A DNA stretch of 64,000 bases, taken from positions 1,364,001 through 1,428,000 of the forward strand of contig NZ_CP117812.1 of the NCBI RefSeq assembly GCF_028728065.1. The letters run 5' to 3'. The notes under the pieces were generated by a model. That model was not told the origin of the DNA. It saw only the letters and a list, made by a program, of their open reading frames with translations, and did not search any database. The translations under genes were made by a program, and so were the position numbers. Shown piece by piece: positions 1-64,000 of the stretch (positions are counted from its first letter, which is position 1; each line of letters starts with the position of its first letter). The DNA comes from Lentisphaera profundi (lineage in GTDB: Bacteria; Verrucomicrobiota; Lentisphaeria; Lentisphaerales; Lentisphaeraceae).

Positions 1-1181
1 TCCGATTTTTTGAAGTTATTGATGATACCCAAGCGACTTTCGTCACCATTCTTTAATTCTATACCGACAAATAGTTGTGCTTTTTTGGGATTGTTATAGC
101 GATAATTAAACTCAGTGATACTTGAATCCTCCAAAAGCTGGCAGAAACGTCGAAAGCTACCCTTTTCTTCAGGTATAGAAATGGCAAATAAAGCTTCTTT
201 CTCAGATCCTAATTCAGTTCGTTCGGAGATATGTCTAAGGCGACCAAAGCTAGTGTTAGCCCCACTTATTATAGTAACGATACGTTTGTTTTGTAAGTTA
301 TTTTCTTTGATGTATTTAACGACTCCTGCAAGGGCCGTAGCGCCTGCTGGTTCCGCAACAACACGAGTTTCTTCAAAAATGGTTTTGATTGACGAGCAAA
401 TTTCATCTGTACTTACGGTGATAGCTTCATCGATATTGTCTTTCATTAGTTCGAAAGTTTTGTTACCAATTTTACCAACGGCAATGCCATCGGCAAAAAT
501 CCCAACTTCGGATAATTGTACGGGTTCACCTTTTTGGAAAGCTGCTTGGAAACAAGCAGAGTCTTCGCATTCAACAGCAATGATTTTAGTATGTGGACTC
601 AAGTATTTAGTGAAAGTGGCAATGCCTGCGGCAATACCACCACCACCTACGGGAATAAAAATGAAATCAGGTTCATCATTTAATTGCTTGAGGATTTCAA
701 CTCCAATAGTTCCTTGGCCGGCAATGACATCCCAATCATCATAGGGATGGATGAAGCTAAGGCCGCGTGATTTCTGGATTTCAAAAGCTTTGAGGCAGGC
801 TTGGTCAAAATTATCTCCATAAAGTATAACTTCGGCTCCTTTCTCAATCACAGAATCGATTTTTATTTGTGGCGTCGTTGTCGGCATGACAATTGTTGCA
901 GGAATATTTAAATGTTTTGCCGATTGGGCAACACCTTGTGCATGATTGCCCGCAGAGGCTGCGATAACTCCTCGCTGAAGCGTGCCTTTATCGAGTTTGC
1001 GCATTTTGTTATACGCCCCACGGATCTTAAATGAAAAAACTCCCTGGAGGTCTTCGCGTTTGAGATAAATATGATTGTTAGTTGACTTAGATATCTTAAA
1101 GGCTTTATTGAGAGGTGTTTCTACTGCGAGATCGTAGATTTTTGCAGAGAGGATATCTTTAATTATCGAGGAAGGTTTCAT
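1..1181 (-). CDS. ilvA: Threonine deaminase (biosynthetic), 3' end outside window
   Basis: Converts threonine to 2-oxobutanoate, the first step of isoleucine synthesis, with PLP as cofactor. I translated the minus strand from the ATG at 1179-1181; 393 residues are visible and the C-terminus runs off the left edge. The PLP lysine lies in SFKIRGAYN (about residue 52), SAGNHAQG contacts the cofactor, and VGGGGIAAG is the phosphate-binding glycine loop. After about residue 330 an ACT-like regulatory segment begins (ALFAISIPEEKGSF), so this is the feedback-regulated biosynthetic type, not the short catabolic TdcB form. It is divergent from korA, with about 160 bp of shared upstream region. Identification is firm; the number of ACT-like repeats cannot be seen. 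Confidence 0.95.
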   Translation of the reverse strand, partial: MKPSSIIKDILSAKIYDLAVETPLNKAFKISKSTNNHIYLKREDLQGVFSFKIRGAYNKMRKLDKGTLQRGVIAASAGNHAQGVAQSAKHLNIPATIVMPTTTPQIKIDSVIEKGAEVILYGDNFDQACLKAFEIQKSRGLSFIHPYDDWDVIAGQGTIGVEILKQLNDEPDFIFIPVGGGGIAAGIATFTKYLSPHTKIIAVECEDSACFQAAFQKGEPVQLSEVGIFADGIAVGKIGNKTFELMKDNIDEAITVSTDEICSSIKTIFEETRVVAEPAGATALAGVVKYIKENNLQNKRIVTIISGANTSFGRLRHISERTELGSEKEALFAISIPEEKGSFRRFCQLLEDSSITEFNYRYNNPKKAQLFVGIELKNGDESRLGIINNFKKS

Positions 1182-1344
1182 AGTTGATTTTGGGCTTAAT
1201 ATCTGCTTGCACAGTTCTTTCTTTGTTAGAGGGAATAATTTATGAATATTTATTATTAAAACTTCTTTATAAAGAATAGAAGTCATGTTACTGTCAGCGC
1301 AATCATTTAATAAAAATTTTATACATTTTGCAGGATATTTTAAT

Positions 1345-3183
1345 ATGTCAGAAAATAAGACAAATATTTTAGAAATTGAAAGTGCCGTTGTACGCTTCGT
1401 AGGCGATTCAGGCGATGGTATGCAGTTGACAGGTAATCAATTTACCGATACATCAGCAGTCTCTGGGAACGATGTTGTTACATTTCCAGATTTCCCTGCG
1501 GAGATTCGCGCTCCTGCTGGTACAGTTGGTGGCGTATCGGGTTTTCAAGTTAATTTCAGTTCAAACCCCGTTACATCTCACGGCGATGCTCCAGATGCTT
1601 TAGTAGCCATGAATCCAGCAGCATTAATCACTAATGTAAAAGATCTCAAGCACGGCGGACTTTTAGTAGTCAACTCAGATTCATTTGGCCCTATTGATTT
1701 ACGTAAAGCTGGTATAGAGAGCAACCCCTTAGATAAAGACACCGTACTTCACGAAACTTATCAAGTTGTTGAAGTCGGAATGACAAAATTAGTGCAGACA
1801 GCTTTAGAGAATGTTGATCTCAAAGCTTCAGAGAAAAAACGTTGTAAAAACTTTTTTGCACTGGGCCTTATGTACTGGGTTTATGATCGTTCTTTAGATT
1901 TCTCTAGGAACTGGATCAAAAAGAAATTCGCTAAAAAACCAATTTTAATTGACGCCAATACAATTGCTCTCGAAGCTGGTTATGCTTATGGTGAAACGAT
2001 TGAGCTTTTCAATAATCGTTACACGATCAAAAGCTCTGAAATGCCTTCAGGAACTTATCGTCAAATCACAGGGAATAGTGCTTTAGCTTATGGTTTAACT
2101 ACGGCAACTTTTACGAGTGGTTTAAAACTTGTTTATGGTTCATACCCCATTACTCCAGCGTCAGATATTTTACATGAGCTAGCAAAACTCAAGCATTATG
2201 ATGTTCGTACGGTTCAAGCAGAGGATGAAATTGCCTCAATTGGTGTCGCTTTAGGGGCTTCTTATGCCGGCGCTTTAGGTGTAACTGCTACTTCAGGCCC
2301 TGGCTTATGTTTAAAAACTGAATTCCTTGGCCTCGCAGCAATGGTTGAGTTACCATTAGTAGTGGTTAATGTTCAACGTGGTGGTCCATCAACGGGCTTA
2401 CCTACGAAAACTGAACAATCTGACCTTCTCTTAGCGATGTACGGTCATAATGGTGAGATTTCTATTCCCGTCATTGCAACAAAATCTCCTGTAGATTGTT
2501 TTCATGTTGCACGTGAAGCGGTACGAATTGCAGTTGAATACATGACTCCAGTTATTGTTCTTTCGGATGGCTTTGTTGCCAATAGTTCTGACCTTTGGAA
2601 AGTTCCAGATATAAAAACTCTTGATAAAGTTGACGTAGAGTTCTACGATGGTGATGCAGAAGGCTATGAAGTATTTGCTCGTGATGAAAAGGGTGCTCGT
2701 AAATGGGTTATTCCTGGAACAGCAGATTTACAGCACACTCTCACAGGTCTAGAACACAATACTTTAGGTGATATTTCTTATGATGGTCAAAACCATCAGA
2801 AAATGACTTTAGAACGTGCAGAGAAAATTCGCAATATAGCGAAATCCTTACCGTCACTAGAAGTGATGGGACCCGATTCAGGTGATGTCCTCGTTATTGG
2901 CTGGGGTGGTACTTTTGGTAGTATTTGTGCCGCAGTTAATGAATTGCGTAAAACGCATAAAACTCTTGCTTATACTCATCTTACGCATTTAAATCCTCTT
3001 CATAATGATTTAAAAGCTCTTATGTCGCGCTTCAAGACAGTTGTTGTTGTCGAAATTAACCTTGGTCAACTTCATAAAATTATTCGCTCAGAATTTGCGA
3101 TTGACGCAGAATTGATTTGTAAGATAGAAGGTAAACCCTTCCTCGTTTCTGAACTTGTTAACAGTATTAGTGAGTACCTTTAA
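1345..3183 (+). CDS. korA: 2-oxoacid:ferredoxin oxidoreductase, alpha subunit (fused gamma-alpha)
   Basis: Subunit of the enzyme that oxidatively decarboxylates a 2-oxoacid (probably 2-oxoglutarate) to its CoA thioester and reduces ferredoxin. The N-terminal 200 residues are the gamma-type domain (GDSGDGMQLTGNQF). The pyrimidine-binding alpha domain follows (YPITPASDILHEL, then VQAEDEIASIG), and a C-terminal domain closes it. I chose the ATG at 1345 (MSENKTN) because an AGGA lies 9 bases upstream; an in-frame ATG at 1285 has no good ribosome site and would add 20 atypical residues. korB follows after 2 bp, so the two are cotranscribed. Substrate (2-oxoglutarate versus another oxoacid) is inferred from overall form. 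Confidence 0.93.
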   Translation: MSENKTNILEIESAVVRFVGDSGDGMQLTGNQFTDTSAVSGNDVVTFPDFPAEIRAPAGTVGGVSGFQVNFSSNPVTSHGDAPDALVAMNPAALITNVKDLKHGGLLVVNSDSFGPIDLRKAGIESNPLDKDTVLHETYQVVEVGMTKLVQTALENVDLKASEKKRCKNFFALGLMYWVYDRSLDFSRNWIKKKFAKKPILIDANTIALEAGYAYGETIELFNNRYTIKSSEMPSGTYRQITGNSALAYGLTTATFTSGLKLVYGSYPITPASDILHELAKLKHYDVRTVQAEDEIASIGVALGASYAGALGVTATSGPGLCLKTEFLGLAAMVELPLVVVNVQRGGPSTGLPTKTEQSDLLLAMYGHNGEISIPVIATKSPVDCFHVAREAVRIAVEYMTPVIVLSDGFVANSSDLWKVPDIKTLDKVDVEFYDGDAEGYEVFARDEKGARKWVIPGTADLQHTLTGLEHNTLGDISYDGQNHQKMTLERAEKIRNIAKSLPSLEVMGPDSGDVLVIGWGGTFGSICAAVNELRKTHKTLAYTHLTHLNPLHNDLKALMSRFKTVVVVEINLGQLHKIIRSEFAIDAELICKIEGKPFLVSELVNSISEYL

Positions 3184-3185
3184 TT

Positions 3186-4238
3186 ATGTCTGAGAAAAAA
3201 TACACTAAAAAAGATTTCACATCTGATAAGCTTGTTAAGTGGTGTCCAGGTTGTGGCGACTATGCCATTCTAGCGGCTGTGCAAAAAACGATGGCCGATC
3301 TTGGTCGTCCAAAGGAAGAGCAGGTTGTTATTTCAGGTATTGGTTGCTCAAGCCGTTTTCCAATTTATATGGATACCCATGGTTTTCATACTATTCACGG
3401 TCGTGCACCTGCAGTTGCAACGGGTGTGAAAGTTGCAAATCCGGACTTAGATATTTGGTTAGTTACTGGTGATGGTGATGGTTTATCAATCGGTGGTAAT
3501 CACCTTTTACATGCTATTCGTCGTAATGTGAATATGGTTGTTCTATTATTTAATAATAAGGTTTACGGCTTAACTAAAGGACAATACTCTCCAACTTCTG
3601 AAGTAGATACAGTTACTAAATCGACTCCTTATGGTTCAATAGATCAGCCTCTCAATCCATTAGCTTTTGCTTTGAGTGCAGGTGCAACTTTTGTCGCACG
3701 TACTTATGATACTAATCCTAAGCATATGCAGCACGTCTTTTCCGAAGCTCGTAAACATCGTGGCCTCTCTTTTGTCGAGATATATCAAAACTGCGTGATT
3801 TTCAATGATGGTGCACATGATAATGTACTTGAAAGAACAATTCGTAGTGAACGTCTTGTAGAATTAATGGATGGCGAAAAACTTATCTTTGGTAAAGAAA
3901 AAGATAAATGCTTAGTTTTTGATGGTTTAGAACTTGCTGTTCGTCAAGTAGCTGACGTCAATGAAGATGATATCATAACACATGATATTGCTAAGACTAA
4001 TGCAACTTACGCCAAAATCCTCGCTGATATCCAATCAGAAGCAATACCAGCTCCTATCGGTATTTTACGTCAGGTTGAAAGACCTGTGTATAACGATGCA
4101 GTTATCCAGCAAAGTGAAGATGTAAAAGAAAAGCATGGTGTAGGTGATCTACAGAAACTCCTCGATGGCAGTGCCTCATGGGAAGTGAAGAGTGACGCTC
4201 ATCCAATAGAAGAACTGTTTACGAGCTTCGCTCCGTAA
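3186..4238 (+). CDS. korB: 2-oxoacid:ferredoxin oxidoreductase, beta subunit
   Basis: The TPP-binding catalytic partner of korA. WCPGCGDYAILAAVQ near residue 19 is the family N-terminal motif. GDGDGLSIGGNHLLHAIRR followed by NNKVYGLTKGQ is the TPP/Mg-binding GDG...N motif. At 350 residues it has the usual KorB length. No ferredoxin-type 4Fe-4S subunit (KorD) is present next to it, which fits the two-subunit class. A strong terminator directly follows, so the transcription unit is korAB. Confidence 0.94.
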   Translation: MSEKKYTKKDFTSDKLVKWCPGCGDYAILAAVQKTMADLGRPKEEQVVISGIGCSSRFPIYMDTHGFHTIHGRAPAVATGVKVANPDLDIWLVTGDGDGLSIGGNHLLHAIRRNVNMVVLLFNNKVYGLTKGQYSPTSEVDTVTKSTPYGSIDQPLNPLAFALSAGATFVARTYDTNPKHMQHVFSEARKHRGLSFVEIYQNCVIFNDGAHDNVLERTIRSERLVELMDGEKLIFGKEKDKCLVFDGLELAVRQVADVNEDDIITHDIAKTNATYAKILADIQSEAIPAPIGILRQVERPVYNDAVIQQSEDVKEKHGVGDLQKLLDGSASWEVKSDAHPIEELFTSFAP

Positions 4239-4255
4239 GCTTTTTTACATCATTC

Positions 4256-4287
4256 AAAAAAGGCCTCCATGTGAGGCCTTTTTTTTG
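4256..4287 (+). terminator. Rho-independent terminator of korAB
   Basis: The stem GGCCTC/GAGGCC with loop CATGT is flanked by A and T runs and followed by an 8-T tract, 18 bp past the korB stop. Confidence 0.9.
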
Positions 4288-4301
4288 TCTTCAATAAAAT
4301 T

Positions 4302-4390
4302 TCAAAGCAGGTGATCCGCTTTCGTTAATAAATAGCGCAAGCCTTCAGGACTCGTGACTTCATGACCTTTATTTTCATAAAAAAAGACCT
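4302..4390 (-). pseudogene. C-terminal relic, possibly an alpha/beta-hydrolase
   Basis: On the minus strand an open frame of about 28 codons ends at a TGA (4302-4304). It contains FYENKGHEVTSPEGLRYL and ends KADHLL. The G-H-E/A pattern close to a C-terminus resembles the catalytic-His segment of alpha/beta-hydrolases (esterase or dienelactone hydrolase type). It has no start and no upstream body: the frame runs straight into the terminator hairpin of the neighbouring kinase gene. I read it as the tail of a deleted gene; the family assignment is weak. Confidence 0.4.
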
Positions 4391-4407
4391 CTAGAAGAGG
4401 CCTTTTT
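4381..4407 (-). terminator. Terminator of the zinc-ribbon kinase gene
   Basis: On the minus strand GGCCTCT pairs with AGAGGTC (one G-U), followed by a T5 run. On the plus strand the same pair would be an A-C mismatch, so the minus direction is favoured. It lies 33 bp past the kinase stop. Confidence 0.8.
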
Positions 4408-4440
4408 AAATTTTATACTAATGACTTGATATGATTTTCA

Positions 4441-5586
4441 TTACATCAAATTAAGGAAGTCGGGTATGCGCCCTATATAATATAAGTAAGAAACAAAGAC
4501 CATTATACAAAAGAAAACGTAAACAGGGAAAGCCATCCCGCCACTTTGGCGTCTTATGGATTTATTCGCTGCTTGAGTATGCTGAACAGTAGCTTTATTG
4601 GCTTTGATAGCATTAGGGTTCTTTTTCTTCTTAGGTTTCTGTGGAGCATCATTATCCAAAGCTTTATCAAGCCTAGATATTAACTGCTCCCAGCTTTCGT
4701 ATCTGTCACTAGGATTCTTAGCAGTCATTTTTGAGATGATATTTTGGATCTTAGCGGAGAATTTCTGATTAGGTGCGAGCTCACTTAAAGAAGGAATTGG
4801 AGCAGATACTTGCATCTGTAAGACTTCTTGTGGTGTCCCTTGGAAAACTCTCTTTCCAGTTAAAGCATAAATCATTGTTAAACCAAGAGAATACATATCC
4901 GTGTGAAAGTCGACTTCTTTCATTGTAGCTTGCTCAGGGCTCATGAAATCGGGTGTGCCATTTATGTAACCAGAATCATCGATACCACCTTGCATAGCTA
5001 AGCCAAAATCCATAACGAGGTAGCGTCCTTTAGTGTTGTAGCGTATATTTTCAGGTTTGATATCCCTATGGATCATATTGTGGTCGTTCCAGGCATAGGA
5101 TAGTGCCTGAGCAATTTCTTTTGCTAATTGAAAACTTTTCTTTTCATTGAGCTTTTTTTCTTTATCGACTATGTCAGAAAGATCTGAGCCTTCTACATAT
5201 TGCATCGTAATGAAAAAAATGTTATTTTTACAACCAGCATTATACGTGGTGACAATATTCGGGTGTTGTAAAGCCGCTGAGTTTTGTACTTCTTTGATAA
5301 ATAAATCAACAGTACCTTCGGCATGTAGTTGATCAGGGCTAATAGTTTTTAAAGCTACCTGGCGGTTCATCAGTAGGTGTTCTGCCAAATAAACAAAACC
5401 CATAGAACCTTTACCTATAAATTCTTTAATTATATGATCATCTATGATGTTGCCAACTTCCAAAGACTCTTGAAGTGGAATCGGGAATTCACTAGAGCAA
5501 CTAGGACAATTTACAGTATGACCACATTCTGCGCTGTCTGCGGCAAACATTTCTGAACATGAAGGGCATGATACTTTTATGAGCAT
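4441..5586 (-). CDS. Membrane-anchored Ser/Thr protein kinase with N-terminal zinc ribbon
   Basis: A Hanks-type kinase. Residues 7-30 hold CPSC...CPSC pairs that can form a zinc ribbon. The kinase domain follows, with GKGSMGFVYLAEH (glycine loop), VALKTI (lysine), HRDIKPENI (catalytic loop), MDFGLAM and SPEQA, so all catalytic residues are present. After a lysine-rich linker (PQKPKKKKNPN) a hydrophobic segment near the C-terminus (FPVYVFFCIMVFVSYLYYIG) anchors it, so the kinase faces the cytoplasm with almost nothing outside. The ATG at 5586 is preferred (GGA upstream); a TTG four codons earlier (5598) is possible. Substrates are unknown. It shares the zinc-ribbon/kinase/C-terminal-TM plan with the pseudokinase at 27178. 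Confidence 0.9.
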   Translation of the reverse strand: MLIKVSCPSCSEMFAADSAECGHTVNCPSCSSEFPIPLQESLEVGNIIDDHIIKEFIGKGSMGFVYLAEHLLMNRQVALKTISPDQLHAEGTVDLFIKEVQNSAALQHPNIVTTYNAGCKNNIFFITMQYVEGSDLSDIVDKEKKLNEKKSFQLAKEIAQALSYAWNDHNMIHRDIKPENIRYNTKGRYLVMDFGLAMQGGIDDSGYINGTPDFMSPEQATMKEVDFHTDMYSLGLTMIYALTGKRVFQGTPQEVLQMQVSAPIPSLSELAPNQKFSAKIQNIISKMTAKNPSDRYESWEQLISRLDKALDNDAPQKPKKKKNPNAIKANKATVQHTQAANKSIRRQSGGMAFPVYVFFCIMVFVSYLYYIGRIPDFLNLM

Positions 5587-5708
5587 ATCAGTTTCCAAAT
5601 AAGTATTTTAAATTCTTTTAAATTCTAGCATAGATTAGTAAAAAAACTATTAAATAAGAGCTCTATCAGCTCTGATTTGAGGTGGATTTTCATTTTTTCA
5701 TTCTAAAG

Positions 5709-5733
5709 ACTATGATGATTTTGGGATCATAGT
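5709..5733 (-). terminator. Possible terminator after the nucleosidase-PLPBP gene
   Basis: A perfect 8-bp stem ACTATGAT/ATCATAGT with a 9-base loop lies 25 bp past the stop of the 5758-7152 gene. The following T run is short (CTTT), so this is only a candidate. Confidence 0.35.
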
Positions 5734-5757
5734 TCACTTAGCTATATACTAATCAAA

Positions 5758-7152
5758 TTATTGTTCATACTGTCTTGTACCCATTATCGCACTACCAATA
5801 CGCAAAATACTTGTTCCAGAGGCAATGGCTTCTTCGTAGTCACCAGACATACCCATGCTGAGTTTTGCTTTATCACTAAAATATTTTTCATGCAGTACAC
5901 TGAGCTCTTTTAATTCATTGAACACGCTTAGATTTTCGTCTTTACTCGCACTCAGAGGTCCCATCGTCATGAGACCTAATAAGTTAATATTCTCGAGTTG
6001 TGAACATTCAATTAAAAGTTTTTCTAAGGAAAGGGAACTAATACCGCTCTTTTGAATTTCTCCCGTGAGATTTACCTGAATGAAGATATTGATTGTTTTA
6101 GCTTCTTCTCCAGCAATACGACTAATGCGTTGGACGAGAGCACTATTATCGACGGAATGGATAGTCTGAGCTACTTGAATGGCTTGGCGAACTTTATTTG
6201 ATTGTAGTGGACCAATTAAGTGCCAATGAATGTCACTGGGTAAATCCTGAGCTTTTTCAATCATTTCTTGAACGCGATTTTCTGCAAATTCTTTGACTCC
6301 GTGATTGTATAAAGCATAGACTTTATCGGCAGGGTGATTTTTACTTACAGTCAGTAGTTGGATATCATCTAAAGTACGCTGATGCTTCTTTGCGGAATCT
6401 GCGATTTCTAACTTTACCGCATCATATCTAGCTGGGACCTTTTGATTTTCGTGAAGACTTTCGAGGATATGTTTAACCATGAAACAAGAGTTATCTGCAA
6501 CCAAAGGAAGCAGGGTGTTAAAATCGCACGCAGCATTGCCGTCAGCGCGATCGGAGATTGTTCTAAGTACAATGAAGGGGACTTTGTGTCTAGAGGCAAC
6601 AAAGGCGAGGGCAGCACCTTCCATTTCAACCGCATCACCTGCTAACTCATCGGTGAAATAAGGTTTGACGTGGTCATGAGTAATAAATTGATCCCCAGTA
6701 AGGATTCGACCCTGATAGATTTTATGATTATCTGTTTTGAATGAGGTGGCCATCTTAGTTAAAAAATCACAGGCATGAAAAACTTTTTCACCCGTGTAGG
6801 GGATTTCTCCACGTTCAAAACCCAAAGCATTAAGTTCTAAATCATGCTGAATGAATTCTGTTCCAATGACTACATCACCAGTATCAAACTGTTTATTGAG
6901 TGCACCCGCAACCCCAGTGAAAATAAAGTAATCGGGCTTCCATGTATCACAGATATGCTGAACAAGCATGGTGGCTTGCACTTTTCCTATTCCAGAAAGA
7001 CTTAAAAGGCAGTCAATATCTTCGAACTTACATTGCTGATATTGGAAAGGTCCATGCTGAAGTTCTTTGATGTCGCTCAGTAAAGTTTTAAGTTTTTCCA
7101 GTTCTTCTGGAAGTGCACCTATAATGGCCACACGAGTACGAGGTGAAGGCAT
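5758..7152 (-). CDS. Fused MTA/SAH nucleosidase - YggS-type PLP homeostasis protein
   Basis: Residues 1-235 are a 5'-methylthioadenosine/S-adenosylhomocysteine nucleosidase: RVAIIGALPEELEKL at the start, GVAGAL, the substrate-binding VEMEGAALA and catalytic TISDRADG. Residues about 240-464 are a complete YggS/PROSC/PLPBP protein: LLTVSKNHPADK with the PLP lysine, FAENRVQEM, HWHLIGPLQSNKV, GLMTMGP, LSMGMSGDYEEAI and RIGSAIMGTRQ. Both families are normally separate proteins of about 230 residues. There is no frame break: the reading frame is continuous from the ATG at 7152 (AGGA 9 bases upstream). The fusion links SAM-byproduct salvage with control of free PLP, perhaps around methionine/cysteine metabolism; that link is inference. 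Confidence 0.93.
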   Translation of the reverse strand: MPSPRTRVAIIGALPEELEKLKTLLSDIKELQHGPFQYQQCKFEDIDCLLSLSGIGKVQATMLVQHICDTWKPDYFIFTGVAGALNKQFDTGDVVIGTEFIQHDLELNALGFERGEIPYTGEKVFHACDFLTKMATSFKTDNHKIYQGRILTGDQFITHDHVKPYFTDELAGDAVEMEGAALAFVASRHKVPFIVLRTISDRADGNAACDFNTLLPLVADNSCFMVKHILESLHENQKVPARYDAVKLEIADSAKKHQRTLDDIQLLTVSKNHPADKVYALYNHGVKEFAENRVQEMIEKAQDLPSDIHWHLIGPLQSNKVRQAIQVAQTIHSVDNSALVQRISRIAGEEAKTINIFIQVNLTGEIQKSGISSLSLEKLLIECSQLENINLLGLMTMGPLSASKDENLSVFNELKELSVLHEKYFSDKAKLSMGMSGDYEEAIASGTSILRIGSAIMGTRQYEQ

Positions 7153-7402
7153 AATTGAGTCCTGAAATAAAATTATAATTTTGCTATTATACTCTCATTT
7201 CTTGATAGGGAAAAAGTCTCTGGCTTATTCTTGATGATAAACTGAAAAGTGATTTTATTATTTATTTAAATAATGAGAGTCAAGAAGGTCAGCTTAATCT
7301 GTTTACTTGCGCTAAAAAAGCCACTTTTTATAAGAGAGCATTAGTCAATCTCACACCGTCTTATAAATTCATTCATCTTAATAATATTTACAGGAGTATA
7401 AA

Positions 7403-7834
7403 ATGTCACATACTGAGAAAATTTGGTGGTTAGAAGAGAATGAACTTGGTGGAATGCCAAAGCCCCCCATAGAATCTATCCCCGACTTAAAAAAAGAAGG
7501 ACTCGGTGCTGTAGCTTCTTTTTTAGAAGGCAAAGACAATTTGGAAGAGTATGAGCGAAACGGTTTAAAATGCTTTTGGAGTGCCATTGAAGACGATGAA
7601 GCGCCTTCGCTTAATCAAGTCAAAGACTTTGTTAAGTTTGTGGATGAAATGAAATCTGAAGGCTTAGCTTTAGCTGTGCATTGTAAAGGTGGGAACGGTA
7701 GAGCAGGGACAATGTTGGCCGCATATTACATCTCTAAAGGCCAAGGTGTTCAAGAGGTTTTAAGCTTTATGCGAAAGATCAATCCACGAGCAGTAGCTAC
7801 AAAAACTCAAGAAGATTTTTTAAATTCATTGTAA
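7403..7834 (+). CDS. Small dual-specificity/tyrosine phosphatase-like protein
   Basis: A 143-residue protein with the cysteine-phosphatase signature HCKGGNGRAGTM (HCx5R) at about residues 93-104, and an upstream IEDDEAPS that can supply the general-acid aspartate. Length and layout match atypical dual-specificity phosphatases (DUSP23-like), which act on phosphoprotein or other phosphate esters. AGGAG lies 6 bases before the ATG. The GH31 gene follows after 17 bp, so the two are probably cotranscribed. Given the kinases in the window it could oppose one of them, or act on a sugar or glycogen-type phosphate as laforin-like enzymes do; neither is shown. Confidence 0.82.
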   Translation: MSHTEKIWWLEENELGGMPKPPIESIPDLKKEGLGAVASFLEGKDNLEEYERNGLKCFWSAIEDDEAPSLNQVKDFVKFVDEMKSEGLALAVHCKGGNGRAGTMLAAYYISKGQGVQEVLSFMRKINPRAVATKTQEDFLNSL

Positions 7835-7851
7835 GTCAAAGATTTCCGTAA

Positions 7852-10302
7852 ATGCATTCATTTTTATACACTGATGATATCGCTGTTTTCTCTCCTCAAG
7901 AAAATATCAGTTCAGGATCATCTATTGCCGTAATTAAAGATATAAAGGCCAACAAATCACTGCCCTCTGATTTTGAAATGTGTCCTACTTTTTCTTTTTC
8001 CGAGCAAGCCTATATCACGATGTCAAAAGTTAATGAAGAAGGAACTTTTCCGCGACGTCAACGGACGGTCTTTCCTTGCTTAAAAAATTATGATTTTTAT
8101 GGAGCTGGAGAGCAACTGGGCAAACTACGAAAGAATGGTGAAGTTTTAGCGGCCTATAATCGTGATAACTTTATGTATAAGCAAGGGCAGAACCTTTATC
8201 AAGCACACCCGTGGGTGCTTGCCGTTGGCCCCAAGGGTGAGAGTTACGGCTTTTTAGCAGACAGCCATAGTCGTGGGGAAATAGATCTACGTCAAGATAA
8301 AGTTTGTTTTGAATTCGAAGGTGAGGCTCATCGAGTTTTTGTATTAAGTGCGAATAGTCCCCAAGGGGTCCTGAAAATGCTAGCTGATTTGATTGGAAAA
8401 ATCACCTTGCCACCTAAATGGGCTTTGGGATATCAACAATGCCGTTATTCCTATATGGATGATCAGGAAGCTAAATCTATTATTGATAATTTCCGTAAGC
8501 GTGACTTAGCCTGTGATGTAATTTGGTTTGATATTGATTACATGGATAAGTACAAGATCTTTACTTTTGATTCAAAAGCTTTTCCTGATCCTCAAGCAAT
8601 GAATGATTATGCACACGCAAACAATTTTAAAACAGTGTGGATGCTTGATCCTGGAGTGAAAATCGAAAAGGATTATGCTATCTACGAAGAACTCCATAAA
8701 AAGGGATTTTATCTCCAAGTAGATGCCGAAACTAGGCATAAGTCTCAAGTATTTAAGGCCACTGTCACAGCTAGTTCAAATAATGATTATGTAAATTCAC
8801 TGATCGATGGAGATCTTAGTCAATCTTGGCAGGCTTCAAAAGAAAATACTAAAGTTCAGATAATGATTGATTTAGCGGCCTTATGTGAAGTTTTAACAGT
8901 AGATCTATACTGGTCATTAGATTATCCCGAAAATTACAAAGTTTATACTTCAAGAGATTCAAAAAAATGGGACTTATTGGGCATAGAAAAAGCCCATGTC
9001 TCAGGTGGACTTCACAGCATTAAAGCGACGCGGCAAACTCAAGCACAATATTTAAAAATTCAATATCCCCAAGAGAATCAAGTTTATTGTTTAGATCAAA
9101 TCATGTTCAATGGAGAGAGTTTTAAAGCTCTAAAAGATATTGCGGTAGATAATATGTTTGTAGGCAATGTCTGGCCTGGACCTTGCGCCTTTCCCGACTT
9201 TACGAATCAAGAGTGTAACGATTGGTGGTCAAAACTATTTCCTGAATTCATATCCTTTGGAATAGATGGGGTATGGAATGATATGAATGAACCTGCAGTA
9301 TTTGGTGGGGGCCCTCAAATGACGGCGCCTGATCAAGTTAAACATTCTGGTGGCTTAGGAATTAATGATACGACCTTGAAAGCGGACTCACATAGTAATT
9401 ATCATAATGCTTATGGAATGCTCATGGCTAAAGCTAGTCGTGAAGGCATGCTTATGGCCCAGAAAGATAAACGTCCCTTCGTACTCACTCGAGCTAATTA
9501 TTTAGGTGGACATCGCTATGCGGCGACTTGGACAGGAGATAACTGTTCAACAAAAAAACACATGAAGCTAGCAACGCCAATGTGTTTAAACTTATCTCTG
9601 TCAGGGCAAGTTTTTGTAGGTCCTGACCTTGGTGGTTTTGCAGGAGATGCCAATGCTAGTTTATTTGCAGAATGGATGGCTATAGGTGTCTTTTATCCTT
9701 TCATGCGTGGACATTCATCTAAAGGAACTAATCGCAAGGAACCTTGGGCTTTTGGCGAGGCTATAGAGCAATCCTGTCGGATATCATTACAACGCCGCTA
9801 TCGTTTATTACCTTATTTATACAGCTTATTTTGGAGAGCAGAGAGTAGTGGTATGGGAATTATGCAGCCCGCATTTTTTGCCGATCTCACAAATCGTTCG
9901 CTCAGAAAAGAGGAAAATAAATTTCTACTTGGAGATGATCTACTTATTGTTCCTAACTGGGATAAAACTAAACGTTTCCCCAAAGGTAAGTGGAAGCGAA
10001 TCTCACTAGTAGAAGGCGATTTAGATGATCAGTACCAAGCCAGTGTTTATTTGCGAGAGGGAGCCATTTTAGCTCTTGGGGAAAGCGTGAATTATACTGA
10101 GGCACAAAATCCCTATAAGCTAGACTTAATTATAAACCCTGATGAAAATGGCGCTGCAAGCACGAGTATTTATGTAGACGAAGGAGATGGATGGGCTTAT
10201 AAAGAAGGTGAATTTGAAGTTTTTAAACTCAATTATGAATCAGGGAAATTGAAAAAGTCATCTCCTAAACTTAATATTCTAGATGTCCAGGTTTTAGCTT
10301 AG
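7852..10302 (+). CDS. GH31 alpha-glucosidase with an inserted F5/8-type C domain
   Basis: A glycoside hydrolase family 31 enzyme. The catalytic nucleophile is in GVWNDMNEPAVF (about residue 475) and the acid/base aspartate in WTGDNCSTKKHM (about 560). It begins with an N-terminal beta domain and ends with beta-sandwich domains. Between KKGFYLQVDAETR (about 295) and FVGNVWPGPCAFPDF (about 435) the barrel is interrupted by about 125 residues that look like a discoidin/F5/8 C (CBM32-type) domain: TASSNNDYVNSLIDGD, SQSWQA, YPENYKVYTSRDSKKWDLLG, AQYLKIQYP. No signal peptide is seen, so the enzyme is probably cytoplasmic. The ATG lacks a strong Shine-Dalgarno and may depend on coupling to the preceding phosphatase gene. 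Confidence 0.92.
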   Translation: MHSFLYTDDIAVFSPQENISSGSSIAVIKDIKANKSLPSDFEMCPTFSFSEQAYITMSKVNEEGTFPRRQRTVFPCLKNYDFYGAGEQLGKLRKNGEVLAAYNRDNFMYKQGQNLYQAHPWVLAVGPKGESYGFLADSHSRGEIDLRQDKVCFEFEGEAHRVFVLSANSPQGVLKMLADLIGKITLPPKWALGYQQCRYSYMDDQEAKSIIDNFRKRDLACDVIWFDIDYMDKYKIFTFDSKAFPDPQAMNDYAHANNFKTVWMLDPGVKIEKDYAIYEELHKKGFYLQVDAETRHKSQVFKATVTASSNNDYVNSLIDGDLSQSWQASKENTKVQIMIDLAALCEVLTVDLYWSLDYPENYKVYTSRDSKKWDLLGIEKAHVSGGLHSIKATRQTQAQYLKIQYPQENQVYCLDQIMFNGESFKALKDIAVDNMFVGNVWPGPCAFPDFTNQECNDWWSKLFPEFISFGIDGVWNDMNEPAVFGGGPQMTAPDQVKHSGGLGINDTTLKADSHSNYHNAYGMLMAKASREGMLMAQKDKRPFVLTRANYLGGHRYAATWTGDNCSTKKHMKLATPMCLNLSLSGQVFVGPDLGGFAGDANASLFAEWMAIGVFYPFMRGHSSKGTNRKEPWAFGEAIEQSCRISLQRRYRLLPYLYSLFWRAESSGMGIMQPAFFADLTNRSLRKEENKFLLGDDLLIVPNWDKTKRFPKGKWKRISLVEGDLDDQYQASVYLREGAILALGESVNYTEAQNPYKLDLIINPDENGAASTSIYVDEGDGWAYKEGEFEVFKLNYESGKLKKSSPKLNILDVQVLA

Positions 10303-10307
10303 TCATT

Positions 10308-10826
10308 TTAACTATAGATACTTAATTTTTTTGTGATGTTATTACAATTCCTTCGTGATGCGGCATAATAGCTATTCGTGATATTAGAATGAGTTCTAGA
10401 AGTCTTGGGGTGGTTTGAACCCTGTTTTCGTAAAATAACTACCTGAAGTTTATCTATAATGATTTCAACAGATAAAGAAATAGCTCTAATATAATTCATC
10501 ATCAGTTCATAGTAGTCTCTTTGTTTTCGAGACATGTAGCGGTGATGTTTTTTATGTGCCATAACACTAGACTCTTTCAAGTCATCAATAGTCACTTTAA
10601 GTGCCTGGGCATCAATGAGAATTTCAGAATAATGTTGAGGTGAGTTTACTAGGCGGGTTAAATTAGCTTTAATCCCTTGAGTTTTCTTTTTAACCAAGTA
10701 ATGAATTTTATTATAGTTTTGGAAAATTAATTTAGACCGTTCTTCTAGATTAATTAACTCTTCTGCTGATTGCGTATTTTGAGATTTAATTATTGATTTG
10801 ATTAAGTGGTTTTTTAATGGTTTCAT
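10308..10826 (-). CDS. Hypothetical basic protein
   Basis: 172 residues, rich in Lys/Arg/Ser and predicted by eye to be mostly helical (SAEELINLEERSKLIFQNY; ISLSVEIIIDKLQVVILRK). No signal peptide or recognisable motif. GGAG 9 bases before the ATG supports the start. It converges on the GH31 gene with a 5-bp gap. I do not recognise the family. Confidence 0.6.
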   Translation of the reverse strand: MKPLKNHLIKSIIKSQNTQSAEELINLEERSKLIFQNYNKIHYLVKKKTQGIKANLTRLVNSPQHYSEILIDAQALKVTIDDLKESSVMAHKKHHRYMSRKQRDYYELMMNYIRAISLSVEIIIDKLQVVILRKQGSNHPKTSRTHSNITNSYYAASRRNCNNITKKLSIYS

Positions 10827-11163
10827 TCTAATAACTCCAAAGTTTTATAAACGATCAATGCTCATTTGTAGATAGATGATTTGAGTAGATTTTTTAAATC
10901 TGTAAAAATTCTATATAGAAATGTCCTTGTGTTTTTGGCTTATTGTCATTAAACATCTTTGTTTTAGCGCTCTTTCTAATTATTAATATTTCATTAATGT
11001 ATGCGAATTTAAACTGAATAAAATACAAACTTAACCAAATATTAATAATTATGATGGTTTTATTTACGATTCCTAGATCATAACATGATGAAAAGAGTGA
11101 TTATGGATTAATTAGAAGCCCTGTGATTGAGGAATAGGTTCTGTCTGAATCAATTCACAGTGA
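10827..11163. other. AT-rich intergenic stretch
   Basis: About 340 bp with no open frame of note. It must carry the promoter of the 10308-10826 gene and ends at the target duplication of the IS66 element. I see nothing else in it. Confidence 0.6.
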
Positions 11164-11171
11164 CTTAATAG
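11164..11171 (+). repeat. Left target-site duplication of the IS66 element
   Basis: CTTAATAG, identical to the 8 bases directly after the right end of the element; 8 bp is the IS66-family length. Confidence 0.93.
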
Positions 11172-11220
11172 GTAAGCGTCAATTGAGCTGAATATTTGAA
11201 TGCCTATTTCGAAAAAAAGT

Positions 11221-12708
11221 CTATTTCTTCCAGTTTTGTGGTAGGAGTTCCATTAAATTTTCTTTTGGGTGATCAATGATTCTCCTGAGCACATCCTCTA
11301 AGTATTCTTTTGGATTGATACCCAGCTTACGACAAGTCTGGATTAAGGAGATGATATTGGCAGCCGCTTGGCCGCCTTTTTCACTGCCGAAGAAAAGCCA
11401 GTTTTTTCTACCAATAGTAAGCGGACGAATAGCGCGTTCACTCACATTGTTATCTATGCGAGCATCCGGATAAGCAAGAAAAGCTTTAAATGCTTCTTGC
11501 CGTTTAAGTAGGTACTCCATTGCCGTTTTAAGTTTGCCTTTGGGCTCACATGCTTTGTAGTAATGATCTTGAATCGTCTTTAATAGAGCTTCAACAAAAG
11601 GCTTTGTTTTCCTATTGCGAAAGCTCTGTCGCTTTGCCGAAGTACCAAGCGCCCAAGCATCCTGTTCGAGTTCAAAGAGCTTATCCATCAAAATAAGCAC
11701 TTGTTTACAGAATTCGTTTGGATTGGGTGTGTCAAAAAACTTACGCCTGGCATGAGCCCAGCAAGCCTGCCAATCGATACCATCAAGCTTATCCATTTTT
11801 TCATACGCAGCAAAAGCATCGGCATGAAAAACTCCTTGAAAGTCTTTCATTCGATCTAATGTATGGGAGTGTGAACGGTCTTTGGTGAATTCGAACCAAA
11901 CGAGAGGAGGGTCTGGACCATCGCCGCCGACATAAACCCAAATCCGACCTTCTTGAAGCTTACCTTTACCTTTTGTTTGAAGCTTAACAGGGCTGTCATC
12001 TGTAAAAACTCTTGATGAGTTTAAAATTTGATCTCGTAATAAATCACCTAAAGGTTGGAGAGTTTTTCCTAACTGGAGAACCCAGTTGGAAAGCGTTTGT
12101 CGCGCAATAGTAAGTCCATCTCGTTTGAATTGCTCTTCGATACGATAAAGAGGTAAATGGTCGGCATATTTTGAAATGAGTATATGTGACAACAAGCTCA
12201 CATCAGCACGACAGCCTGTTATCGGATGGCTGGGAACTAGAGCGGAGATAACTCCTGCCTTGGGCTTATTTGGAATATTGTATTTACGTACACGAGTCTC
12301 TATGACTTTGTAACGACCATGAACATAAACAAGTTTTTCTGATGTATCGAATCCCATGAGTTTCAGTTCTACACCAGTTATGGGATCAACTTTTTCATCT
12401 TCGGGCAAATCAATGATTTTAATTTCGCGTTCAGCATTCTCAGGGAAATTGAAATGCGTAAAGGGCTTGCGTTTCTTCTTCTTTTTTAGGGTATTTACTT
12501 TGGGTTCTTCATCTCTTTCTGGTGAATTTGAATCGCCCAGATCCTTAAGGTATTCAGTCCACTCAGGAAAAGTATCTGAGTTATCAAAGACTACAGTCTC
12601 TTTTTTACGACCATACAGCTGGGCTTTTAGATAGGTGTTTTCCTCTTCTAAAAACACAACTTTTTTGGTGAGGTCTGAGATAGTTTTAGTCATGAAATAA
12701 TATAGCAT
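11221..12708 (-). CDS. tnpC: IS66 transposase TnpC (DDE)
   Basis: A 495-residue IS66-family transposase. The DDE residues are visible in VFTDDSPVKLQ, GVFHADAFAAYEKM and NNVSERAIRPLTIGRKNW. The N-terminus has a coiled-coil-like segment (KKVVFLEEENTYLKAQLYG). The zinc-finger region usual before the catalytic core (CPxCG form) has lost its cysteines here (VDPITGVELKLMGF), a known type of variation whose effect is unknown. The C-terminal tail (TCRKLGINPKEYLEDVLRRI) is typical. Start ATG at 12708; a second Met five codons later (MTKTISDL) is equally plausible. Confidence 0.96.
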   Translation of the reverse strand: MLYYFMTKTISDLTKKVVFLEEENTYLKAQLYGRKKETVVFDNSDTFPEWTEYLKDLGDSNSPERDEEPKVNTLKKKKKRKPFTHFNFPENAEREIKIIDLPEDEKVDPITGVELKLMGFDTSEKLVYVHGRYKVIETRVRKYNIPNKPKAGVISALVPSHPITGCRADVSLLSHILISKYADHLPLYRIEEQFKRDGLTIARQTLSNWVLQLGKTLQPLGDLLRDQILNSSRVFTDDSPVKLQTKGKGKLQEGRIWVYVGGDGPDPPLVWFEFTKDRSHSHTLDRMKDFQGVFHADAFAAYEKMDKLDGIDWQACWAHARRKFFDTPNPNEFCKQVLILMDKLFELEQDAWALGTSAKRQSFRNRKTKPFVEALLKTIQDHYYKACEPKGKLKTAMEYLLKRQEAFKAFLAYPDARIDNNVSERAIRPLTIGRKNWLFFGSEKGGQAAANIISLIQTCRKLGINPKEYLEDVLRRIIDHPKENLMELLPQNWKK

Positions 12709-12739
12709 AACCCCATGATTTTTCAGCTATAAAACCAGG

Positions 12740-13051
12740 CTATTTGATCTTAAAATAGGCCCCTTTACAGCAGTGGATCATTAGCAGAAATTCCCGAAAA
12801 CTAAGCTCAGTTTTAGCTTCGGACATGTCGCTAAAAGTTCCGCGCTCCAACTGTTTATTGAAAATACAAAAACCACCTTCATCCCAGTAGAGACCTTTCA
12901 ATAAATTACGCCGTCGATTTATGAAAAGGTAGACATCTCCTGCAAAGAGATTTTCCAGATTACTTAACGCGGTTAAGCCATTGAAGCCTTTGCGGAGGTT
13001 CACGGGTTCGGGATGTAGTTTTAACTTACGATCTTTAAAATATTCTAACAT
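12740..13051 (-). CDS. tnpB: IS66 accessory protein TnpB (Orf2)
   Basis: A 103-residue protein with the IS66 Orf2 signature PVNLRKGFNGLTAL near the start and DVYLFINRRRNLLKGLYWDEGGFC in two adjoining parts, then an altered C-terminus (FREFLLMIHCCKGAYFKIK). It lies 31 bp upstream of tnpC in the same direction and is needed for transposition in studied relatives. Function is not biochemically defined in the family. Confidence 0.93.
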   Translation of the reverse strand: MLEYFKDRKLKLHPEPVNLRKGFNGLTALSNLENLFAGDVYLFINRRRNLLKGLYWDEGGFCIFNKQLERGTFSDMSEAKTELSFREFLLMIHCCKGAYFKIK

Positions 13052-13124
13052 TGTATCTCCTGGGGTAAGCCCAGACTCTAATTCAACTACTCTCCCTCGG
13101 GATATGGTTCAAATTGCCCTTTAC

Positions 13125-13132
13125 CTTAATAG
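13125..13132 (+). repeat. Right target-site duplication of the IS66 element
   Basis: CTTAATAG, the exact copy of 11164-11171. Confidence 0.93.
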
Positions 13133-13255
13133 CTATGTCTTTAGGAGCTAAAAACAAAGTATAAATATTTTAGCTAGTGTTTATTAAAAACTAAAACCAA
13201 AGCAGATCCACAGGACTTTAGTATATGGTCTGAGTTAATTCAGTGTGCAATAAAA

Positions 13256-14170
13256 CTACTGAACTAGAAGTTTATCTAGCGATTCGAATTTGGGTTCTGC
13301 GATAGCTTTGATAGGGGTATTAGGTATATCATGTAAAATCTTTATTTTTGTCCGATAAGTTTTACTTTCATGAGCTTCTAGAATTCCTACTCTACCTAAT
13401 TTTCTTTCGTGACTACGGTTTTGGTAGTAACTAGTTCCCAGTGTGATATAACTTTCTTTAAGAACTGATATATATGGCAGTGAGTCTTGTGAAAAACTTA
13501 GGTATTTGTCTCCGGTCTCAAGAAGGAGTAACTGATCGCTGTCATAGTTTAGTGCAGTTATAGCAGGTAGTGGCTTAGTGTTATCCCAATTTACATAGTC
13601 ACTTTCTTTTGATGATAAGAGAGGAAATATACTTTTGTAATTAGGATAGATAGTGGTGGATGGAGGAGTTTTGATAAGGTAGGAGAATTGAACTTCTTGT
13701 ACCTGATCACTTGGATTTTTAATGACTTCTTTGAGCTCAATAGTATGACTATCTAGATTAAAGCTAAAGGAACTCTCCAAATGAAGTTCTCCTTGAGTCG
13801 TTTTTTCCTTACTCAAGCTGATGATATGTAGAGAATTATTTCTCTTAAATCTATATGAGTAGGGCGCTTTTTTATATATGGCCCCATGTTCAAAAACTTG
13901 AAACTGATGATCTGTGCTTGCGGGGCCAGTAGAGCTAATTCCACAACGCTTAATTTCTATATTGGCAATCTTTATCTCTGGATAGAGTTGATAGAGCTCA
14001 TTATCGACTTCGAGAGTGATTCTTTCACCATCTTTTATGATCTGCCATGAATGATCCTTGTAACTACCGTTCTCTTCCCAATAATTTTCTTCGAGTATAG
14101 CTTCAGATACAGGAGCACAAGAAGATAATATTATCAGGCAGGTGATCAAGCTAATTAATATTCTACTCAT
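13256..14170 (-). CDS. Putative lipoprotein, beta-rich, unknown function
   Basis: 304 residues beginning MSRILISLITCLIILSSC: a signal peptide ending in a lipobox (LSSC), so it should be lipidated at Cys18. The rest alternates short strands (GELHLESSFSFNLDSHTIEL; VQFSYLIKTPPSTTIYP) and resembles the beta-sandwich of galactose-mutarotase-like or DUF4380-type proteins, though I cannot place it in a family. It starts 6 bp after the pepP stop in the same direction, so it is probably the last gene of the gcvH-pepP unit. Confidence 0.75.
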   Translation of the reverse strand: MSRILISLITCLIILSSCAPVSEAILEENYWEENGSYKDHSWQIIKDGERITLEVDNELYQLYPEIKIANIEIKRCGISSTGPASTDHQFQVFEHGAIYKKAPYSYRFKRNNSLHIISLSKEKTTQGELHLESSFSFNLDSHTIELKEVIKNPSDQVQEVQFSYLIKTPPSTTIYPNYKSIFPLLSSKESDYVNWDNTKPLPAITALNYDSDQLLLLETGDKYLSFSQDSLPYISVLKESYITLGTSYYQNRSHERKLGRVGILEAHESKTYRTKIKILHDIPNTPIKAIAEPKFESLDKLLVQ

Positions 14171-14176
14171 ATTATA

Positions 14177-15475
14177 TTAGCTTTGTAGTTCTTCTATTTC
14201 ATCAATTTCTTTAGGGCAGCTCGCAGTTAGATTCTCGTATGAATTTTCGAGGACGTGAATATCATCCTCTATGCGAATTCCAATTCCCCGCCAATAGGGA
14301 TCAACTGTTTGGTCATTCTTAGGTATATAAATACCAGGTTCAATAGTCACTACCATACCACTTTTAAGTTGTGAGACTTTTCCTGTATTACGGTATGAGA
14401 AGGAGGAGTCACTTACATCATGTACATCTAGGCCTAAATGATGGCTCACGCCATGAGGCACATATGTTCTAAAAAGTTTTTTCTCCATAGCTTCTTCAAA
14501 TGAAGCTTTAATGATTCCCAAATCACAAAGTTCTTGGCAAGAAAGCTCTTGAGTCAGAGAATTTAATTCAAATAAAGAACTCTCGGTATTAATCTTGGCG
14601 AATACTTGTTTCTGAACCCGTAAAGTGGCTTGGTACAATTCTTTGGCTGCAGGGCTAAATTTTCCCTTGGCAGGGAATACTCGAGTGATATCAGCCGCAT
14701 AGTTCAAATAAGAACTTCCGCCATCGACAAGGATACAATCCGAGTCTTTGTAAGGCTGATCATTTAAAATATAGTGTAGACATGTGGCATTGGCACCGGC
14801 GGCAACAATCGGCGGATAGGCCATGTCGGGCTGACCATTCATGGCACAAAAATAGCGAAACTCTGCGTCTAATTGACTTTCATTTGAGTATTTTGAAGCT
14901 GATTGCATAAGGTGCTTATGGGCCATTGAAGAAACTTGAGCCGATTTTCTCATACAATCTAAATCAAAGTCATTTTTTATAATCCGCAAATCGTGGATCT
15001 GAGTTCTCAGCCCTTCCTTACTCATGGATTCACTATAAGTTTCGAGTAGAATATTGAGTTCGTCCAATAAAGGACTAAGGAAATGTGGTAGGTGATATAA
15101 GACTTTCCGATTCCCAATTAAATGGGGAAGCTGTTTTGCTAAGTCCTTATGAGAATAGGCTTGGTCAGCTTCAAATAGATCTTTTGCCCCTTCTATACCA
15201 TGGCGTGGACCATCCCAGAGTTCTTTCAGTGGGTCTTTAGGTGGGACGAAGAGGGTGAAGCTCTGATTAGCAGTATCCAAAACAAGTATTGAATCTGCTT
15301 CAGGGTAGGCGCACAAATAATTAAAATCCGAGTCCTGCCGAAATAAGTAATGGACATCTGAATTTTTTTGACGTAAAAAATTTCCTGGAATTATAAGGAT
15401 TTCATCCTCATAATTTGCCAGGAGATTTTTTCTATTTTGAGCACAAGCTCTAAGTTGAGCTGAGCTAGGGATCAT
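14177..15475 (-). CDS. pepP: Xaa-Pro aminopeptidase (M24B)
   Basis: Removes N-terminal residues that precede proline. The N-terminal creatinase-like domain (residues 1-175) is followed by the pita-bread catalytic domain with all five metal ligands: DGGSSYLNYAADITRVFP (two Asp), VPHGVSHHLGLDVHD (His), TIEPGIYIP (Glu) and IRIEDDIHV (Glu). Length 432 matches PepP. Its ATG overlaps the gcvH stop by one base (TAATG), so it is translationally coupled to gcvH. Confidence 0.94.
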   Translation of the reverse strand: MIPSSAQLRACAQNRKNLLANYEDEILIIPGNFLRQKNSDVHYLFRQDSDFNYLCAYPEADSILVLDTANQSFTLFVPPKDPLKELWDGPRHGIEGAKDLFEADQAYSHKDLAKQLPHLIGNRKVLYHLPHFLSPLLDELNILLETYSESMSKEGLRTQIHDLRIIKNDFDLDCMRKSAQVSSMAHKHLMQSASKYSNESQLDAEFRYFCAMNGQPDMAYPPIVAAGANATCLHYILNDQPYKDSDCILVDGGSSYLNYAADITRVFPAKGKFSPAAKELYQATLRVQKQVFAKINTESSLFELNSLTQELSCQELCDLGIIKASFEEAMEKKLFRTYVPHGVSHHLGLDVHDVSDSSFSYRNTGKVSQLKSGMVVTIEPGIYIPKNDQTVDPYWRGIGIRIEDDIHVLENSYENLTASCPKEIDEIEELQS

Positions 15476-15837
15476 TACTTAATAAACTCTGCGTATTGTT
15501 CCGCAGTCATAAGTTTTTCTACAGAAGCTTGACTTACACCAGACAGTTTAAAGATCCATCCTTTAACTTCGGCATCTTCATTAATAATTTCTGGTTCGTC
15601 TTCCAAAATTTCATTAACTTCAATGATTGTTCCGGCTACAGGTGCATAGATATCTGAAGCTGCTTTCACAGATTCAACTACACTTACCGCTGCGCCTGCA
15701 TCGACACTTTCATCTGTCTCAGGCAATTCAACAAAAGTTACATCGCCCAATTCGGCGGCTGCATGTACAGAAATACCAATAGTAGCGATGTCGCCTTCGA
15801 GATTGACCCATTCGTGATCTTTAGAAAAATATTTCAT
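15475..15837 (-). CDS. gcvH: Glycine cleavage system H protein
   Basis: A 120-residue lipoyl carrier that shuttles the aminomethyl group between P and T proteins. The lipoylation site is in VVESVKAASDIYAPVAG (Lys about residue 62), and the N-terminal KYFSKDHEWVNLEG and C-terminal EQYAEFIK are typical. The gcvP, gcvT and lipoylation genes are not in the window, so the H gene stands apart from its partners. I looked upstream for a glycine riboswitch and saw none. Confidence 0.95.
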   Translation of the reverse strand: MKYFSKDHEWVNLEGDIATIGISVHAAAELGDVTFVELPETDESVDAGAAVSVVESVKAASDIYAPVAGTIIEVNEILEDEPEIINEDAEVKGWIFKLSGVSQASVEKLMTAEQYAEFIK

Positions 15838-16060
15838 CTTTGTTCCATTTAGTTATTTATTAGTTTTCCTAAAGTAACTCAAAAGTTTTGACCTGCCATA
15901 TGTATTAACTAAGACTACAATATTTTTTAGCTTTAATTCTCATTAAACTTGAAACTACTTAAAAACAAGGACTAGTTTAAGTAAGTAAATCGCTTCATTC
16001 TCGCACAGTTTATAGCTCTGTGTTTACATATGTAAATTTAATTATTTTAGGAATATCATT

Positions 16061-16885
16061 ATGAGTCGCTTTGGAGTTCTTTTAGATATTGATGGAGTGC
16101 TCTGTAATCCATCGGGTTTAATGTTAGGAGCAGCTGAATTTGTTGATGAATTAGTAAAGAAAAATATCCCCTTCATGTGCCTAAGCAATAACTCATTAAA
16201 AAAACGAAGTGAAATGTCCCAGCATTTAAAAGATCTAGGTTTAGCAGTAAAAACTGAACAGATTTACACAAGTGCAATGGCCACTGCACGTTTTTTGGCA
16301 CAACAGAAAAAGAATGCTCGAGTCTATGTGTTGGGAAGTGGAGGCTTATTGACGGCTTTAGAAAAAAATAATCTTATGATTGTAGAGGATAAGCCGGATT
16401 ATGTAATTGTGGGTGAAGGACGAGACTACAGCTTAGAGGTTGTTGATCAAGCGATTAAATTTTTGAATGAAGGAGCTCGATTAGTTACGGTCAATATGGA
16501 TAACCAGCGCTCTACAGCATTTGGTTTACGTAGTGGTTGCTGTTCTATCGTAAAACTACTTGAAGATGAGACTAATAAAAAAGCCTTAAATTTAGGAAAA
16601 CCCAGTCCGCTGATGCTTAGGTCTGCTCGCAAGTTACTGGGGATGAGAGCCTCTTTTACAGTCATGATTGGAGATCACATGGATAATGATATTTATGGTG
16701 GGATTCAGCTCGGTTATTATAGTATCATGGTCATGAGCGGTAGAGCCTCTGCAGAAGAAATGAAAAATTACTCATTCATGCCAGATAAAGTTATTGGCAG
16801 CCTGGGTGAATTGTCAGTGACAGAGCTAGAAACTATTATAGATGACAAACCCATTGACGAAGACTACTTAATCACTTTTGGATAG
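16061..16885 (+). CDS. HAD-IIA family phosphatase (NagD-like)
   Basis: 274 residues with the four HAD motifs: [13 protein letters not shown] (nucleophile and acid Asp), CLSNNS, the lysine of LGKPSP, and [11 protein letters not shown]. The cap is type IIA (NagD/phosphoglycolate or pyridoxal phosphatase group). The substrate cannot be read from sequence. AGGA lies 8 bases before the ATG. It is divergent from gcvH and its 3' end overlaps the convergent YyaL-type gene by 14 bp. Confidence 0.88.
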
Positions 16886-19037
16886 AAGATAAAAACTCTT
16901 TAACTTTACTCAAGGAGTTCATAGGTTGTTTACAGCTATAATTTTGGCAAATATAGATGCTCACTTTATTATCGATCATTACCATGTTTTTTGTGTAGGG
17001 AGCTAATTTATCCATCTCTGGATCATGTTCTTTTTTGACGAGAACAACTTTATTAGGTGAAAACTTAGAATTGATCAAAGTTAGAAATTCATTGGCTTCC
17101 GAAATATCCTTTTTGACGACTATAACAAATTCATAGCTATCCGCAGTTTTAAAGTCCCAAGCAGTCATTAATTGACTATAGCCAGGAGGATATTTATTGA
17201 CTTGCTTTGCAAAGCTCGCAAAGATGGAATCTGAATAATTTAATAGATTCGTCTGAGCAGTCAATTTACTGATTACCTGGAGATTTAAGGCTGCAATTGA
17301 ATTGCCCGACGGAATGGCACCGTCGTAGATCTCTTTAGGACGTACGATAAGTGGCTCACCATCCTTTGCAGTAATAAAAAAAGCGCCATTCGCATTATCG
17401 TAAAATAAATCTATCATCATTTGGTTGAGACGAATAGCATGAGCAAGATACTTTGGATCGAAGTTAGTTTGATAGAGTTCTAATAAACCCCAAACAAAAA
17501 AACTGTAGTCATCTAAGTGAGCGGGTAGGCCAGCTTTTCCTAGACGAGAACGTTTGAGTAAACGTCCATTAGCATCGCTTACATGGTCTAAGATATAATC
17601 GGCGGCAGATTGTGCCATTTCAGTATATCTATCATCTGTAAAGGCACGCGCGCTTTTTGCGAGGGCCGCAATCATGAGGCCATTCCAGTCGGTCAATATT
17701 TTATCATCTTTTAAAGGATGGATACGCTTAGCACGATGGCGAAATAAGACCTTTCTCGAGTTCTCTAAATCCAGGCTCAAAGTTTCGATCACTGTATTAT
17801 TGGCTTTTGCATATTCAGTGATTCTCAAGTTTTGGTGAGGTATATTATTTACGGAAGTATGGCCGCTAGCCTCGTCAATGAAATTGCCTTTGGAGCTGAT
17901 CTTATAGAAATCGCAAAAGCGCTCTCCGCTTATACTTCCGAGAATAGATAATATTTCACTTTTACTCCAAACATAAAACTTACCTTCCACACCTTCGCTA
18001 TCAGCATCTTCGGCAGAATAGAAAGCGCCTTTAGGCGAAGTCATGTCACGAGCGACATACTTGATCACTTCTTTGGCAGTTAATTTAAAATCTTCAATTT
18101 TAGAGTTTTCCCAAGCTTCTGTATAGGCAATAATATGCATGGCCTGGTCATAGAGCATTTTTTCGAAGTGGGGAAGTAGCCATTCTTCATCTGTGGAATA
18201 ACGGTGGAAGCCAAAGCCTATTTGATCGTAAATCCCTCCCATGCGCATTTTTCTTAATGTCAGTTCAAGCATTTTTAAGATTTCGGGATCATTCGTGTTT
18301 TTATACAAACGTAAAAGTAAGCTTAAATTATGTGGTGAGGGAAATTTGGGTTTCGTCGAAAAGCCTCCATTGATTGGGTCATATCTCTTCTTGAAGTAGT
18401 TTAAAGATCTCTGTAAAACATCTTTATCTAAAACACTTTTCTGATCACTGGTACCAATCGTGTTTTGCATATGTTTTACTATTGACTCAGCCGAGTCTTC
18501 TATTTTTTTACGGTCGGAACTCCACGATTCGCTAACTTTAGGTATGAGCTCTAGTATTCCTATTCGTCCAGACTGACTCTTCTTGGGGAAATAAGTCCCT
18601 GCAAAAAAAGGTTTTTTCTCAGGTGTCATGATTATCGTGAGTGGCCATCCACCAGATCCAGTTAAGGTTTGGCATACGGCCATATATACATTATCTATAT
18701 CGGGTCGCTCTTCGCGATCGACTTTTATACAAACGAAAGCTTCATTCATCAATTTTGCGACTTCAGCATCTTCAAAGGATTCGTGCTCCATAACGTGACA
18801 CCAATGACATGTGGAATAACCGATGCTCAAAAAGATGGGTTTGTTGAGTTTTTTTGCAGTATCGAAGGCTTCTTGTCCCCAAGGATACCAATTTACAGGG
18901 TTGTATTGATGCTGTAAAAGATAGGGACTCGATTCTTGGCCGAGGCGATTTTTCGTCTGATTTTCATTATCTGCAAAGCTCATGAAACTTAAGTAGCTAA
19001 TGAATACAAGGAAGAGTTTGATAAGCAGGCACCTCAA
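16872..19037 (-). CDS. YyaL/SSP411-type thioredoxin-domain protein, exported
   Basis: 721 residues: an N-terminal signal segment ([17 protein letters not shown]), then the DUF255 thioredoxin-like domain beginning [13 protein letters not shown] and containing [16 protein letters not shown] (CxxC) and [15 protein letters not shown], then a long alpha/alpha toroid-like region with [12 protein letters not shown]. It belongs to the widespread family often called thioredoxin domain-containing protein (YyaL/spermatogenesis-associated 20), whose activity is unsettled. The listed start is a TTG at 19035-19037; no ATG precedes the signal segment, so the exact start is uncertain. Confidence 0.88.
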
Positions 19038-19051
19038 TTAAATATATAAAA

Positions 19052-19085
19052 AAACACTTGTGAGACTAAGCTTACACAAGTGTTT
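19052..19085 (-). terminator. Terminator of the response-regulator gene
   Basis: An 11-bp perfect stem AAACACTTGTG/CACAAGTGTTT with a T7 run on the minus strand, 23 bp past the regulator stop. Confidence 0.88.
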
Positions 19086-19107
19086 ATCAGAAAAATGTAT
19101 TAGTAAT

Positions 19108-19800
19108 TTATTCCTCGGCTACTTTATAGCCTATACCTCGGACAGTCATAATATTAGAGGCAAACTCACCGACTTTTCTTCTGATCGAGAGAATATGCAC
19201 ATCGACAGTTCTTTCCGTAATAATGACGTCTTCACCTCGAATTTTTTCTAAAATGGCTTCACGTGAATAAACGCGACCAGGGTGCTTACAGAGAAAGAAA
19301 AGTAATTTGTATTCAACTGGAGTCAAATTAAGTAGGGTTCCATCGAGCTTTGCCGAAAAGTCAGCTAAGTTCATCACTAGACCTTTGTGAGTGATTACAT
19401 CATCACTACTAAAGTCTGTGTGGTCCAAATGGGCTCTACGAAAAGCAGCATTGATTTTGGCTACTAAAATCTTTGGATTAAAGGGCTTTGTGATATAATC
19501 ATCTGCACCTAGTTCCAATCCCGTCAATTGATGGTTTTCATCAGAACGAACAGAAAGCATAAAAATGGGGATACTTGACGTCGAAATGTGCTTTTTCAGT
19601 GCTTGGCAAACTTCTGTTCCATCAATATCATCTAACATGCCATCCAAAAGAATTAAATTCGGATGTTCATTTTCCGCTATCTGAATGGCTTCTTTTCCCT
19701 TTGATGTAATTTTTACATCAAATCCAGCATTAATAAGTGCGTGCTTTATGAGCTCTTGAGTTACGAGCTCATCTTCAACAACTAAAATACTCTTCTTCAT
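19108..19800 (-). CDS. OmpR/PhoB-family response regulator
   Basis: A two-domain transcription regulator. The receiver has the acidic pair VVEDE, phospho-acceptor Asp in LILLDGMLDDIDG, and KPFNPKIL (Lys). The winged-helix DNA-binding domain contains LTPVEYKLLFFLCKHPG, SREAILEKIRG, RTVDVHILSIRRKVG and VRGIGYKV. I chose ATG 19800 (MKKSILVVEDE), which has AAGG 7 bases upstream; the frame continues another 15 codons upstream to 19845 but that stretch is atypical. No histidine kinase gene is adjacent. The next gene upstream is a Na/Pi transporter with a PhoU-like tail, which suggests a phosphate-related role as in PhoB; that is inference. Confidence 0.93.
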   Translation of the reverse strand: MKKSILVVEDELVTQELIKHALINAGFDVKITSKGKEAIQIAENEHPNLILLDGMLDDIDGTEVCQALKKHISTSSIPIFMLSVRSDENHQLTGLELGADDYITKPFNPKILVAKINAAFRRAHLDHTDFSSDDVITHKGLVMNLADFSAKLDGTLLNLTPVEYKLLFFLCKHPGRVYSREAILEKIRGEDVIITERTVDVHILSIRRKVGEFASNIMTVRGIGYKVAEE

Positions 19801-20080
19801 AGTGACCTTACTCCCAAATTCGCAATATATACTATATATAAACAATAGAGCTGAGTTTAATATTTTCGAGTGGAAACCATGATAATATTCAAATGAGCAC
19901 TTAAATTAGGTGCTTATTAATTCTGTTTTTAAAGTATTAAGTCTGCGAGAGGCTTTTCGACAGCTGTAAACTGAAATACTAAGCATAATTTAACAGAACC
20001 GCCGGTGTAAACAGTGACGGTTAAATCATACCAAAAGCATCGTTTATCACCTTGAATGAGCATCCCCACTCACGGGGTAA
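19801..20080. other. Intergenic region upstream of the response regulator
   Basis: Holds the regulator's presumed promoter and two weak hairpins: AGCAC...GTGCT near 19890-19910 and AACCG...CGGTT near 19997-20026. No open frame stands out. Confidence 0.45.
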
Positions 20081-20113
20081 AAAAAAGACTTGAACCGAAG
20101 TTCAAGTCTTTTT
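20081..20113 (-). terminator. Terminator of the Na/Pi transporter gene
   Basis: A 12-bp stem AAAAGACTTGAA/TTCAAGTCTTTT with loop CCGAAG and a T8 run on the minus strand, 20 bp past the transporter stop. Confidence 0.92.
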
Positions 20114-20132
20114 ATGAAAATTGTTTAAAAGC

Positions 20133-22070
20133 TTACTTTATACCCGCACGAGTTTCTGCAACGTGGAGAATAAGAGTTTTGATTTTTCTATATGAATTAA
20201 TCACATCAGTGAAGGTTGTGCTGAGCAATGGATCCATACGCTCGTCAGAGAGGCGCTCCCAGTGATTAGAACGGTACTTGCGAATCTCTGCAGTAATCTC
20301 TTCTGATCGAATTGAGGCTTCAGAGTGGATGGCTTGATCATTCTTCTCTGTATTTTGGATCTTTTTATAGAAGGTAGAAATCATTTCATGAAGTTCAAGA
20401 ATCTCTTTCTTTTGCATATCGTTGAAAGATAAATCATTATCTTCGAGACGCTTGAAATGTTTAACAATAGTCATGATATAATCTGAAATAGACTCATACT
20501 CATCGGCGAGAAGAAGTTGTCTCTTGGCTTCTTCTGATTCATCATGATTAAGAGCTTGGCTCATGACATCAGTAAGGAAGTCAGTCACTTCTGTTTGAAC
20601 TTTATCTAAGATATCCTCAACACGGAAAATATTACGACTAAGTTTTTTACTATCTCCAGTACCTTCTATGAAGTTTTTGAGGTCAATGAGCATAAGATCA
20701 GATTTGTGTTCCATTTTCTTTATTTCGTGCGCACTTTGTTCAATAGCGGCGAAGGGAGAATCATACATCTGGAAGTCGAGGTTTGTGAGGTACTTATCTC
20801 CCATAACCTTTTTGTCTTTGACAATTTTGTTCAATATATTAGCAGCAACTGCCGTGAAAGGTAAGAAGAACAATACGTTGGCGACATTAAAAATGGTGTG
20901 AACCATAGCAATACCGGCAGTCATGTAGGGGAAAGTTAAAACTTCTTTACCATCGATAATTTCAATTGCAGAAGCATTGATATCAGTAATATCTTTAAAG
21001 CGACCCATGAACCAAGTAATGAAATCCATGTATTGTGAGAAGATTAAAGTGATCCAAAATACACCGACTAAGTTAAAGAAGATATGGAAGTAGGCGGCTC
21101 TTTTTGCATTCACACTGGCTCCAATGGAAGCAAGGAAAGCTGTAATAGTCGTACCAATATTTTCACCAAGAACCAGTGCAGCTGCAGTTTCGAAAGGAAT
21201 AACACCCGTCGTGGCCAGCGCAATTGTAATACCGAGAGTAGCAGAAGAGGATTGAACTATGACCGTGAGGAAACAACCCACCAGAGCACATTTGAGTACT
21301 CCAATATAAGTACTGGCACTAAAATAAGAGAAAGCTTTTTCAAATTCTTGTAATTCTTTCATTGGTTTGAAGCCATTCTTCATAAGCTCAAGGCCGAAGA
21401 AAACCATACCAACACCCATGATTGCCATAGAGATGAATTTAACTTTTTCTTTCTTATTAAAGAGGTAGGTAAATGCAGCTATACCGAGAATAGGCAGTCC
21501 CCATTTACCGATTTTGAGAGCAATAACCCAACCAGTAACAGTTGTTCCAATATTGGCCCCTAAAATAACACCAATAGCTTGCTGCAAGGCCATGATCCCC
21601 GAATTGACAAAGCCAACAGCCATTACCGTTGTTACTGAAGATGATTGAACGAGTACGGTAAGGAAAACACCCGCTACACATGCAAGGACTCTATTGTTTG
21701 TTACCATTTTGATACATTTTTTGAGGGAAGGTCCAGCGACTTTCTGAATACCATCAGACATGAAGCGCATACCTAATAAGAAGATACCTAGGCCACCTAA
21801 GAGAGAGAAGATCATTTTTTGAATGATTTTTGAGTCGAGCTTAATATATTTTTGCTTAAGCTTCGCTTTTTTGGCTACGTCAAGATCTTTAGTGTCATTT
21901 ATTTCAGTGCTTTCTATAGATTCAAGTTTTGGGTTGATTTCTTTAGAAGTGTTATCTTCTAGTTTTTTGACTTCAGTTTGAACGACTTGTGAGGGATTAA
22001 CTTCGCTTTGTGCAAAAGTGGAGAGAGTCACGCTAAAGAGTAGCGTGGATAAAAGTAAGAATTTTTTCAT
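20133..22070 (-). CDS. Na+/phosphate cotransporter with PhoU-like C-terminal domain
   Basis: Imports phosphate with sodium across the inner membrane. It has an N-terminal signal-like segment (FLLLSTLLFSVTLSTFAQ) and a charged linker. Two inverted NaPi-II repeats follow, each with the QSSS substrate motif (VQSSSVTTVMAVGF and VQSSSATLGITIAL) and the GANIGTT/GENIGTT partner loops. About 190 residues from position 455 form a helical PhoU-like domain (AIEQSAHEIKKMEHK; ADEYESISDYIMTIVKHF). 645 residues is somewhat longer than YjbB because of the N-terminal extension. A cleavable signal before the linker is unusual for this family. It is followed by its own terminator and the regulator gene. Confidence 0.92.
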   Translation of the reverse strand: MKKFLLLSTLLFSVTLSTFAQSEVNPSQVVQTEVKKLEDNTSKEINPKLESIESTEINDTKDLDVAKKAKLKQKYIKLDSKIIQKMIFSLLGGLGIFLLGMRFMSDGIQKVAGPSLKKCIKMVTNNRVLACVAGVFLTVLVQSSSVTTVMAVGFVNSGIMALQQAIGVILGANIGTTVTGWVIALKIGKWGLPILGIAAFTYLFNKKEKVKFISMAIMGVGMVFFGLELMKNGFKPMKELQEFEKAFSYFSASTYIGVLKCALVGCFLTVIVQSSSATLGITIALATTGVIPFETAAALVLGENIGTTITAFLASIGASVNAKRAAYFHIFFNLVGVFWITLIFSQYMDFITWFMGRFKDITDINASAIEIIDGKEVLTFPYMTAGIAMVHTIFNVANVLFFLPFTAVAANILNKIVKDKKVMGDKYLTNLDFQMYDSPFAAIEQSAHEIKKMEHKSDLMLIDLKNFIEGTGDSKKLSRNIFRVEDILDKVQTEVTDFLTDVMSQALNHDESEEAKRQLLLADEYESISDYIMTIVKHFKRLEDNDLSFNDMQKKEILELHEMISTFYKKIQNTEKNDQAIHSEASIRSEEITAEIRKYRSNHWERLSDERMDPLLSTTFTDVINSYRKIKTLILHVAETRAGIK

Positions 22071-22355
22071 TTTCTTCCTGTTTTGTGATTCATCGTCATC
22101 TCAGTTTTATTAAACTCCGACCTATAGAATCATTATTATTAATAAATCATTATATAACTGTTAAAACATGGTTCAGCGTGAGATAATAACAGGACTTGAA
22201 ATAAAATTCAAATGACTTCTATGGGAAAACTACTTTTATCGCCCGATAATTTTGGATTCATTAAATAATGACTTTCATAGATCAAAATTGTCAAAGTAAA
22301 TCTGCTAGAATGCTCATGGAATAATGAGACTTCCATCTCTAATCTCCAAAGAGCA

Positions 22356-24500
22356 TCAAGCTTTAATAAGCAGTTCTTGGATTGCCGTCCATTCACTCTG
22401 TTCTTTATTAAAGAGAATGCGTAAAAATTTGATTTTAAAAAATTTGATTTGAGCTACAGCAGTACCATGCTTAAACTCTGTGAGCTTCTGGAAATGAAGT
22501 CCATCAAATGAATAGAGTAGGTCCGCTTCTTCTACCAAACTTCGCAATGTTTGGGGCACACCAGTACGAATTTCTAAACATTCAGCTTGGAGTGTGTTTT
22601 TAAATTTAAAGTCAATAAACTCACCAGGCATATAGGGCGTAGGCACCCAAACATATAAATCTCGATTACCTTTACCCGCATTACTCTCAGGCTCTTGCCA
22701 GCGCGCTTTGCGGTAAGTAATTAGCTCATAAGGGTAATGTGAATACTGTTTTTTCTGAATGAAATCAAAATTGGGGACCGAACTCACATCAGACCAAGAC
22801 ATACAGGGACTTAAAAGCCTAGCTTTAAAAAGACTGGGAATTGCAACTTGAGTAGGGCGTTCATATATAGAATTGTCTTCATTTGGCTGCGAACCATCAG
22901 TAGTATAATAGACGATATCTTTGGGGTGCGCTTTGATTACTTGAACTATACTGTCCCTATAAACGAGTTTAGGCTTATTTAGGCGTGATGGAATCTCTTG
23001 ATCCTTCAAAAATTGACAGTGGAAATTTTTATAGCGATTAAATAAGCCTCCCCAACTTTTTGGATGGCTCCAGGCTACTTCACTTGCAGCTAATAGTCGA
23101 GGGAATATTTGTTCCCAAATAAAATCTTTCTTATCCAAGTACTCGGCCCAGAGGCAGATGCCATATCCTTTGATTAAATCGGGCCTATCTATACCTTCTA
23201 AAGGTTCGTAGCTATAAACTTTCTCCATATCCAAGAACCCCGCCCAAGAATGACCTCTCTCAAAAGCACCTTGTGCCATATCAATATAACAAAACTCGCC
23301 AGGACAAAGGATGACGGGGATATCTCGTTTAACGGCTTCTTTCGCAGGCTCAATACCTTCCCATGACATAATAGTAGTTGATTGTGGAAGTAGGGGGTCT
23401 TGTAAGCTTTCATTCCATGCGAGAACTTTCTTACCAAGTGATTCCACCGCTTTATGAACTTTGCGAAAAAATAGGTCTTGTAGCTGACGACTTGATTCAA
23501 ATCCATTATCTTTCATAGCGGCTAAGCAAGAAGGGCAGTTATTCCAATGAGCTCTCTCGACTTCATCATTGCCAATATGGATATAATCAGAAGGAAATAG
23601 GCTGGCAATTTCTTTTAAAATTTCTTCAATGAAATTGAGATTTTGTGGTCTTGAAGGACAGAGAGAGTTGAGTTTAACTCCTTTATCTAGTAAAGCTTGA
23701 GAAATGTTGTCACAGCGTGTTTCTGGATAGGAATTAAGTATGGCTAAGGAATGCCCAGGTATATCTATTTCTGGAATAATTTCAATGCCTCGATCCTGCG
23801 CATAGCCAATGAGTTCTCTAATCTCGTTTTTTGTGTAAAACCCACCATAACGATGTTGGCCAGAACCACGATCAGGCAGTAATATTTCATTAGGTCCACG
23901 CCAAGCTCCCTTAAGAGTTAAATCAGGCCAGCAATCCAGCTCTAAACGCCAGCCTTCATCATCACATAAATGCCAGTGAAATATGTTTATTTTATAAAAA
24001 GCTAAGAAGTCAAAAAGCTTTTCTAGAGTTTCAATGGGGAAAAATTGTCGAGAACAATCTAATGAAAATGAACGCCACGAAAACTTAGGAAAGTCTTTGA
24101 TTATTAACAAGGGGATCTGACTTCCTTTTAATTGACTTAAATCTGGAGGCCATATTTGTCTCTGGCTATAGAGAGCATACAAAAAGCCAATATTATCCGC
24201 AGCTGAAATTCTAATTGTGTGTGCTAGGATCTCTAGCTCATAACATTCCCGTTCCATGGCCTTAATTTGAAAAACTATACGATGATTAGCCTCATTATGA
24301 ATGTTGATATCAGCTTCACTTAACAAATCAGTGATTTGTCTATACACTAAATCCTTGGGACTGCCTTCATAATCAAGCCGAATTGAAGACTCAAATTTAA
24401 AATAACCATCCATCAATAAAATATCCTGCACCTGAGGGCAAATATTAATCTGCGTATAAGCTTGGGCACGTTTATGGATAAATCTCTTTATAACACTCAT
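22356..24500 (-). CDS. GH20 beta-N-acetylhexosaminidase
   Basis: Releases terminal beta-N-acetylhexosamine. The N-terminal GH20b-like domain (residues 1-140) is followed by the catalytic barrel: FHWHLCDDEGWRLEL, the catalytic Asp-Glu in HIGNDEVERAHW (about residue 310), and MSWEG. A C-terminal chitobiase/hexosaminidase domain (YYTTDGSQPNEDNSIY) and a final beta-sandwich segment end it. There is no signal peptide, so it probably works on imported oligosaccharides. No transporter or sulfatase gene adjoins it. Confidence 0.92.
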   Translation of the reverse strand: MSVIKRFIHKRAQAYTQINICPQVQDILLMDGYFKFESSIRLDYEGSPKDLVYRQITDLLSEADINIHNEANHRIVFQIKAMERECYELEILAHTIRISAADNIGFLYALYSQRQIWPPDLSQLKGSQIPLLIIKDFPKFSWRSFSLDCSRQFFPIETLEKLFDFLAFYKINIFHWHLCDDEGWRLELDCWPDLTLKGAWRGPNEILLPDRGSGQHRYGGFYTKNEIRELIGYAQDRGIEIIPEIDIPGHSLAILNSYPETRCDNISQALLDKGVKLNSLCPSRPQNLNFIEEILKEIASLFPSDYIHIGNDEVERAHWNNCPSCLAAMKDNGFESSRQLQDLFFRKVHKAVESLGKKVLAWNESLQDPLLPQSTTIMSWEGIEPAKEAVKRDIPVILCPGEFCYIDMAQGAFERGHSWAGFLDMEKVYSYEPLEGIDRPDLIKGYGICLWAEYLDKKDFIWEQIFPRLLAASEVAWSHPKSWGGLFNRYKNFHCQFLKDQEIPSRLNKPKLVYRDSIVQVIKAHPKDIVYYTTDGSQPNEDNSIYERPTQVAIPSLFKARLLSPCMSWSDVSSVPNFDFIQKKQYSHYPYELITYRKARWQEPESNAGKGNRDLYVWVPTPYMPGEFIDFKFKNTLQAECLEIRTGVPQTLRSLVEEADLLYSFDGLHFQKLTEFKHGTAVAQIKFFKIKFLRILFNKEQSEWTAIQELLIKA

Positions 24501-24636
24501 ATTTACTCAGTCTATTAATGTCGCATAATATATATTATGTATAATTTACGCTCGGTCTCGTAATTCACTGCAATATATCACATGCTAGAATTTAACAAAC
24601 TAAAGTTGCTTTCAAAGCCTCCTAAATAGAAAGATT

Positions 24637-24665
24637 TTGACAACTGTCATCAATGATCATAATAT
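24637..24665 (+). promoter_or_regulatory. Near-consensus sigma-70 promoter reading into comM antisense
   Basis: TTGACA (24637-24642), 17-base spacer, TAATAT (24660-24665) on the plus strand. The next plus-strand DNA is the 3' end of comM in antisense, with no plus-strand gene. It is a sequence match only. Confidence 0.4.
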
Positions 24666-24697
24666 GCCCAAGCAATTATATTTTACGGACCTACGAC

Positions 24698-26239
24698 TTA
24701 CCAAAGCTTACGATCTAGACTGCGGTATTGAATCGCTTCCCCAATATGTTCAGCTTGGATAGATTCACTCGCCTCTAGGTCGGCAATCGTTCGCGACACT
24801 CGCAAAATACGATCGTAGGCTCGGGCTGATAAGTCGAGGCTATTAATGGCTTGCTGTAGCAGTTGACGACTAGTTTGATCCAATTCACAGACATCCTCAA
24901 GCTCTTTAGTATTCAAGCTAGAGTTTGTTCGACTATTGCCAAAACGTTGGTGTTGGAGTGCCCTTGCCTTCTCAACTCGTTCGCGAATTAATAAAGAACT
25001 TTCACCATTGGCTTTAGTCATCAGCTCTTCTTGACTCAATGGATTAATTTCTAGGTGCAAATCAATTCGATCTAGAAGTGGTCCTGAAATGCGATTCCTA
25101 TAGCGCTGAATCTGCATGCTATTACAGCGACACTCTTTTTGCGAAGAGCCCCAAAATCCACAGGGACATGGATTCATTGCTGCGATGAGGGTGAAATCCG
25201 CAGGAAAACGGCAAGTACCGCTAGCGCGTGATATTTGGACATCGCCAGATTCCATGGGCTGACGTAAAACTTCTAAGGTACTTCGTTTATACTCGGGTAA
25301 CTCATCGAGAAATAAAACGCCACGATGCGCTAAACTCACCTCCCCTGGACGTGGATTTGACGAGCCTCCAAGAAGCCCTGCTTCTGATACGGTATGATGT
25401 GGTGAGCGATAGGGTCTCTGAGTAATTAATGCTTGATGAGCTTCAAGAGTCCCTGCTATTGAATGGATCTGAGTGACTTTGAGTGCTTCTTCCAAGTCCA
25501 AGCGGGGAAGAATGGTTGAAAAAGAACGAGCCATAAGTGTTTTTCCACAACCTGGAGGGCCAATCATAATTAAATTATGTCCACCACAAGCCGCGATTTC
25601 TAAACCTCGACGCAGAGCTTGTTGCCCTTTAATGTGAGCAAAATCGACTGCGTTATGATTATTCTCTGATTTAAATAAGGTGCTGAGATCCGTTTTTATA
25701 GGCTCAATAGTAATTTCACCCAGAAGACTATGATAGACCTCTCTTAGATTCTCTACTGGATAAACTTTTACACCTTCTGCGATAGCGGCTTCCTTTGCGT
25801 TTTCAGTAGCGATATAAATTTGTTTAAAACCCTTTTCACGCGCATGCAAAGCCATGGCTAAAGCGCCGTTTACGGATCGAATTCGGCCATCTAATGCTAA
25901 CTCACCGATAAATATAGTCTCATGTAAAAATGCACTGGGAAAATTAGGATCACAACTGGCTATCAAGGCCATGGCAATGGGTAAATCCAAAGCTGAGCCT
26001 GATTTTTTAATTCCCGCAGGGGCTAAAGATATTGTTGTGGAACCTCTAGGGAAATGAAATCCCGTTGCCGTAATTGCTGAGCGTACGCGCTCTTTGCTTT
26101 CCCGCACAGTGGTATCAGGTACACCTACGATACTTAGGAAATTATCACTTCCTGCGGCGTCGTTTGTACTAACTTCAACCTCTAGTGAAAAAGGCTCTAT
26201 TCCATTTAGAGCTACTGACCAAGTTTTAGCTAAGTTCAT
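24698..26239 (-). CDS. comM: ComM/YifB-family Mg-chelatase-like AAA+ ATPase
   Basis: 513 residues: an N-terminal Lon-protease-like (ChlI) domain ([22 protein letters not shown]), then the AAA+ core with Walker [15 protein letters not shown] (about residue 230), Walker [13 protein letters not shown], a zinc-type CPCG...CRC cluster ([15 protein letters not shown]), sensor and LDRIDLHLE, and the C-terminal lid ([21 protein letters not shown]). Studied ComM is a helicase that promotes branch migration during integration of transforming DNA. It is followed by about 200 bp before GH20. Confidence 0.95.
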
Positions 26240-26306
26240 TCCATACTCCTCTATTATCTAGAGGCAATATACTTTATCAGTAAAGATAAAAGCCAGTTTT
26301 TAGAAT

Positions 26307-27200
26307 TTAAAGTTTAAGCTCATTCATGACTAATTGAAGATCTGCCCAGGCTTCTTTCTTTTTCGCTTTGCCATAGACATTCTCGGAACGCATCAAGAAG
26401 GCAGGAGAATAAGTCGGCATGATTTTTATTCCTTCCCAAGAGAGCCATTGCCCACGGCATTGATTGATACTCTCGAAATTAGAAATTTCTCTTATTATAC
26501 TAGGGCTACAGACTATGCACGCATCGGGTTTTAATAAATTAATCTGTTGTAATACTGCTGCTGATTGCTCTTTAAGCTCACTAGTTCTTGGGCAACGATG
26601 GATTTTGGCTATGTAAATATCTTCTATATCAATTTTCATGGCTGCTAACATTTTTAAGAAAAATTCACCAGAAGGACCCGCTAAAGGATCCTGTAATTCA
26701 CCTTTGATTAGTGATCCATCAAAAATAAAAAATAACTTAGTTTTCTTCAATTCATGAGGATCTTTGAATGATATATTACATTTCGTGCATGAGAGAGCTT
26801 TTTCTCTTAATGTACTTAAATCTAAAGTCTTGATATCAATTTCAACTGATAAGTCTTCTATTTCTTCGAAGGATTCTTCTTGCTTCACGTTTAGCTTTCT
26901 TGCGGGATCTACAATAGGAGCTTTGACTTCTAAATGTTTAGTGATCACAGGCGGGACACTATGCTGAATCAGCTTGACTTCCTTTACATCAACCGTTTTA
27001 ACAGAATTAGAATCTTGGGGAGAACTACTACTTATTTCTAATACTTCATGGGACTGATTGGGCTTTGTTGGGAAGCTTAATTTTTGCTCTGCTTGGTAAT
27101 AAAAAAAATCATTAAGCTGCTCATGATCCAAGTCAAAAGAATTATCTCCTAAGCGTTGTTCGTTTTTTAATGCTTCTTCAAGTGCTTCGATAATTTTCAT
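26307..27200 (-). CDS. Uracil-DNA glycosylase-like protein (family 4/5 fold), probably degenerate
   Basis: The first 120 residues are low-complexity and acidic. The UDG-superfamily domain starts at LREKALSCTKC and includes DPLAGPSGEFFLKMLAAM, IYIAKIHRCPRT, ACIVCSPS and PTYSPAFLMR. By eye against family 4, the motif-A catalytic segment (GExPGxxED) is not recognisable (FIFDGSLIKGELQ), the fourth iron-sulfur cysteine is missing (EQSAAVLQQI), and the histidine of the THPSYLLR motif is replaced by Ser. It may bind DNA or ligands without excising uracil. The gene overlaps the upstream pseudokinase by 23 bp. Start ATG 27200 or 27206. Confidence 0.75.
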   Translation of the reverse strand: MKIIEALEEALKNEQRLGDNSFDLDHEQLNDFFYYQAEQKLSFPTKPNQSHEVLEISSSSPQDSNSVKTVDVKEVKLIQHSVPPVITKHLEVKAPIVDPARKLNVKQEESFEEIEDLSVEIDIKTLDLSTLREKALSCTKCNISFKDPHELKKTKLFFIFDGSLIKGELQDPLAGPSGEFFLKMLAAMKIDIEDIYIAKIHRCPRTSELKEQSAAVLQQINLLKPDACIVCSPSIIREISNFESINQCRGQWLSWEGIKIMPTYSPAFLMRSENVYGKAKKKEAWADLQLVMNELKL

Positions 27201-28416
27201 CAACAACCTCTAGCTTATGAGAGAGGCTTTCTCTATCATCATTTGTGTCGCTTCTTTTTAAGGTAATTGTCAAAATGATTGCTAGGATAATAATAATGAT
27301 TATAGCTATGGCCCAAGGGAATTCTTTACTCTGAATCAATACTTCTTCTTGTGCATCTTCTTCTAGCGGAGTTACTGAGCTCAAAGGGTGGAGATTTCTT
27401 TCTGATGCCAAAAGACTCAAGTCAATTTCTTCTGTTTTTTTAGGCACAAGTGTATCGCTAGGACTAGGAGCAAACTCTTTCAAAATTTCTTTGCTGGGAT
27501 GCAGGTCAATTCGTTCAAAGTCTTGGATTAAGTCTTGGATCTCTGGACGATAGGAAGGTTTTTTTTCCAACATACTTAAGACGAGTCTATTTAAATTCTC
27601 TGGAAGATTTTTATTGATATCCAACAAGGAGCTTGCTTGGATATTTTTATGTGCCTCTAATAAAGAATTGCCTGTCTCTTCTTTGTGAAACGGTGGGTAA
27701 TTAGTAAACAGCTCATAAATAATACAACCCAAGGAATAGATATCCGATTGTACGGAAACTTTTCGTTCGGAAATAACTTCTGGAGCGACGTACTGACTAT
27801 TATTTACCGGGTTAAAACCTTGAGTTTTCTTTGATAATTCTAAAGCCGCCGGCCATGAGATCTCCACGTCATAGAAAGAGATTATTTCTTTATCGTAAGT
27901 AATCGTACTAGGCTTTAAGTTGGAAGCTAGAAGTTCATGGGAAGACAAATCTTTATAGGCTTTAAGTAAATCCAAACTCAAGGCTAAAGCTTTATCCATG
28001 GTGAGTTTTTCTTTTTGACGATAACCTTTTAAACTCGTCTTAATGAAATCATATTCAATACAATACTGATCCTCAAACTCAAAGGATTCCTTGAGTTTAA
28101 GTAGGTGTTCACTATTAATAGCTAATTGCTTTTGTACACTTAGTTTCAAAGCTTGTTGAGCATGTAGAGAGTTTGTGATTAGCTCATTAAAAACCCTGAG
28201 ACGACAAAGTTCATTATCTTTATTCAGGGCATTATAAGTAGTTGAAAATTCATCGTTCGCTTTAACAACTTGAAGAGTGTAAGCACCGAATAATTTGGGC
28301 ACGGTGAAGTTATAGTTACATGAAGAGCATGATTGTTTACTTAAAGCTTTACTATATTCAAAAAACATTCTGTTTTCACAGGATGGACAAGCTGCTTTAA
28401 TTTGCTCTTCACTCAT
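27178..28416 (-). CDS. Zinc-ribbon pseudokinase with C-terminal membrane anchor
   Basis: 412 residues. C10, C13, C30 and C33 (CPSC...CSSC) form a zinc ribbon. A protein-kinase fold follows, recognised from YVAPEVIS, SDIYSLGCIIYELF and the C-lobe. The catalytic residues are lost: the glycine loop is absent, the VAIK lysine position reads CRLRVF, HRDLKPEN reads ASNLKPST, and DFG reads YDVE. It ends with WAIAIIIIIILAIILTITL (membrane) and a short tail. It probably acts as a signalling scaffold or binds a partner. It sits in an operon with a ROK kinase upstream and the UDG-like gene downstream (overlap). AAGG precedes the ATG. Confidence 0.88.
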   Translation of the reverse strand: MSEEQIKAACPSCENRMFFEYSKALSKQSCSSCNYNFTVPKLFGAYTLQVVKANDEFSTTYNALNKDNELCRLRVFNELITNSLHAQQALKLSVQKQLAINSEHLLKLKESFEFEDQYCIEYDFIKTSLKGYRQKEKLTMDKALALSLDLLKAYKDLSSHELLASNLKPSTITYDKEIISFYDVEISWPAALELSKKTQGFNPVNNSQYVAPEVISERKVSVQSDIYSLGCIIYELFTNYPPFHKEETGNSLLEAHKNIQASSLLDINKNLPENLNRLVLSMLEKKPSYRPEIQDLIQDFERIDLHPSKEILKEFAPSPSDTLVPKKTEEIDLSLLASERNLHPLSSVTPLEEDAQEEVLIQSKEFPWAIAIIIIIILAIILTITLKRSDTNDDRESLSHKLEVVDENYRST

Positions 28417-28428
28417 ATCTTTACCTTG

Positions 28429-29436
28429 TTAAATTAGTGCTAGTAAGGCTGCTCCTAAAACACCCGCTGAATCACCTAATTGATGACAATAGACTTTGGG
28501 TTTAGCTACAGGACTATAAATATAGCGTCTCATCTCTTCTTCAAGACCTTCGTATACTACAGGCTGTAAGGATACACCGCCACCCAGAACAAAGTAGTCT
28601 GGATCCAATATATTGGTTAAATTTGCCAAATATTTGGCTAAGCGTTTTTTATATTGTTTAATAATGGCTTGTGCCATGGGCTCTTGCTCTTCTGCCATTT
28701 CAAAAATTTTTCTTGCATCTGGACGATCATGGATCTGAGAATACATGCGAGATGAATATGCTGCTTCTATTGCGGTACCTGATAAATACTGCTCTGCACA
28801 GCCAGCGACGCCACAGTGACAAGGTAAACCTCCATCAAGCTCTATAGCCATGTGCCCTATTTCGAATGCTGAGCCAGAAGAGCCAACAATTAATTGACCA
28901 TTAATCACACATCCACCACCTAGGCCCGTGCCGAGGATAAGACCTAGGCCATTTTGCTTTTTAACTGGCTTGCCACTTTCTTTAGAATGTAAGATGCCAG
29001 CACCTGCTAAAACTTCCGCTAAAGCAAAGCAGTTAGCATCATTACTAACTTCAATAGGTATAGCGAGTTTAAGTAATATTTGTAAATCGTTCTCTAAGTT
29101 TTTATCCAAGAAAATACGTGTATTTCCGTTAGACATAGCTTTTCTCTTTGGATCAACTGAACCAGGTAAACCAATACCAATGCCTTTTATCTCATCAAGA
29201 GAAATAGCAACTTCTTTGGAGAGATCTTTAATGAGTTCTGATATGTTTTCAATAACTACTTGGTAGCCTCGACTTCTCTCAGTCGGAATTCGGCGTGATC
29301 CACGGTTCCGCAAAAAAAGTACTTCACCTGCAATTTGAATTTCTTGCCAGTGACTTTTGTCCTGGGATTCCTTAACAACTTCAAAAAACGCGGCTTCAAC
29401 TTTAGTGCCGCCAATATCTAATCCACAAATAATCAT
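28429..29436 (-). CDS. ROK-family sugar kinase (glucokinase-like)
   Basis: 335 residues. GLDIGGTKVEAAFFE is the phosphate-1 motif, SNDANCFALAE includes the catalytic Asp, GTGLGGGCVINGQL binds the adenosine, and EIGHM followed by CHCGVAGCAEQYLSG is the ROK zinc site. It phosphorylates glucose or a related hexose in the cytoplasm; the exact sugar is not readable. It lies in the sigma-proC-ROK-pseudokinase operon, 41 bp after proC. Confidence 0.92.
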   Translation of the reverse strand: MIICGLDIGGTKVEAAFFEVVKESQDKSHWQEIQIAGEVLFLRNRGSRRIPTERSRGYQVVIENISELIKDLSKEVAISLDEIKGIGIGLPGSVDPKRKAMSNGNTRIFLDKNLENDLQILLKLAIPIEVSNDANCFALAEVLAGAGILHSKESGKPVKKQNGLGLILGTGLGGGCVINGQLIVGSSGSAFEIGHMAIELDGGLPCHCGVAGCAEQYLSGTAIEAAYSSRMYSQIHDRPDARKIFEMAEEQEPMAQAIIKQYKKRLAKYLANLTNILDPDYFVLGGGVSLQPVVYEGLEEEMRRYIYSPVAKPKVYCHQLGDSAGVLGAALLALI

Positions 29437-29477
29437 CTAACTTCTCTATATTAATTCTGTTGACACTACAAAAAAAA

Positions 29478-30278
29478 TTATTTAATCCCGCGACTTAATT
29501 CATCGCCTCTATCTTTTGCTGCTTGAAAGCCTTGGCTAAGTACTTCACGCAAATTATTGTGCTTAAAGTTTTCTAAGGCTGCATAGGTAGTTCCATTTGG
29601 TGAAGTCACGGCATTGCGCAGTTCTTCTGGACTACCTAGTTTATTGCTTAACATTTGAGCGGCTCCCAAGAAAGTCTGAATAGAGAACTGAAGGGCTACA
29701 TCATCTGCCAAGCCATTGTTTTTTGCTGATTGTGCTAAAGCATCAACCATTTCAAAAATATAAGCTGGGCCACTACCACTTAATGCCGTAATGGTATTCA
29801 TATCACCCTCATCGACCCGTGCAAGTATGCCTGAGCATTCAAAGTATTTATGTAATAAAGCAGTCTCTTCTTGATTTACTCCAGCTGATGAGCAATAAGC
29901 TACAGCTCCCTTAGATACACAGAGAGGCGTATTAGGCATTGTTCGAGTTACTTTATCTGTACCTAGCCATTCTTGTAAATCATCTAAAGTAATGCCTGCA
30001 CATATCGAAACGAAATGCTGCTCTTTAACCATAGGTCGGAGTGAGCGACAGATTTGTTCCGCTACCTGTGGTTTAAACCCCAAGATAACCATGTGAGAAT
30101 TCATTGCATCGCTATTGTCACTACTCACGGGGATTTGCGTTAGATTGTGAAAAATATCTTTACTTGCACCTGGCGAAGTCCCTATGATTTTATCACAATC
30201 TAAGACCGAATTTTGACATATACCTTTGGCAATAGCACTGGCCATTTTGCCAGTACCAATAAATGATAATTGTTTCAT
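29478..30278 (-). CDS. proC: Pyrroline-5-carboxylate reductase
   Basis: Last step of proline synthesis. FIGTGKMASAIAKG is the NAD(P) Rossmann motif, and SGSGPAYIFEMVDAL plus TSPNGTTYAALENF are the P5C-binding signatures. 266 residues is the usual length. It begins 9 bp after the sigma-factor stop, so they are cotranscribed. Confidence 0.95.
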   Translation of the reverse strand: MKQLSFIGTGKMASAIAKGICQNSVLDCDKIIGTSPGASKDIFHNLTQIPVSSDNSDAMNSHMVILGFKPQVAEQICRSLRPMVKEQHFVSICAGITLDDLQEWLGTDKVTRTMPNTPLCVSKGAVAYCSSAGVNQEETALLHKYFECSGILARVDEGDMNTITALSGSGPAYIFEMVDALAQSAKNNGLADDVALQFSIQTFLGAAQMLSNKLGSPEELRNAVTSPNGTTYAALENFKHNNLREVLSQGFQAAKDRGDELSRGIK

Positions 30279-30287
30279 ATTCGCTAC

Positions 30288-31109
30288 TTAGTTGAGCAAA
30301 CTTTCACGCTGCATTCTTTCTCTAAGCTTCTTAAGTGCTTGATTTTGAATTTGACGGACGCGCTCACGTGTTCTGCCAATGGCCTGGCTCACTTCTTCCA
30401 AAGTCTTTGGACGACCTGAAAGTAAACCAAATCGCAACTCTAATACAAGTTTCTCACGATCTGTCAAATAAACAATGAATTTCATCATTGAATTAATTGA
30501 TTCAGCTTCACCAATAATATCGGAGGCTGTCTGAGAAGCTTTGTCAGCAACAATATCTTGAATTTCACCATCTTCACCATCTTGAAGTTTAGCTTGAAGG
30601 GAGATCGTAGATCCTCCAACAGTACTAAGACCTGAAACGGTTCTTTTAGAGAACTCTAAAAAAGTTGCGATTTCTTGATCAGTAGGCTCGCGCATGAGTT
30701 TTTCTTTTAACTCAATACGTGCGTTACGAATTTTATTGATTTTGCCTGCGGACTGCACAGGTATACGAATTGTACGGCTCTGATTAGCCAAACCACGTCG
30801 CATGGATTGTTTAATCCACCACGCCGCATAAGAAGAGAATTTTGCACCTTTAGCTGGGTCGAATTTTTCAACTGCTCGCATCAATCCAATATTCCCTTCT
30901 GAGATAAGGTCAGATAAGGGTAAGCCGAGTCCTTTAAAATCATGTGCAATTTTAACAACAAGACGAAGATTTGATACGATTAGCTTTTCGCGGGCTTTGT
31001 CACTACCTAACTTAATGTCAGCAGCTAAATCGACTTCTTCTTCTTTTGTTACTAGTGAATAATCACTAATGTTATGCATATAATTACGAATTGCGTCGCT
31101 TTTTGACAT
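30288..31109 (-). CDS. Sigma-70 family RNA polymerase sigma factor (group 2/3, no region 1.1)
   Basis: 273 residues. Region 1.2 starts IRNYMHNISDYSLVTKEEE, region 2 reads LVVKIAHDFKGLGLPLSDLI then FSSYAAWWIKQSMRRG, region 3 follows, and region 4 carries a helix-turn-helix in TLEEVSQAIGRTRERVRQIQ. The conserved -10-binding segment points to a consensus-type promoter. Too short for the housekeeping RpoD; a stationary-phase or stress sigma (RpoS/RpoH-like role) is likely but not shown. First gene of the operon. Confidence 0.92.
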   Translation of the reverse strand: MSKSDAIRNYMHNISDYSLVTKEEEVDLAADIKLGSDKAREKLIVSNLRLVVKIAHDFKGLGLPLSDLISEGNIGLMRAVEKFDPAKGAKFSSYAAWWIKQSMRRGLANQSRTIRIPVQSAGKINKIRNARIELKEKLMREPTDQEIATFLEFSKRTVSGLSTVGGSTISLQAKLQDGEDGEIQDIVADKASQTASDIIGEAESINSMMKFIVYLTDREKLVLELRFGLLSGRPKTLEEVSQAIGRTRERVRQIQNQALKKLRERMQRESLLN

Positions 31110-31274
31110 CGGTCATGTCCCGGATACTTAAAATTGTTAATATTTACTTGCTAAATACGATAGCATATCTTACCTTCACAAACTGGGTGAAAATAAGCGT
31201 GCTATAGTAACGGATGTTGAATATAATACAAGCCTACTTTTTAGAAAACAAGTCCCTGCTTAATCTAAGTCATA

Positions 31275-31727
31275 TTATAAGTCTCTATTCTCTGTCAAAG
31301 ACCAGTGAAATTGTGATGAGGCATGGTTATTGACACTCGATAACTGAGTGAAGAGTTCTCGCGTTTTGGCCAACTCCGATATTTTAGAGTAAGCCTCATA
31401 TCTAAGCTCAAATACTTTCGATATCCTATGTACTACTTTCTCAAAGTCTATTTCCTTGAGGTTTTCGGGAAGATCATCTAGAAGAAGGAGTGGTTCCCCC
31501 ATCTCTGGAGTGCTTTGAAACCATGAATTCAGGACTTCTTTGGGTGATGAATCTAAAAAACATTTTAAGTAATCTGCCATATGCTTTTGCTGATTAGAAC
31601 AAAAATGACTAATGGATTTTGTTTTTGGCCTGGTAAAGATATCCTCTAGTTCATCCATGCTTTCGGATAGTTTTAGATGATCCCTTCGGCAATGCCGTAT
31701 AATTTCTTTAGTTTGTGTAAAAGACAT
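31275..31727 (-). CDS. Hypothetical helical protein
   Basis: 150 residues with several helices (RRDHLKLSESMDELEDIF; HRISKVFELRYEAYSKISEL) and scattered histidines. The C-terminal segment (RELFTQLSSVNNHASSQFHW) recalls a ferritin-like or hemerythrin-like bundle, but no metal motif can be demonstrated. The ORF is divergent from the gdhA promoter region and has an AAGGAG-like site (reading AGGAGCTAGTT) before the ATG. I do not recognise it. Confidence 0.6.
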   Translation of the reverse strand: MSFTQTKEIIRHCRRDHLKLSESMDELEDIFTRPKTKSISHFCSNQQKHMADYLKCFLDSSPKEVLNSWFQSTPEMGEPLLLLDDLPENLKEIDFEKVVHRISKVFELRYEAYSKISELAKTRELFTQLSSVNNHASSQFHWSLTENRDL

Positions 31728-31874
31728 AACTAGCTCCTTATTAGCTTATATTATAGTTAATTTATGACACAAACGACAGAAAAAGAAATAATTCACAAGA
31801 TATTGTTATATCTTACTATGTAATTGAGGGCTTTAGTGGTTTAAAATATAAGAAAACTATAGGGAGTTAATATC

Positions 31875-33128
31875 GTGGATGAATTATTCAAGAATGTCAT
31901 TACCATTTTCAATGAAGCCAGTAAAACAGCTGATATAAGCACTTCTATACATACGATTTTAAAGCAACCAAAAAATGAAATAATCGTCAACTTTCCCGTG
32001 CGCATGGATTCAGGAGAAATGAAACTCTTTAAGGGTTACCGAATTCAACACAATAACATACTAGGCCCTTATAAAGGAGGCTTTAGATTTCATCCTCAAG
32101 TAAATCTCGACGAAGTTAAAGGCCTAGCCATGCTAATGACCTTAAAGTGCTCCCTTGTAGGTCTGCCCTTTGGAGGAGCCAAAGGTGGGATAAAATTCAC
32201 CCCTAAAGATCACTCACAGGCAGAGCTCGAAAAAATAACCCGTCGCTTTGTTCATGCTCTCGGAAATAATATCGGACCTAATTTTGATATCCCCGCCCCC
32301 GACATGGGAACTAATGCTCAAACGATGAATTGGATGATGGATACTTTCCTTAATACTTCTGGCTCACTTGATCGTCAATGTTTAAAAGGTGTTGTTACCG
32401 GTAAATCCGTGAAAGTAGGAGGAACAAAAGGACGGGCGCAAGCAACCGGATACGGTGCTGTTATGTGCATAGAAGAATGGGCGAAACAACACAACCACGA
32501 CATAAGTCAAAAAACCTTTATTATCCAAGGTTTTGGTAATGTTGGTTCTTGGGCAGCAAAGAGACTTGACTCACTTGGGGCAAAAGTCATTGCCGTAAAT
32601 GATTGCGTGGGAACACTCCATATGAAAGACGGCATCCCTATTCGTCAACTTTCTGAGTATGTGCAAGAAAATGGAAGTTTAGAAGGATTTATGGATCAAG
32701 AACTTTTGACTAGAGAAGAATTCTTTGCCATGAAAGCCGACGTCATGATTCCCGCCGCACTCGAAAATCAGATAGGTAAAGATGAGGCTAATGCAGCTCA
32801 GGTTACACTTATTGTGGAGGGTGCAAATGGCCCAATCAATAATGAAGGTGATAAAATATTAACGGAAAAAGGAATTGAAATCATCCCTGATGTATTAGCC
32901 AACTCTGGCGGAGTTATTGTTTCTTACTTTGAATGGCTCCAAAATCGCTCTAATGATTACTGGCATGAACACCATGTATTAGAAAAACTTCATGACAAAA
33001 TAATACAGGCTTATCATGAAGTGCACGATTTAAGTATCGAATTAAATATAAGTAAACGCCAAGCAGCTTATATCAAAGCCCTAAAAAACATTGATGAAGT
33101 TTATACGGAACGAGGTATTTTCCCTTGA
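31875..33128 (+). CDS. gdhA: Glutamate dehydrogenase (Glu/Leu/Phe/Val family)
   Basis: Interconverts glutamate and 2-oxoglutarate plus ammonia. 417 residues; PFGGAKGGIKF carries the catalytic lysine, DIPAPDMGTNAQTM follows, and IQGFGNVGSWAAKRL is the NAD(P)-binding motif. The start is GTG at 31875, with AGGGAG 8 bases upstream. Coenzyme preference cannot be read reliably. Confidence 0.95.
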   Translation: MDELFKNVITIFNEASKTADISTSIHTILKQPKNEIIVNFPVRMDSGEMKLFKGYRIQHNNILGPYKGGFRFHPQVNLDEVKGLAMLMTLKCSLVGLPFGGAKGGIKFTPKDHSQAELEKITRRFVHALGNNIGPNFDIPAPDMGTNAQTMNWMMDTFLNTSGSLDRQCLKGVVTGKSVKVGGTKGRAQATGYGAVMCIEEWAKQHNHDISQKTFIIQGFGNVGSWAAKRLDSLGAKVIAVNDCVGTLHMKDGIPIRQLSEYVQENGSLEGFMDQELLTREEFFAMKADVMIPAALENQIGKDEANAAQVTLIVEGANGPINNEGDKILTEKGIEIIPDVLANSGGVIVSYFEWLQNRSNDYWHEHHVLEKLHDKIIQAYHEVHDLSIELNISKRQAAYIKALKNIDEVYTERGIFP

Positions 33129-34271
33129 TCAAAATAGATTAAGAAGGTATTTGACTTGTTTATCACTATGAAGACTCGATAAAGTTAAGCGCAAACGACT
33201 GGTCCCTTTGGGGACCGTTGGTGGCCTTATAGCAGGAACTAAAAATCCTTTAACTAAAAGCTCTTTCGATTTCTGTAGAGCAGCATGCTCTTCACCGATA
33301 ATGATGGCTATGATAGGACCTTCGCCATCAACAACCTTATATCCCTTGTTTTTTAACACGTCCCTTACTCTAGAACAGCGCTCTATTAGCATTTTTTGTT
33401 TACTTTCGTACTCCTGCTGATCGAGTAATTCTACTGCTTTTAAATTAGCTGCAATCACTGCTGGTGGCAAGGCTGTAGAATATATATAAGATCGACAGCT
33501 ATTCACTAAATATTTTTTCAAAGTTTCACTCATACAGGCATAGGCACCAAAGCTACCAAAAGCTTTAGAGAAAGTCCCTAGCAATAAGTCCACGCCCTCT
33601 ACTTCAGCAGTGGGCCCCCTACCCTTTGATCCATAAACTCCGGCGCCATGTGCATCATCCAAATAAAGAAATGCCCCATGCTTTTTAGATAACTTAATTA
33701 AACCCTCTAAAGGTGCCTTATCTCCATCCATACTAAAAACTGTTTCTGAAATAATAATTTTATGCTCTATGTCAGAATAGCGCTCCAATAAACGATTCAA
33801 AGAATCCATGTCGTTATGATGAAATCGCTGAAATTTAGCGTTAGATAAGCGAATCCCATCAATTATTGACGCATGAACAAGCTTATCAGCTAAGATCAAA
33901 GAGTCTTTATTGGCTAGGGCTTGAATGATTCCCAGGTTTGCTTGAAAACCACTATTTAAAACCATTGCCGCTTCAGACCCCTTCCACTGAGCAATTTTTT
34001 TTTCCAACTCTGCATGAATAGGCAAGGTCCCACAAACTAAGCGAGAAGCAATTGACGAAGTCCCCATAGCTTCAACTGCCTCTTTGGAGGCTTTTATTAT
34101 ACGGCTGTCTCTGTGCATCCCCAGGTAACTATTGGATGAAAAATTAATGAGGACTTTCCCATCGGAGATATATTCAACATCATGACTATACTCATAAACA
34201 GTCTCCTGCCTCAAGAGCTTTTCTTTCTCAAGTTTTTTTAACTTATCTTCAAAAATCTTATTTTCATACAT
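33129..34271 (-). CDS. Alpha-oxoamine synthase (BioF/KBL-like)
   Basis: A PLP-dependent enzyme that condenses an amino acid with an acyl-CoA or acyl-ACP. 380 residues; YLDDAHGAGVYGSKGRG and the PLP lysine motif TFSKAFGSFGAY are present, as is NFSSNSYLGMHRD near the start. Family members include 8-amino-7-oxononanoate synthase (biotin), 2-amino-3-ketobutyrate ligase and serine palmitoyltransferase. No other biotin gene is near, and it ends an operon with an acyl-adenylate ligase and a LolA-like protein, so a lipid substrate is more likely than biotin here. Its start overlaps the kinase stop by 8 bp. Confidence 0.88.
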   Translation of the reverse strand: MYENKIFEDKLKKLEKEKLLRQETVYEYSHDVEYISDGKVLINFSSNSYLGMHRDSRIIKASKEAVEAMGTSSIASRLVCGTLPIHAELEKKIAQWKGSEAAMVLNSGFQANLGIIQALANKDSLILADKLVHASIIDGIRLSNAKFQRFHHNDMDSLNRLLERYSDIEHKIIISETVFSMDGDKAPLEGLIKLSKKHGAFLYLDDAHGAGVYGSKGRGPTAEVEGVDLLLGTFSKAFGSFGAYACMSETLKKYLVNSCRSYIYSTALPPAVIAANLKAVELLDQQEYESKQKMLIERCSRVRDVLKNKGYKVVDGEGPIIAIIIGEEHAALQKSKELLVKGFLVPAIRPPTVPKGTSRLRLTLSSLHSDKQVKYLLNLF

Positions 34272-36159
34272 CCTTTAATGCATCCAAAATTTTAGGGGGC
34301 TCACTAGGGTTAAAAACTTTAGTTCTATGCTTTTTCCCCTGAGCATGCTGAAGAGATTCGGAGTAAAGTGAATAATTCTTTAACTCTTGTAATTTTTTAC
34401 TGAAATGAATACGGAAATCTTTTATCCCTTCATCGCTTAACTCTTCTTTGATTCTTTGTAATTTGCCAAAAGGAGGGATCGCTTCGTTTGGCCACAAACG
34501 CATATTTCGATGAACCAAGCTTTTTCCATCAGTATAAGTTCTATTGATATTGAGTGAACTTATAATGGTTGTCGAGGTTCTCGCCATGCTCGGAGCATTT
34601 TTTGTGTAATCAACAAAGTCACAAAATAAAGTCCAACTCGTTATCGATAAGCGTGTCGCATTGTTGTCTGTAGCTATACCCATCTCCACTAATCCAGCGA
34701 TCACGGGACGAACTCTTTTAGTCGGAATTTTTAAATTATTTGCAACTTCACTCATCAGCTCTTGCATGGGTATACTTATGTGACCTTTTGTATCTAAACT
34801 GCCGTACACGGCCATCAGCAGACGAACCTGCATAATCACTTCAAAGGTACAATCAGCCACAATCATGGGGTGGGCAATATCATCCATTTCACGTAAGCGT
34901 TTAAATAAAGAACTCATCATTCCCTGAAACCAAGGAGGTAATTTCTCAATCTGCCTATGTAAACATTCATTAGAGATTTTAATACACTTAGTATGACTCG
35001 TGGTGCTTACTGAGGCAGATCGAGTCTCTTCAGTTATCAATGCCATTTCACCAAAAACATCACCCGCACCTAAATGCGTAAGGATGTGTTTTTTACCATT
35101 GATCCTTTTGTAAACTTCGACCTCACCTTCCACAATCAAATAGGCATCATTGCCTAATTCGCCATGCTTTACTATGACCTGGCCCTTCTTATACTCGACT
35201 TTATTGGAAATGATTTGTCCAGACATAAATCCATCAATGGCACTCGTGAGTTCTTCTACAGTTTGGAATCGCTCTGAAGGAGCCGTTGCCATCGCTTTTT
35301 CGATGATTACACACAGCTCTACTGGGATTTGTTTTTCCAAAGATAAATCTATGACAGGAGTCAGCTTATTAAGCTCAGATCTTTCAATCGTGTCACTTAA
35401 ATTAGAGCCCTTAAAAGGTTGCCTATGAGTGAATAAGTGATAGAGCGTGGCTCCTAGTAGAAAAATATCTGATAACTGATCGACATCTTCAACGTCGCCC
35501 CTAGCTTGCTCAGGTGACATGTAGCCAGGACTTCCTTTAATGGTCCCATCCATTGTGTTGGAATTATTAGTGGGAGCATAAGGAGTTTCTCCATCTTCCT
35601 CATCATACTCCCTCTCTTCTTCACCTAAATATTTTGCTAAGCCCCAGTCCATGAGCAAAACTTCACCAAAAGATCCCACCATAATATTTTCTGGCTTAAT
35701 ATCACGATGGACGACACCGTTAAAGTGAGCAAAAGAAACCGCATCACAGACTTTTCTGAAAATTGTAAGAAGTGTGAATTGGCTATAGAAATTTAAAAAC
35801 TCTTCCTCGCCACTGCTCAATAGCTTAATGACCTCTGATAAGGAGTCGCCCTGTACGTATTTCATTGTAAAGAAAACTTTACCTTTAGAGTCGACTCCTA
35901 AGCTGTGTACGGGGACAATATTTGGATGCTCTAAGCGACCAGTAATACGAGCCTCTTCAATGAATTGTAAAACTCTTTCATCATCTTTAGCTATTTTATC
36001 CAACATGACTTTAAAAGCAATGTCACGATTTAAAGGCATGTCGTATTTGCGATGGACTTCTCCCATCCCACCTACTTCTAGCAATCCTCTGTCCTCGAGT
36101 TCCTCACCCTTTTTTAGTCCTCTAAGTCTTTTTACTAATTCCTTAGCTTCATGTTCCAT
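34264..36159 (-). CDS. Ser/Thr kinase with cyclic-nucleotide-binding domain and winged-helix-like tail
   Basis: 631 residues. The kinase domain (about 25-310) has LLEVGGMGEVHRKYD, FKVML, HRDIKPENIMVGS, LLMDWGLAKYLG (DWG for DFG) and SPGYMSPEQARG, all active-type. A cNMP-binding domain (about 320-440) reads DAYLIVEGEVEVYKR, GDVFGEMALITEETRSASV. The C-terminal part after about 480 holds a helix-rich segment (ISIPMQELMSEVANNLKIP then KRVRPVIAGLVEMGIAT) that looks like the winged helix of a CRP-type regulator. No membrane segment is seen, so it is cytosolic. It could couple a cyclic nucleotide or another ligand to kinase activity. The DNA-binding reading is inference. Confidence 0.87.
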   Translation of the reverse strand: MEHEAKELVKRLRGLKKGEELEDRGLLEVGGMGEVHRKYDMPLNRDIAFKVMLDKIAKDDERVLQFIEEARITGRLEHPNIVPVHSLGVDSKGKVFFTMKYVQGDSLSEVIKLLSSGEEEFLNFYSQFTLLTIFRKVCDAVSFAHFNGVVHRDIKPENIMVGSFGEVLLMDWGLAKYLGEEEREYDEEDGETPYAPTNNSNTMDGTIKGSPGYMSPEQARGDVEDVDQLSDIFLLGATLYHLFTHRQPFKGSNLSDTIERSELNKLTPVIDLSLEKQIPVELCVIIEKAMATAPSERFQTVEELTSAIDGFMSGQIISNKVEYKKGQVIVKHGELGNDAYLIVEGEVEVYKRINGKKHILTHLGAGDVFGEMALITEETRSASVSTTSHTKCIKISNECLHRQIEKLPPWFQGMMSSLFKRLREMDDIAHPMIVADCTFEVIMQVRLLMAVYGSLDTKGHISIPMQELMSEVANNLKIPTKRVRPVIAGLVEMGIATDNNATRLSITSWTLFCDFVDYTKNAPSMARTSTTIISSLNINRTYTDGKSLVHRNMRLWPNEAIPPFGKLQRIKEELSDEGIKDFRIHFSKKLQELKNYSLYSESLQHAQGKKHRTKVFNPSEPPKILDALKDV

Positions 36160-36244
36160 GAACTTAATGTACCTATCCTATTTATCGTGAGGCATAATGT
36201 AAGCCTTTAAAAGACGCTTTAAAAGTTTTTCGTGCTTAAATTGC

Positions 36245-36958
36245 TTAAAATTTAAATAAATCTTTAGGGTAACTTAAGCCATAATCTCCATCGTGCTCAT
36301 TAAATTTTATCTGCATATCACCATAAGGATTTTTAAAATAAGCTTCTTTTGGCATGGAGCGGTTATTTTTCTTCGTAAAGCCTTCAAATTGTAAGATCCT
36401 GTCGGGCTTATCAAAATCCAAACTTCCCGTCTTCCACATCACTTTTACTGGCCCCAGATATTTTTCTGAAATCCAAACTTTTGCATATTCATCCTTGTCG
36501 GGATCGGCTAATAAAAAGACGCGGCACTTAATTCGAGCTAAGCCTAAACTCTCAGATGAATACTCTTTCATTAAATCCCAATACATAAATGAAAGACTAA
36601 AATCACCGGGTCTTAACTGTAATTGATCATAGAGTTTTTTATCAGAAGATTCTAAGATTTTAGTTTGATGTAGATCACCAAACTTATACTCAACTTTTAT
36701 CGCATCATCTTTTAATTTAGTTCTTACGATTAAACTATCTTCGCGCATAAGTACGGATAATACAAAAGGATAGCGTGCTCGTTTCCCAGTCTTTGGACGC
36801 GTATTAATATTACCCTTCATTTTAAACCATGAATCACCAATCATTGCTTTTCTAGATAAATCTAAAAAGGCTTCGGTTTTCATTTTTGAACGATCTTCTG
36901 CTGCCCCCGCCGTCACAAGAAAACACATACATAGCAGATTAATAAAGCTATTTTTCAT
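36245..36958 (-). CDS. LolA-like outer-membrane lipoprotein-sorting protein
   Basis: 237 residues with a signal peptide (FINLLCMCFLVTAGAAED) and a beta-barrel-like body typical of the LolA/LppX or outer-membrane-lipoprotein-sorting domain (GLARIKCRVFLLADPDKD; AKVWISEKYLGPVKVMW). Periplasmic. Such proteins carry lipidated or hydrophobic cargo from inner to outer membrane. It sits between the acyl-adenylate ligase and kinase genes, 15 bp after the ligase stop. Confidence 0.78.
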   Translation of the reverse strand: MKNSFINLLCMCFLVTAGAAEDRSKMKTEAFLDLSRKAMIGDSWFKMKGNINTRPKTGKRARYPFVLSVLMREDSLIVRTKLKDDAIKVEYKFGDLHQTKILESSDKKLYDQLQLRPGDFSLSFMYWDLMKEYSSESLGLARIKCRVFLLADPDKDEYAKVWISEKYLGPVKVMWKTGSLDFDKPDRILQFEGFTKKNNRSMPKEAYFKNPYGDMQIKFNEHDGDYGLSYPKDLFKF

Positions 36959-36973
36959 TTCACACTCCTTTTA

Positions 36974-38620
36974 TTAAATTTCTTTCTGAGCCCACGCTCG
37001 CAAGAGGTCGCGTTTGATTTTTGCATTATGGCGAACATCTACGGGAAAAGAATCTTTAAACAAAAATCTACTGATTTGCACATCCGGCAAAGTTTTTTTC
37101 AATAAAGCCCGCAATTCACCGCTAATGCTATTTTTTCTTTCTTCATTCTTTAATATATTTAAATCGTTAGGCTCAAGGATTAAGGCCGCTTCATTTTTTA
37201 GCGATACCAAGGCACTGCGTTTAATATCCTCGTGTAGGTTGAGAATATTTTCGATTTTATCGGTACATAAAAAGGTCCCATTCATTTCCACTCTTTCATT
37301 CTTTCTACCACAGAACCATAAATATCCGTCTTTATCAAAGTAGCCTAAATCACCCATGCGATGCCAGACTTTTTCACCATCATAAATTTTAGAGTTTTTC
37401 GTGCCTTCAGTATTGTTGTAGTATTCATGGGTTGTAATAGGTCCAGAGTTGACGATCTCGCCAACCTCGCCCGACCCTAGTACTAAGTTATCTGACCAAT
37501 CCTCTATAGCGCCATCAGTGATTTTAATAATTTGAATATCATATTCACCAGACATTGCTCTACCAACGCATGTGCCTGCACCCAATTCAGAGCGACGGGC
37601 ACTAAAGCTAAGGACATCACTGCCTTTCATACTCGTCAGAGGAAGTGACTCAGTGGCGCCATAGGGAACAAAGATTTCGGCACCTTCCGGCAAAATGTTT
37701 TTCAAATACCTGCGATGGACATCAGGCTCTACTGAACAACCCGCCATAACTAAGCACCTCACAGAACTTAGTTTGCGATTATGCTCTTCGCAGTAATCAG
37801 CCATGACTTTCCAAAAAGCTGGCGAGCCAAAAGAAAAAGTCACATTCTGCTCTTCAATAATCTGTAAGATTTTTACGGGGTCAGCTGCTGCGGGTTTAGA
37901 TGTATCCATATCCGGAATAACTGTCGGCATCCCCATACACACGGCAAATAATGCAAACAGTGGAAATACACTCATATCCATATCAGCCGCAGTAGCACCA
38001 TAGGATTCTTTAATAACATCTAACTGAAAATTAAATATTTTACAGCTATAAACCACTCCTTTTGCAGGGCCGGTGCTTCCGCTAGTAAATAGCAACGCAG
38101 CCATTTCGTGCTCTTCCATCTGGCATGCAGGATAAAACTTCTCTTCGTAGCTTACTGAATTTAAGTTCTTGACTCCAAAAATGGGACTATAACCTAAGCT
38201 CCAAGAAATTTTAACACTCGCAAAAGATTGGCTTTGAAAGATTTTAAATAAAAATACCGCAGGCAAAGCAACCAATGCCTCTGCTTGAGCTTGCTCAACA
38301 CAATTTAATAAATGCTTTTTCCCCATTCCAGGATCAATAAAAACGGGAACGGCGCCTAATTTAAACAAGGCAAAAGTAAGGGCGCACAAATCCGAACCCG
38401 GCTTCACTCCCAAAAGGACTCGCATACCTTTTTTTATACCTGAATCTGAAAATGCGCGCGCATACTTTGAGCTCAATTCTTCAAGCTGAAGAAAAGTCAA
38501 ATGCTTGTACACTCCCGCACCAGAGACTTTATCGCGTTTGTACAACTCAATAACAGCACGTTTATGAGCCTGTTTATCAACCTGAGCTTCTAAGCGGCAT
38601 GCTATGTTTGCATTGTTCAT
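36974..38620 (-). CDS. OleC-like acyl-adenylate-forming ligase
   Basis: An ANL-superfamily enzyme of 548 residues. LLFTSGSTGPAKGVVYS is the P-loop, VPYGATESLP the second motif, and GDLGYFDKDGYLWFCGRKNE the hinge. The N-terminal half (ALTFALFKLGAVPVFIDPGMG) resembles OleC, the beta-lactone synthetase of bacterial olefin synthesis, and fatty-acyl-AMP ligases. OleA, OleB and OleD are not seen here, so hydrocarbon synthesis is unlikely; an activated acyl substrate for the oxoamine synthase downstream would fit. Substrate unknown. Confidence 0.87.
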   Translation of the reverse strand: MNNANIACRLEAQVDKQAHKRAVIELYKRDKVSGAGVYKHLTFLQLEELSSKYARAFSDSGIKKGMRVLLGVKPGSDLCALTFALFKLGAVPVFIDPGMGKKHLLNCVEQAQAEALVALPAVFLFKIFQSQSFASVKISWSLGYSPIFGVKNLNSVSYEEKFYPACQMEEHEMAALLFTSGSTGPAKGVVYSCKIFNFQLDVIKESYGATAADMDMSVFPLFALFAVCMGMPTVIPDMDTSKPAAADPVKILQIIEEQNVTFSFGSPAFWKVMADYCEEHNRKLSSVRCLVMAGCSVEPDVHRRYLKNILPEGAEIFVPYGATESLPLTSMKGSDVLSFSARRSELGAGTCVGRAMSGEYDIQIIKITDGAIEDWSDNLVLGSGEVGEIVNSGPITTHEYYNNTEGTKNSKIYDGEKVWHRMGDLGYFDKDGYLWFCGRKNERVEMNGTFLCTDKIENILNLHEDIKRSALVSLKNEAALILEPNDLNILKNEERKNSISGELRALLKKTLPDVQISRFLFKDSFPVDVRHNAKIKRDLLRAWAQKEI

Positions 38621-38631
38621 AAAAAAACTTT

Positions 38632-39801
38632 TTATTTATTCCCAAAAGCAGAAGAAATATGGTGCTTCCAACGTGGATTCTTTGAGCTGATATCTACACT
38701 ATAAAGTTCGCCCGCAGAAGACGGCTTCTCTTTGCCGCCAATGATGGTATTGAGCTTATCAGCAATCCAGTTTTCCAATTTCAACACAGTGATTTTTTTA
38801 CGTAAACGTCCTTGCTGATCTCTGTTTAAAATAGCCGGAATAGTATTTGTTGTTACGATTTCATCAATCGATGGGTCGGCTAATTTTTCGCGACTTTCCG
38901 CTGATGAGTGAAAATGAGTTACACAGAAAATAATTCTTCGTGGTTCGTATTTTTTGAGTATGCGACAGCACTTAACAATCGTAGTTCCCGTCCTAACCAT
39001 ATCATCAAAAACGATGACATCTTTTCCTTTGATATCTTCCATGCCAATATCAGAGTCTTCGCTAGGCTCCATCTCAATAGCTCTTTCTCCAGATCTCACT
39101 TTATCCATTTTTAAGATAGGTGGGGTGATATGAGACATCTCATTTTGAATCATTTCAACGAAAGGAACCGCACCTTTATCTGGTGCACATAGTATCGTTT
39201 TACCAGGATCGACAATGCCAGAGCTAGCTAGGTAATGTGAAAAAATATCACAGGGGACATAATTGTGAAAACCACCGCTTAGCTCTTTTTGAAATAAGCT
39301 CTGTGTAGAGTATGAGTGATTGTGAATGGTGAAAGCCTGATCAACTCCAGCAAGAGATAGGAGCTGAGCATAAAGCAATGCAGTGAATGGCTGACCATCA
39401 AATTTCTTCCTTAGATCCGCCCCGCGGTCTTCCTTAAAAAATGAATGTTCATGCCTAGGGCCTCGGTCTTGGCAGGAGTAAAATAAGTCAGGCTCCATCA
39501 AAATAACCTGCTCTGCCCCGTTATCTTTTGCAGCACGTGCAATAACTAAATTACGCATCGAAAGTGAGTTGCGTGAAAAGGTAAGTGATTGGGTTGAAAC
39601 AATCACCACGGTCTTACCTTTCAAGTAATAGCCAATATCTTCAAAGGCAGTTTCGTCATTAATAAAACGAGGGCAGAATTCTGAATTCTGAAAATCTTTC
39701 AAAGCTATAAGATCTGAAACATCAACGATTTGACCACAAGAATGCGCCACATCAATTGCAAAAGGATTGTCTGAAGTGTTACCGATAATTATCGTATTCA
39801 T
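38632..39801 (-). CDS. prs: Ribose-phosphate pyrophosphokinase, long form
   Basis: Makes PRPP from ribose-5-phosphate and ATP. VIVFDDMVRTGTTIVKC is the PRPP-binding loop, and LCAPDKGAVPFVEMI the flexible loop region. At 389 residues it is about 70 longer than bacterial Prs (about 315), with additional sequence around residues 40-60 and 130-150 (FFKEDRGADLRKKFDG). First gene of the operon that continues into the OleC-like ligase (gap 11 bp). A PRPP enzyme at the head of a lipid-type operon is odd and may be simple co-transcription. Confidence 0.87.
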   Translation of the reverse strand: MNTIIIGNTSDNPFAIDVAHSCGQIVDVSDLIALKDFQNSEFCPRFINDETAFEDIGYYLKGKTVVIVSTQSLTFSRNSLSMRNLVIARAAKDNGAEQVILMEPDLFYSCQDRGPRHEHSFFKEDRGADLRKKFDGQPFTALLYAQLLSLAGVDQAFTIHNHSYSTQSLFQKELSGGFHNYVPCDIFSHYLASSGIVDPGKTILCAPDKGAVPFVEMIQNEMSHITPPILKMDKVRSGERAIEMEPSEDSDIGMEDIKGKDVIVFDDMVRTGTTIVKCCRILKKYEPRRIIFCVTHFHSSAESREKLADPSIDEIVTTNTIPAILNRDQQGRLRKKITVLKLENWIADKLNTIIGGKEKPSSAGELYSVDISSKNPRWKHHISSAFGNK

Positions 39802-40023
39802 TTTAGTTTCTACGCCCTATTTATTTGTGATAAAAAAATCACGAAAAACTAGGGGTGTATGTACTCTTTTCAAGACAGTTTTTTTCAAAGTCCTTGCTTT
39901 TTAATTTTTGATATCTTAAAAAAAACAACATTTAGTCACAATTCGACCTTAAAGCTTAATAGACATCATCCACTTGAGTGTTAGATTAGCGATCAAATAA
40001 AATAAATGAGCTAGCCATTACCA

Positions 40024-40476
40024 GTGAAATTAGTTGACTACATAGATCGCCAAAGAATTATTTTCCTTGATTCTACTGAGGTCAACTCAGCACTAGCAGA
40101 AATGGTGGATGCTTCGCAAAGTAAAATAAATAATTCAGCGAATTTCCTCCAAGCCTTAATAAACCGTGAAGAACTAATGAGTACAGGCTTCGGATTCGGA
40201 ATCGCCTACCCACATGCAAAGACTGATGATGCAGAAGAGTTTTTTGTAACTATTGGCATCAGCAAGCCAGGTATTGACTGGAAATCTTTTGACCAAAAAA
40301 AGGCTCAGCTTATCTTTATGATTGGTGGCCCTGATGGTCAACAAGATATATATCTTAAATTATTAGCGGGCTTATCAAGCTTTCTTAAAAATAGCCAACT
40401 TCACGATCAACTTTCTAGCTTCTGTGAAGATATTGACTCATTCTACCAATTTATCGTTGAAAACCTGAACCAATAA
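40024..40476 (+). CDS. PTS EIIA domain protein (PtsN/EIIA-Ntr-like)
   Basis: 150 residues. The phospho-accepting histidine lies in GIAYPHAKTDD (compare GIAIPHG in PtsN). It is the stand-alone EIIA type that regulates by phosphorylation, not sugar uptake. The start is a GTG at 40024 with no clear Shine-Dalgarno. It is followed after 2 bp by the FGE-like gene. No EI or HPr is in the window. Confidence 0.85.
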   Translation: MKLVDYIDRQRIIFLDSTEVNSALAEMVDASQSKINNSANFLQALINREELMSTGFGFGIAYPHAKTDDAEEFFVTIGISKPGIDWKSFDQKKAQLIFMIGGPDGQQDIYLKLLAGLSSFLKNSQLHDQLSSFCEDIDSFYQFIVENLNQ

Positions 40477-40478
40477 AC

Positions 40479-42014
40479 ATGAATCAAAAACGTCCTCCAA
40501 GTGCAAAGAAATTTATCCGCAAGCAAAATACTGATGTGGATGAAGGTAAACGTGTCCTCAAAGTAAGAAAACCTGGTGGTCAAAGTTCTCATATAAAAGA
40601 CACCAAAACTGGTGGCTTAAAAATTAAAGGTGCCTCAAACCAAACGAGCTCTCTGAAAATTAAAAAAGCGGGGCAAGAATCTCGACCGGCAAGTAGTAAA
40701 ACTTCAGGACTTAAAATTAAAAGTGCTTCAACTCAAACGGGCTCACTGAAAATCAAAAAAGCCGGAAATGATTCCCATCTTCCCGATACAAAAACGACTG
40801 GTTTGAAAATAAAAAGTGCTTCAAATCAAACAAATGCTACTGGCCTTTCCATTAAAAAGGGCAAAACAGCTTCACACATTTTACGACGTAGAAAAAGTGG
40901 CAATGAAACCGCTACCCCCGAAGGCCTCAATGTAAAACGACCCGGTGGTAAAACACAGGGTGTCGGTCTCAAAATCTCAGGGCGTAAAGACAAGTCAAAA
41001 ATTGAAAAAATCCAAGCTAGTGTACTCAGTAAGACAAGTGTTCCTGAAGCAGAGGACTTTAAACTCAAGTCGGCTGGCAATAACACTCTCAATGAACAGG
41101 CCTTTCACGCTCATACACCAAGTAATGGCCTTTTTGGTAATATAAAATCTGCTGTCAAAAAAGAACTTACTCCTGCCAAGCCATTAAAGGTGGCTGCCGC
41201 CATAGTAGATCCTTTATTGTCCACCTCTGATACGCCAGCTCAATCAGCACCAGAGGTACAAGAAGCACCCGTCCCAGAACTAGCTGCACCAGCTCAAGAA
41301 GCTGCACTAGAACAAAAATATCAAGATGCTGTAGGCACAGAATTCTGTTTAATCCCAACTGGTAACTATGTAGTGGGCTCAGATAATCGCCCTCACGAAA
41401 TCAATGTCCCTTTCGGTGTCAGTAAGTACCAAATAACCAAAGAACAATTTTTTACATACTTAACTGAATCAGGCCAAAGCTTCCCTCAGGAAGAACTCGA
41501 TAAAATCAATTCTATTGCACCTTATGCAAACTGCCCTATGATAAATGTCAGCTGGAATGACGCTAAGAATTACTGTCGCTGGCTCCGCAAGAAAACGGGT
41601 GAATATTATAACCTGCCTACTTCTTACGAATGGGAAGCAGCTGCACGCGGTACTTATGGTCTTCATTACCCTTGGGGTGAGCAAGCACCCACTTTGGAAA
41701 TAGCTCTTTTTAATGATGGTGTAAACGAACCATTATCCTGTTCTTCTGTTGATTATTATAGCAATAATTGTAGCCCCTTCGGTGTCACTGGCATGGTCGG
41801 CAACGCGATGGAATGGACCAACGACTCATTTGATGATGAACGTGATCCGCACATTCTTAAAGGCGGCTCATGGCGCTCACCAATAGATTTCTGTAATACT
41901 CATTCAAGCGTGGTTTCTTACCCGCCTAGCCGTCGTGAAGATTATTTTGGTTTTCGTATTATCCACGTCCCCGCTGAGTATTTCAAAGATTACTACGTTG
42001 CTAATATGACCTAA
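40479..42014 (+). CDS. FGE/SUMF1-fold protein with lysine-rich N-terminal repeats
   Basis: 511 residues. The N-terminal 200 residues are basic and repetitive: about three copies of a 31-residue unit beginning GLKIK(G/S)AS(N/T)QT and containing SLKIKKAG. They are followed by an Ala/Pro-rich linker (about 240-275) and a C-terminal formylglycine-generating-enzyme domain (about 285-505): FCLIPTGNYVVGSD, ISKYQITKEQF-like text, PMINVSWNDAKNYCRWL, WEAAARGTYGLHYPWG, GNAMEWTND, GGSWRSPIDFC and FGFRII. By eye, only the first of the two catalytic cysteines (GGSWRSPIDFC) is kept; the second position is Ser, so FGly activity is doubtful. The basic repeats may bind nucleic acid or polyanions. Confidence 0.85.
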   Translation: MNQKRPPSAKKFIRKQNTDVDEGKRVLKVRKPGGQSSHIKDTKTGGLKIKGASNQTSSLKIKKAGQESRPASSKTSGLKIKSASTQTGSLKIKKAGNDSHLPDTKTTGLKIKSASNQTNATGLSIKKGKTASHILRRRKSGNETATPEGLNVKRPGGKTQGVGLKISGRKDKSKIEKIQASVLSKTSVPEAEDFKLKSAGNNTLNEQAFHAHTPSNGLFGNIKSAVKKELTPAKPLKVAAAIVDPLLSTSDTPAQSAPEVQEAPVPELAAPAQEAALEQKYQDAVGTEFCLIPTGNYVVGSDNRPHEINVPFGVSKYQITKEQFFTYLTESGQSFPQEELDKINSIAPYANCPMINVSWNDAKNYCRWLRKKTGEYYNLPTSYEWEAAARGTYGLHYPWGEQAPTLEIALFNDGVNEPLSCSSVDYYSNNCSPFGVTGMVGNAMEWTNDSFDDERDPHILKGGSWRSPIDFCNTHSSVVSYPPSRREDYFGFRIIHVPAEYFKDYYVANMT

Positions 42015-42015
42015 G

Positions 42016-42972
42016 ATGGATCTTCCTTTTAAAGACAAAGCACTCTTGGCATTCTTTAAATATTTGAAATCTGAAAAGAACTTTTCGATCCATACTCAAA
42101 AAGCCTATTTTTTTGATATCCTTGAATTCATTATCCATAACTGGGATGAAGATGCGGTCGAAGCTACGAATTTAGACTGGTCTAAAATAGATAAAAATAG
42201 TGCTAAAAACTATATCTATACTCTTCAGCAAAGTACCATCGCGAAAAATACTCTACTGCGCAAACTCTCCTCACTGCGAAGCCTCTATCATTTCTTTCAA
42301 AAAGAAGAACTTCAAAGCATCAATCCTTTTGTCGATATAAAAGCCGCAAAAAAAGATAAGACTCTTCCCCTCATTCTCTCCCGTGAAGATATCTCTTCTC
42401 TACTCAAAGCTCCCACTGAGTACTGGAGTCAGCAAAAAGGTAAAAACAATGATTTCCTAGCAAGTCGTGACACTGCCATTTTTGAGATCATCTATAGTGG
42501 TGGCCTACGTATTCAAGAAGCCCTAGATTTAACTTTTGAGCAGATTAACCTTGAGGAGTCTACACTCAAAATTTTAGGTAAAGGAAAAAAGCAACGCATT
42601 GCTTATTTAGGCGAACCCGCAAAAAAAGCCCTTTCGGCTTACTTTGACTGTCGAAAAAATGCTGAACTGTTTTGGGCCTCACCTCGTGAAGCAGTCTTTA
42701 TCAATCTTAAGGATCACAAAGTCATTAGTGCTCGCTCAGTACAGAGGAACTTAAAAACTTACCTCAATCATTGCCAGCTCCCGCCTGATATCACACCTCA
42801 TAAATTACGCCACTCTTTTGCCACTCATTTACTTGATGCCGGCGCTGACCTGCGCTCAGTTCAAGAACTCTTAGGACATGAGAATTTATCGACAACACAG
42901 ATTTACACCCACATTTCCGCAGACCGACTTCTAGAAGCTTACGATAACGCTCACCCACACGCTCAAAGTTAA
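42016..42972 (+). CDS. xerD: XerC/XerD-type tyrosine recombinase
   Basis: 318 residues with a SAM-like N-terminal domain (about 5-110) and a catalytic domain with IYSGGLRIQEALDL (Arg), HKLRHSFATHLLDAG (HxxR), LLGHENLSTTQIYTHI (His and nucleophile Tyr). It most likely resolves chromosome dimers at dif. It starts 1 bp after the FGE-like stop, an unusual neighbour, and its stop overlaps thiE convergently by 4 bp. No dif-like site was sought further. Confidence 0.9.
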   Translation: MDLPFKDKALLAFFKYLKSEKNFSIHTQKAYFFDILEFIIHNWDEDAVEATNLDWSKIDKNSAKNYIYTLQQSTIAKNTLLRKLSSLRSLYHFFQKEELQSINPFVDIKAAKKDKTLPLILSREDISSLLKAPTEYWSQQKGKNNDFLASRDTAIFEIIYSGGLRIQEALDLTFEQINLEESTLKILGKGKKQRIAYLGEPAKKALSAYFDCRKNAELFWASPREAVFINLKDHKVISARSVQRNLKTYLNHCQLPPDITPHKLRHSFATHLLDAGADLRSVQELLGHENLSTTQIYTHISADRLLEAYDNAHPHAQS

Positions 42973-43604
42973 GCTTGACCTCGGTAATTATCTAAGATAG
43001 GATCTTTGTAGAGCTCTGAACATATTGCTACATGATGAACACCTACAGCTTTTAATAAATGAATATTATCTTTATTAATGCCACCAATAGGATAGACTTT
43101 ATTAGCCTCGATCAAAGTAAATACATCTTTAATAAACTCAGGTCCTTTTGCTTGCAAACCTTGCTTTGTCGTCGTTTCAAAGACAGTTCCAACTCCCACA
43201 TAATCAAGGACACCAGCTTCAATTAAATCTTGAGCTACTTTTGCTTCTGTTAAAGACCTCACAGTTAAGCCAATAATTTTTGATTCTCCCAAAATTTCTC
43301 TCGCACTCACGATAGAGTCATCTCCCTGACCTAAATGAACCCCATCCATACCCATCTCTTGACACAAATCTATATGGTCATTCATAATCACCTGACAGTC
43401 AGGATTACTCGCTTTGATAATCTCAAAATACTTTTTTGCTTGATCAAAAAGTGCATCTCCAGCGAGTTCCTTGATACGAATCTGAATAAGTTTTAAGCCT
43501 GGCGATAAAGACTTTAATAAGCTCCCATCCTTATCCCACTTTCCTGCCACAGTATAATCATAAATCCAATAAGCTTCATTGGCCTTCAATAATGCATCAT
43601 TCAT
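42969..43604 (-). CDS. thiE: Thiamine-phosphate synthase
   Basis: Couples the thiazole and pyrimidine moieties to thiamine phosphate. 211 residues with VIMNDHIDLCQEMGMDGVHL, GLTVRSLTEA, YVGVGTVFET and GGINKDNIHLLKAVGV. It is convergent with the recombinase gene and divergent from thrS. No other thi gene is near and no TPP riboswitch is visible upstream. Confidence 0.93.
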   Translation of the reverse strand: MNDALLKANEAYWIYDYTVAGKWDKDGSLLKSLSPGLKLIQIRIKELAGDALFDQAKKYFEIIKASNPDCQVIMNDHIDLCQEMGMDGVHLGQGDDSIVSAREILGESKIIGLTVRSLTEAKVAQDLIEAGVLDYVGVGTVFETTTKQGLQAKGPEFIKDVFTLIEANKVYPIGGINKDNIHLLKAVGVHHVAICSELYKDPILDNYRGQA

Positions 43605-43713
43605 CGTCTACTTAAATCCTTGGGAAATATTTTTTCATACTTGCCCCAAATGCATAAAGGCATTAATATGAGCAAAATTTTATTTAATCTAAAGCTTCTT
43701 GGAAATATTACTC

Positions 43714-45519
43714 ATGGATGAAAATTCAAACCTCTATAAAATACGCCACTCAATGGCTCACGTTCTTGCTCAAGCAGTTCAAGAAGTCTATCCCAAAGTA
43801 AAACTCGGCTTCGGCCCTCCAATTGAAACGGGCTTCTTCTACGATTTTGATTTTAGTGAAGAAGAATTCTCTGAAGACAAACTCAAAGAAATCGAAAAGC
43901 GCATGAGAAAAATCATTGGTCGCAAACAAGAATTCCTTTACAGCGAAACTGATCTCGATGGTGCCGTAGCAAAATTAGAAGAACTCGGTGAAGGCGATTA
44001 CAAAATCGAGAATGTGCGTAACCTTCATTCACGTGGAGTTGAGAAATTCTCCTTTTACGAAAACGGCAAATTCACTGACCTCTGTGAAGGACCCCACGTT
44101 CCCGATACGGGTGCCCTCCCCGCCAAAGCTTTCAAACTCGATCGCGTTGCTGGTGCTTACTGGTTAGGTAGCGAGAAAAATAAACAACTCACACGTATCT
44201 ATGCACTCTGCTACGAAACACCGGAAGAACTTCAAGAGTTTTTAGAGAGACGTCGTATTGCTGAACAATTCGATCACAAAAAACTCGGTAAAGAACTCGA
44301 TATCTATCACATCGACGACATGGTTGGCAAAGGTCTTCCCCTATGGTTACCAAATGGTACCGCTATTCGTGACGAAATCGAAAAGTACGCAAATGAAATG
44401 GAATTCCGCTATGGCTACAAACGCGTTTCTACTCCGCATATCGCCAAAGAAGAGCTCTACCTAACTTCTGGTCACCTTCCTCATTACGCAGACTCTATGT
44501 TTCCTCCTATGGAAGTTAAAGAGCACGACAACGATGAGTGTACTGAAAAATTCTACCTCAAGGCCATGAATTGCCCTCACCATCACTTAATCTTCAAAAG
44601 TCGTCCTCACTCATACCGTGACCTTCCTCTGCGTTATGCAGAGTATGGTACTTGCTACCGCTATGAGAAATCCGGTGAACTTTCAGGTCTCTTACGCGTA
44701 AGATGTATGACCATGAATGATGCCCATATCTACATGAGCCTCGACCAATTCGAATCTGAATTCCGCCGTACAATGGAAATGTACAAAGAGTTTTACGATA
44801 CTTTCAAATTGACTCAGTATAGCTTCCGACTCTCAGTCAGAGATGACTCCGAGAAATTTGTGGGTGATCCAGCACTATGGGCCAAAGCAGAAGCTTTATT
44901 AGCAAAAGTTATGGACGAAATGGAAATCCCTTATTATATCGGCGAAGGCGAAGCAGCTTTCTACGGTCCTAAAATTGATATCCAGTTCAAAAACCTCATG
45001 GGTCGCGAAGAAACAGTCTCTACTATCCAAGTAGATTTTCAGTCAGGTGATAAATTTGACCTGAAATTCGTTGATGCTGAGGGTGATGACCAAGTGCCAG
45101 TCATTATGCACCGTGCACCTCTCTCCACTCATGAACGCTTCATTTCCTTCTTATTAGAATACTATGGCGGCGCTTTCCCGACTTGGTGTGCACCTGTTCA
45201 AGTTTGCATGCTTCCAGTACAAGAAAGTTGCCTCGAGTATACCAATGCTCTTGCAGATGAACTCACTGGCGACTTCTTCCGTGTCGAAGTTGACAATAGT
45301 AATAATACTTTTAATAAAAAGATTCGTACCAATACCAAAAGAAAAATACCTATGCTTCTCATCATCGGTGAAAAAGAAGTCGCAGAAGGAACTCTCACAG
45401 TTCGTCGCTACGGATCACGTGATCAAATTACTATTCCGCGTGAAGAATTTATTCAAAGCTTCAAAGCTGAAGTTAAAGAAAGAAAAATGTTACGTGAACC
45501 CATGGGTTCAATTATATAG
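43714..45519 (+). CDS. thrS: Threonyl-tRNA synthetase lacking the N-terminal TGS domain
   Basis: Charges tRNA-Thr. The editing domain begins at once (LYKIRHSMAHVLAQAVQEVY, SRGVEKFSFYENGKFTDLCEG), followed by the class II core (GNGTAIRDEIEKY-like region, NCPHH, YRYEKSGELSGLLRVR, GEGEAAFYGPKIDI) and the anticodon domain. The usual first 60 residues (TGS) are missing, and only 95 bp separate it from the divergent thiE start, so they are not merely unannotated. The protein is 601 residues from the ATG at 43714; a TTG at 43699 would add five. A strong terminator follows. Confidence 0.94.
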   Translation: MDENSNLYKIRHSMAHVLAQAVQEVYPKVKLGFGPPIETGFFYDFDFSEEEFSEDKLKEIEKRMRKIIGRKQEFLYSETDLDGAVAKLEELGEGDYKIENVRNLHSRGVEKFSFYENGKFTDLCEGPHVPDTGALPAKAFKLDRVAGAYWLGSEKNKQLTRIYALCYETPEELQEFLERRRIAEQFDHKKLGKELDIYHIDDMVGKGLPLWLPNGTAIRDEIEKYANEMEFRYGYKRVSTPHIAKEELYLTSGHLPHYADSMFPPMEVKEHDNDECTEKFYLKAMNCPHHHLIFKSRPHSYRDLPLRYAEYGTCYRYEKSGELSGLLRVRCMTMNDAHIYMSLDQFESEFRRTMEMYKEFYDTFKLTQYSFRLSVRDDSEKFVGDPALWAKAEALLAKVMDEMEIPYYIGEGEAAFYGPKIDIQFKNLMGREETVSTIQVDFQSGDKFDLKFVDAEGDDQVPVIMHRAPLSTHERFISFLLEYYGGAFPTWCAPVQVCMLPVQESCLEYTNALADELTGDFFRVEVDNSNNTFNKKIRTNTKRKIPMLLIIGEKEVAEGTLTVRRYGSRDQITIPREEFIQSFKAEVKERKMLREPMGSII

Positions 45520-45541
45520 TTCTTTTCTAAATACTTTATTT

Positions 45542-45578
45542 AAAGCCACTCTGACTTAGGTCACAGTGGCTTTTTTTT
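45542..45578 (+). terminator. Rho-independent terminator of thrS
   Basis: AAAGCCACT/AGTGGCTTT stem with further TGA/TCA pairing and a run of 8 T, 22 bp past the thrS stop. Confidence 0.92.
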
Positions 45579-45598
45579 CACTATAAGCAGAAATAATC

Positions 45599-45720
45599 TA
45601 GAGTGTTTTAATACCCTTTCTAGGTGCTCTGCACCGATAGAAATCAGCGTACACCGCAAGGTGTATGACTGTGTTACGAAAGTAAATAAGGACCCAATAG
45701 GGGTCCGACACTCTATGTCG
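45599..45720 (+). ncRNA. Candidate structured RNA: multi-hairpin domain
   Basis: Four consecutive perfect hairpins: GGTGC-TCT-GCACC (45623-45635), TACACC-GCAA-GGTGTA (45650-45665), TTAC-GAAA-GTAA (45674-45685), GGACCC-AATAG-GGGTCC (45690-45706). Two have GNRA loops when read on the plus strand, which suggests that direction. An 8-bp stem, TAGAGTGT (45599-45606) with ACACTCTA (45708-45715), encloses them as a multibranch junction. It has no open frame and sits in a 470-bp gap after the thrS terminator. The Acido-Lenti-1 motif reported from Lentisphaerae is one candidate to test; I cannot confirm identity. Confidence 0.5.
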
Positions 45721-46051
45721 ACCTCATTAGCTGAGCCCAATCTCCTTTATACACGGTGCTTATCAGTACACCTTACAATATGCAAAGCATCATGTTTATA
45801 ATATTTTTATTCTTGAATCAACCAAATCCCTACAAAATTTTAAAAATAGTTTTTCTTAGAACTAAGCATTCAAATACTGCGCTTAATGGTCCCTTACGTA
45901 GTAAAGACTTATTTTACTGATCAAGACAAATTCATCTTCTTCATTCACACCCAAATACTCATTTTAATTTTATTACTTAAAAATTTGTTTTTTGATCCCT
46001 GCCGAATTATCTTTTTATAGAGAGTCAATACTTAAAGCCAGGGAGAATTTC
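45721..46051. other. Rest of the intergenic region before fadD
   Basis: About 330 bp without a gene. One further loose hairpin GGTG...CACC lies near 45755-45772; the remaining AT-rich DNA presumably holds the fad operon promoter. No known operator was recognised. Confidence 0.4.
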
Positions 46052-47794
46052 ATGCAAACAACGCAGGATAATATAGACACGTCTGTATGTACAGTTTCAC
46101 AGCTCTTGGAAATAGGCCTAAGGAATTCTTCGACAGATACATTTTTATCTGATTGGAATGGAAAATCTTGGGATACCATTAGCTACAAGAACTTTTACGA
46201 TACGGTTCATGAAATTGCTTACGGGCTACTTTCACTCAACTTAGAACCAGGTGCAAAAATTGCACTATTCGTCAATAACGATTCTCGCTTCTGCCTCTAC
46301 GATACAGCCGCTTCCATTGCCGGTTTCATTACCGTACCACTTCACCTTACTTTCAATGATCAATCGATTTCCTATGTACTTGAACATAGCGAGGCCACGC
46401 TCTGCATAGTCAATGACAAAGCTCAATACCAAAGACTCAAAGAACTCAATCCCAAAATTCAGTATCTACTTACTGATGAGGAAGATATTGAAGAAGCGCT
46501 CAGTGGCCCTGGATTAATCAAAAATTCACAAAAGGTGGCGCTTCCCAAAATCACGGGTGATTCACCACTCACAATTATCTACACCTCTGGAACCACCGGC
46601 CAACCTAAAGGCGTCCTGCTCGATCATAAAAATCTCATCATTCTCAACTCTATTGTCGTTTCAGATTTATCGGATTGCATTAAAAAACACGATCGAGAAA
46701 TAAGCTTCTTACCCCTGAGCCACATCTTTGCGAAATCTGCCATTTATCGCTGGCTCTGGCATGGCACGAGTGTTTACTTCACCAACCCCGACCAAATCAT
46801 GATGCACATTGCGATGGTCAAGCCCCAGACTTTCTCGACTGTGCCCCACCTTTTAGAAAAAATATATCTTCATATTGCTAATGGTGCCGAGAACAACCCT
46901 CAGGTCGATCCTCAAATCTATCAAAAAGCCTTTGAGTTTGCCCATGTCTATGATTCTACTAATGCTGAGCATCAAGCTATGTATCAAGCTTTCTCGCCGA
47001 TTTATCAGGCATGGCAAAATATCTTTGGTGGGGAGCTATCATTTATATGCAGTGGTGGAGCTCACCTCAGAACCGAGCTTTGTCGTTTCCTCAATAATGT
47101 CGGTATCATCATTCTCGAGGGCTATGGCATGACCGAGGCACCGGTCCTTTCCGTCAATCCTTTCCGCGCCCCTAAACCTGGGACTGCAGGCAAAGCTTTT
47201 AGTCATACAAAAATCAAGATTGCCGAAGATGGCGAAATTCTTGTGAGTGGTCCTCAAATTATGGAGAACTACTACAAAGACCCCGAAGCTACCGCCGAGG
47301 TTTTGAAAAATGATTGGTTGCATACCGGCGATATTGGTCACATTGATGAAGACGGTTACCTCTATATCACTGACCGTAAAAAGAATATCTTTAAAATGTC
47401 TACGGGTAAATTTGTTATCCCGACTCCGCTCGAGACCGCACTTAGGGCCGATCCCTTTATTGCTCATGTACTCGTTATAGGCGAAGATAAACGTTTCTGC
47501 TCAGCGCTTATTTTTCCCGAGCTCAGCCTGCTTCCGCGCTTGGCAAAGAAATTCCAACTCGACTCACTCAATCCCCACGAGATATGCCAAAGGCCTGAAC
47601 TCAGAGCCTATTATCAAGGCCAGATCGATAAAGCCAACACCCAATTACCCAAGTGGTCACAAATTAAACAGTTCCAAATTATTCACGAAGAGCTCAGTCC
47701 CTTAAATGGACTGCTCACTGCAACATTAAAAGTGAAGCGCAAAGCTGTCAAAATTAATTACGATCACATCATTCAAGAAATTTATAAAAAATAA
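46052..47794 (+). CDS. fadD: Long-chain acyl-CoA synthetase
   Basis: Activates fatty acids for beta-oxidation. 580 residues from ATG 46052 (MQTTQDN), which has GGGAG 8 bases upstream; a TTG 20 codons earlier has no such site. IIYTSGTTGQPKGVLLD is the P-loop, LEGYGMTEAPVLSVNP the A5 motif, and WLHTGDIGHIDEDGYLYI the A7 motif. RKKNIFKMSTGKFVIP holds the catalytic-lysine region. First gene of the fad operon (10 bp to the next). Confidence 0.93.
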   Translation: MQTTQDNIDTSVCTVSQLLEIGLRNSSTDTFLSDWNGKSWDTISYKNFYDTVHEIAYGLLSLNLEPGAKIALFVNNDSRFCLYDTAASIAGFITVPLHLTFNDQSISYVLEHSEATLCIVNDKAQYQRLKELNPKIQYLLTDEEDIEEALSGPGLIKNSQKVALPKITGDSPLTIIYTSGTTGQPKGVLLDHKNLIILNSIVVSDLSDCIKKHDREISFLPLSHIFAKSAIYRWLWHGTSVYFTNPDQIMMHIAMVKPQTFSTVPHLLEKIYLHIANGAENNPQVDPQIYQKAFEFAHVYDSTNAEHQAMYQAFSPIYQAWQNIFGGELSFICSGGAHLRTELCRFLNNVGIIILEGYGMTEAPVLSVNPFRAPKPGTAGKAFSHTKIKIAEDGEILVSGPQIMENYYKDPEATAEVLKNDWLHTGDIGHIDEDGYLYITDRKKNIFKMSTGKFVIPTPLETALRADPFIAHVLVIGEDKRFCSALIFPELSLLPRLAKKFQLDSLNPHEICQRPELRAYYQGQIDKANTQLPKWSQIKQFQIIHEELSPLNGLLTATLKVKRKAVKINYDHIIQEIYKK

Positions 47795-47804
47795 GGAGTG
47801 TATA

Positions 47805-50093
47805 ATGAGTAAAATTAACCACGTCGCCATTTTAGGTGCAGGAGTTATGGGCTCTCAAATAGCTGCTCACTTTGCTAATTGTGGATTCTCGGTAAGCCTT
47901 TTAGATCTCACTAGTTCAGGAAAAAGACCTTCACTCATCAGTGAAAACGCCATCAAGAAACTCCTCAAGCTCTCTCCTTCCCCTCTCTACACACCACAAA
48001 TAATTAATAATATTACCGCGGGAAACTTTGATCAAGATTTTAAAAACCTCAATCAAGCGGACTTAATCATTGAAGCGGTGATCGAAGATTTAAGTATCAA
48101 ACAAAACCTCTGGGATCAAATCTGTAAACACGCTCGCAAAGACGCTATCTTAGCAACCAATACCAGTGGCTTACCCCTAAAAAATATTGCCAAACACTTT
48201 TCATCCAAATCACTCAAACAGTTTTTCGGGGTTCATTTTTTCAATCCGCCCCGTTACCAAAAATTGCTTGAGCTTATCCCCGGCCCCAAGACTAAGCCGG
48301 GCCTACTAGAAGAATTTGCGGAATTCGCCAGGCTGCATCTGGGCAAAGGCATTGTCGTTGCCAAAGATACTCCCAATTTCATTGGTAACCGCATCGGTTG
48401 TTACGCCATGCAGAAATCCATGATGCCGCTCTTTGAAGATGGTTTCACTATTGAAGAAATAGATATTCTTACCGGACCACTCATGGGTCGTCCCAAGTCA
48501 GCGACTTTTCGAACCCTTGATCTCATTGGTGTCGACACCATTCTTTATGTCACTGCTAATCTTCATGCCGCCATTAAAAATGATGAATGCCGCAATGAGT
48601 TCATTATGCCCACCCCTGTCAAAAAAATGGTCAAACAGGGCCAGCTTGGCGCCAAAAGTAAAAAGGGCTTTTTCTCAAAAATTGATGGCGAAATTCGCTC
48701 CATAAGTTTCGATGACTTCGAGTATCATAGCCCTAAAGCAATCAATTTAGAAAATGTCGCCAAATACAAAAAAATACCTGACCTCGTCAAACGCCTTGGC
48801 GCCCTCTACGATGATCCAGGTCGCATCGGCGATTTTTATCGAAAATTCCTGCTCTCCTTACTTTCTTATTCGGCCCGACGCATCCCCGAAATCTGCCATA
48901 ATCATCAAGATATTGATAAGGCTATGAAATGGGGTTGGGCTTGGCAAATGGGGCCCTTCGAAATTTGGCAGGCGATTGGCTTCCAAAAAATATTAACTGA
49001 CTTAAAGGCTTTATCCTACCCCATACCCGAATGGATAAGTAGAGTTGATCCGAAAGTGGGCTTCACTCAATCCAAACCACCTTTTATCGATCAATTCACC
49101 ATCAAGCAAAAACGCATGCGTCTCATCATAGATTACAAAGATGCGCGCTTACTTAATTGGAAGCAAGGAATATGTGTTTTTGAATTCACTGGCAAAGCCA
49201 ATACCATCAGCTCAAACGTTCTCGATGGTATCATTGATGCCGTTGGCTATGTAGAACAAAATGACGATTTCAAAGGTATCCTTATTGCCAATGACTCCTC
49301 CATGTTCTCTGCAGGTGCCAATCTCGCAGAAATGGCCGGACACGTCCAAAATCGCGACTTTGCCCCCATCAATGATGTCGTTAATAAATTTCAGCAAATG
49401 AGCCAAGTAATTCACTACTCGAAAAAACCCGTCATCCCCGTAGTGCAAGGACGTGCACTCGGCGGTGCCTGCGAAGTTGTCATGGCTGCCCCTCATGCAG
49501 TTGTCGCCCAAGAATCTTATATGGGCTTAGTCGAACTCGGTGTGGGTCTAATCCCTGCTGGTGGCGGTACCATGCGCATGGCCAAACTCGCAGCGACTAT
49601 GGCTGCCGAACAAAAGGCCTTCCTAGTGGAACCTCTGCTCAGGCAAAATTGGTTAACGATTGCCATGGCAAAAGTCAGTGCTTCTGCCCTCGACGCTCAG
49701 CAAAAACATTACCTTAGCCCCAATGCCACCCTAGTGACAAATCCCGAGCGTCGCCTCCACGTAGCGGCCCAAGTCCTGCTTCAGCTCAGTGAACTGCCCT
49801 ACCGCGCTCCACAAGCCTCTAAATTCCTCGCACTCGGCGCAAATGCTGCCAGCACTTTCAAAGCGGGTGCCTACAACATGCTTCAGAGTCACTTCATAAG
49901 TGAGTACGACTATTTCTTAGCCTGTAAACTTGCCCACGTAATTTGTGGCGGAGAACTCACCAGAGCGACCATGGTCGATGAACAATATATCCTCGACTTA
50001 GAGCGCGAAACTTTCCTTTCCTTATTGGGAGAAAAGAAAAGTCTCGCTCGAATCGAGAGCATCTTAAAATACAATCGCCCACTAAGAAACTAA
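47805..50093 (+). CDS. fadN: Bifunctional 3-hydroxyacyl-CoA dehydrogenase / enoyl-CoA hydratase (FadN-type order)
   Basis: 762 residues. The dehydrogenase comes first (NAD motif VAILGAGVMGSQIAAHFAN; FFGVHFFNPPRYQKLLELIP; GFFSKI), followed by the second HCDH lobe (about 340-430). The hydratase is C-terminal (about 440-660): MFSAGANLAEMAG and GRALGGACEVVMAAPHAV, then GLVELGVGLIPAGGGTMRMA with the catalytic Glu. This is the order of Bacillus FadN, opposite to E. coli FadB. Encoded 10 bp after fadD. Confidence 0.94.
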   Translation: MSKINHVAILGAGVMGSQIAAHFANCGFSVSLLDLTSSGKRPSLISENAIKKLLKLSPSPLYTPQIINNITAGNFDQDFKNLNQADLIIEAVIEDLSIKQNLWDQICKHARKDAILATNTSGLPLKNIAKHFSSKSLKQFFGVHFFNPPRYQKLLELIPGPKTKPGLLEEFAEFARLHLGKGIVVAKDTPNFIGNRIGCYAMQKSMMPLFEDGFTIEEIDILTGPLMGRPKSATFRTLDLIGVDTILYVTANLHAAIKNDECRNEFIMPTPVKKMVKQGQLGAKSKKGFFSKIDGEIRSISFDDFEYHSPKAINLENVAKYKKIPDLVKRLGALYDDPGRIGDFYRKFLLSLLSYSARRIPEICHNHQDIDKAMKWGWAWQMGPFEIWQAIGFQKILTDLKALSYPIPEWISRVDPKVGFTQSKPPFIDQFTIKQKRMRLIIDYKDARLLNWKQGICVFEFTGKANTISSNVLDGIIDAVGYVEQNDDFKGILIANDSSMFSAGANLAEMAGHVQNRDFAPINDVVNKFQQMSQVIHYSKKPVIPVVQGRALGGACEVVMAAPHAVVAQESYMGLVELGVGLIPAGGGTMRMAKLAATMAAEQKAFLVEPLLRQNWLTIAMAKVSASALDAQQKHYLSPNATLVTNPERRLHVAAQVLLQLSELPYRAPQASKFLALGANAASTFKAGAYNMLQSHFISEYDYFLACKLAHVICGGELTRATMVDEQYILDLERETFLSLLGEKKSLARIESILKYNRPLRN

Positions 50094-50103
50094 GGAGCCA
50101 CAA

Positions 50104-51285
50104 ATGAATAATGTCTACATCGTCAGCTCAGTTAGAACTCCTGTGGGTAAAGCCAATCGCGGCAGCCTTGCCCACGTCGCTCCACTCGATTACACCACGG
50201 CAGTATTTAAAGGTGCCGTGGATCGAGTCAAAAATCTCAAGCTAGAGGATATCGAAGACCTCATGATTGGTTGCGCCACACCCGAAGCCGAACAAGGCAT
50301 GAATATGGCCATGCAGGTCGGTCAGGCTGCTGGTCTTGGTGATCATATCACTGGCGTCACCATCAATCGTTTTTGCGCCTCAGGTCTGCAAGCGATTGCC
50401 ATGGCCCATCAATCCATTGCCTGTGGTCACGCCCAAGTCCTTGCTGCGGGTGGTTGCGAATCCATGAGCCTGCTCACCCTCGGAGGAAACAACTTTGTTG
50501 CCAACCCTGCACTTAACAAAATCTTTCCTAATGCCTACCTCAATATGGGCAATACCGCAGAAGCAGTGGCAAAGAAATATAAAGTCTCCCGTGCGAGTCA
50601 AGATAAATTCTCTTTAGCCTCACACGATAAAGCTTTGCGCGCCATTGATCAGGGCCTCTTTAATAATGAGATTATACCTCTCGATATCGACCTCAATTAC
50701 TATCATGAGGGACAATTAAAAAATCGCAAATTTCGCTTCAGTACTGACGAGGGCCCCAGAGCGGGTTCCACCCTCGAGAGCCTTGGTAAACTTCCACCCG
50801 TCTTTAGTGTCGGAGGCTCGGTAACCGCGGCTAGCTCATCACAAATGTCCGATGGCGCCGCCTGCTCCATTTTAGTCAATGAACAATTTGTCGAAGAACG
50901 CAATCTCGTTCCTCAAGCAAGACTCGTCGGCTTTGCCGTTGCCCCCGTCCCCGCTCACCTCATGGGCATGGGGCCCGTCGCAGCCATTCCCAAAGTACTC
51001 AAACAAACCGGACTCGAACTCAAAGATATTGGCCTCATCGAATTGAACGAGGCTTTTGCCTCACAATCGATTGCGGTAATTAATGAGCTCGGCTTAGATC
51101 CCAAAATCATTAACGTCAATGGCGGCGCTATTGCCCTAGGTCACCCACTTGGTTGTACTGGTGCTAAACTCACTGCCACCCTGCTCCATGAAATGGAAAG
51201 GCGTTCACTGCGCTATGGCATGGTTACCATGTGTGTTGGCGGCGGTATGGGTGCAGCCGGGATTTTCGAAAATCTAAAAATATAA
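50104..51285 (+). CDS. fadA: 3-ketoacyl-CoA thiolase
   Basis: Cleaves 3-ketoacyl-CoA to acetyl-CoA. 393 residues with nucleophile Cys in [16 protein letters not shown], His in [16 protein letters not shown], and second Cys in [23 protein letters not shown] is also typical. 10 bp after fadN, so all are one operon. Confidence 0.95.
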
Positions 51286-51333
51286 GAAGGATGATAACTA
51301 CATAACACATTTTATTAACGAACGGAGAACAAT

Positions 51334-53760
51334 ATGAACTACTTAGCCAATACCTCACTTTATATATCCATACCCTTATTTGTTTTAATTCTTACGGTAT
51401 TGGCTTATAGGAATTTTCCCGGTTTTTTCTGGGTCATTGCCATAGCTCTATTTGTAGCGGGCTACACCACTTCCCCTCTTCCGCTCATTATTGTGCTTGC
51501 GATTTCCGCAATCTTTATTATCCCCCCCATCAGAACCATGCTTTTATCCAAACCGATCATGGCTTTTTTGGGAAAGATTGGCTTGCTACCCGCTATTTCT
51601 CAAACCGAACGCGAAGCCATTGATGCCGGCACTGTTTGGGTAGAGAAAGAATTCTTCTCTGGCAAACCCGATTTTAAACGGATTTTTGCTCAGTCTTATC
51701 CCTCACTTAATGCCGAAGAACAAGCCTTTTTAGATGGCCCCACGGAGGAACTCTGTAAGATGGTCAGTGACTATGATATTGCCTGCCGTGGTGACCTCAC
51801 CCCCGAAACTTGGGCATTCATTAAAAAAGCCGGCTTCCTCTCAATGATTATCCCCAAGGAATATGGCGGCCTCGCCTTCTCTGCCCTCGCGGTTAGCTCG
51901 GTTTGCTCAAAACTCGCTTCTCACTCGAGCCCACTCAGTATCACCGTCATGGTCCCCAACTCACTCGGCCCAGGTGAATTGCTCTCCCACTATGGTACAC
52001 AAGCTCAAAAAGATCATTACTTGCCACGCTTGGCCGATGGCCGCGAAATCCCCTGCTTTGGTCTCACCGAACCCATGGCAGGCTCAGATGCGGGCTCGAT
52101 CTCATCCGAGGCCGAGATCTTTAAAAAAGAAGATGGCGAACTTTACTTGCGCTTTAATTTCAAAAAACGTTACATCACCCTTGCAGCCGTTTCCACTGTC
52201 ATTGGCCTCGCCTTTAAATTGCGTGATCCGCAAAACTTTCTTGGCAAAGGAACTGAACTCGGTATTACTTGTGCACTCATCCCCAGTGATGCCCCCGGTA
52301 TCCGCTTAGGTCGACGTCACGATCCCTTGGGAGCCTCTTTTTTCAATTGCCCCATCAATGGCGAAAACGTCGAACTCCCACTCGAAAAACATATCATTGG
52401 TGGCTTAGATGGCGTCGGTATTGGTTGGAGAATGCTCATGAATTGCCTCTCTGCTGGCCGCGCCGTTACCCTACCTGCCACTTCCACTGGCACGAGTAAA
52501 ATGTGCAACCGTGCCGTCGGTGCCTATGCCAAAGTCCGCAAGCAATTCGGCATGTCTATTGGTCAATTCGAAGGCATCCAAGAAGCCATGTGCGAAGTCG
52601 GTGCTTATAACTACATGCTCGAAGCTGCACGAATCTATACTTGTGGTGGCGTTGATAGCGGCGAAAAACCCTCCGTGGTTTCAGCCCTAGCTAAATATCA
52701 TTTTACCGAGACTGTGAGGAAATCTATTAATCACGCCATGGATATTAGTGGTGGCTCAGGCATTTCCCGCGGGCCTAAAAATATATTTGCGAATGCCTAT
52801 ACCTCCACCCCCATTGCCATCACTGTGGAAGGCGCCAATATCCTCACCCGTACCATGATTATTTTTGGTCAAGGACTCATTCGTTGTCACCCAACCGCCA
52901 TGGACGAAGTTAATGCCATCGAGAATAACGATGCCAAAGCCTTCGATAAAGCCCTCTGGACTCATATCTCCTTTGTCGTTTCCAATCTCACTCGTGCCAA
53001 GCTGCTTACCCTCACTCGCGGTTGGCTCAGCCCCGTCCCTTCCGGTCCCTTTAGCAAATACTTACGTCGCATTAACTGGGCTTCCGCACTCTTTGCCACC
53101 TTCGCTGATATGGCCATGGGCTCCTATGGCGGTGGACTCAAACGTGCCGAGCGCATCACTGGTCGCTTTGGGGATATGCTTTCTTGGATGTACTTCGCTT
53201 GTACCATCATCAGACGCTATGAACATGAGGGCCAAAAGAAAGAAGACCTCGCCCATGCCACTTGGGCACTGGATTACTGTATGGAAAATATGTCCACTGC
53301 TTTTGATGGCATCCTCCAGAATATCCAAGTACCCCTACTCAGCCCCATCCTTAGAGTTGTGCTCCGCCCCTTCTTTCGTCTCAATTGCTTTGGCTCCGGT
53401 CCCGATGATAAGACCGGTAGAAAAATTGCCTTGGCAATGATGACCCCTGGTGAGCAACGCGATCGCTTCTCTTATGGCATGTATATCCCTTCATTCGAAC
53501 GACCCGGCTTGGGGCAACTCGAAGATGCCTTTGTCGATTTAAGCAAAGCCGATGTGCTCTTGGCCAAAATTAAAAAATCTGGCGTCAAAGCCAAGCACCC
53601 AACACAAATGATCAAAGAGGGACTCGAAAATACCTCCATCAACGAAAAAGACGCGAGCTTCCTGACCCACACCATACATAAATGTGAAGACGCCATCCAA
53701 GTCGATGAATTTAATGTCGATGATTATGCCGCCACCCGTTCACCCTCCGCACTCACTTAG
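51334..53760 (+). CDS. fadE: Membrane-associated acyl-CoA dehydrogenase (FadE type)
   Basis: 808 residues, close to E. coli FadE (814). Two hydrophobic N-terminal segments (LYISIPLFVLILTVLAY; FFWVIAIALFVAGY then LPLIIVLAISAIFIIPP) precede the acyl-CoA dehydrogenase fold (FGLTEPMAGSDAGSISSEAE; GGSGISRGPKN). The C-terminal region matches the FadE-specific DUF1974 extension. It supplies the first oxidation step, completing a one-operon beta-oxidation cycle with fadD, fadN and fadA. GGAG 8 bases before the ATG. Confidence 0.94.
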   Translation: MNYLANTSLYISIPLFVLILTVLAYRNFPGFFWVIAIALFVAGYTTSPLPLIIVLAISAIFIIPPIRTMLLSKPIMAFLGKIGLLPAISQTEREAIDAGTVWVEKEFFSGKPDFKRIFAQSYPSLNAEEQAFLDGPTEELCKMVSDYDIACRGDLTPETWAFIKKAGFLSMIIPKEYGGLAFSALAVSSVCSKLASHSSPLSITVMVPNSLGPGELLSHYGTQAQKDHYLPRLADGREIPCFGLTEPMAGSDAGSISSEAEIFKKEDGELYLRFNFKKRYITLAAVSTVIGLAFKLRDPQNFLGKGTELGITCALIPSDAPGIRLGRRHDPLGASFFNCPINGENVELPLEKHIIGGLDGVGIGWRMLMNCLSAGRAVTLPATSTGTSKMCNRAVGAYAKVRKQFGMSIGQFEGIQEAMCEVGAYNYMLEAARIYTCGGVDSGEKPSVVSALAKYHFTETVRKSINHAMDISGGSGISRGPKNIFANAYTSTPIAITVEGANILTRTMIIFGQGLIRCHPTAMDEVNAIENNDAKAFDKALWTHISFVVSNLTRAKLLTLTRGWLSPVPSGPFSKYLRRINWASALFATFADMAMGSYGGGLKRAERITGRFGDMLSWMYFACTIIRRYEHEGQKKEDLAHATWALDYCMENMSTAFDGILQNIQVPLLSPILRVVLRPFFRLNCFGSGPDDKTGRKIALAMMTPGEQRDRFSYGMYIPSFERPGLGQLEDAFVDLSKADVLLAKIKKSGVKAKHPTQMIKEGLENTSINEKDASFLTHTIHKCEDAIQVDEFNVDDYAATRSPSALT

Positions 53761-53779
53761 ATTAGACCGCTACGCTAGA

Positions 53780-53990
53780 AGAAGCTAGATCGTTCATTTC
53801 ATTCACTGCAGATCGGCTCAAAGAGCCTGCGGTAGGCAGTTAAAACTTGAATCCTAAACTTGCGTAGCGAGTGCAAGCTAAGCTTGGAACGAGCTCAAGC
53901 TAAGCCGCAGGCGCTCACCCTTCTCATAGCTCACTTGTGAGCGGTCTTTCAGGCCGAAGGCCGATCTTGCTTCTTATAGCGCAGCGATCT
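53780..53990. repeat. Cluster of short palindromes, REP-like
   Basis: A 210-bp run after fadE with many small hairpins: GCTCAC-TT-GTGAGC (53929-53942), GGCC-GAA-GGCC (53952-53962), and a degenerate version of the 22-nt hairpin found in the later arrays (AGCTTGGAACGAGCT, 53880-53895). AGATCG near 53787 can pair with CGATCT near 53985. Not coding. Confidence 0.55.
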
Positions 53991-53991
53991 A

Positions 53992-54014
53992 AAAACTAGC
54001 ACGCTAGTTTTTTT
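53992..54014 (+). terminator. Terminator-like hairpin after fadE
   Basis: AAAACTAGC-AC-GCTAGTTTT, 9-bp perfect stem followed by Ts, 230 bp past fadE. Confidence 0.6.
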
Positions 54015-54083
54015 CGCTATTTGTCGCTCAACTCAGCTTGAAAGCCCCATAAAAATCGCTAATGTCCTCACTTCAGTTCACTT

Positions 54084-54165
54084 GCCGAAGTGGCGGAATT
54101 GGCAGACGCAGGGGATTCAAAATCCCCCGCCTTCGGGCGTGTGGGTTCAAGTCCCACCTTCGGTA
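54084..54165 (+). tRNA. tRNA-Leu (anticodon CAA)
   Basis: Acceptor GCCGAAG/CTTCGGT closed by a G-U, D-arm, anticodon stem GGGGA/TCCCC with loop TTCAAAA (anticodon CAA), the long variable arm typical of Leu (CGCCTTCGGGCGT), and the T-arm GTGGG-TTCAAGT-CCCAC. 82 bases to the discriminator A; CCA is not encoded. It is followed by its own terminator. Confidence 0.95.
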
Positions 54166-54167
54166 CT
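54114..54167 (+). repeat. tRNA-Leu 3' portion, first member of a 54-bp direct repeat (attachment site)
   Basis: These 54 bases recur at 56926-56979 with two substitutions. A tRNA 3' end duplicated this way is the classic scar left when a tyrosine-recombinase element inserts. Confidence 0.75.
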
Positions 54168-54170
54168 ATC

Positions 54171-54205
54171 AAGCACTTACGTTAATTCGTAAGTGCTTTT
54201 TTTTT
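54171..54205 (+). terminator. Terminator of tRNA-Leu
   Basis: AAGCACTTACG-TTAATT-CGTAAGTGCTT, 11-bp perfect stem with a 9-T tract, directly after the tRNA. Confidence 0.93.
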
Positions 54206-54227
54206 GTACCCTGAAACCTCTTTTTGT

Positions 54228-54358
54228 AGCACTATCCGCCCGTGTGGCAGCACTATCCGCCCGTGTGGCATCACTATCCGCCCGTGTGGCAGCACTATCC
54301 GCCCGTGTGGCAGCACTATCCGCCCGTGTGGCATCACTATCCGCCCGTGTGGCAGCAC
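54228..54358 (+). repeat. Tandem array of a 21-nt repeat (6 full copies)
   Basis: Units start at 54228, 54249, 54270, 54291, 54312 and 54333, then a partial. The unit has the core CACTATCCGCCCGTGTGG and differs only at one position (AG or AT before CACTAT). Because the unit is 21 nt it reads as a heptad (LSARVA[A/S]) in one frame; I consider that coincidental. Confidence 0.9.
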
Positions 54359-54405
54359 CTCCCCGCTGGAGTGAGGCGACCCTCTCCCATTAGTTCTTAC
54401 ACCAC

Positions 54406-54903
54406 CTAGCCCATTAATGAACGTTTATATAATTCTGCACAGGCACGTGCATCTGATAAGGCATCATGATGCTTGAGAGGAATACCGAAGTGATCACAAA
54501 GGATATTAAGCTTTGCGGGTTTGAAGCCTTGAGCTTTATAAAGTTTTACGGTGCATACCCAACGCTCAGCCACACCCAAGTCGGCATAATCCAAATCGTA
54601 ATACTCCATTGATCGAGTCATCACACTACGATCAAATGATTCATTATGTGCGACCACTAATTTACCAGTGAGGCGTTTTCTGATTTCGGGATATAGATCT
54701 TCAAAATCAGCTTTGTACATTGTATGATGTGGTTCAATTCCATGAACATCTATGTTGCGCCAACTATATTCATTATTAGGTGGCTGAATCAGCTCGCTAT
54801 ACTCATCTACGATAACGCCCTTCTCTACTGTAATAATTGCCACAGCACAAGCACTATTTCGCTTTGCCGTGGCAGTTTCAAAATCTATTGCTACAAAGTC
54901 CAT
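54406..54903 (-). CDS. DnaQ-like 3'-5' exonuclease
   Basis: 165 residues with the DEDDh motifs: FVAIDFETATA (DxE), AHNESFDRSV (D) and KHHDALSDARACAELY (HxxxxD). Small stand-alone members act in DNA or RNA trimming or proofreading. It is inside the tRNA-bounded island, possibly cargo. Start ATG 54903. Confidence 0.9.
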   Translation of the reverse strand: MDFVAIDFETATAKRNSACAVAIITVEKGVIVDEYSELIQPPNNEYSWRNIDVHGIEPHHTMYKADFEDLYPEIRKRLTGKLVVAHNESFDRSVMTRSMEYYDLDYADLGVAERWVCTVKLYKAQGFKPAKLNILCDHFGIPLKHHDALSDARACAELYKRSLMG

Positions 54904-55023
54904 TCATTAACCTTACGTATCTTTTTCTCACTCATTTCATTTACCCCGATTTCCTGCTATACATTTTAGAGCTGAAAAATCTTGATATCTCTAGCTCTAT
55001 CATTATTAGAGATCATAAATATA

Positions 55024-55407
55024 CTATTTTTTGTTAGTGTAAATTAGGTCTCTATTCTTTTTTATAAAGGGGGTATAAATAAAAATATTACAAATGTTTT
55101 TTCTGCGTCTCAAATGAGCTAATCCTTCAGGATTGAACTTATATCCCACCGCGATAAGCCCTGAGAGATTATAATGATTTGTATTATAAATTTCACCCTT
55201 ACTGGTACTTGTTCGGTATTTCCGAACAACTGAATCTTCATCCAATTCACTATCAGAAAAAACTTTCTTTAAGTGATAGTTAATGGTATGAGTTTTAACG
55301 TCATAAAGTACGCTCAATTTACCCATCTGTGGCGGCTATTCGAAATTTTCGAATAACTGAAGATACCTGTAACTCATCATAACTAAATTGAACATTGAAA
55401 ATTATTA
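55024..55407 (-). pseudogene. RhuM-like gene fragments, frameshifted and cut by a REP
   Basis: The frame from 55326 reads THTINYHLKKVFSDSELD, DSVVRKYRT, NHYNLSGLIAVGYKFNPEG, matching the RhuM (virulence-associated) domain, then after GYKFNPEG it runs into a REP-like stretch (TTTGAGACGCAG at about 55105) and unrelated residues. Upstream, a different frame (FSYDELQVSSVIRKFRIAAT then a stop) repeats the same family segment. So two partial RhuM copies are joined by a frameshift. It is a decayed cargo gene. Confidence 0.6.
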
Positions 55408-55427
55408 TTAGGGCATTTCAGACGATT

Positions 55428-56234
55428 TCACCCTACTATGAAACTTTCATCAACTATACTTATCGATCGTCCTCTTGACCATAAGCTACTTCGCATCAAC
55501 AAGAGCACCTCAAGTCCTGTCTTGATCTCGCGATCGCCTTGGCTACCAAGCTCCATTAAATCTCTCATGTAAACCCGAAATATTTTAGTGTCACTTAAAT
55601 AACTTAAACCAAAGTCCCTAAGAGCCTTTATAATGCCCAGCTTCAACTTTTCTTTACGCTTGGTGGAATGACAGATATCTGCCCAAGAACTAAACTCATA
55701 GTCTGTAACATTAGTAACCATTTGTGCTCGCAAAGGATTCAGCTCGATATATTGCAAACAACGGATAAGAGCCTTGGTGTTTTTGATCTGTATAGCTTTG
55801 TAACAATGATTGAATAACTGCCCTCTTCTACACTTCTCAAATTGTTGATTATACCAGACTGTAAAGCGCTTCTGTAGATTCCCCATAAAATCGCCCAAGT
55901 CATTCAAACGCTTAGCAAATTTGCGCACCTCGCAAGTTCTAGCATCAGGTACTTCTTCTAATGATTTATACTTTTTATAGAGATAGGCTGCTTGTATCAA
56001 ACTAAGCTTTGATTCTCGATCTCTGCGAATGATGAAATGAGCATGGGTACTCATGATGCAGTAATTAATGAGCTCCAATTCATAAATACTTTCCAGCCAA
56101 AAAACTAGCTTACGCAAATGAGTCTTATGCTCACGATTAAAGGCATAAGCCGAATTACCTAAGGTATTGTCAGGTACCTTTATAATCACATGATAGAAAG
56201 TTACATCACTTTCCATATCATAGCTGCGTTTCAT
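55428..56234 (-). CDS. rayT: REP-associated tyrosine transposase, copy 1
   Basis: A Y1-type HUH endonuclease of the RAYT group, 268 residues from the second Met (MKRSYDME). The HUH motif is STHAHFIIRR (about residue 64-66); VWYNQQFEKCRRGQLFN and YIELNPLRAQMV are the RAYT-type Tyr region and signature. I prefer the second ATG (56232-56234) because the GGAG Shine-Dalgarno lies 6 bases before it but directly touches the first. The stop TGA is inside the REP GGGTGAAAT. Identical to copy 3 except at two internal residues and the C-terminus. Confidence 0.92.
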   Translation of the reverse strand: MKRSYDMESDVTFYHVIIKVPDNTLGNSAYAFNREHKTHLRKLVFWLESIYELELINYCIMSTHAHFIIRRDRESKLSLIQAAYLYKKYKSLEEVPDARTCEVRKFAKRLNDLGDFMGNLQKRFTVWYNQQFEKCRRGQLFNHCYKAIQIKNTKALIRCLQYIELNPLRAQMVTNVTDYEFSSWADICHSTKRKEKLKLGIIKALRDFGLSYLSDTKIFRVYMRDLMELGSQGDREIKTGLEVLLLMRSSLWSRGRSISIVDESFIVG

Positions 56235-56238
56235 ATTC

Positions 56239-56347
56239 ATCTCCTTTCATTTCGGAGATAATTAACATGCTAATTTTTAATAGTGCAAATTTATACGCTA
56301 AATTCAGCTCTATTCTATTTATGTAAAATACTAAACACAAAGGAGAT
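56239..56347 (-). promoter_or_regulatory. RAYT leader with two alternative anti-Shine-Dalgarno elements
   Basis: The Shine-Dalgarno AAAGGAGAT (minus strand, 56239-56247) can pair with a proximal ATCTCC (56254-56259, 6 bp, 9-nt loop containing AAATGAA) or with a distal ATCTCCTTT (56339-56347, 9 bp, about 90-nt loop). Both elements are conserved in the three copies. Reminiscent of IS200, where a leader hairpin hides the transposase ribosome site. Confidence 0.55.
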
Positions 56348-56398
56348 AAAAATATTTTCAGCGCGTCTCAGACGAGTTCACCTTCAGACGAGTTCACC

Positions 56399-56454
56399 TC
56401 TATCGATTTAGCCGATATTGCGCTTATTGATGAATATAAAGAGTTATTTGATTA
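56399..56454 (+). pseudogene. Short open-frame relic after the REP
   Basis: Frame reads SIDLADIALIDEYKELFD then stop. It has no start in frame beyond the REP, so it may be the end of a gene truncated by the REP. Not assignable. Confidence 0.3.
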
Positions 56455-56490
56455 AAGCTCCTCTCATGGCGAGCTTAAAGATCGTTTACC

Positions 56491-56775
56491 TTGCCCAAAG
56501 GACAACCAATAACTAGAGATATTAATGTGACTCATCCAGAAAAATGGATATCAGATGAAATAGGTAGATACGCAAATAAAGAACTGCTGGGACAATTTGG
56601 TATGAAAGTTAGAAACCTGAGGAATACAATGGGCTCACTTATGCTGCGCTCAGGTTATTCACTTGAACAGCTTGCCGCGGTACTGGGTAATAGCCCAGAA
56701 GTTGTAAGGTCTAATTATGCAAGGTTGGTGTCTGATGAGGTCATTGTTAACTTGAAAGAAATTAAGAAAAATTGA
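56491..56775 (+). pseudogene. C-terminal fragment of a tyrosine recombinase (integrase)
   Basis: 94 codons reading RNLRNTMGSLMLRSGYSLEQ then LAAVLGNSPEVVRSNYARLV. This follows the HxLRHTxAS...LGHxSxxxTxxYxH pattern of phage-type integrases, with the Tyr kept (SNYARL), His-to-Asn in LGN, and the first catalytic Arg domain missing. The start at 56491 is a TTG and probably not used. It lies just inside the right copy of the tRNA repeat, as expected for an island integrase. Confidence 0.7.
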
Positions 56776-56848
56776 ACGACTGACAATCACTATGGAAGCC
56801 AGTCCTTGGTTAAACATTAGTTGGTATGACTTAGACTTTAATTGTAGG

Positions 56849-56908
56849 TACTGTTGACCCTGAATTTCGATAAAAACACCGACCACTATAGGCCATAACA
56901 CCGACCAG
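56849..56908. repeat. Possible remnant of an IS21-type end
   Basis: TGTTGACCCTGAATTTCG is followed by two copies of AACACCGACCA 24 bp apart. IS21-family ends start with TG and have such internal repeats; no transposase gene is next to it. Confidence 0.3.
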
Positions 56909-56925
56909 TTTGTGCTTAGATCGAA

Positions 56926-56979
56926 GATTCAAAATCCCCCGGCTTCGGGCGTGTGGGTTCAAGTCCCACCTTCAGTACT
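56926..56979 (+). repeat. Partial tRNA-Leu (3' half), second member of the 54-bp direct repeat
   Basis: It contains the anticodon loop, variable arm and T-arm with two substitutions against 54114-54167 but has no acceptor 5' strand or D-arm, so it cannot be a working tRNA. It marks the right border of the 2.8-kb island. Confidence 0.85.
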
Positions 56980-56980
56980 C

Positions 56981-57011
56981 AAGCACTTACAGAAATGTAA
57001 GTGCTTTTTTT
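56981..57011 (+). terminator. Second copy of the tRNA terminator
   Basis: AAGCACTTAC-AGAAAT-GTAAGTGCTT, same 10-bp stem as at 54171 with a different loop, then a 7-T run. Confidence 0.85.
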
Positions 57012-57024
57012 CTGCCCCCATCAG

Positions 57025-57212
57025 CTAAGCGTCAGCGCAAGCTAAGCTCGGAACGAGCGCAACCTAAGCTCGGAACGAGCGCAACCTAAGCTCGGAACGA
57101 GCGCAACCTAAGCTCGGAACGAGCGCAACCTAAGCTCGGAACGAGCGCAACCTAAGCTCGGAACGAGCGCAAGCTAAGCGTCAGCGCAACCTAAGCTCGG
57201 AACGAGCGTAAC
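57025..57212 (+). repeat. Array of a 22-nt hairpin repeat, 7 full and 2 shortened units
   Basis: The full unit contains CTAAGCTCGGAACGAGCG and ends CAAC; each unit can fold as GCTCG-GAA-CGAGC. Units start at 57042 and every 22 bp to 57152, then 57191. Two 17-nt versions (57025, 57174) lack the hairpin core (CTAAGCGTCAGCGCAA). No spacers separate units. Confidence 0.93.
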
Positions 57213-57241
57213 CTCAGCTATAAGCTAGCAATATAAAAATA

Positions 57242-57275
57242 TTTCTAGCGCGTCACATATGAGCTCTCCTAATGA
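57242..57275. repeat. Divergent REP copy
   Basis: Reads TCTAGCGCGTCACATATGAG, matching the REP core at GCGCGTC with a diverged right half. No transposase gene attached. Confidence 0.5.
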
Positions 57276-57445
57276 TGTGTGCGAAATTAGTAAATTTAAT
57301 TTTTGTACACATCTTTAAAAGGAAAAAACATGCGCATGAGAAAGTTTTAAATCATTTATTTTTAATTGTTTATAACTTTTATACCATAAAGTGTTTAATT
57401 TGTGCTCAAGCATCAATTACAATAAAAATGTAAAGTGAGTAAATA

Positions 57446-58615
57446 ATGAAAATGAATAACAGAGTTTTATCTCTAGATATTCTCAGAGGTATTTGTATTA
57501 TGATTGTATTAATACATCATGTGAGTATTGATAGTATTCCTAATATGCCTGAGCTTTCAGGGCTGACAGGTTTTATCTTTTGGAAAATAAGAGGACTTGG
57601 TTGGTCTGGGGTTGATTTATTTTTTGTCTTGAGTGGTTTTTTAATTGGAGGCCTTCTTTTATCTGAACTTGAGCAATTTAAAAAAATTAATATCAAACGC
57701 TTTTTATTAAGAAGAGGTTTGAAAATTTGGCCTTCGTATTATTTACTAATTGTTGTTTTGGCACTGTTTGGTGCAACTAATTGGATTAGAGAGGGAGATT
57801 TTAGTGATCAATTGACTCAGGTGATCGTTCATGTTTTGTATTTGCAGAATTATTTTGATATAGGTACTAATGGACCTACTTGGTCATTGACAATTGAAGA
57901 ACATTTTTACACCATTTTACCCTTCTTGATTTTAGCCATATACAATTTTTCTGGCAAGGTTAATAAAAACCTTAAATCCCTGCCTATCGTTATGAGCATT
58001 ATCATTATTTTGATTATTGTAAATAGATTCATACATAGCTATAACGTAGATGATTTAAAGAACCATTTTATGCTATCTCACTTTCGTTTTGATAGTTTAT
58101 TAGCAGGGGTCGTTATACAGTACTTTTATCGCAATAATAAAGAAAAAATGAAAGCTTTATTGGCTAAGCACCAACTCACTATATTTAGCTTGGCTTTTTT
58201 ATGTGTGATTCCGTCGATGTTCTGGGGTAGAAATACCCCCTTTATGTTTACCTTAGGTTTTGCACTTCTAACCTTGGGCTACGGATTAATATTATCTCGA
58301 GTTATTTGTCATGGTTTTGGTTCTTTTGAATCTACTTATGCAGCAAAAGCTTTAGCTCATATAGGATGTTGGTCTTATAATATCTATCTATGGCATTTCT
58401 TTTTACCAAAACTTTTTAAACCTTTTTATGAGCCGATACAAATAGCTATTTCAAATATTAATACACTTCCTGAAATTGTTCTTTTAATCCAGGCGACCTT
58501 CTATATAGGACTTTCGATTTTAGTAGGTTACTTAGCTACAGTGATTATTGAAAAACCTTTTCTTAAACTTAGATCAAAATATGTTCCACAAGGCTTTAAG
58601 CCCAATGTAATATGA
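57446..58615 (+). CDS. Membrane acyltransferase (OafA/YrhL family, acyltransferase 3)
   Basis: 389 residues with about 10 membrane helices. SLDILRGICIMIVLIHH (family RG and HH), GWSGVDLFFVLSGFLIGG, and TWSLTIEEHFYTILPF are signature pieces. Transfers an acyl group (often O-acetyl) to exported polysaccharide or peptidoglycan. Very AT-rich compared with neighbours and bracketed by the two 22-nt hairpin arrays, hinting at acquisition. Start ATG 57446 (or MNNRV six bases later). Confidence 0.9.
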   Translation: MKMNNRVLSLDILRGICIMIVLIHHVSIDSIPNMPELSGLTGFIFWKIRGLGWSGVDLFFVLSGFLIGGLLLSELEQFKKINIKRFLLRRGLKIWPSYYLLIVVLALFGATNWIREGDFSDQLTQVIVHVLYLQNYFDIGTNGPTWSLTIEEHFYTILPFLILAIYNFSGKVNKNLKSLPIVMSIIIILIIVNRFIHSYNVDDLKNHFMLSHFRFDSLLAGVVIQYFYRNNKEKMKALLAKHQLTIFSLAFLCVIPSMFWGRNTPFMFTLGFALLTLGYGLILSRVICHGFGSFESTYAAKALAHIGCWSYNIYLWHFFLPKLFKPFYEPIQIAISNINTLPEIVLLIQATFYIGLSILVGYLATVIIEKPFLKLRSKYVPQGFKPNVI

Positions 58616-58737
58616 ACTTTTTAATTCTAGGAATTGGCCGTGATTAGACTACTTCGCGAAAAGGCTGCGCCGATGAACAAATAAAGACAATTAGAAGAGT
58701 TCTATTATCAGTTGCCATCATTAGCCCTTACTGAAAC

Positions 58738-58929
58738 CCAAGCTCGGAACGAGCGCCACCCAAGCTCGGAACGAGCGCCACCCAAGCTCGGAACGAGCGC
58801 CACCCAAGCTCGGAACGAGCGCCACCCAAGCTCGGAACGAGCGCCACCCAAGCTCGGAACGAGCGCCACCCAAGCTCGGAACGAGCGCCACCCAAGCTCG
58901 GAACGAGCGCCACCCAAGCTCGGAACGAG
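58738..58929 (+). repeat. Second array of the 22-nt hairpin repeat, 8 full and 1 partial unit
   Basis: Units with core CCAAGCTCGGAACGAGCG start at 58738 and every 22 bp to 58892, with a final partial one (58914-58929). The unit differs from array 1 only in the bases between hairpins (CCACC instead of CAACC). The last hairpin is cut and abuts a REP directly. Confidence 0.94.
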
Positions 58930-58990
58930 TATTTTCAGCGCGTCTCAGACGAGTTCACCTCTTTTTAGAGCATTTCAGACGAGTTCATCC
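58930..58990. repeat. Two REP sequences at the left end of RAYT unit 2
   Basis: A full REP (58930-58959, core GCGTCTCAGACGAGTTCACC) and, 12 bp on, a second form (ATTTCAGACGAGTTCATCC, 58972-58990) that overlaps the stop codon of RAYT copy 2. Confidence 0.85.
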
Positions 58991-59939
58991 TACTATAAAA
59001 CTTTCATCAACTATACTTATCGATCGTCCCCTTGACCATAAGCTACTTCGCATCAACAAGAGCACCTCAAGTCCTGTCTTGATCTCGCCATCGCCTTGGC
59101 TACCAAGCTCCATTAAATCTCTCATGTAAACCCGAAATATTTTAGTGTCACTTAAATAACTTAAACCAAAGTCCCTAAGAGCCTTTATAATGCCCAGCTT
59201 CAACTTTTCTTTACGCTTGGTGGAATGACAGATATCTGCCCAAGAACTGAACTCATAATCAGCGGCGTTCTCTACCATCTGAGCTCTTAAAGGATTCAGC
59301 TCGATATATTGCAAACAACGGATAAGAGCCTTGGTGTTTTTGAGCTGTATAGCTTTGTAACAATGATTGAAGAGCTGCCCTCTTCTGCTTTTCTCAAATT
59401 GTTGATTATACCAGACGGTAAAACGCTTCTGTAGATTCCCCATGAAATCACCCAAGTCATTCAAACGCTTAGTAAATTTGCGTACCTCGCAAGTTCGAGC
59501 ATCAGGTACTTCTTCAAATGATTTATACTTTTTATAGCGATAGGCTGCTTGTTTCAAAGTAAGCTTTGATTCACGCTCCCTGCGAATGATGAAATGAGCA
59601 TGAGTACTCATGATACAGTAATTAATTACTTCCAATTCATAAATACTTTCCAACCAAAAAACTAGCTTACGCAAATGAGTCTTATGCTCACGATTAAAGG
59701 CATAAGCCGAATTACCTAAGGTATTGTCAGGTACCTTTATAATCACATGATAGAATGTTACATCACTTTCCATATCATAGCTGCGTTTCATATTCATCTC
59801 CTTTCATTTCGGAGATAATTAACATGCTAATTTTTAATAGTGCAAATTTATACGCTAAATTCAGCTCTATTTTATTTATGTAAACTACTAAAAACAAAGG
59901 AGATAAAAATATTTTCAGCGCGTCTCAGACGAGTTCACC
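58966..59939 (-). mobile_element. RAYT unit 2
   Basis: Same organisation as unit 1, from the left REP (58972-58990) to the right REP (59910-59939). Confidence 0.75.
58985..59791 (-). CDS. rayT: REP-associated tyrosine transposase, copy 2
   Basis: 268 residues from the second Met. HUH motif STHAHFIIRR, then VWYNQQFEKSRRGQLFN and YIELNPLRAQMV. Differs from copy 1 at a dozen or so residues (RERES, KQAAYRYKK, ENAADYEF), so it is an older duplicate. Its stop TGA lies in the REP (GGATGAACTCG). Leader elements as in copy 1. Confidence 0.92.
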   Translation of the reverse strand: MKRSYDMESDVTFYHVIIKVPDNTLGNSAYAFNREHKTHLRKLVFWLESIYELEVINYCIMSTHAHFIIRRERESKLTLKQAAYRYKKYKSFEEVPDARTCEVRKFTKRLNDLGDFMGNLQKRFTVWYNQQFEKSRRGQLFNHCYKAIQLKNTKALIRCLQYIELNPLRAQMVENAADYEFSSWADICHSTKRKEKLKLGIIKALRDFGLSYLSDTKIFRVYMRDLMELGSQGDGEIKTGLEVLLLMRSSLWSRGRSISIVDESFIVG

Positions 59940-60060
59940 CTTTATTATTGATAGTCACCGATAAAGGCGCCCAAGCATCCAGTGATTTTTTGATGCTTTC
60001 CTGAGGACTCGATAAGACCACCATGGGAAGCAACATGAGTATAATCATTAGTTTGTTCAT
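59935..60060 (-). pseudogene. Small exported protein truncated by a REP insertion
   Basis: ATG at 60060 with GGAG 8 bases upstream; reads MNKLMIILMLLPMVVLSS (signal peptide), then SPQESIKKSLDAWAPLSVTI and NNKG, and stops at TGA inside the REP of RAYT unit 2 (GGGTGAACTCG). The original gene must have been longer; only 41 codons remain. It follows the amidohydrolase gene by 12 bp. Confidence 0.65.
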
Positions 60061-60071
60061 TTGATTCTCCT

Positions 60072-60821
60072 TCAATTAGCAAACTCACTATTCATGATAG
60101 CTTGTTCTAAGTCAGCTAGGGTTTGGTTCAGCTCTGCGTAACCGGCAGTCTTCTCACCCGTCGCTTCATTCATGTAAAGATCACGGCGCAGCTCGATCAT
60201 GATGGCTTGTACACGCTCATCCTTTTGATAAAACTTCATCGGCACTAAGCAGCCTGGGAAGGGATCATTGATCCTCACATTGAAGCCTCGCGATTCAAAA
60301 AACTCGCGAAAGCCTTCGACTAAGTTCTGTGGTGTATGGTAAGCATCCGTGCCAAGACAGATCTCAGGACGCTCAGCACCCGTATAGCCTTCGTAGGACC
60401 TAGCAATCGCATTGAAGCTATGGCAATCAATCACCAAGGCCTTATTGCGCTTATAAAGGCTATAATCCACCATTTTTTCGAGTTTCTTATGATGGGGTCG
60501 GTAATAACGATTAAGTAATTCCTCTCGTCCTGCGGGACTTGCCTTGTGACGTAGTGGCAAGAGCTGTGAACCTCTTTCGTAGAGTACGCCCATACCTCGC
60601 TCTGCCATTAATTCCTCAGCATCATCTTCGAAGCGCTCGACATCCACGAGTAGACGACTCACGGGGAAGACTGCCCTATCCCACTTCCAATCAAATAAGT
60701 CATCCGTAAAATGATCCGTCATCTCTAATATTTCTTTATTCAATTGCTCAGGGCTAAGCAAGAACTCAATTAAATATTCTTCGGGAATATATGTAGAACT
60801 ATGGGGGATATGTAAAATCAT
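60072..60821 (-). CDS. N-formylglutamate amidohydrolase family protein
   Basis: 249 residues. MILHIPHSSTYIP at the start, DVERFEDD, DCHSF and IELRRDLYMNE are the conserved metal/substrate motifs of the FGase family (HutG type, hydrolysing N-formyl-L-glutamate at the end of histidine breakdown). Start ATG 60821 chosen (HIPHSS follows at once, GGTG upstream); a TTG five codons earlier is weaker. No hut gene adjoins it, so the substrate may differ. Confidence 0.87.
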   Translation of the reverse strand: MILHIPHSSTYIPEEYLIEFLLSPEQLNKEILEMTDHFTDDLFDWKWDRAVFPVSRLLVDVERFEDDAEELMAERGMGVLYERGSQLLPLRHKASPAGREELLNRYYRPHHKKLEKMVDYSLYKRNKALVIDCHSFNAIARSYEGYTGAERPEICLGTDAYHTPQNLVEGFREFFESRGFNVRINDPFPGCLVPMKFYQKDERVQAIMIELRRDLYMNEATGEKTAGYAELNQTLADLEQAIMNSEFAN

Positions 60822-60969
60822 TTCACCACCCCACAAAATAATTTTTTAGCAAAAAGTTCATTTCCGGAGCTTACTCTTGTCTTTAATTCAAAATTAAGCA
60901 TTAAAAATTTAAAATTGATCTTATCTACGATCATTCTTTCTCCAGTATTATTTCAGATTTTTAATCTGC

Positions 60970-61077
60970 ACATCTGCGAACTCCGCAAAGCACCGTGGGA
61001 CTGCCCCCGGTTGCTCGATCTCTCGATCGTCTTGATGTACCCAATGACTATTACAGCCTACCCAGGACGTTTCATGT
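60970..61077. repeat. GC-rich patch with tandem hairpins
   Basis: TGCG-AACTC-CGCA (60975-60987), a GCACCG...CGGTTGC pair, CGATC-TCTC-GATCG (61016-61029) and GGAC-GTTTCAT-GTCC near 61064-61078. It stands out from the AT-rich surroundings. No open frame. It may be a decayed repeat or RNA. Confidence 0.4.
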
Positions 61078-61114
61078 CCTAGCTATTATGAAAACTTGGG
61101 GAAAACCTTCTTAT

Positions 61115-61927
61115 TTACTCTGTTTTAACTATAAAACTTTCATCAACTATACTTATCGATCGTCCTCTTGACCATAAGCTACTTCGCATCAACAAGAGCA
61201 CCTCAAGTCCTGTCTTGATCTCGCGATCGCCTTGGCTACCAAGCTCCATTAAATCTCTCATGTAAACCCGAAATATTTTAGTGTCACTTAAATAACTTAA
61301 ACCAAAGTCCCTAAGAGCCTTTACAATGCCCAGCTTCAACTTTTCTTTACGCTTGGTGGAATGACAGATATCTGCCCAAGAACTAAACTCATAGTCTGTA
61401 ACATTAGTAACCATTTGTGCTCGCAAAGGATTCAGCTCGATATATTGCAAACAACGGATAAGAGCCTTGGTGTTTTTGATCTGTATAGCTTTGTAACAAT
61501 GATTGAATAACTGCCCTCTTCTACACTTCTCAAATTGTTGATTATACCAGACTGTAAAGCGCTTCTGTAGATTCCCCATAAAATCGCCCAAGTCATTCAA
61601 ACGCTTAGCAAATTTGCGCACCTCGCAAGTTCTAGCATCAGGTACTTCTTCTAATGATTTATACTTTTTATAGCGATAGGCTGCTTGTATCAAACTAAGC
61701 TTTGATTCTCGATCTCTGCGAATGATGAAATGAGCATGGGTACTCATGATGCAGTAATTAATGAGCTCCAATTCATAAATACTTTCCAGCCAAAAAACTA
61801 GCTTACGCAAATGAGTCTTATGCTCACGATTAAAGGCATAAGCCGAATTACCTAAGGTATTGTCAGGTACCTTTATAATCACATGATAGAAAGTTACATC
61901 ACTTTCCATATCATAGCTGCGTTTCAT
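61115..61927 (-). CDS. rayT: REP-associated tyrosine transposase, copy 3
   Basis: 270 residues from the second Met, two internal residues different from copy 1 (R for L at about residue 88; V for I near 212). HUH motif STHAHFIIRR is intact. The left REP is missing: homology to copies 1 and 2 ends at about 61128 and the protein continues as VKTE to a stop in unrelated DNA. So this copy lost or never had its left end. Confidence 0.9.
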   Translation of the reverse strand: MKRSYDMESDVTFYHVIIKVPDNTLGNSAYAFNREHKTHLRKLVFWLESIYELELINYCIMSTHAHFIIRRDRESKLSLIQAAYRYKKYKSLEEVPDARTCEVRKFAKRLNDLGDFMGNLQKRFTVWYNQQFEKCRRGQLFNHCYKAIQIKNTKALIRCLQYIELNPLRAQMVTNVTDYEFSSWADICHSTKRKEKLKLGIVKALRDFGLSYLSDTKIFRVYMRDLMELGSQGDREIKTGLEVLLLMRSSLWSRGRSISIVDESFIVKTE

Positions 61928-62045
61928 ATTCATCTCCTTTCATTTCGGAGATAATTAACATGCTAATTTTTAATAGTTCAAATTTATACGCTAAATTCAG
62001 CTCTATTCTATTTATGTAAAATACTAAACACAAAGGAGATAAAAA

Positions 62046-62075
62046 TATTTTCAGCGCGTCTCAGACGAGTTCACC
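62046..62075. repeat. REP at the right end of RAYT unit 3
   Basis: Full REP with core GCGTCTCAGACGAGTTCACC. Confidence 0.85.
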
Positions 62076-62086
62076 CCAAAGTTCTA

Positions 62087-62266
62087 TTATTTATATGTCT
62101 TTCCATTGTGCTTCAGCCAGCCATCTGTATGACGCCCAGCGGGGTCGTGGTGAGTCCAGTGAATCACGCCGCCCTTGGAGTTCCATTCGTATTCACCATT
62201 GAAGCTTACCGAATTTCCTTGGCGAAGACTTCGATGGCGCTCTTGTTTTAGTGTCGCGTAATCAGG
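62087..62266 (-). pseudogene. C-terminal relic of a DUF3465-like protein
   Basis: Minus-strand frame of 59 codons ending at a TAA (62087-62089): SVSFNGEYEWNSKGGVIHW, THHDPAGRHTDGWLKHNG, KTYK. This matches the C-terminal half of DUF3465 proteins. A stop ends the frame upstream at about 62267, so the N-terminus is lost. The REP of RAYT unit 3 lies 12 bp past the stop. Confidence 0.6.
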
Positions 62267-62571
62267 CTATCACTACAAACATTCAATTTCAGTTAAATTG
62301 TAGCTCATTCCAATAATCTAGAGAATTAACGTCGCCCATAGTTTTTCTATTTTAATCTTGCCTTCGTTGTGTTTGATTGATTCGTGGAAGCAACAACTTG
62401 ATGTTCCTTGGGCTAGATTCATTATTATGAACTGACAGAACAATTACAGTAGCGGTCGCGGTGGTTAATATCACTAATAAAGTCAATTATTATAACCTGT
62501 ATATATAACAAACACCTTAGATTAGATGTATACTTCTAAAATCAATACGCGTGGCAAACAGAGAGGATTAA
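62267..62571. other. Intergenic region before the ATPase gene
   Basis: About 305 bp of AT-rich DNA with no open frame I would support. It presumably contains the ATPase promoter. Confidence 0.4.
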
Positions 62572-64000
62572 ATGATTGAGAAAACTAAAATTATTCTCAA
62601 CCTAGATAAGGTTGGAGAAACAGCTGATTTTAATACGAATGAACTCTTACAAGAAGAGCAATTTGAAGAATTTGTAAGAAAAATAATTGAAGTAAAAGCA
62701 CAAAAAGATCGACTTGGAAATGCTGTAGACAGAATTGCAGATTGTCAGATTCATGATGCTATTTTTATTTCAGGTGAGCGTGGTAGTGGTAAAACGACTT
62801 TCTTAAAAAACTACCCTAAATTCTTGGAGGAACATCAAACTGAGCTTTCAAAAAACTTCCGGTCTTTACCTATTATTGATCCGACCTTACTTCATGATGA
62901 CGAAAAGTTTTTAATAATTACTGTAAGCCATATTATCAACTTTGTTGACGTCACGGTAAATACCCATTCATTGAGCGAAATGAAAAGAGGTATTCTATGT
63001 CAATATCATGAGAAACTTACGGAGATTAGTGAGGCCATTGCAACCTCATCGAATTCAGAATCGATGGTTGAACGCATTATTGATAATCAATATTCATTAG
63101 GCTTAGAGCAAAAACTACATGAATTTTTCGGTTGTATTACAAGACTTTTAGATACTGAGATTCTTCTTTTGCCAATTGATGATATTGACATGTCATTTCA
63201 GCATGGTTTTGAAGTTTTAGAAGTAGTGCGTAAATTCTTATCATCGCCTTACATAATTCCTGTAATTAGTGGGGATTACAAACTTTACTGTACAATTGTA
63301 GAAAAAAAGTTCACTCAGAAGTTACATTCACCATTTTTCGACTCTTCTAAAAATGAAGGTATGAGTATATCCGGAGGTATTAATTCTCACAACTGGAAAC
63401 GCGAAATAATTTCACTTACTGAACAATACTTCGATAAAGTTTTTCCCAAAGATAAAAGAATTGAACTACCATCAATAAAGGAAATTCTGAAACAAAATAT
63501 CTCTGAAATTGAAGTAAGACAAGGTACTTTATCTATAACACTATATGATCTTTGTCGGACTATTAATGAAGCTTTTAATTATCCGATGATGTTTAAAACA
63601 TTATCAGATGAGTCATCTTCTAATCCGATACCCTTAACGTCTTTAAGGATATTTCTTCAAACATTGAGCCGATTAACACCCCATGTTATTGACCGTCAGG
63701 TAAACTTCGTAAGCCACCCCATCGACAGTACGGGACACAAACCACTATTTATCGTTGACAATAATAAATCATTATGTGAAAGCATTTATTATCTAAACTC
63801 TAATTCAAACCCCTTAATCAAACTTTCTGCACAAGCAAATATATCGGCCCTTAGAAAAAATGAAGGGTATATGGATACGCTATTAGCACATGATTTGTTT
63901 GCTTATAAAAAAGAAAAGGGAAATCGTCTTGAAAAAATAAACAAGTTCGGATCAAAGAAAATAGATGGTGTACCCGGCAATAAGAACCTTTACATAACCA
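62572..64000 (+). CDS. Large P-loop ATPase, 3' end outside window (possible defence protein)
   Basis: 476 residues visible, starting MIEKTKIILNLD at ATG 62572 with GAGAGG 6 bases upstream. Walker A is FISGERGSGKTTFL (about residue 72-80), and Walker B LLPIDDIDMSF (about residue 207) is followed by VVRKFLSSPYIIPVISGDY. No membrane segment. The architecture (short N-terminus, AAA/STAND-like ATPase, long helical remainder) and the position beside mobile elements recall antiphage ATPases; RdrA of the RADAR system is one candidate. The family is not proven. Confidence 0.7.
   Translation, partial: MIEKTKIILNLDKVGETADFNTNELLQEEQFEEFVRKIIEVKAQKDRLGNAVDRIADCQIHDAIFISGERGSGKTTFLKNYPKFLEEHQTELSKNFRSLPIIDPTLLHDDEKFLIITVSHIINFVDVTVNTHSLSEMKRGILCQYHEKLTEISEAIATSSNSESMVERIIDNQYSLGLEQKLHEFFGCITRLLDTEILLLPIDDIDMSFQHGFEVLEVVRKFLSSPYIIPVISGDYKLYCTIVEKKFTQKLHSPFFDSSKNEGMSISGGINSHNWKREIISLTEQYFDKVFPKDKRIELPSIKEILKQNISEIEVRQGTLSITLYDLCRTINEAFNYPMMFKTLSDESSSNPIPLTSLRIFLQTLSRLTPHVIDRQVNFVSHPIDSTGHKPLFIVDNNKSLCESIYYLNSNSNPLIKLSAQANISALRKNEGYMDTLLAHDLFAYKKEKGNRLEKINKFGSKKIDGVPGNKNLYIT

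Follow-up and report, generated by a model that had tools for sequence, protein, structure and literature searches.

A solitary palindromic repeat behind thrS of Lentisphaera profundi as a probable DNA substrate of subclass-1.2 Y1 transposases

The window analysed here is a 64-kb stretch of the Lentisphaera profundi genome (G000:C2:1364001-1428000; 5.46 Mb in two contigs). The cluster of hairpins behind its thrS gene is probably a lone copy, without a gene, of a palindromic DNA repeat that is mobile and of a type that would serve as substrate for subclass-1.2 TnpA. By analogy with known repeat systems, the Acido-Lenti-1 motif (RF01687) is probably a REP-like single-stranded DNA substrate of subclass-1.2 Y1 transposases and not an RNA gene. 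It appears likely that the motif is not a noncoding RNA in general, and that it represents a DNA recognition element of TnpAY1 subclass 1.2 occurring in gene-bearing elements and gene-less miniatures in five taxa: Lentisphaeria, Acidobacteria, Verrucomicrobia, Planctomycetes, and Bacteroidetes. A preliminary description of this DNA had proposed a small RNA gene. That proposal is not upheld, as the sequence belongs to a dispersed mobile repeat which is absent at the orthologous site in two sister species and whose unit type flanks subclass-1.2 genes.

The thrS gene ends at 45519, and the downstream gene, an AMP-dependent ligase by sequence, has its ATG near 46053. The hairpin stretch starts just past the thrS terminator and has no gene within it. 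The four hairpins and the enclosing stem, reported earlier in this gene-free gap, are present and, in the + strand, make up the minimum free energy fold (-49.6 kcal/mol). These hairpins are real; base composition does not produce them by chance, because the + strand folds far better than its shuffles: as RNA it has a z-score of -5.79 against shuffled sequences at -28.5 (sd 3.6), and none of 200 shuffles folds as low. The conserved part alone, folded as DNA, has a z-score of -5.3, and the minus strand folded as RNA has one of -2.3.

The element consists of a pair of head-on two-hairpin units, at ~45619-45742, and is not one multi-branched RNA (Table 1). Eleven composite copies of this kind are alignable over ~120 bp, in the order short hairpin B, 12-nt linker, 8-bp hairpin A, ~22-nt spacer, hairpin A2', 13-nt linker, and hairpin B2'. 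Two loops do carry the letters of GNRA loops (GCAA and GAAA), as had been noticed, yet a GNRA loop is not what the copies conserve. The earlier picture of a single, enclosed multi-hairpin RNA holds in part: the enclosing stem exists in the sequence (45599-45607 paired with 45707-45715), but its 5' arm lies outside the part common to the 11 copies, the GAAA hairpin is poorly paired among them, and the architecture is that of two head-on units. The outer 8-bp stem was rejected as a conserved feature; in L009, the only copy with similarity extending that far, a 3-nt deletion and a mismatch interrupt it. Within the genome, that copy (L009 1845-2330) is the nearest relative of the window element, and its hairpin A2' is split by an insert of ~320 bp.

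Table 1. Features of the thrS-ligase intergenic region, in window coordinates
Feature	Position	Strand	Remarks
thrS intrinsic terminator, left boundary of the inserted stretch	45543..45578	+	AAAGCCACTCTGACTTAGGTCACAGTGGCTTTTTTTT; both sister species carry a terminator of this kind in the same position
Extra stretch, ~350 bp longer than in relatives, boundaries approximate	45580..45970	.	absent between thrS and the ligase gene in G001 and G002
Unit 1, Acido-Lenti-1-type module: hairpin A', linker, hairpin B'	45622..45667	-	RF01687 16.7 bits; R1 43.2 bits
Hairpin B1, GGTGC-TCT-GCACC	45623..45635	+	+ strand fold
12-nt linker GATAGAAATCAG, ending in guide-like TCAG at the foot of hairpin A1	45636..45647	+	
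Hairpin A1, CGTACACC-GCAA-GGTGTATG, one G.T wobble on the + strand	45648..45667	+	95.5% of cells paired in 11 copies
Spacer hairpin TTAC-GAAA-GTAA, not conserved	45674..45685	+	44% of cells paired in 11 copies
Hairpin A2' of unit 2, GGACCC-AATAG-GGGTCC	45690..45706	+	96.9% of cells paired in 11 copies
Unit 2 linker GACACTCTATGTC, doubling as 3' arm of the non-conserved outer stem	45707..45719	+	GACACTCTATGYC in most composite copies
Hairpin B2' of unit 2, decayed	45720..45738	+	aligns with GGACTCACATCCGCGAGCCC of other copies

Acido-Lenti-1 had been named as a test candidate, and this proved to be the right lead. When 151 bases were searched with Rfam, RF01687 matched 45667-45622 on the minus strand, opposite to the strand first considered, with 16.7 bits; the gathering cut-off is 37, so that the covariance-model check put forward earlier did recover the family, but below threshold, and by score the window copy is not a member. 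It does follow the plan of RF01687, in which an 8-bp and a 5-bp hairpin are separated by a 12-nt linker whose ends are conserved. Rfam at the gathering cut-off listed tRNA alone for the whole window, without Acido-Lenti-1, and a search of 361 bases with E up to 10 missed the motif. Terminator, sRNA, and leader families obtained from the 361 bases were discarded, their matches falling on the thrS terminator.

A model, R1, was built from 27 modules of the genus with the two-hairpin plan, the window copy being excluded. R1 matches the window copy over its full length (1-46; 43.2 bits, E 3e-10), and this is the only confident match within the 64-kb window. Genus copies with the same plan reach the RF01687 cut-off. 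Judged by sequence, unit 1 is a diverged Acido-Lenti-1. The helices of R1 have a covariation score of 0.789, compared with 0.186 for shuffled and at most 0.131 for slid alignments; the covarying pairs that the preliminary description had suggested looking for in homologues are thus present. A single-stranded DNA hairpin would covary too: selection by a single-strand transposase would leave the same trace in DNA as a structure kept in RNA, and covariation alone cannot tell the two apart.

The module is a dispersed repeat. At least 78 R1 modules are present in the host genome (150 of 994 candidates were scored), 19 of the 20 solo modules in a sample are clear of any ORF of 100 aa or more, and the 11 composites are head-on pairs; the element therefore has the REP traits of being extragenic, repeated, palindromic, and arranged in inverted pairs. 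Diverged copies occur in the host genome and in two genomes of the same genus, and nucleotide-level copies are absent from the other 57 genomes searched. The thrS and ligase genes are also neighbours in G001 and G002, two members of the genus, where the short intergenic region retains the thrS terminator and an AT-rich TAAAAATTTGTTTTTTGAT block before the ligase gene, while ~350 bp including the element are missing. Because these ~350 bp are lacking from the thrS intergenic regions of the sister species, the sequence comparison indicates that the element behind thrS is an insertion, with ends that can be placed approximately. Part of the extra stretch, at ~45742-45970, cannot be recognised as belonging to the repeat.

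Where the helices are mismatched, the Rfam strand mostly has A.C, which reads as G.T on the complement. With each change counted once per locus, this direction prevails by 28 against 10 in other phyla and by 24 against 7 in the class, and the lean per locus is 33 versus 5 (19:3 and 14:2). The bias runs against the model, because the model rewards G.U on its own strand. This suggests, from the sequences, that the complement of the Rfam strand is the functional one; an exception is unit 2 of the composite, which has a G.T position on the + strand. Such an asymmetry is a sign that one of the two strands is functional, as would hold for a single-stranded DNA substrate but also for an RNA made from the strand opposite to that of Rfam. 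On the complement of the Rfam strand, hairpin A is preceded by [T/C]AG: CTR follows hairpin A', giving YAG, in 81% of 134 modules from other phyla, and AG is invariant in the 27 seed modules of R1. In REPs, GTAG precedes the palindrome (PMC8266576). The foot of the palindrome in the window copy reads TCAG and departs from the REP criterion GT[AG]G.

Dense Acido-Lenti-1 arrays were found around short Y1_Tnp genes in the host genome and in one sister genome. When 65 distinct Y1 genes of the class were sorted by catalytic motifs, an R1 match (E below 0.01) lay within 200 bp of 21 of the 41 Y---Q--HH genes and of none of the 24 others, 11 of which have Y..NP and 13 Y---Q without HH (Fisher, 5e-6). 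Thirteen of the 21 flanked genes are in genomes that supplied no sequence to R1. A tree separates the Y1 motif groups; the module-flanked genes do not form one clade, so that the association is found repeatedly within the group. Nearby R1 matches are lacking for about half of the class's subclass-1.2 genes, some of which show other hairpins there. A hairpin right behind the stop codon, under a strict test, was found for 15/41 versus 2/22 genes, a weakly significant difference (p 0.035). Flanking of a Y1 transposase gene, the trait of a REPtron, is seen for the module type, the window copy itself being unflanked.

Quentin et al. (2018; PMC6006769) defined the signature of subclass 1.2 as DH[IV]H, WQ, and Y---Q--HH, and described the subclass, mostly from Cyanobacteria and Bacteroidetes, as being without REP sequences. 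The proteins studied here carry all three motifs and were assigned to TnpAY1 subclass 1.2 by these motifs (cf. PMC6006769); H55, H57, W95, Q96, Y115, Q119, H122, and H123 are invariant in alignment A4. The protein profile matches the solved structures of IS608 and ISDra2 TnpA.

The association was also examined in other phyla. Contigs were scanned with an eight-protein alignment, blind to the flanking DNA, which gave 80 loci. R1 was run on 79 of them, which come from Acidobacteria, Verrucomicrobia, Planctomycetes, Bacteroidetes, and further groups. A module lies within 250 bp of the gene at 58 of the 79 loci, on both sides at 26, and 101 of the 134 modules fall in the gene-nearest 18% of the flank length (p 1.6e-47). 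The transposase gene is flanked in inverted orientation in many phyla: of 46 nearest upstream modules, 36 lie on the minus strand (36:10), and of 38 nearest downstream modules, 35 lie on the plus strand (35:3). These nearest modules are mostly 45-80 bp off the start or stop codon. With its curated cut-off, the Rfam model also hits the flanks of these genes, in 15 of the 40 loci scanned, among them Terriglobus and further Acidobacteria; the second 20 of these loci were chosen among those with R1 matches. At the Terriglobus locus L202 the order is B-linker-A, B-linker, gene, linker'-B', A'-linker'-B'. Take away the gene, and the outer parts match the window composite in plan (B-linker-A plus A'-linker'-B').

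These observations would be accounted for by the following mechanism. The two units would form the flanks of an element whose complete version has a subclass-1.2 Y1 (HUH) gene between them. Hairpin A would fold once the DNA becomes single-stranded during replication, and the transposase, by analogy with TnpA-REP and IS200/IS605, is expected to bind the folded hairpin. To choose its cut sites, it would rely on the [T/C]AG-type tetranucleotide next to the hairpin base, the putative counterpart of the REP GTAG and of the IS200/IS605 guide sequence. Excision and re-joining of the element by the enzyme could then scatter gene-less miniatures through intergenic DNA, and the diverged window copy is presumed to have been moved by such an enzyme. 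The action of the enzyme on the hairpins and the cut sites are thus inferred from related systems.

It is unlikely that the element is a structured small RNA or other RNA element of the Acido-Lenti-1 family, with the transposase link being incidental or reflecting mRNA-level control of the transposase. The strong + strand fold, the strong covariation, and a wobble asymmetry that fits one functional strand would all be expected of such an RNA, and Rfam classes RF01687 as an sRNA gene. However, an RNA gene accounts poorly for head-on pairs in both orientations, for dozens of dispersed copies per genome that are missing from orthologous sites in relatives, and for one transposase type flanked in inverted symmetry across phyla; moreover, the overall RNA architecture is not conserved. 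It is extremely unlikely that the palindromes are bidirectional terminators or a chance cluster of hairpins. Their position 3' of thrS and their stable stems agree with that idea, which is largely refuted by homologous copies elsewhere with compensatory changes; thrS has its own terminator upstream (45543-45578), and the hairpins have no T-run.

A further possibility concerns what moves the repeat. The composite copies at L010, L011, L027, and L028 are enclosed in larger elements with GAGGCTGTGTGAAAAA...TTTTTCACACAGCCTC inverted repeats at their ends, and since these terminal inverted repeats are unrelated to the modules, another transposase may have moved some composites. That the modules are passengers throughout, with the composite spread by another transposon such as the GAGGCTGTGTGAAAAA-bounded elements, is nevertheless quite unlikely: no such boundaries appear when the sequence is read at the window copy, L016, L018, and L025, and modules flank Y1 genes in phyla far from the genus.

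The proposed mobile DNA substrate of a subclass-1.2 transposase resembles several known systems. Like the REP/BIME/REPtron systems of TnpA-REP (RAYT), it is a palindrome with a short tetranucleotide at one foot, lies outside genes, reaches high copy number, forms inverted pairs, and flanks a Y1 gene. It differs in that the tetranucleotide is of the [T/C]AG type rather than GT[AG]G, that each unit has two hairpins, and that the transposase bears the signature of subclass 1.2 (Y---Q--HH), which is REP-less in PMC6006769. With IS200/IS605 it shares a short HUH/Y1 transposase with Y---Q, subterminal hairpins, and the profile match to IS608 and ISDra2 TnpA; in contrast to IS200/IS605, no TnpB was noticed, inverted double hairpins are at both ends, and most copies are gene-less. 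Compared with the Acido-Lenti-1 RNA motif, the two-hairpin plan, the linker length, the CTR after hairpin A', and the CG before hairpin B' are alike, whereas the window copy is below the cut-off and set head-on against a variant unit, and the evidence favours a transposase DNA element over an sRNA gene. The window element is filed neither as Acido-Lenti-1, in view of the cut-off, nor as a canonical REP, in view of GT[AG]G; its best reading, by analogy, is that of an element working in a REP-like manner through a module that is a close relative of Acido-Lenti-1.

Di Nocera et al. (2013; PMC3733652) described TIRtrons and TIRYTs, in which inverted repeats, some of them "double palindromic", flank Y1 genes, and reported TIR repeat families in some genomes, including Acidobacteria. 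The GGGGWSAS motif that those repeats share is absent next to the genes examined here, and some of the Acidobacterial TIRtron cases may overlap subclass-1.2 loci. We found no paper in the open-licence literature linking Acido-Lenti-1 or Lentisphaera to REP, RAYT, or IS200. If the assignment holds, an orphan Rfam family gains a function, and one at the DNA level, an orphan class of HUH transposases gains a substrate, and the REP-like repeats gain a further class, distinguished by its tetranucleotide and by units of two hairpins.

Acido-Lenti-1 motifs have been described as occurring at times near group II introns, and group IIC introns insert beside hairpins. At L086 3148-3224, on the minus strand, a group II intron (RF00029, 57.7 bits) directly adjoins both an Acido-Lenti-1 copy and a gene of subclass 1.2; a score of 57.7 bits is obtained again in L092. 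Regular tandem Acido-Lenti-1 arrays with spacings of ~71-75 and 124 bp occur at L081 4213-5064 and at G000:C1:1701174-1701838. An IS4-family transposase and a small ORF lie within the Acido-Lenti-1 array at L081 1431-3399, and the same two also adjoin the L009 copy. No subclass-1.2 Y1 gene was found in the 64-kb window. Three near-identical Y1-like proteins of ~270 aa are encoded within 7 kb on its minus strand (55428-56240, 58985-59797, and 61115-61933), and their motifs THAHF and YIELNP correspond to the signature of TnpAY1 subclass 2.1.
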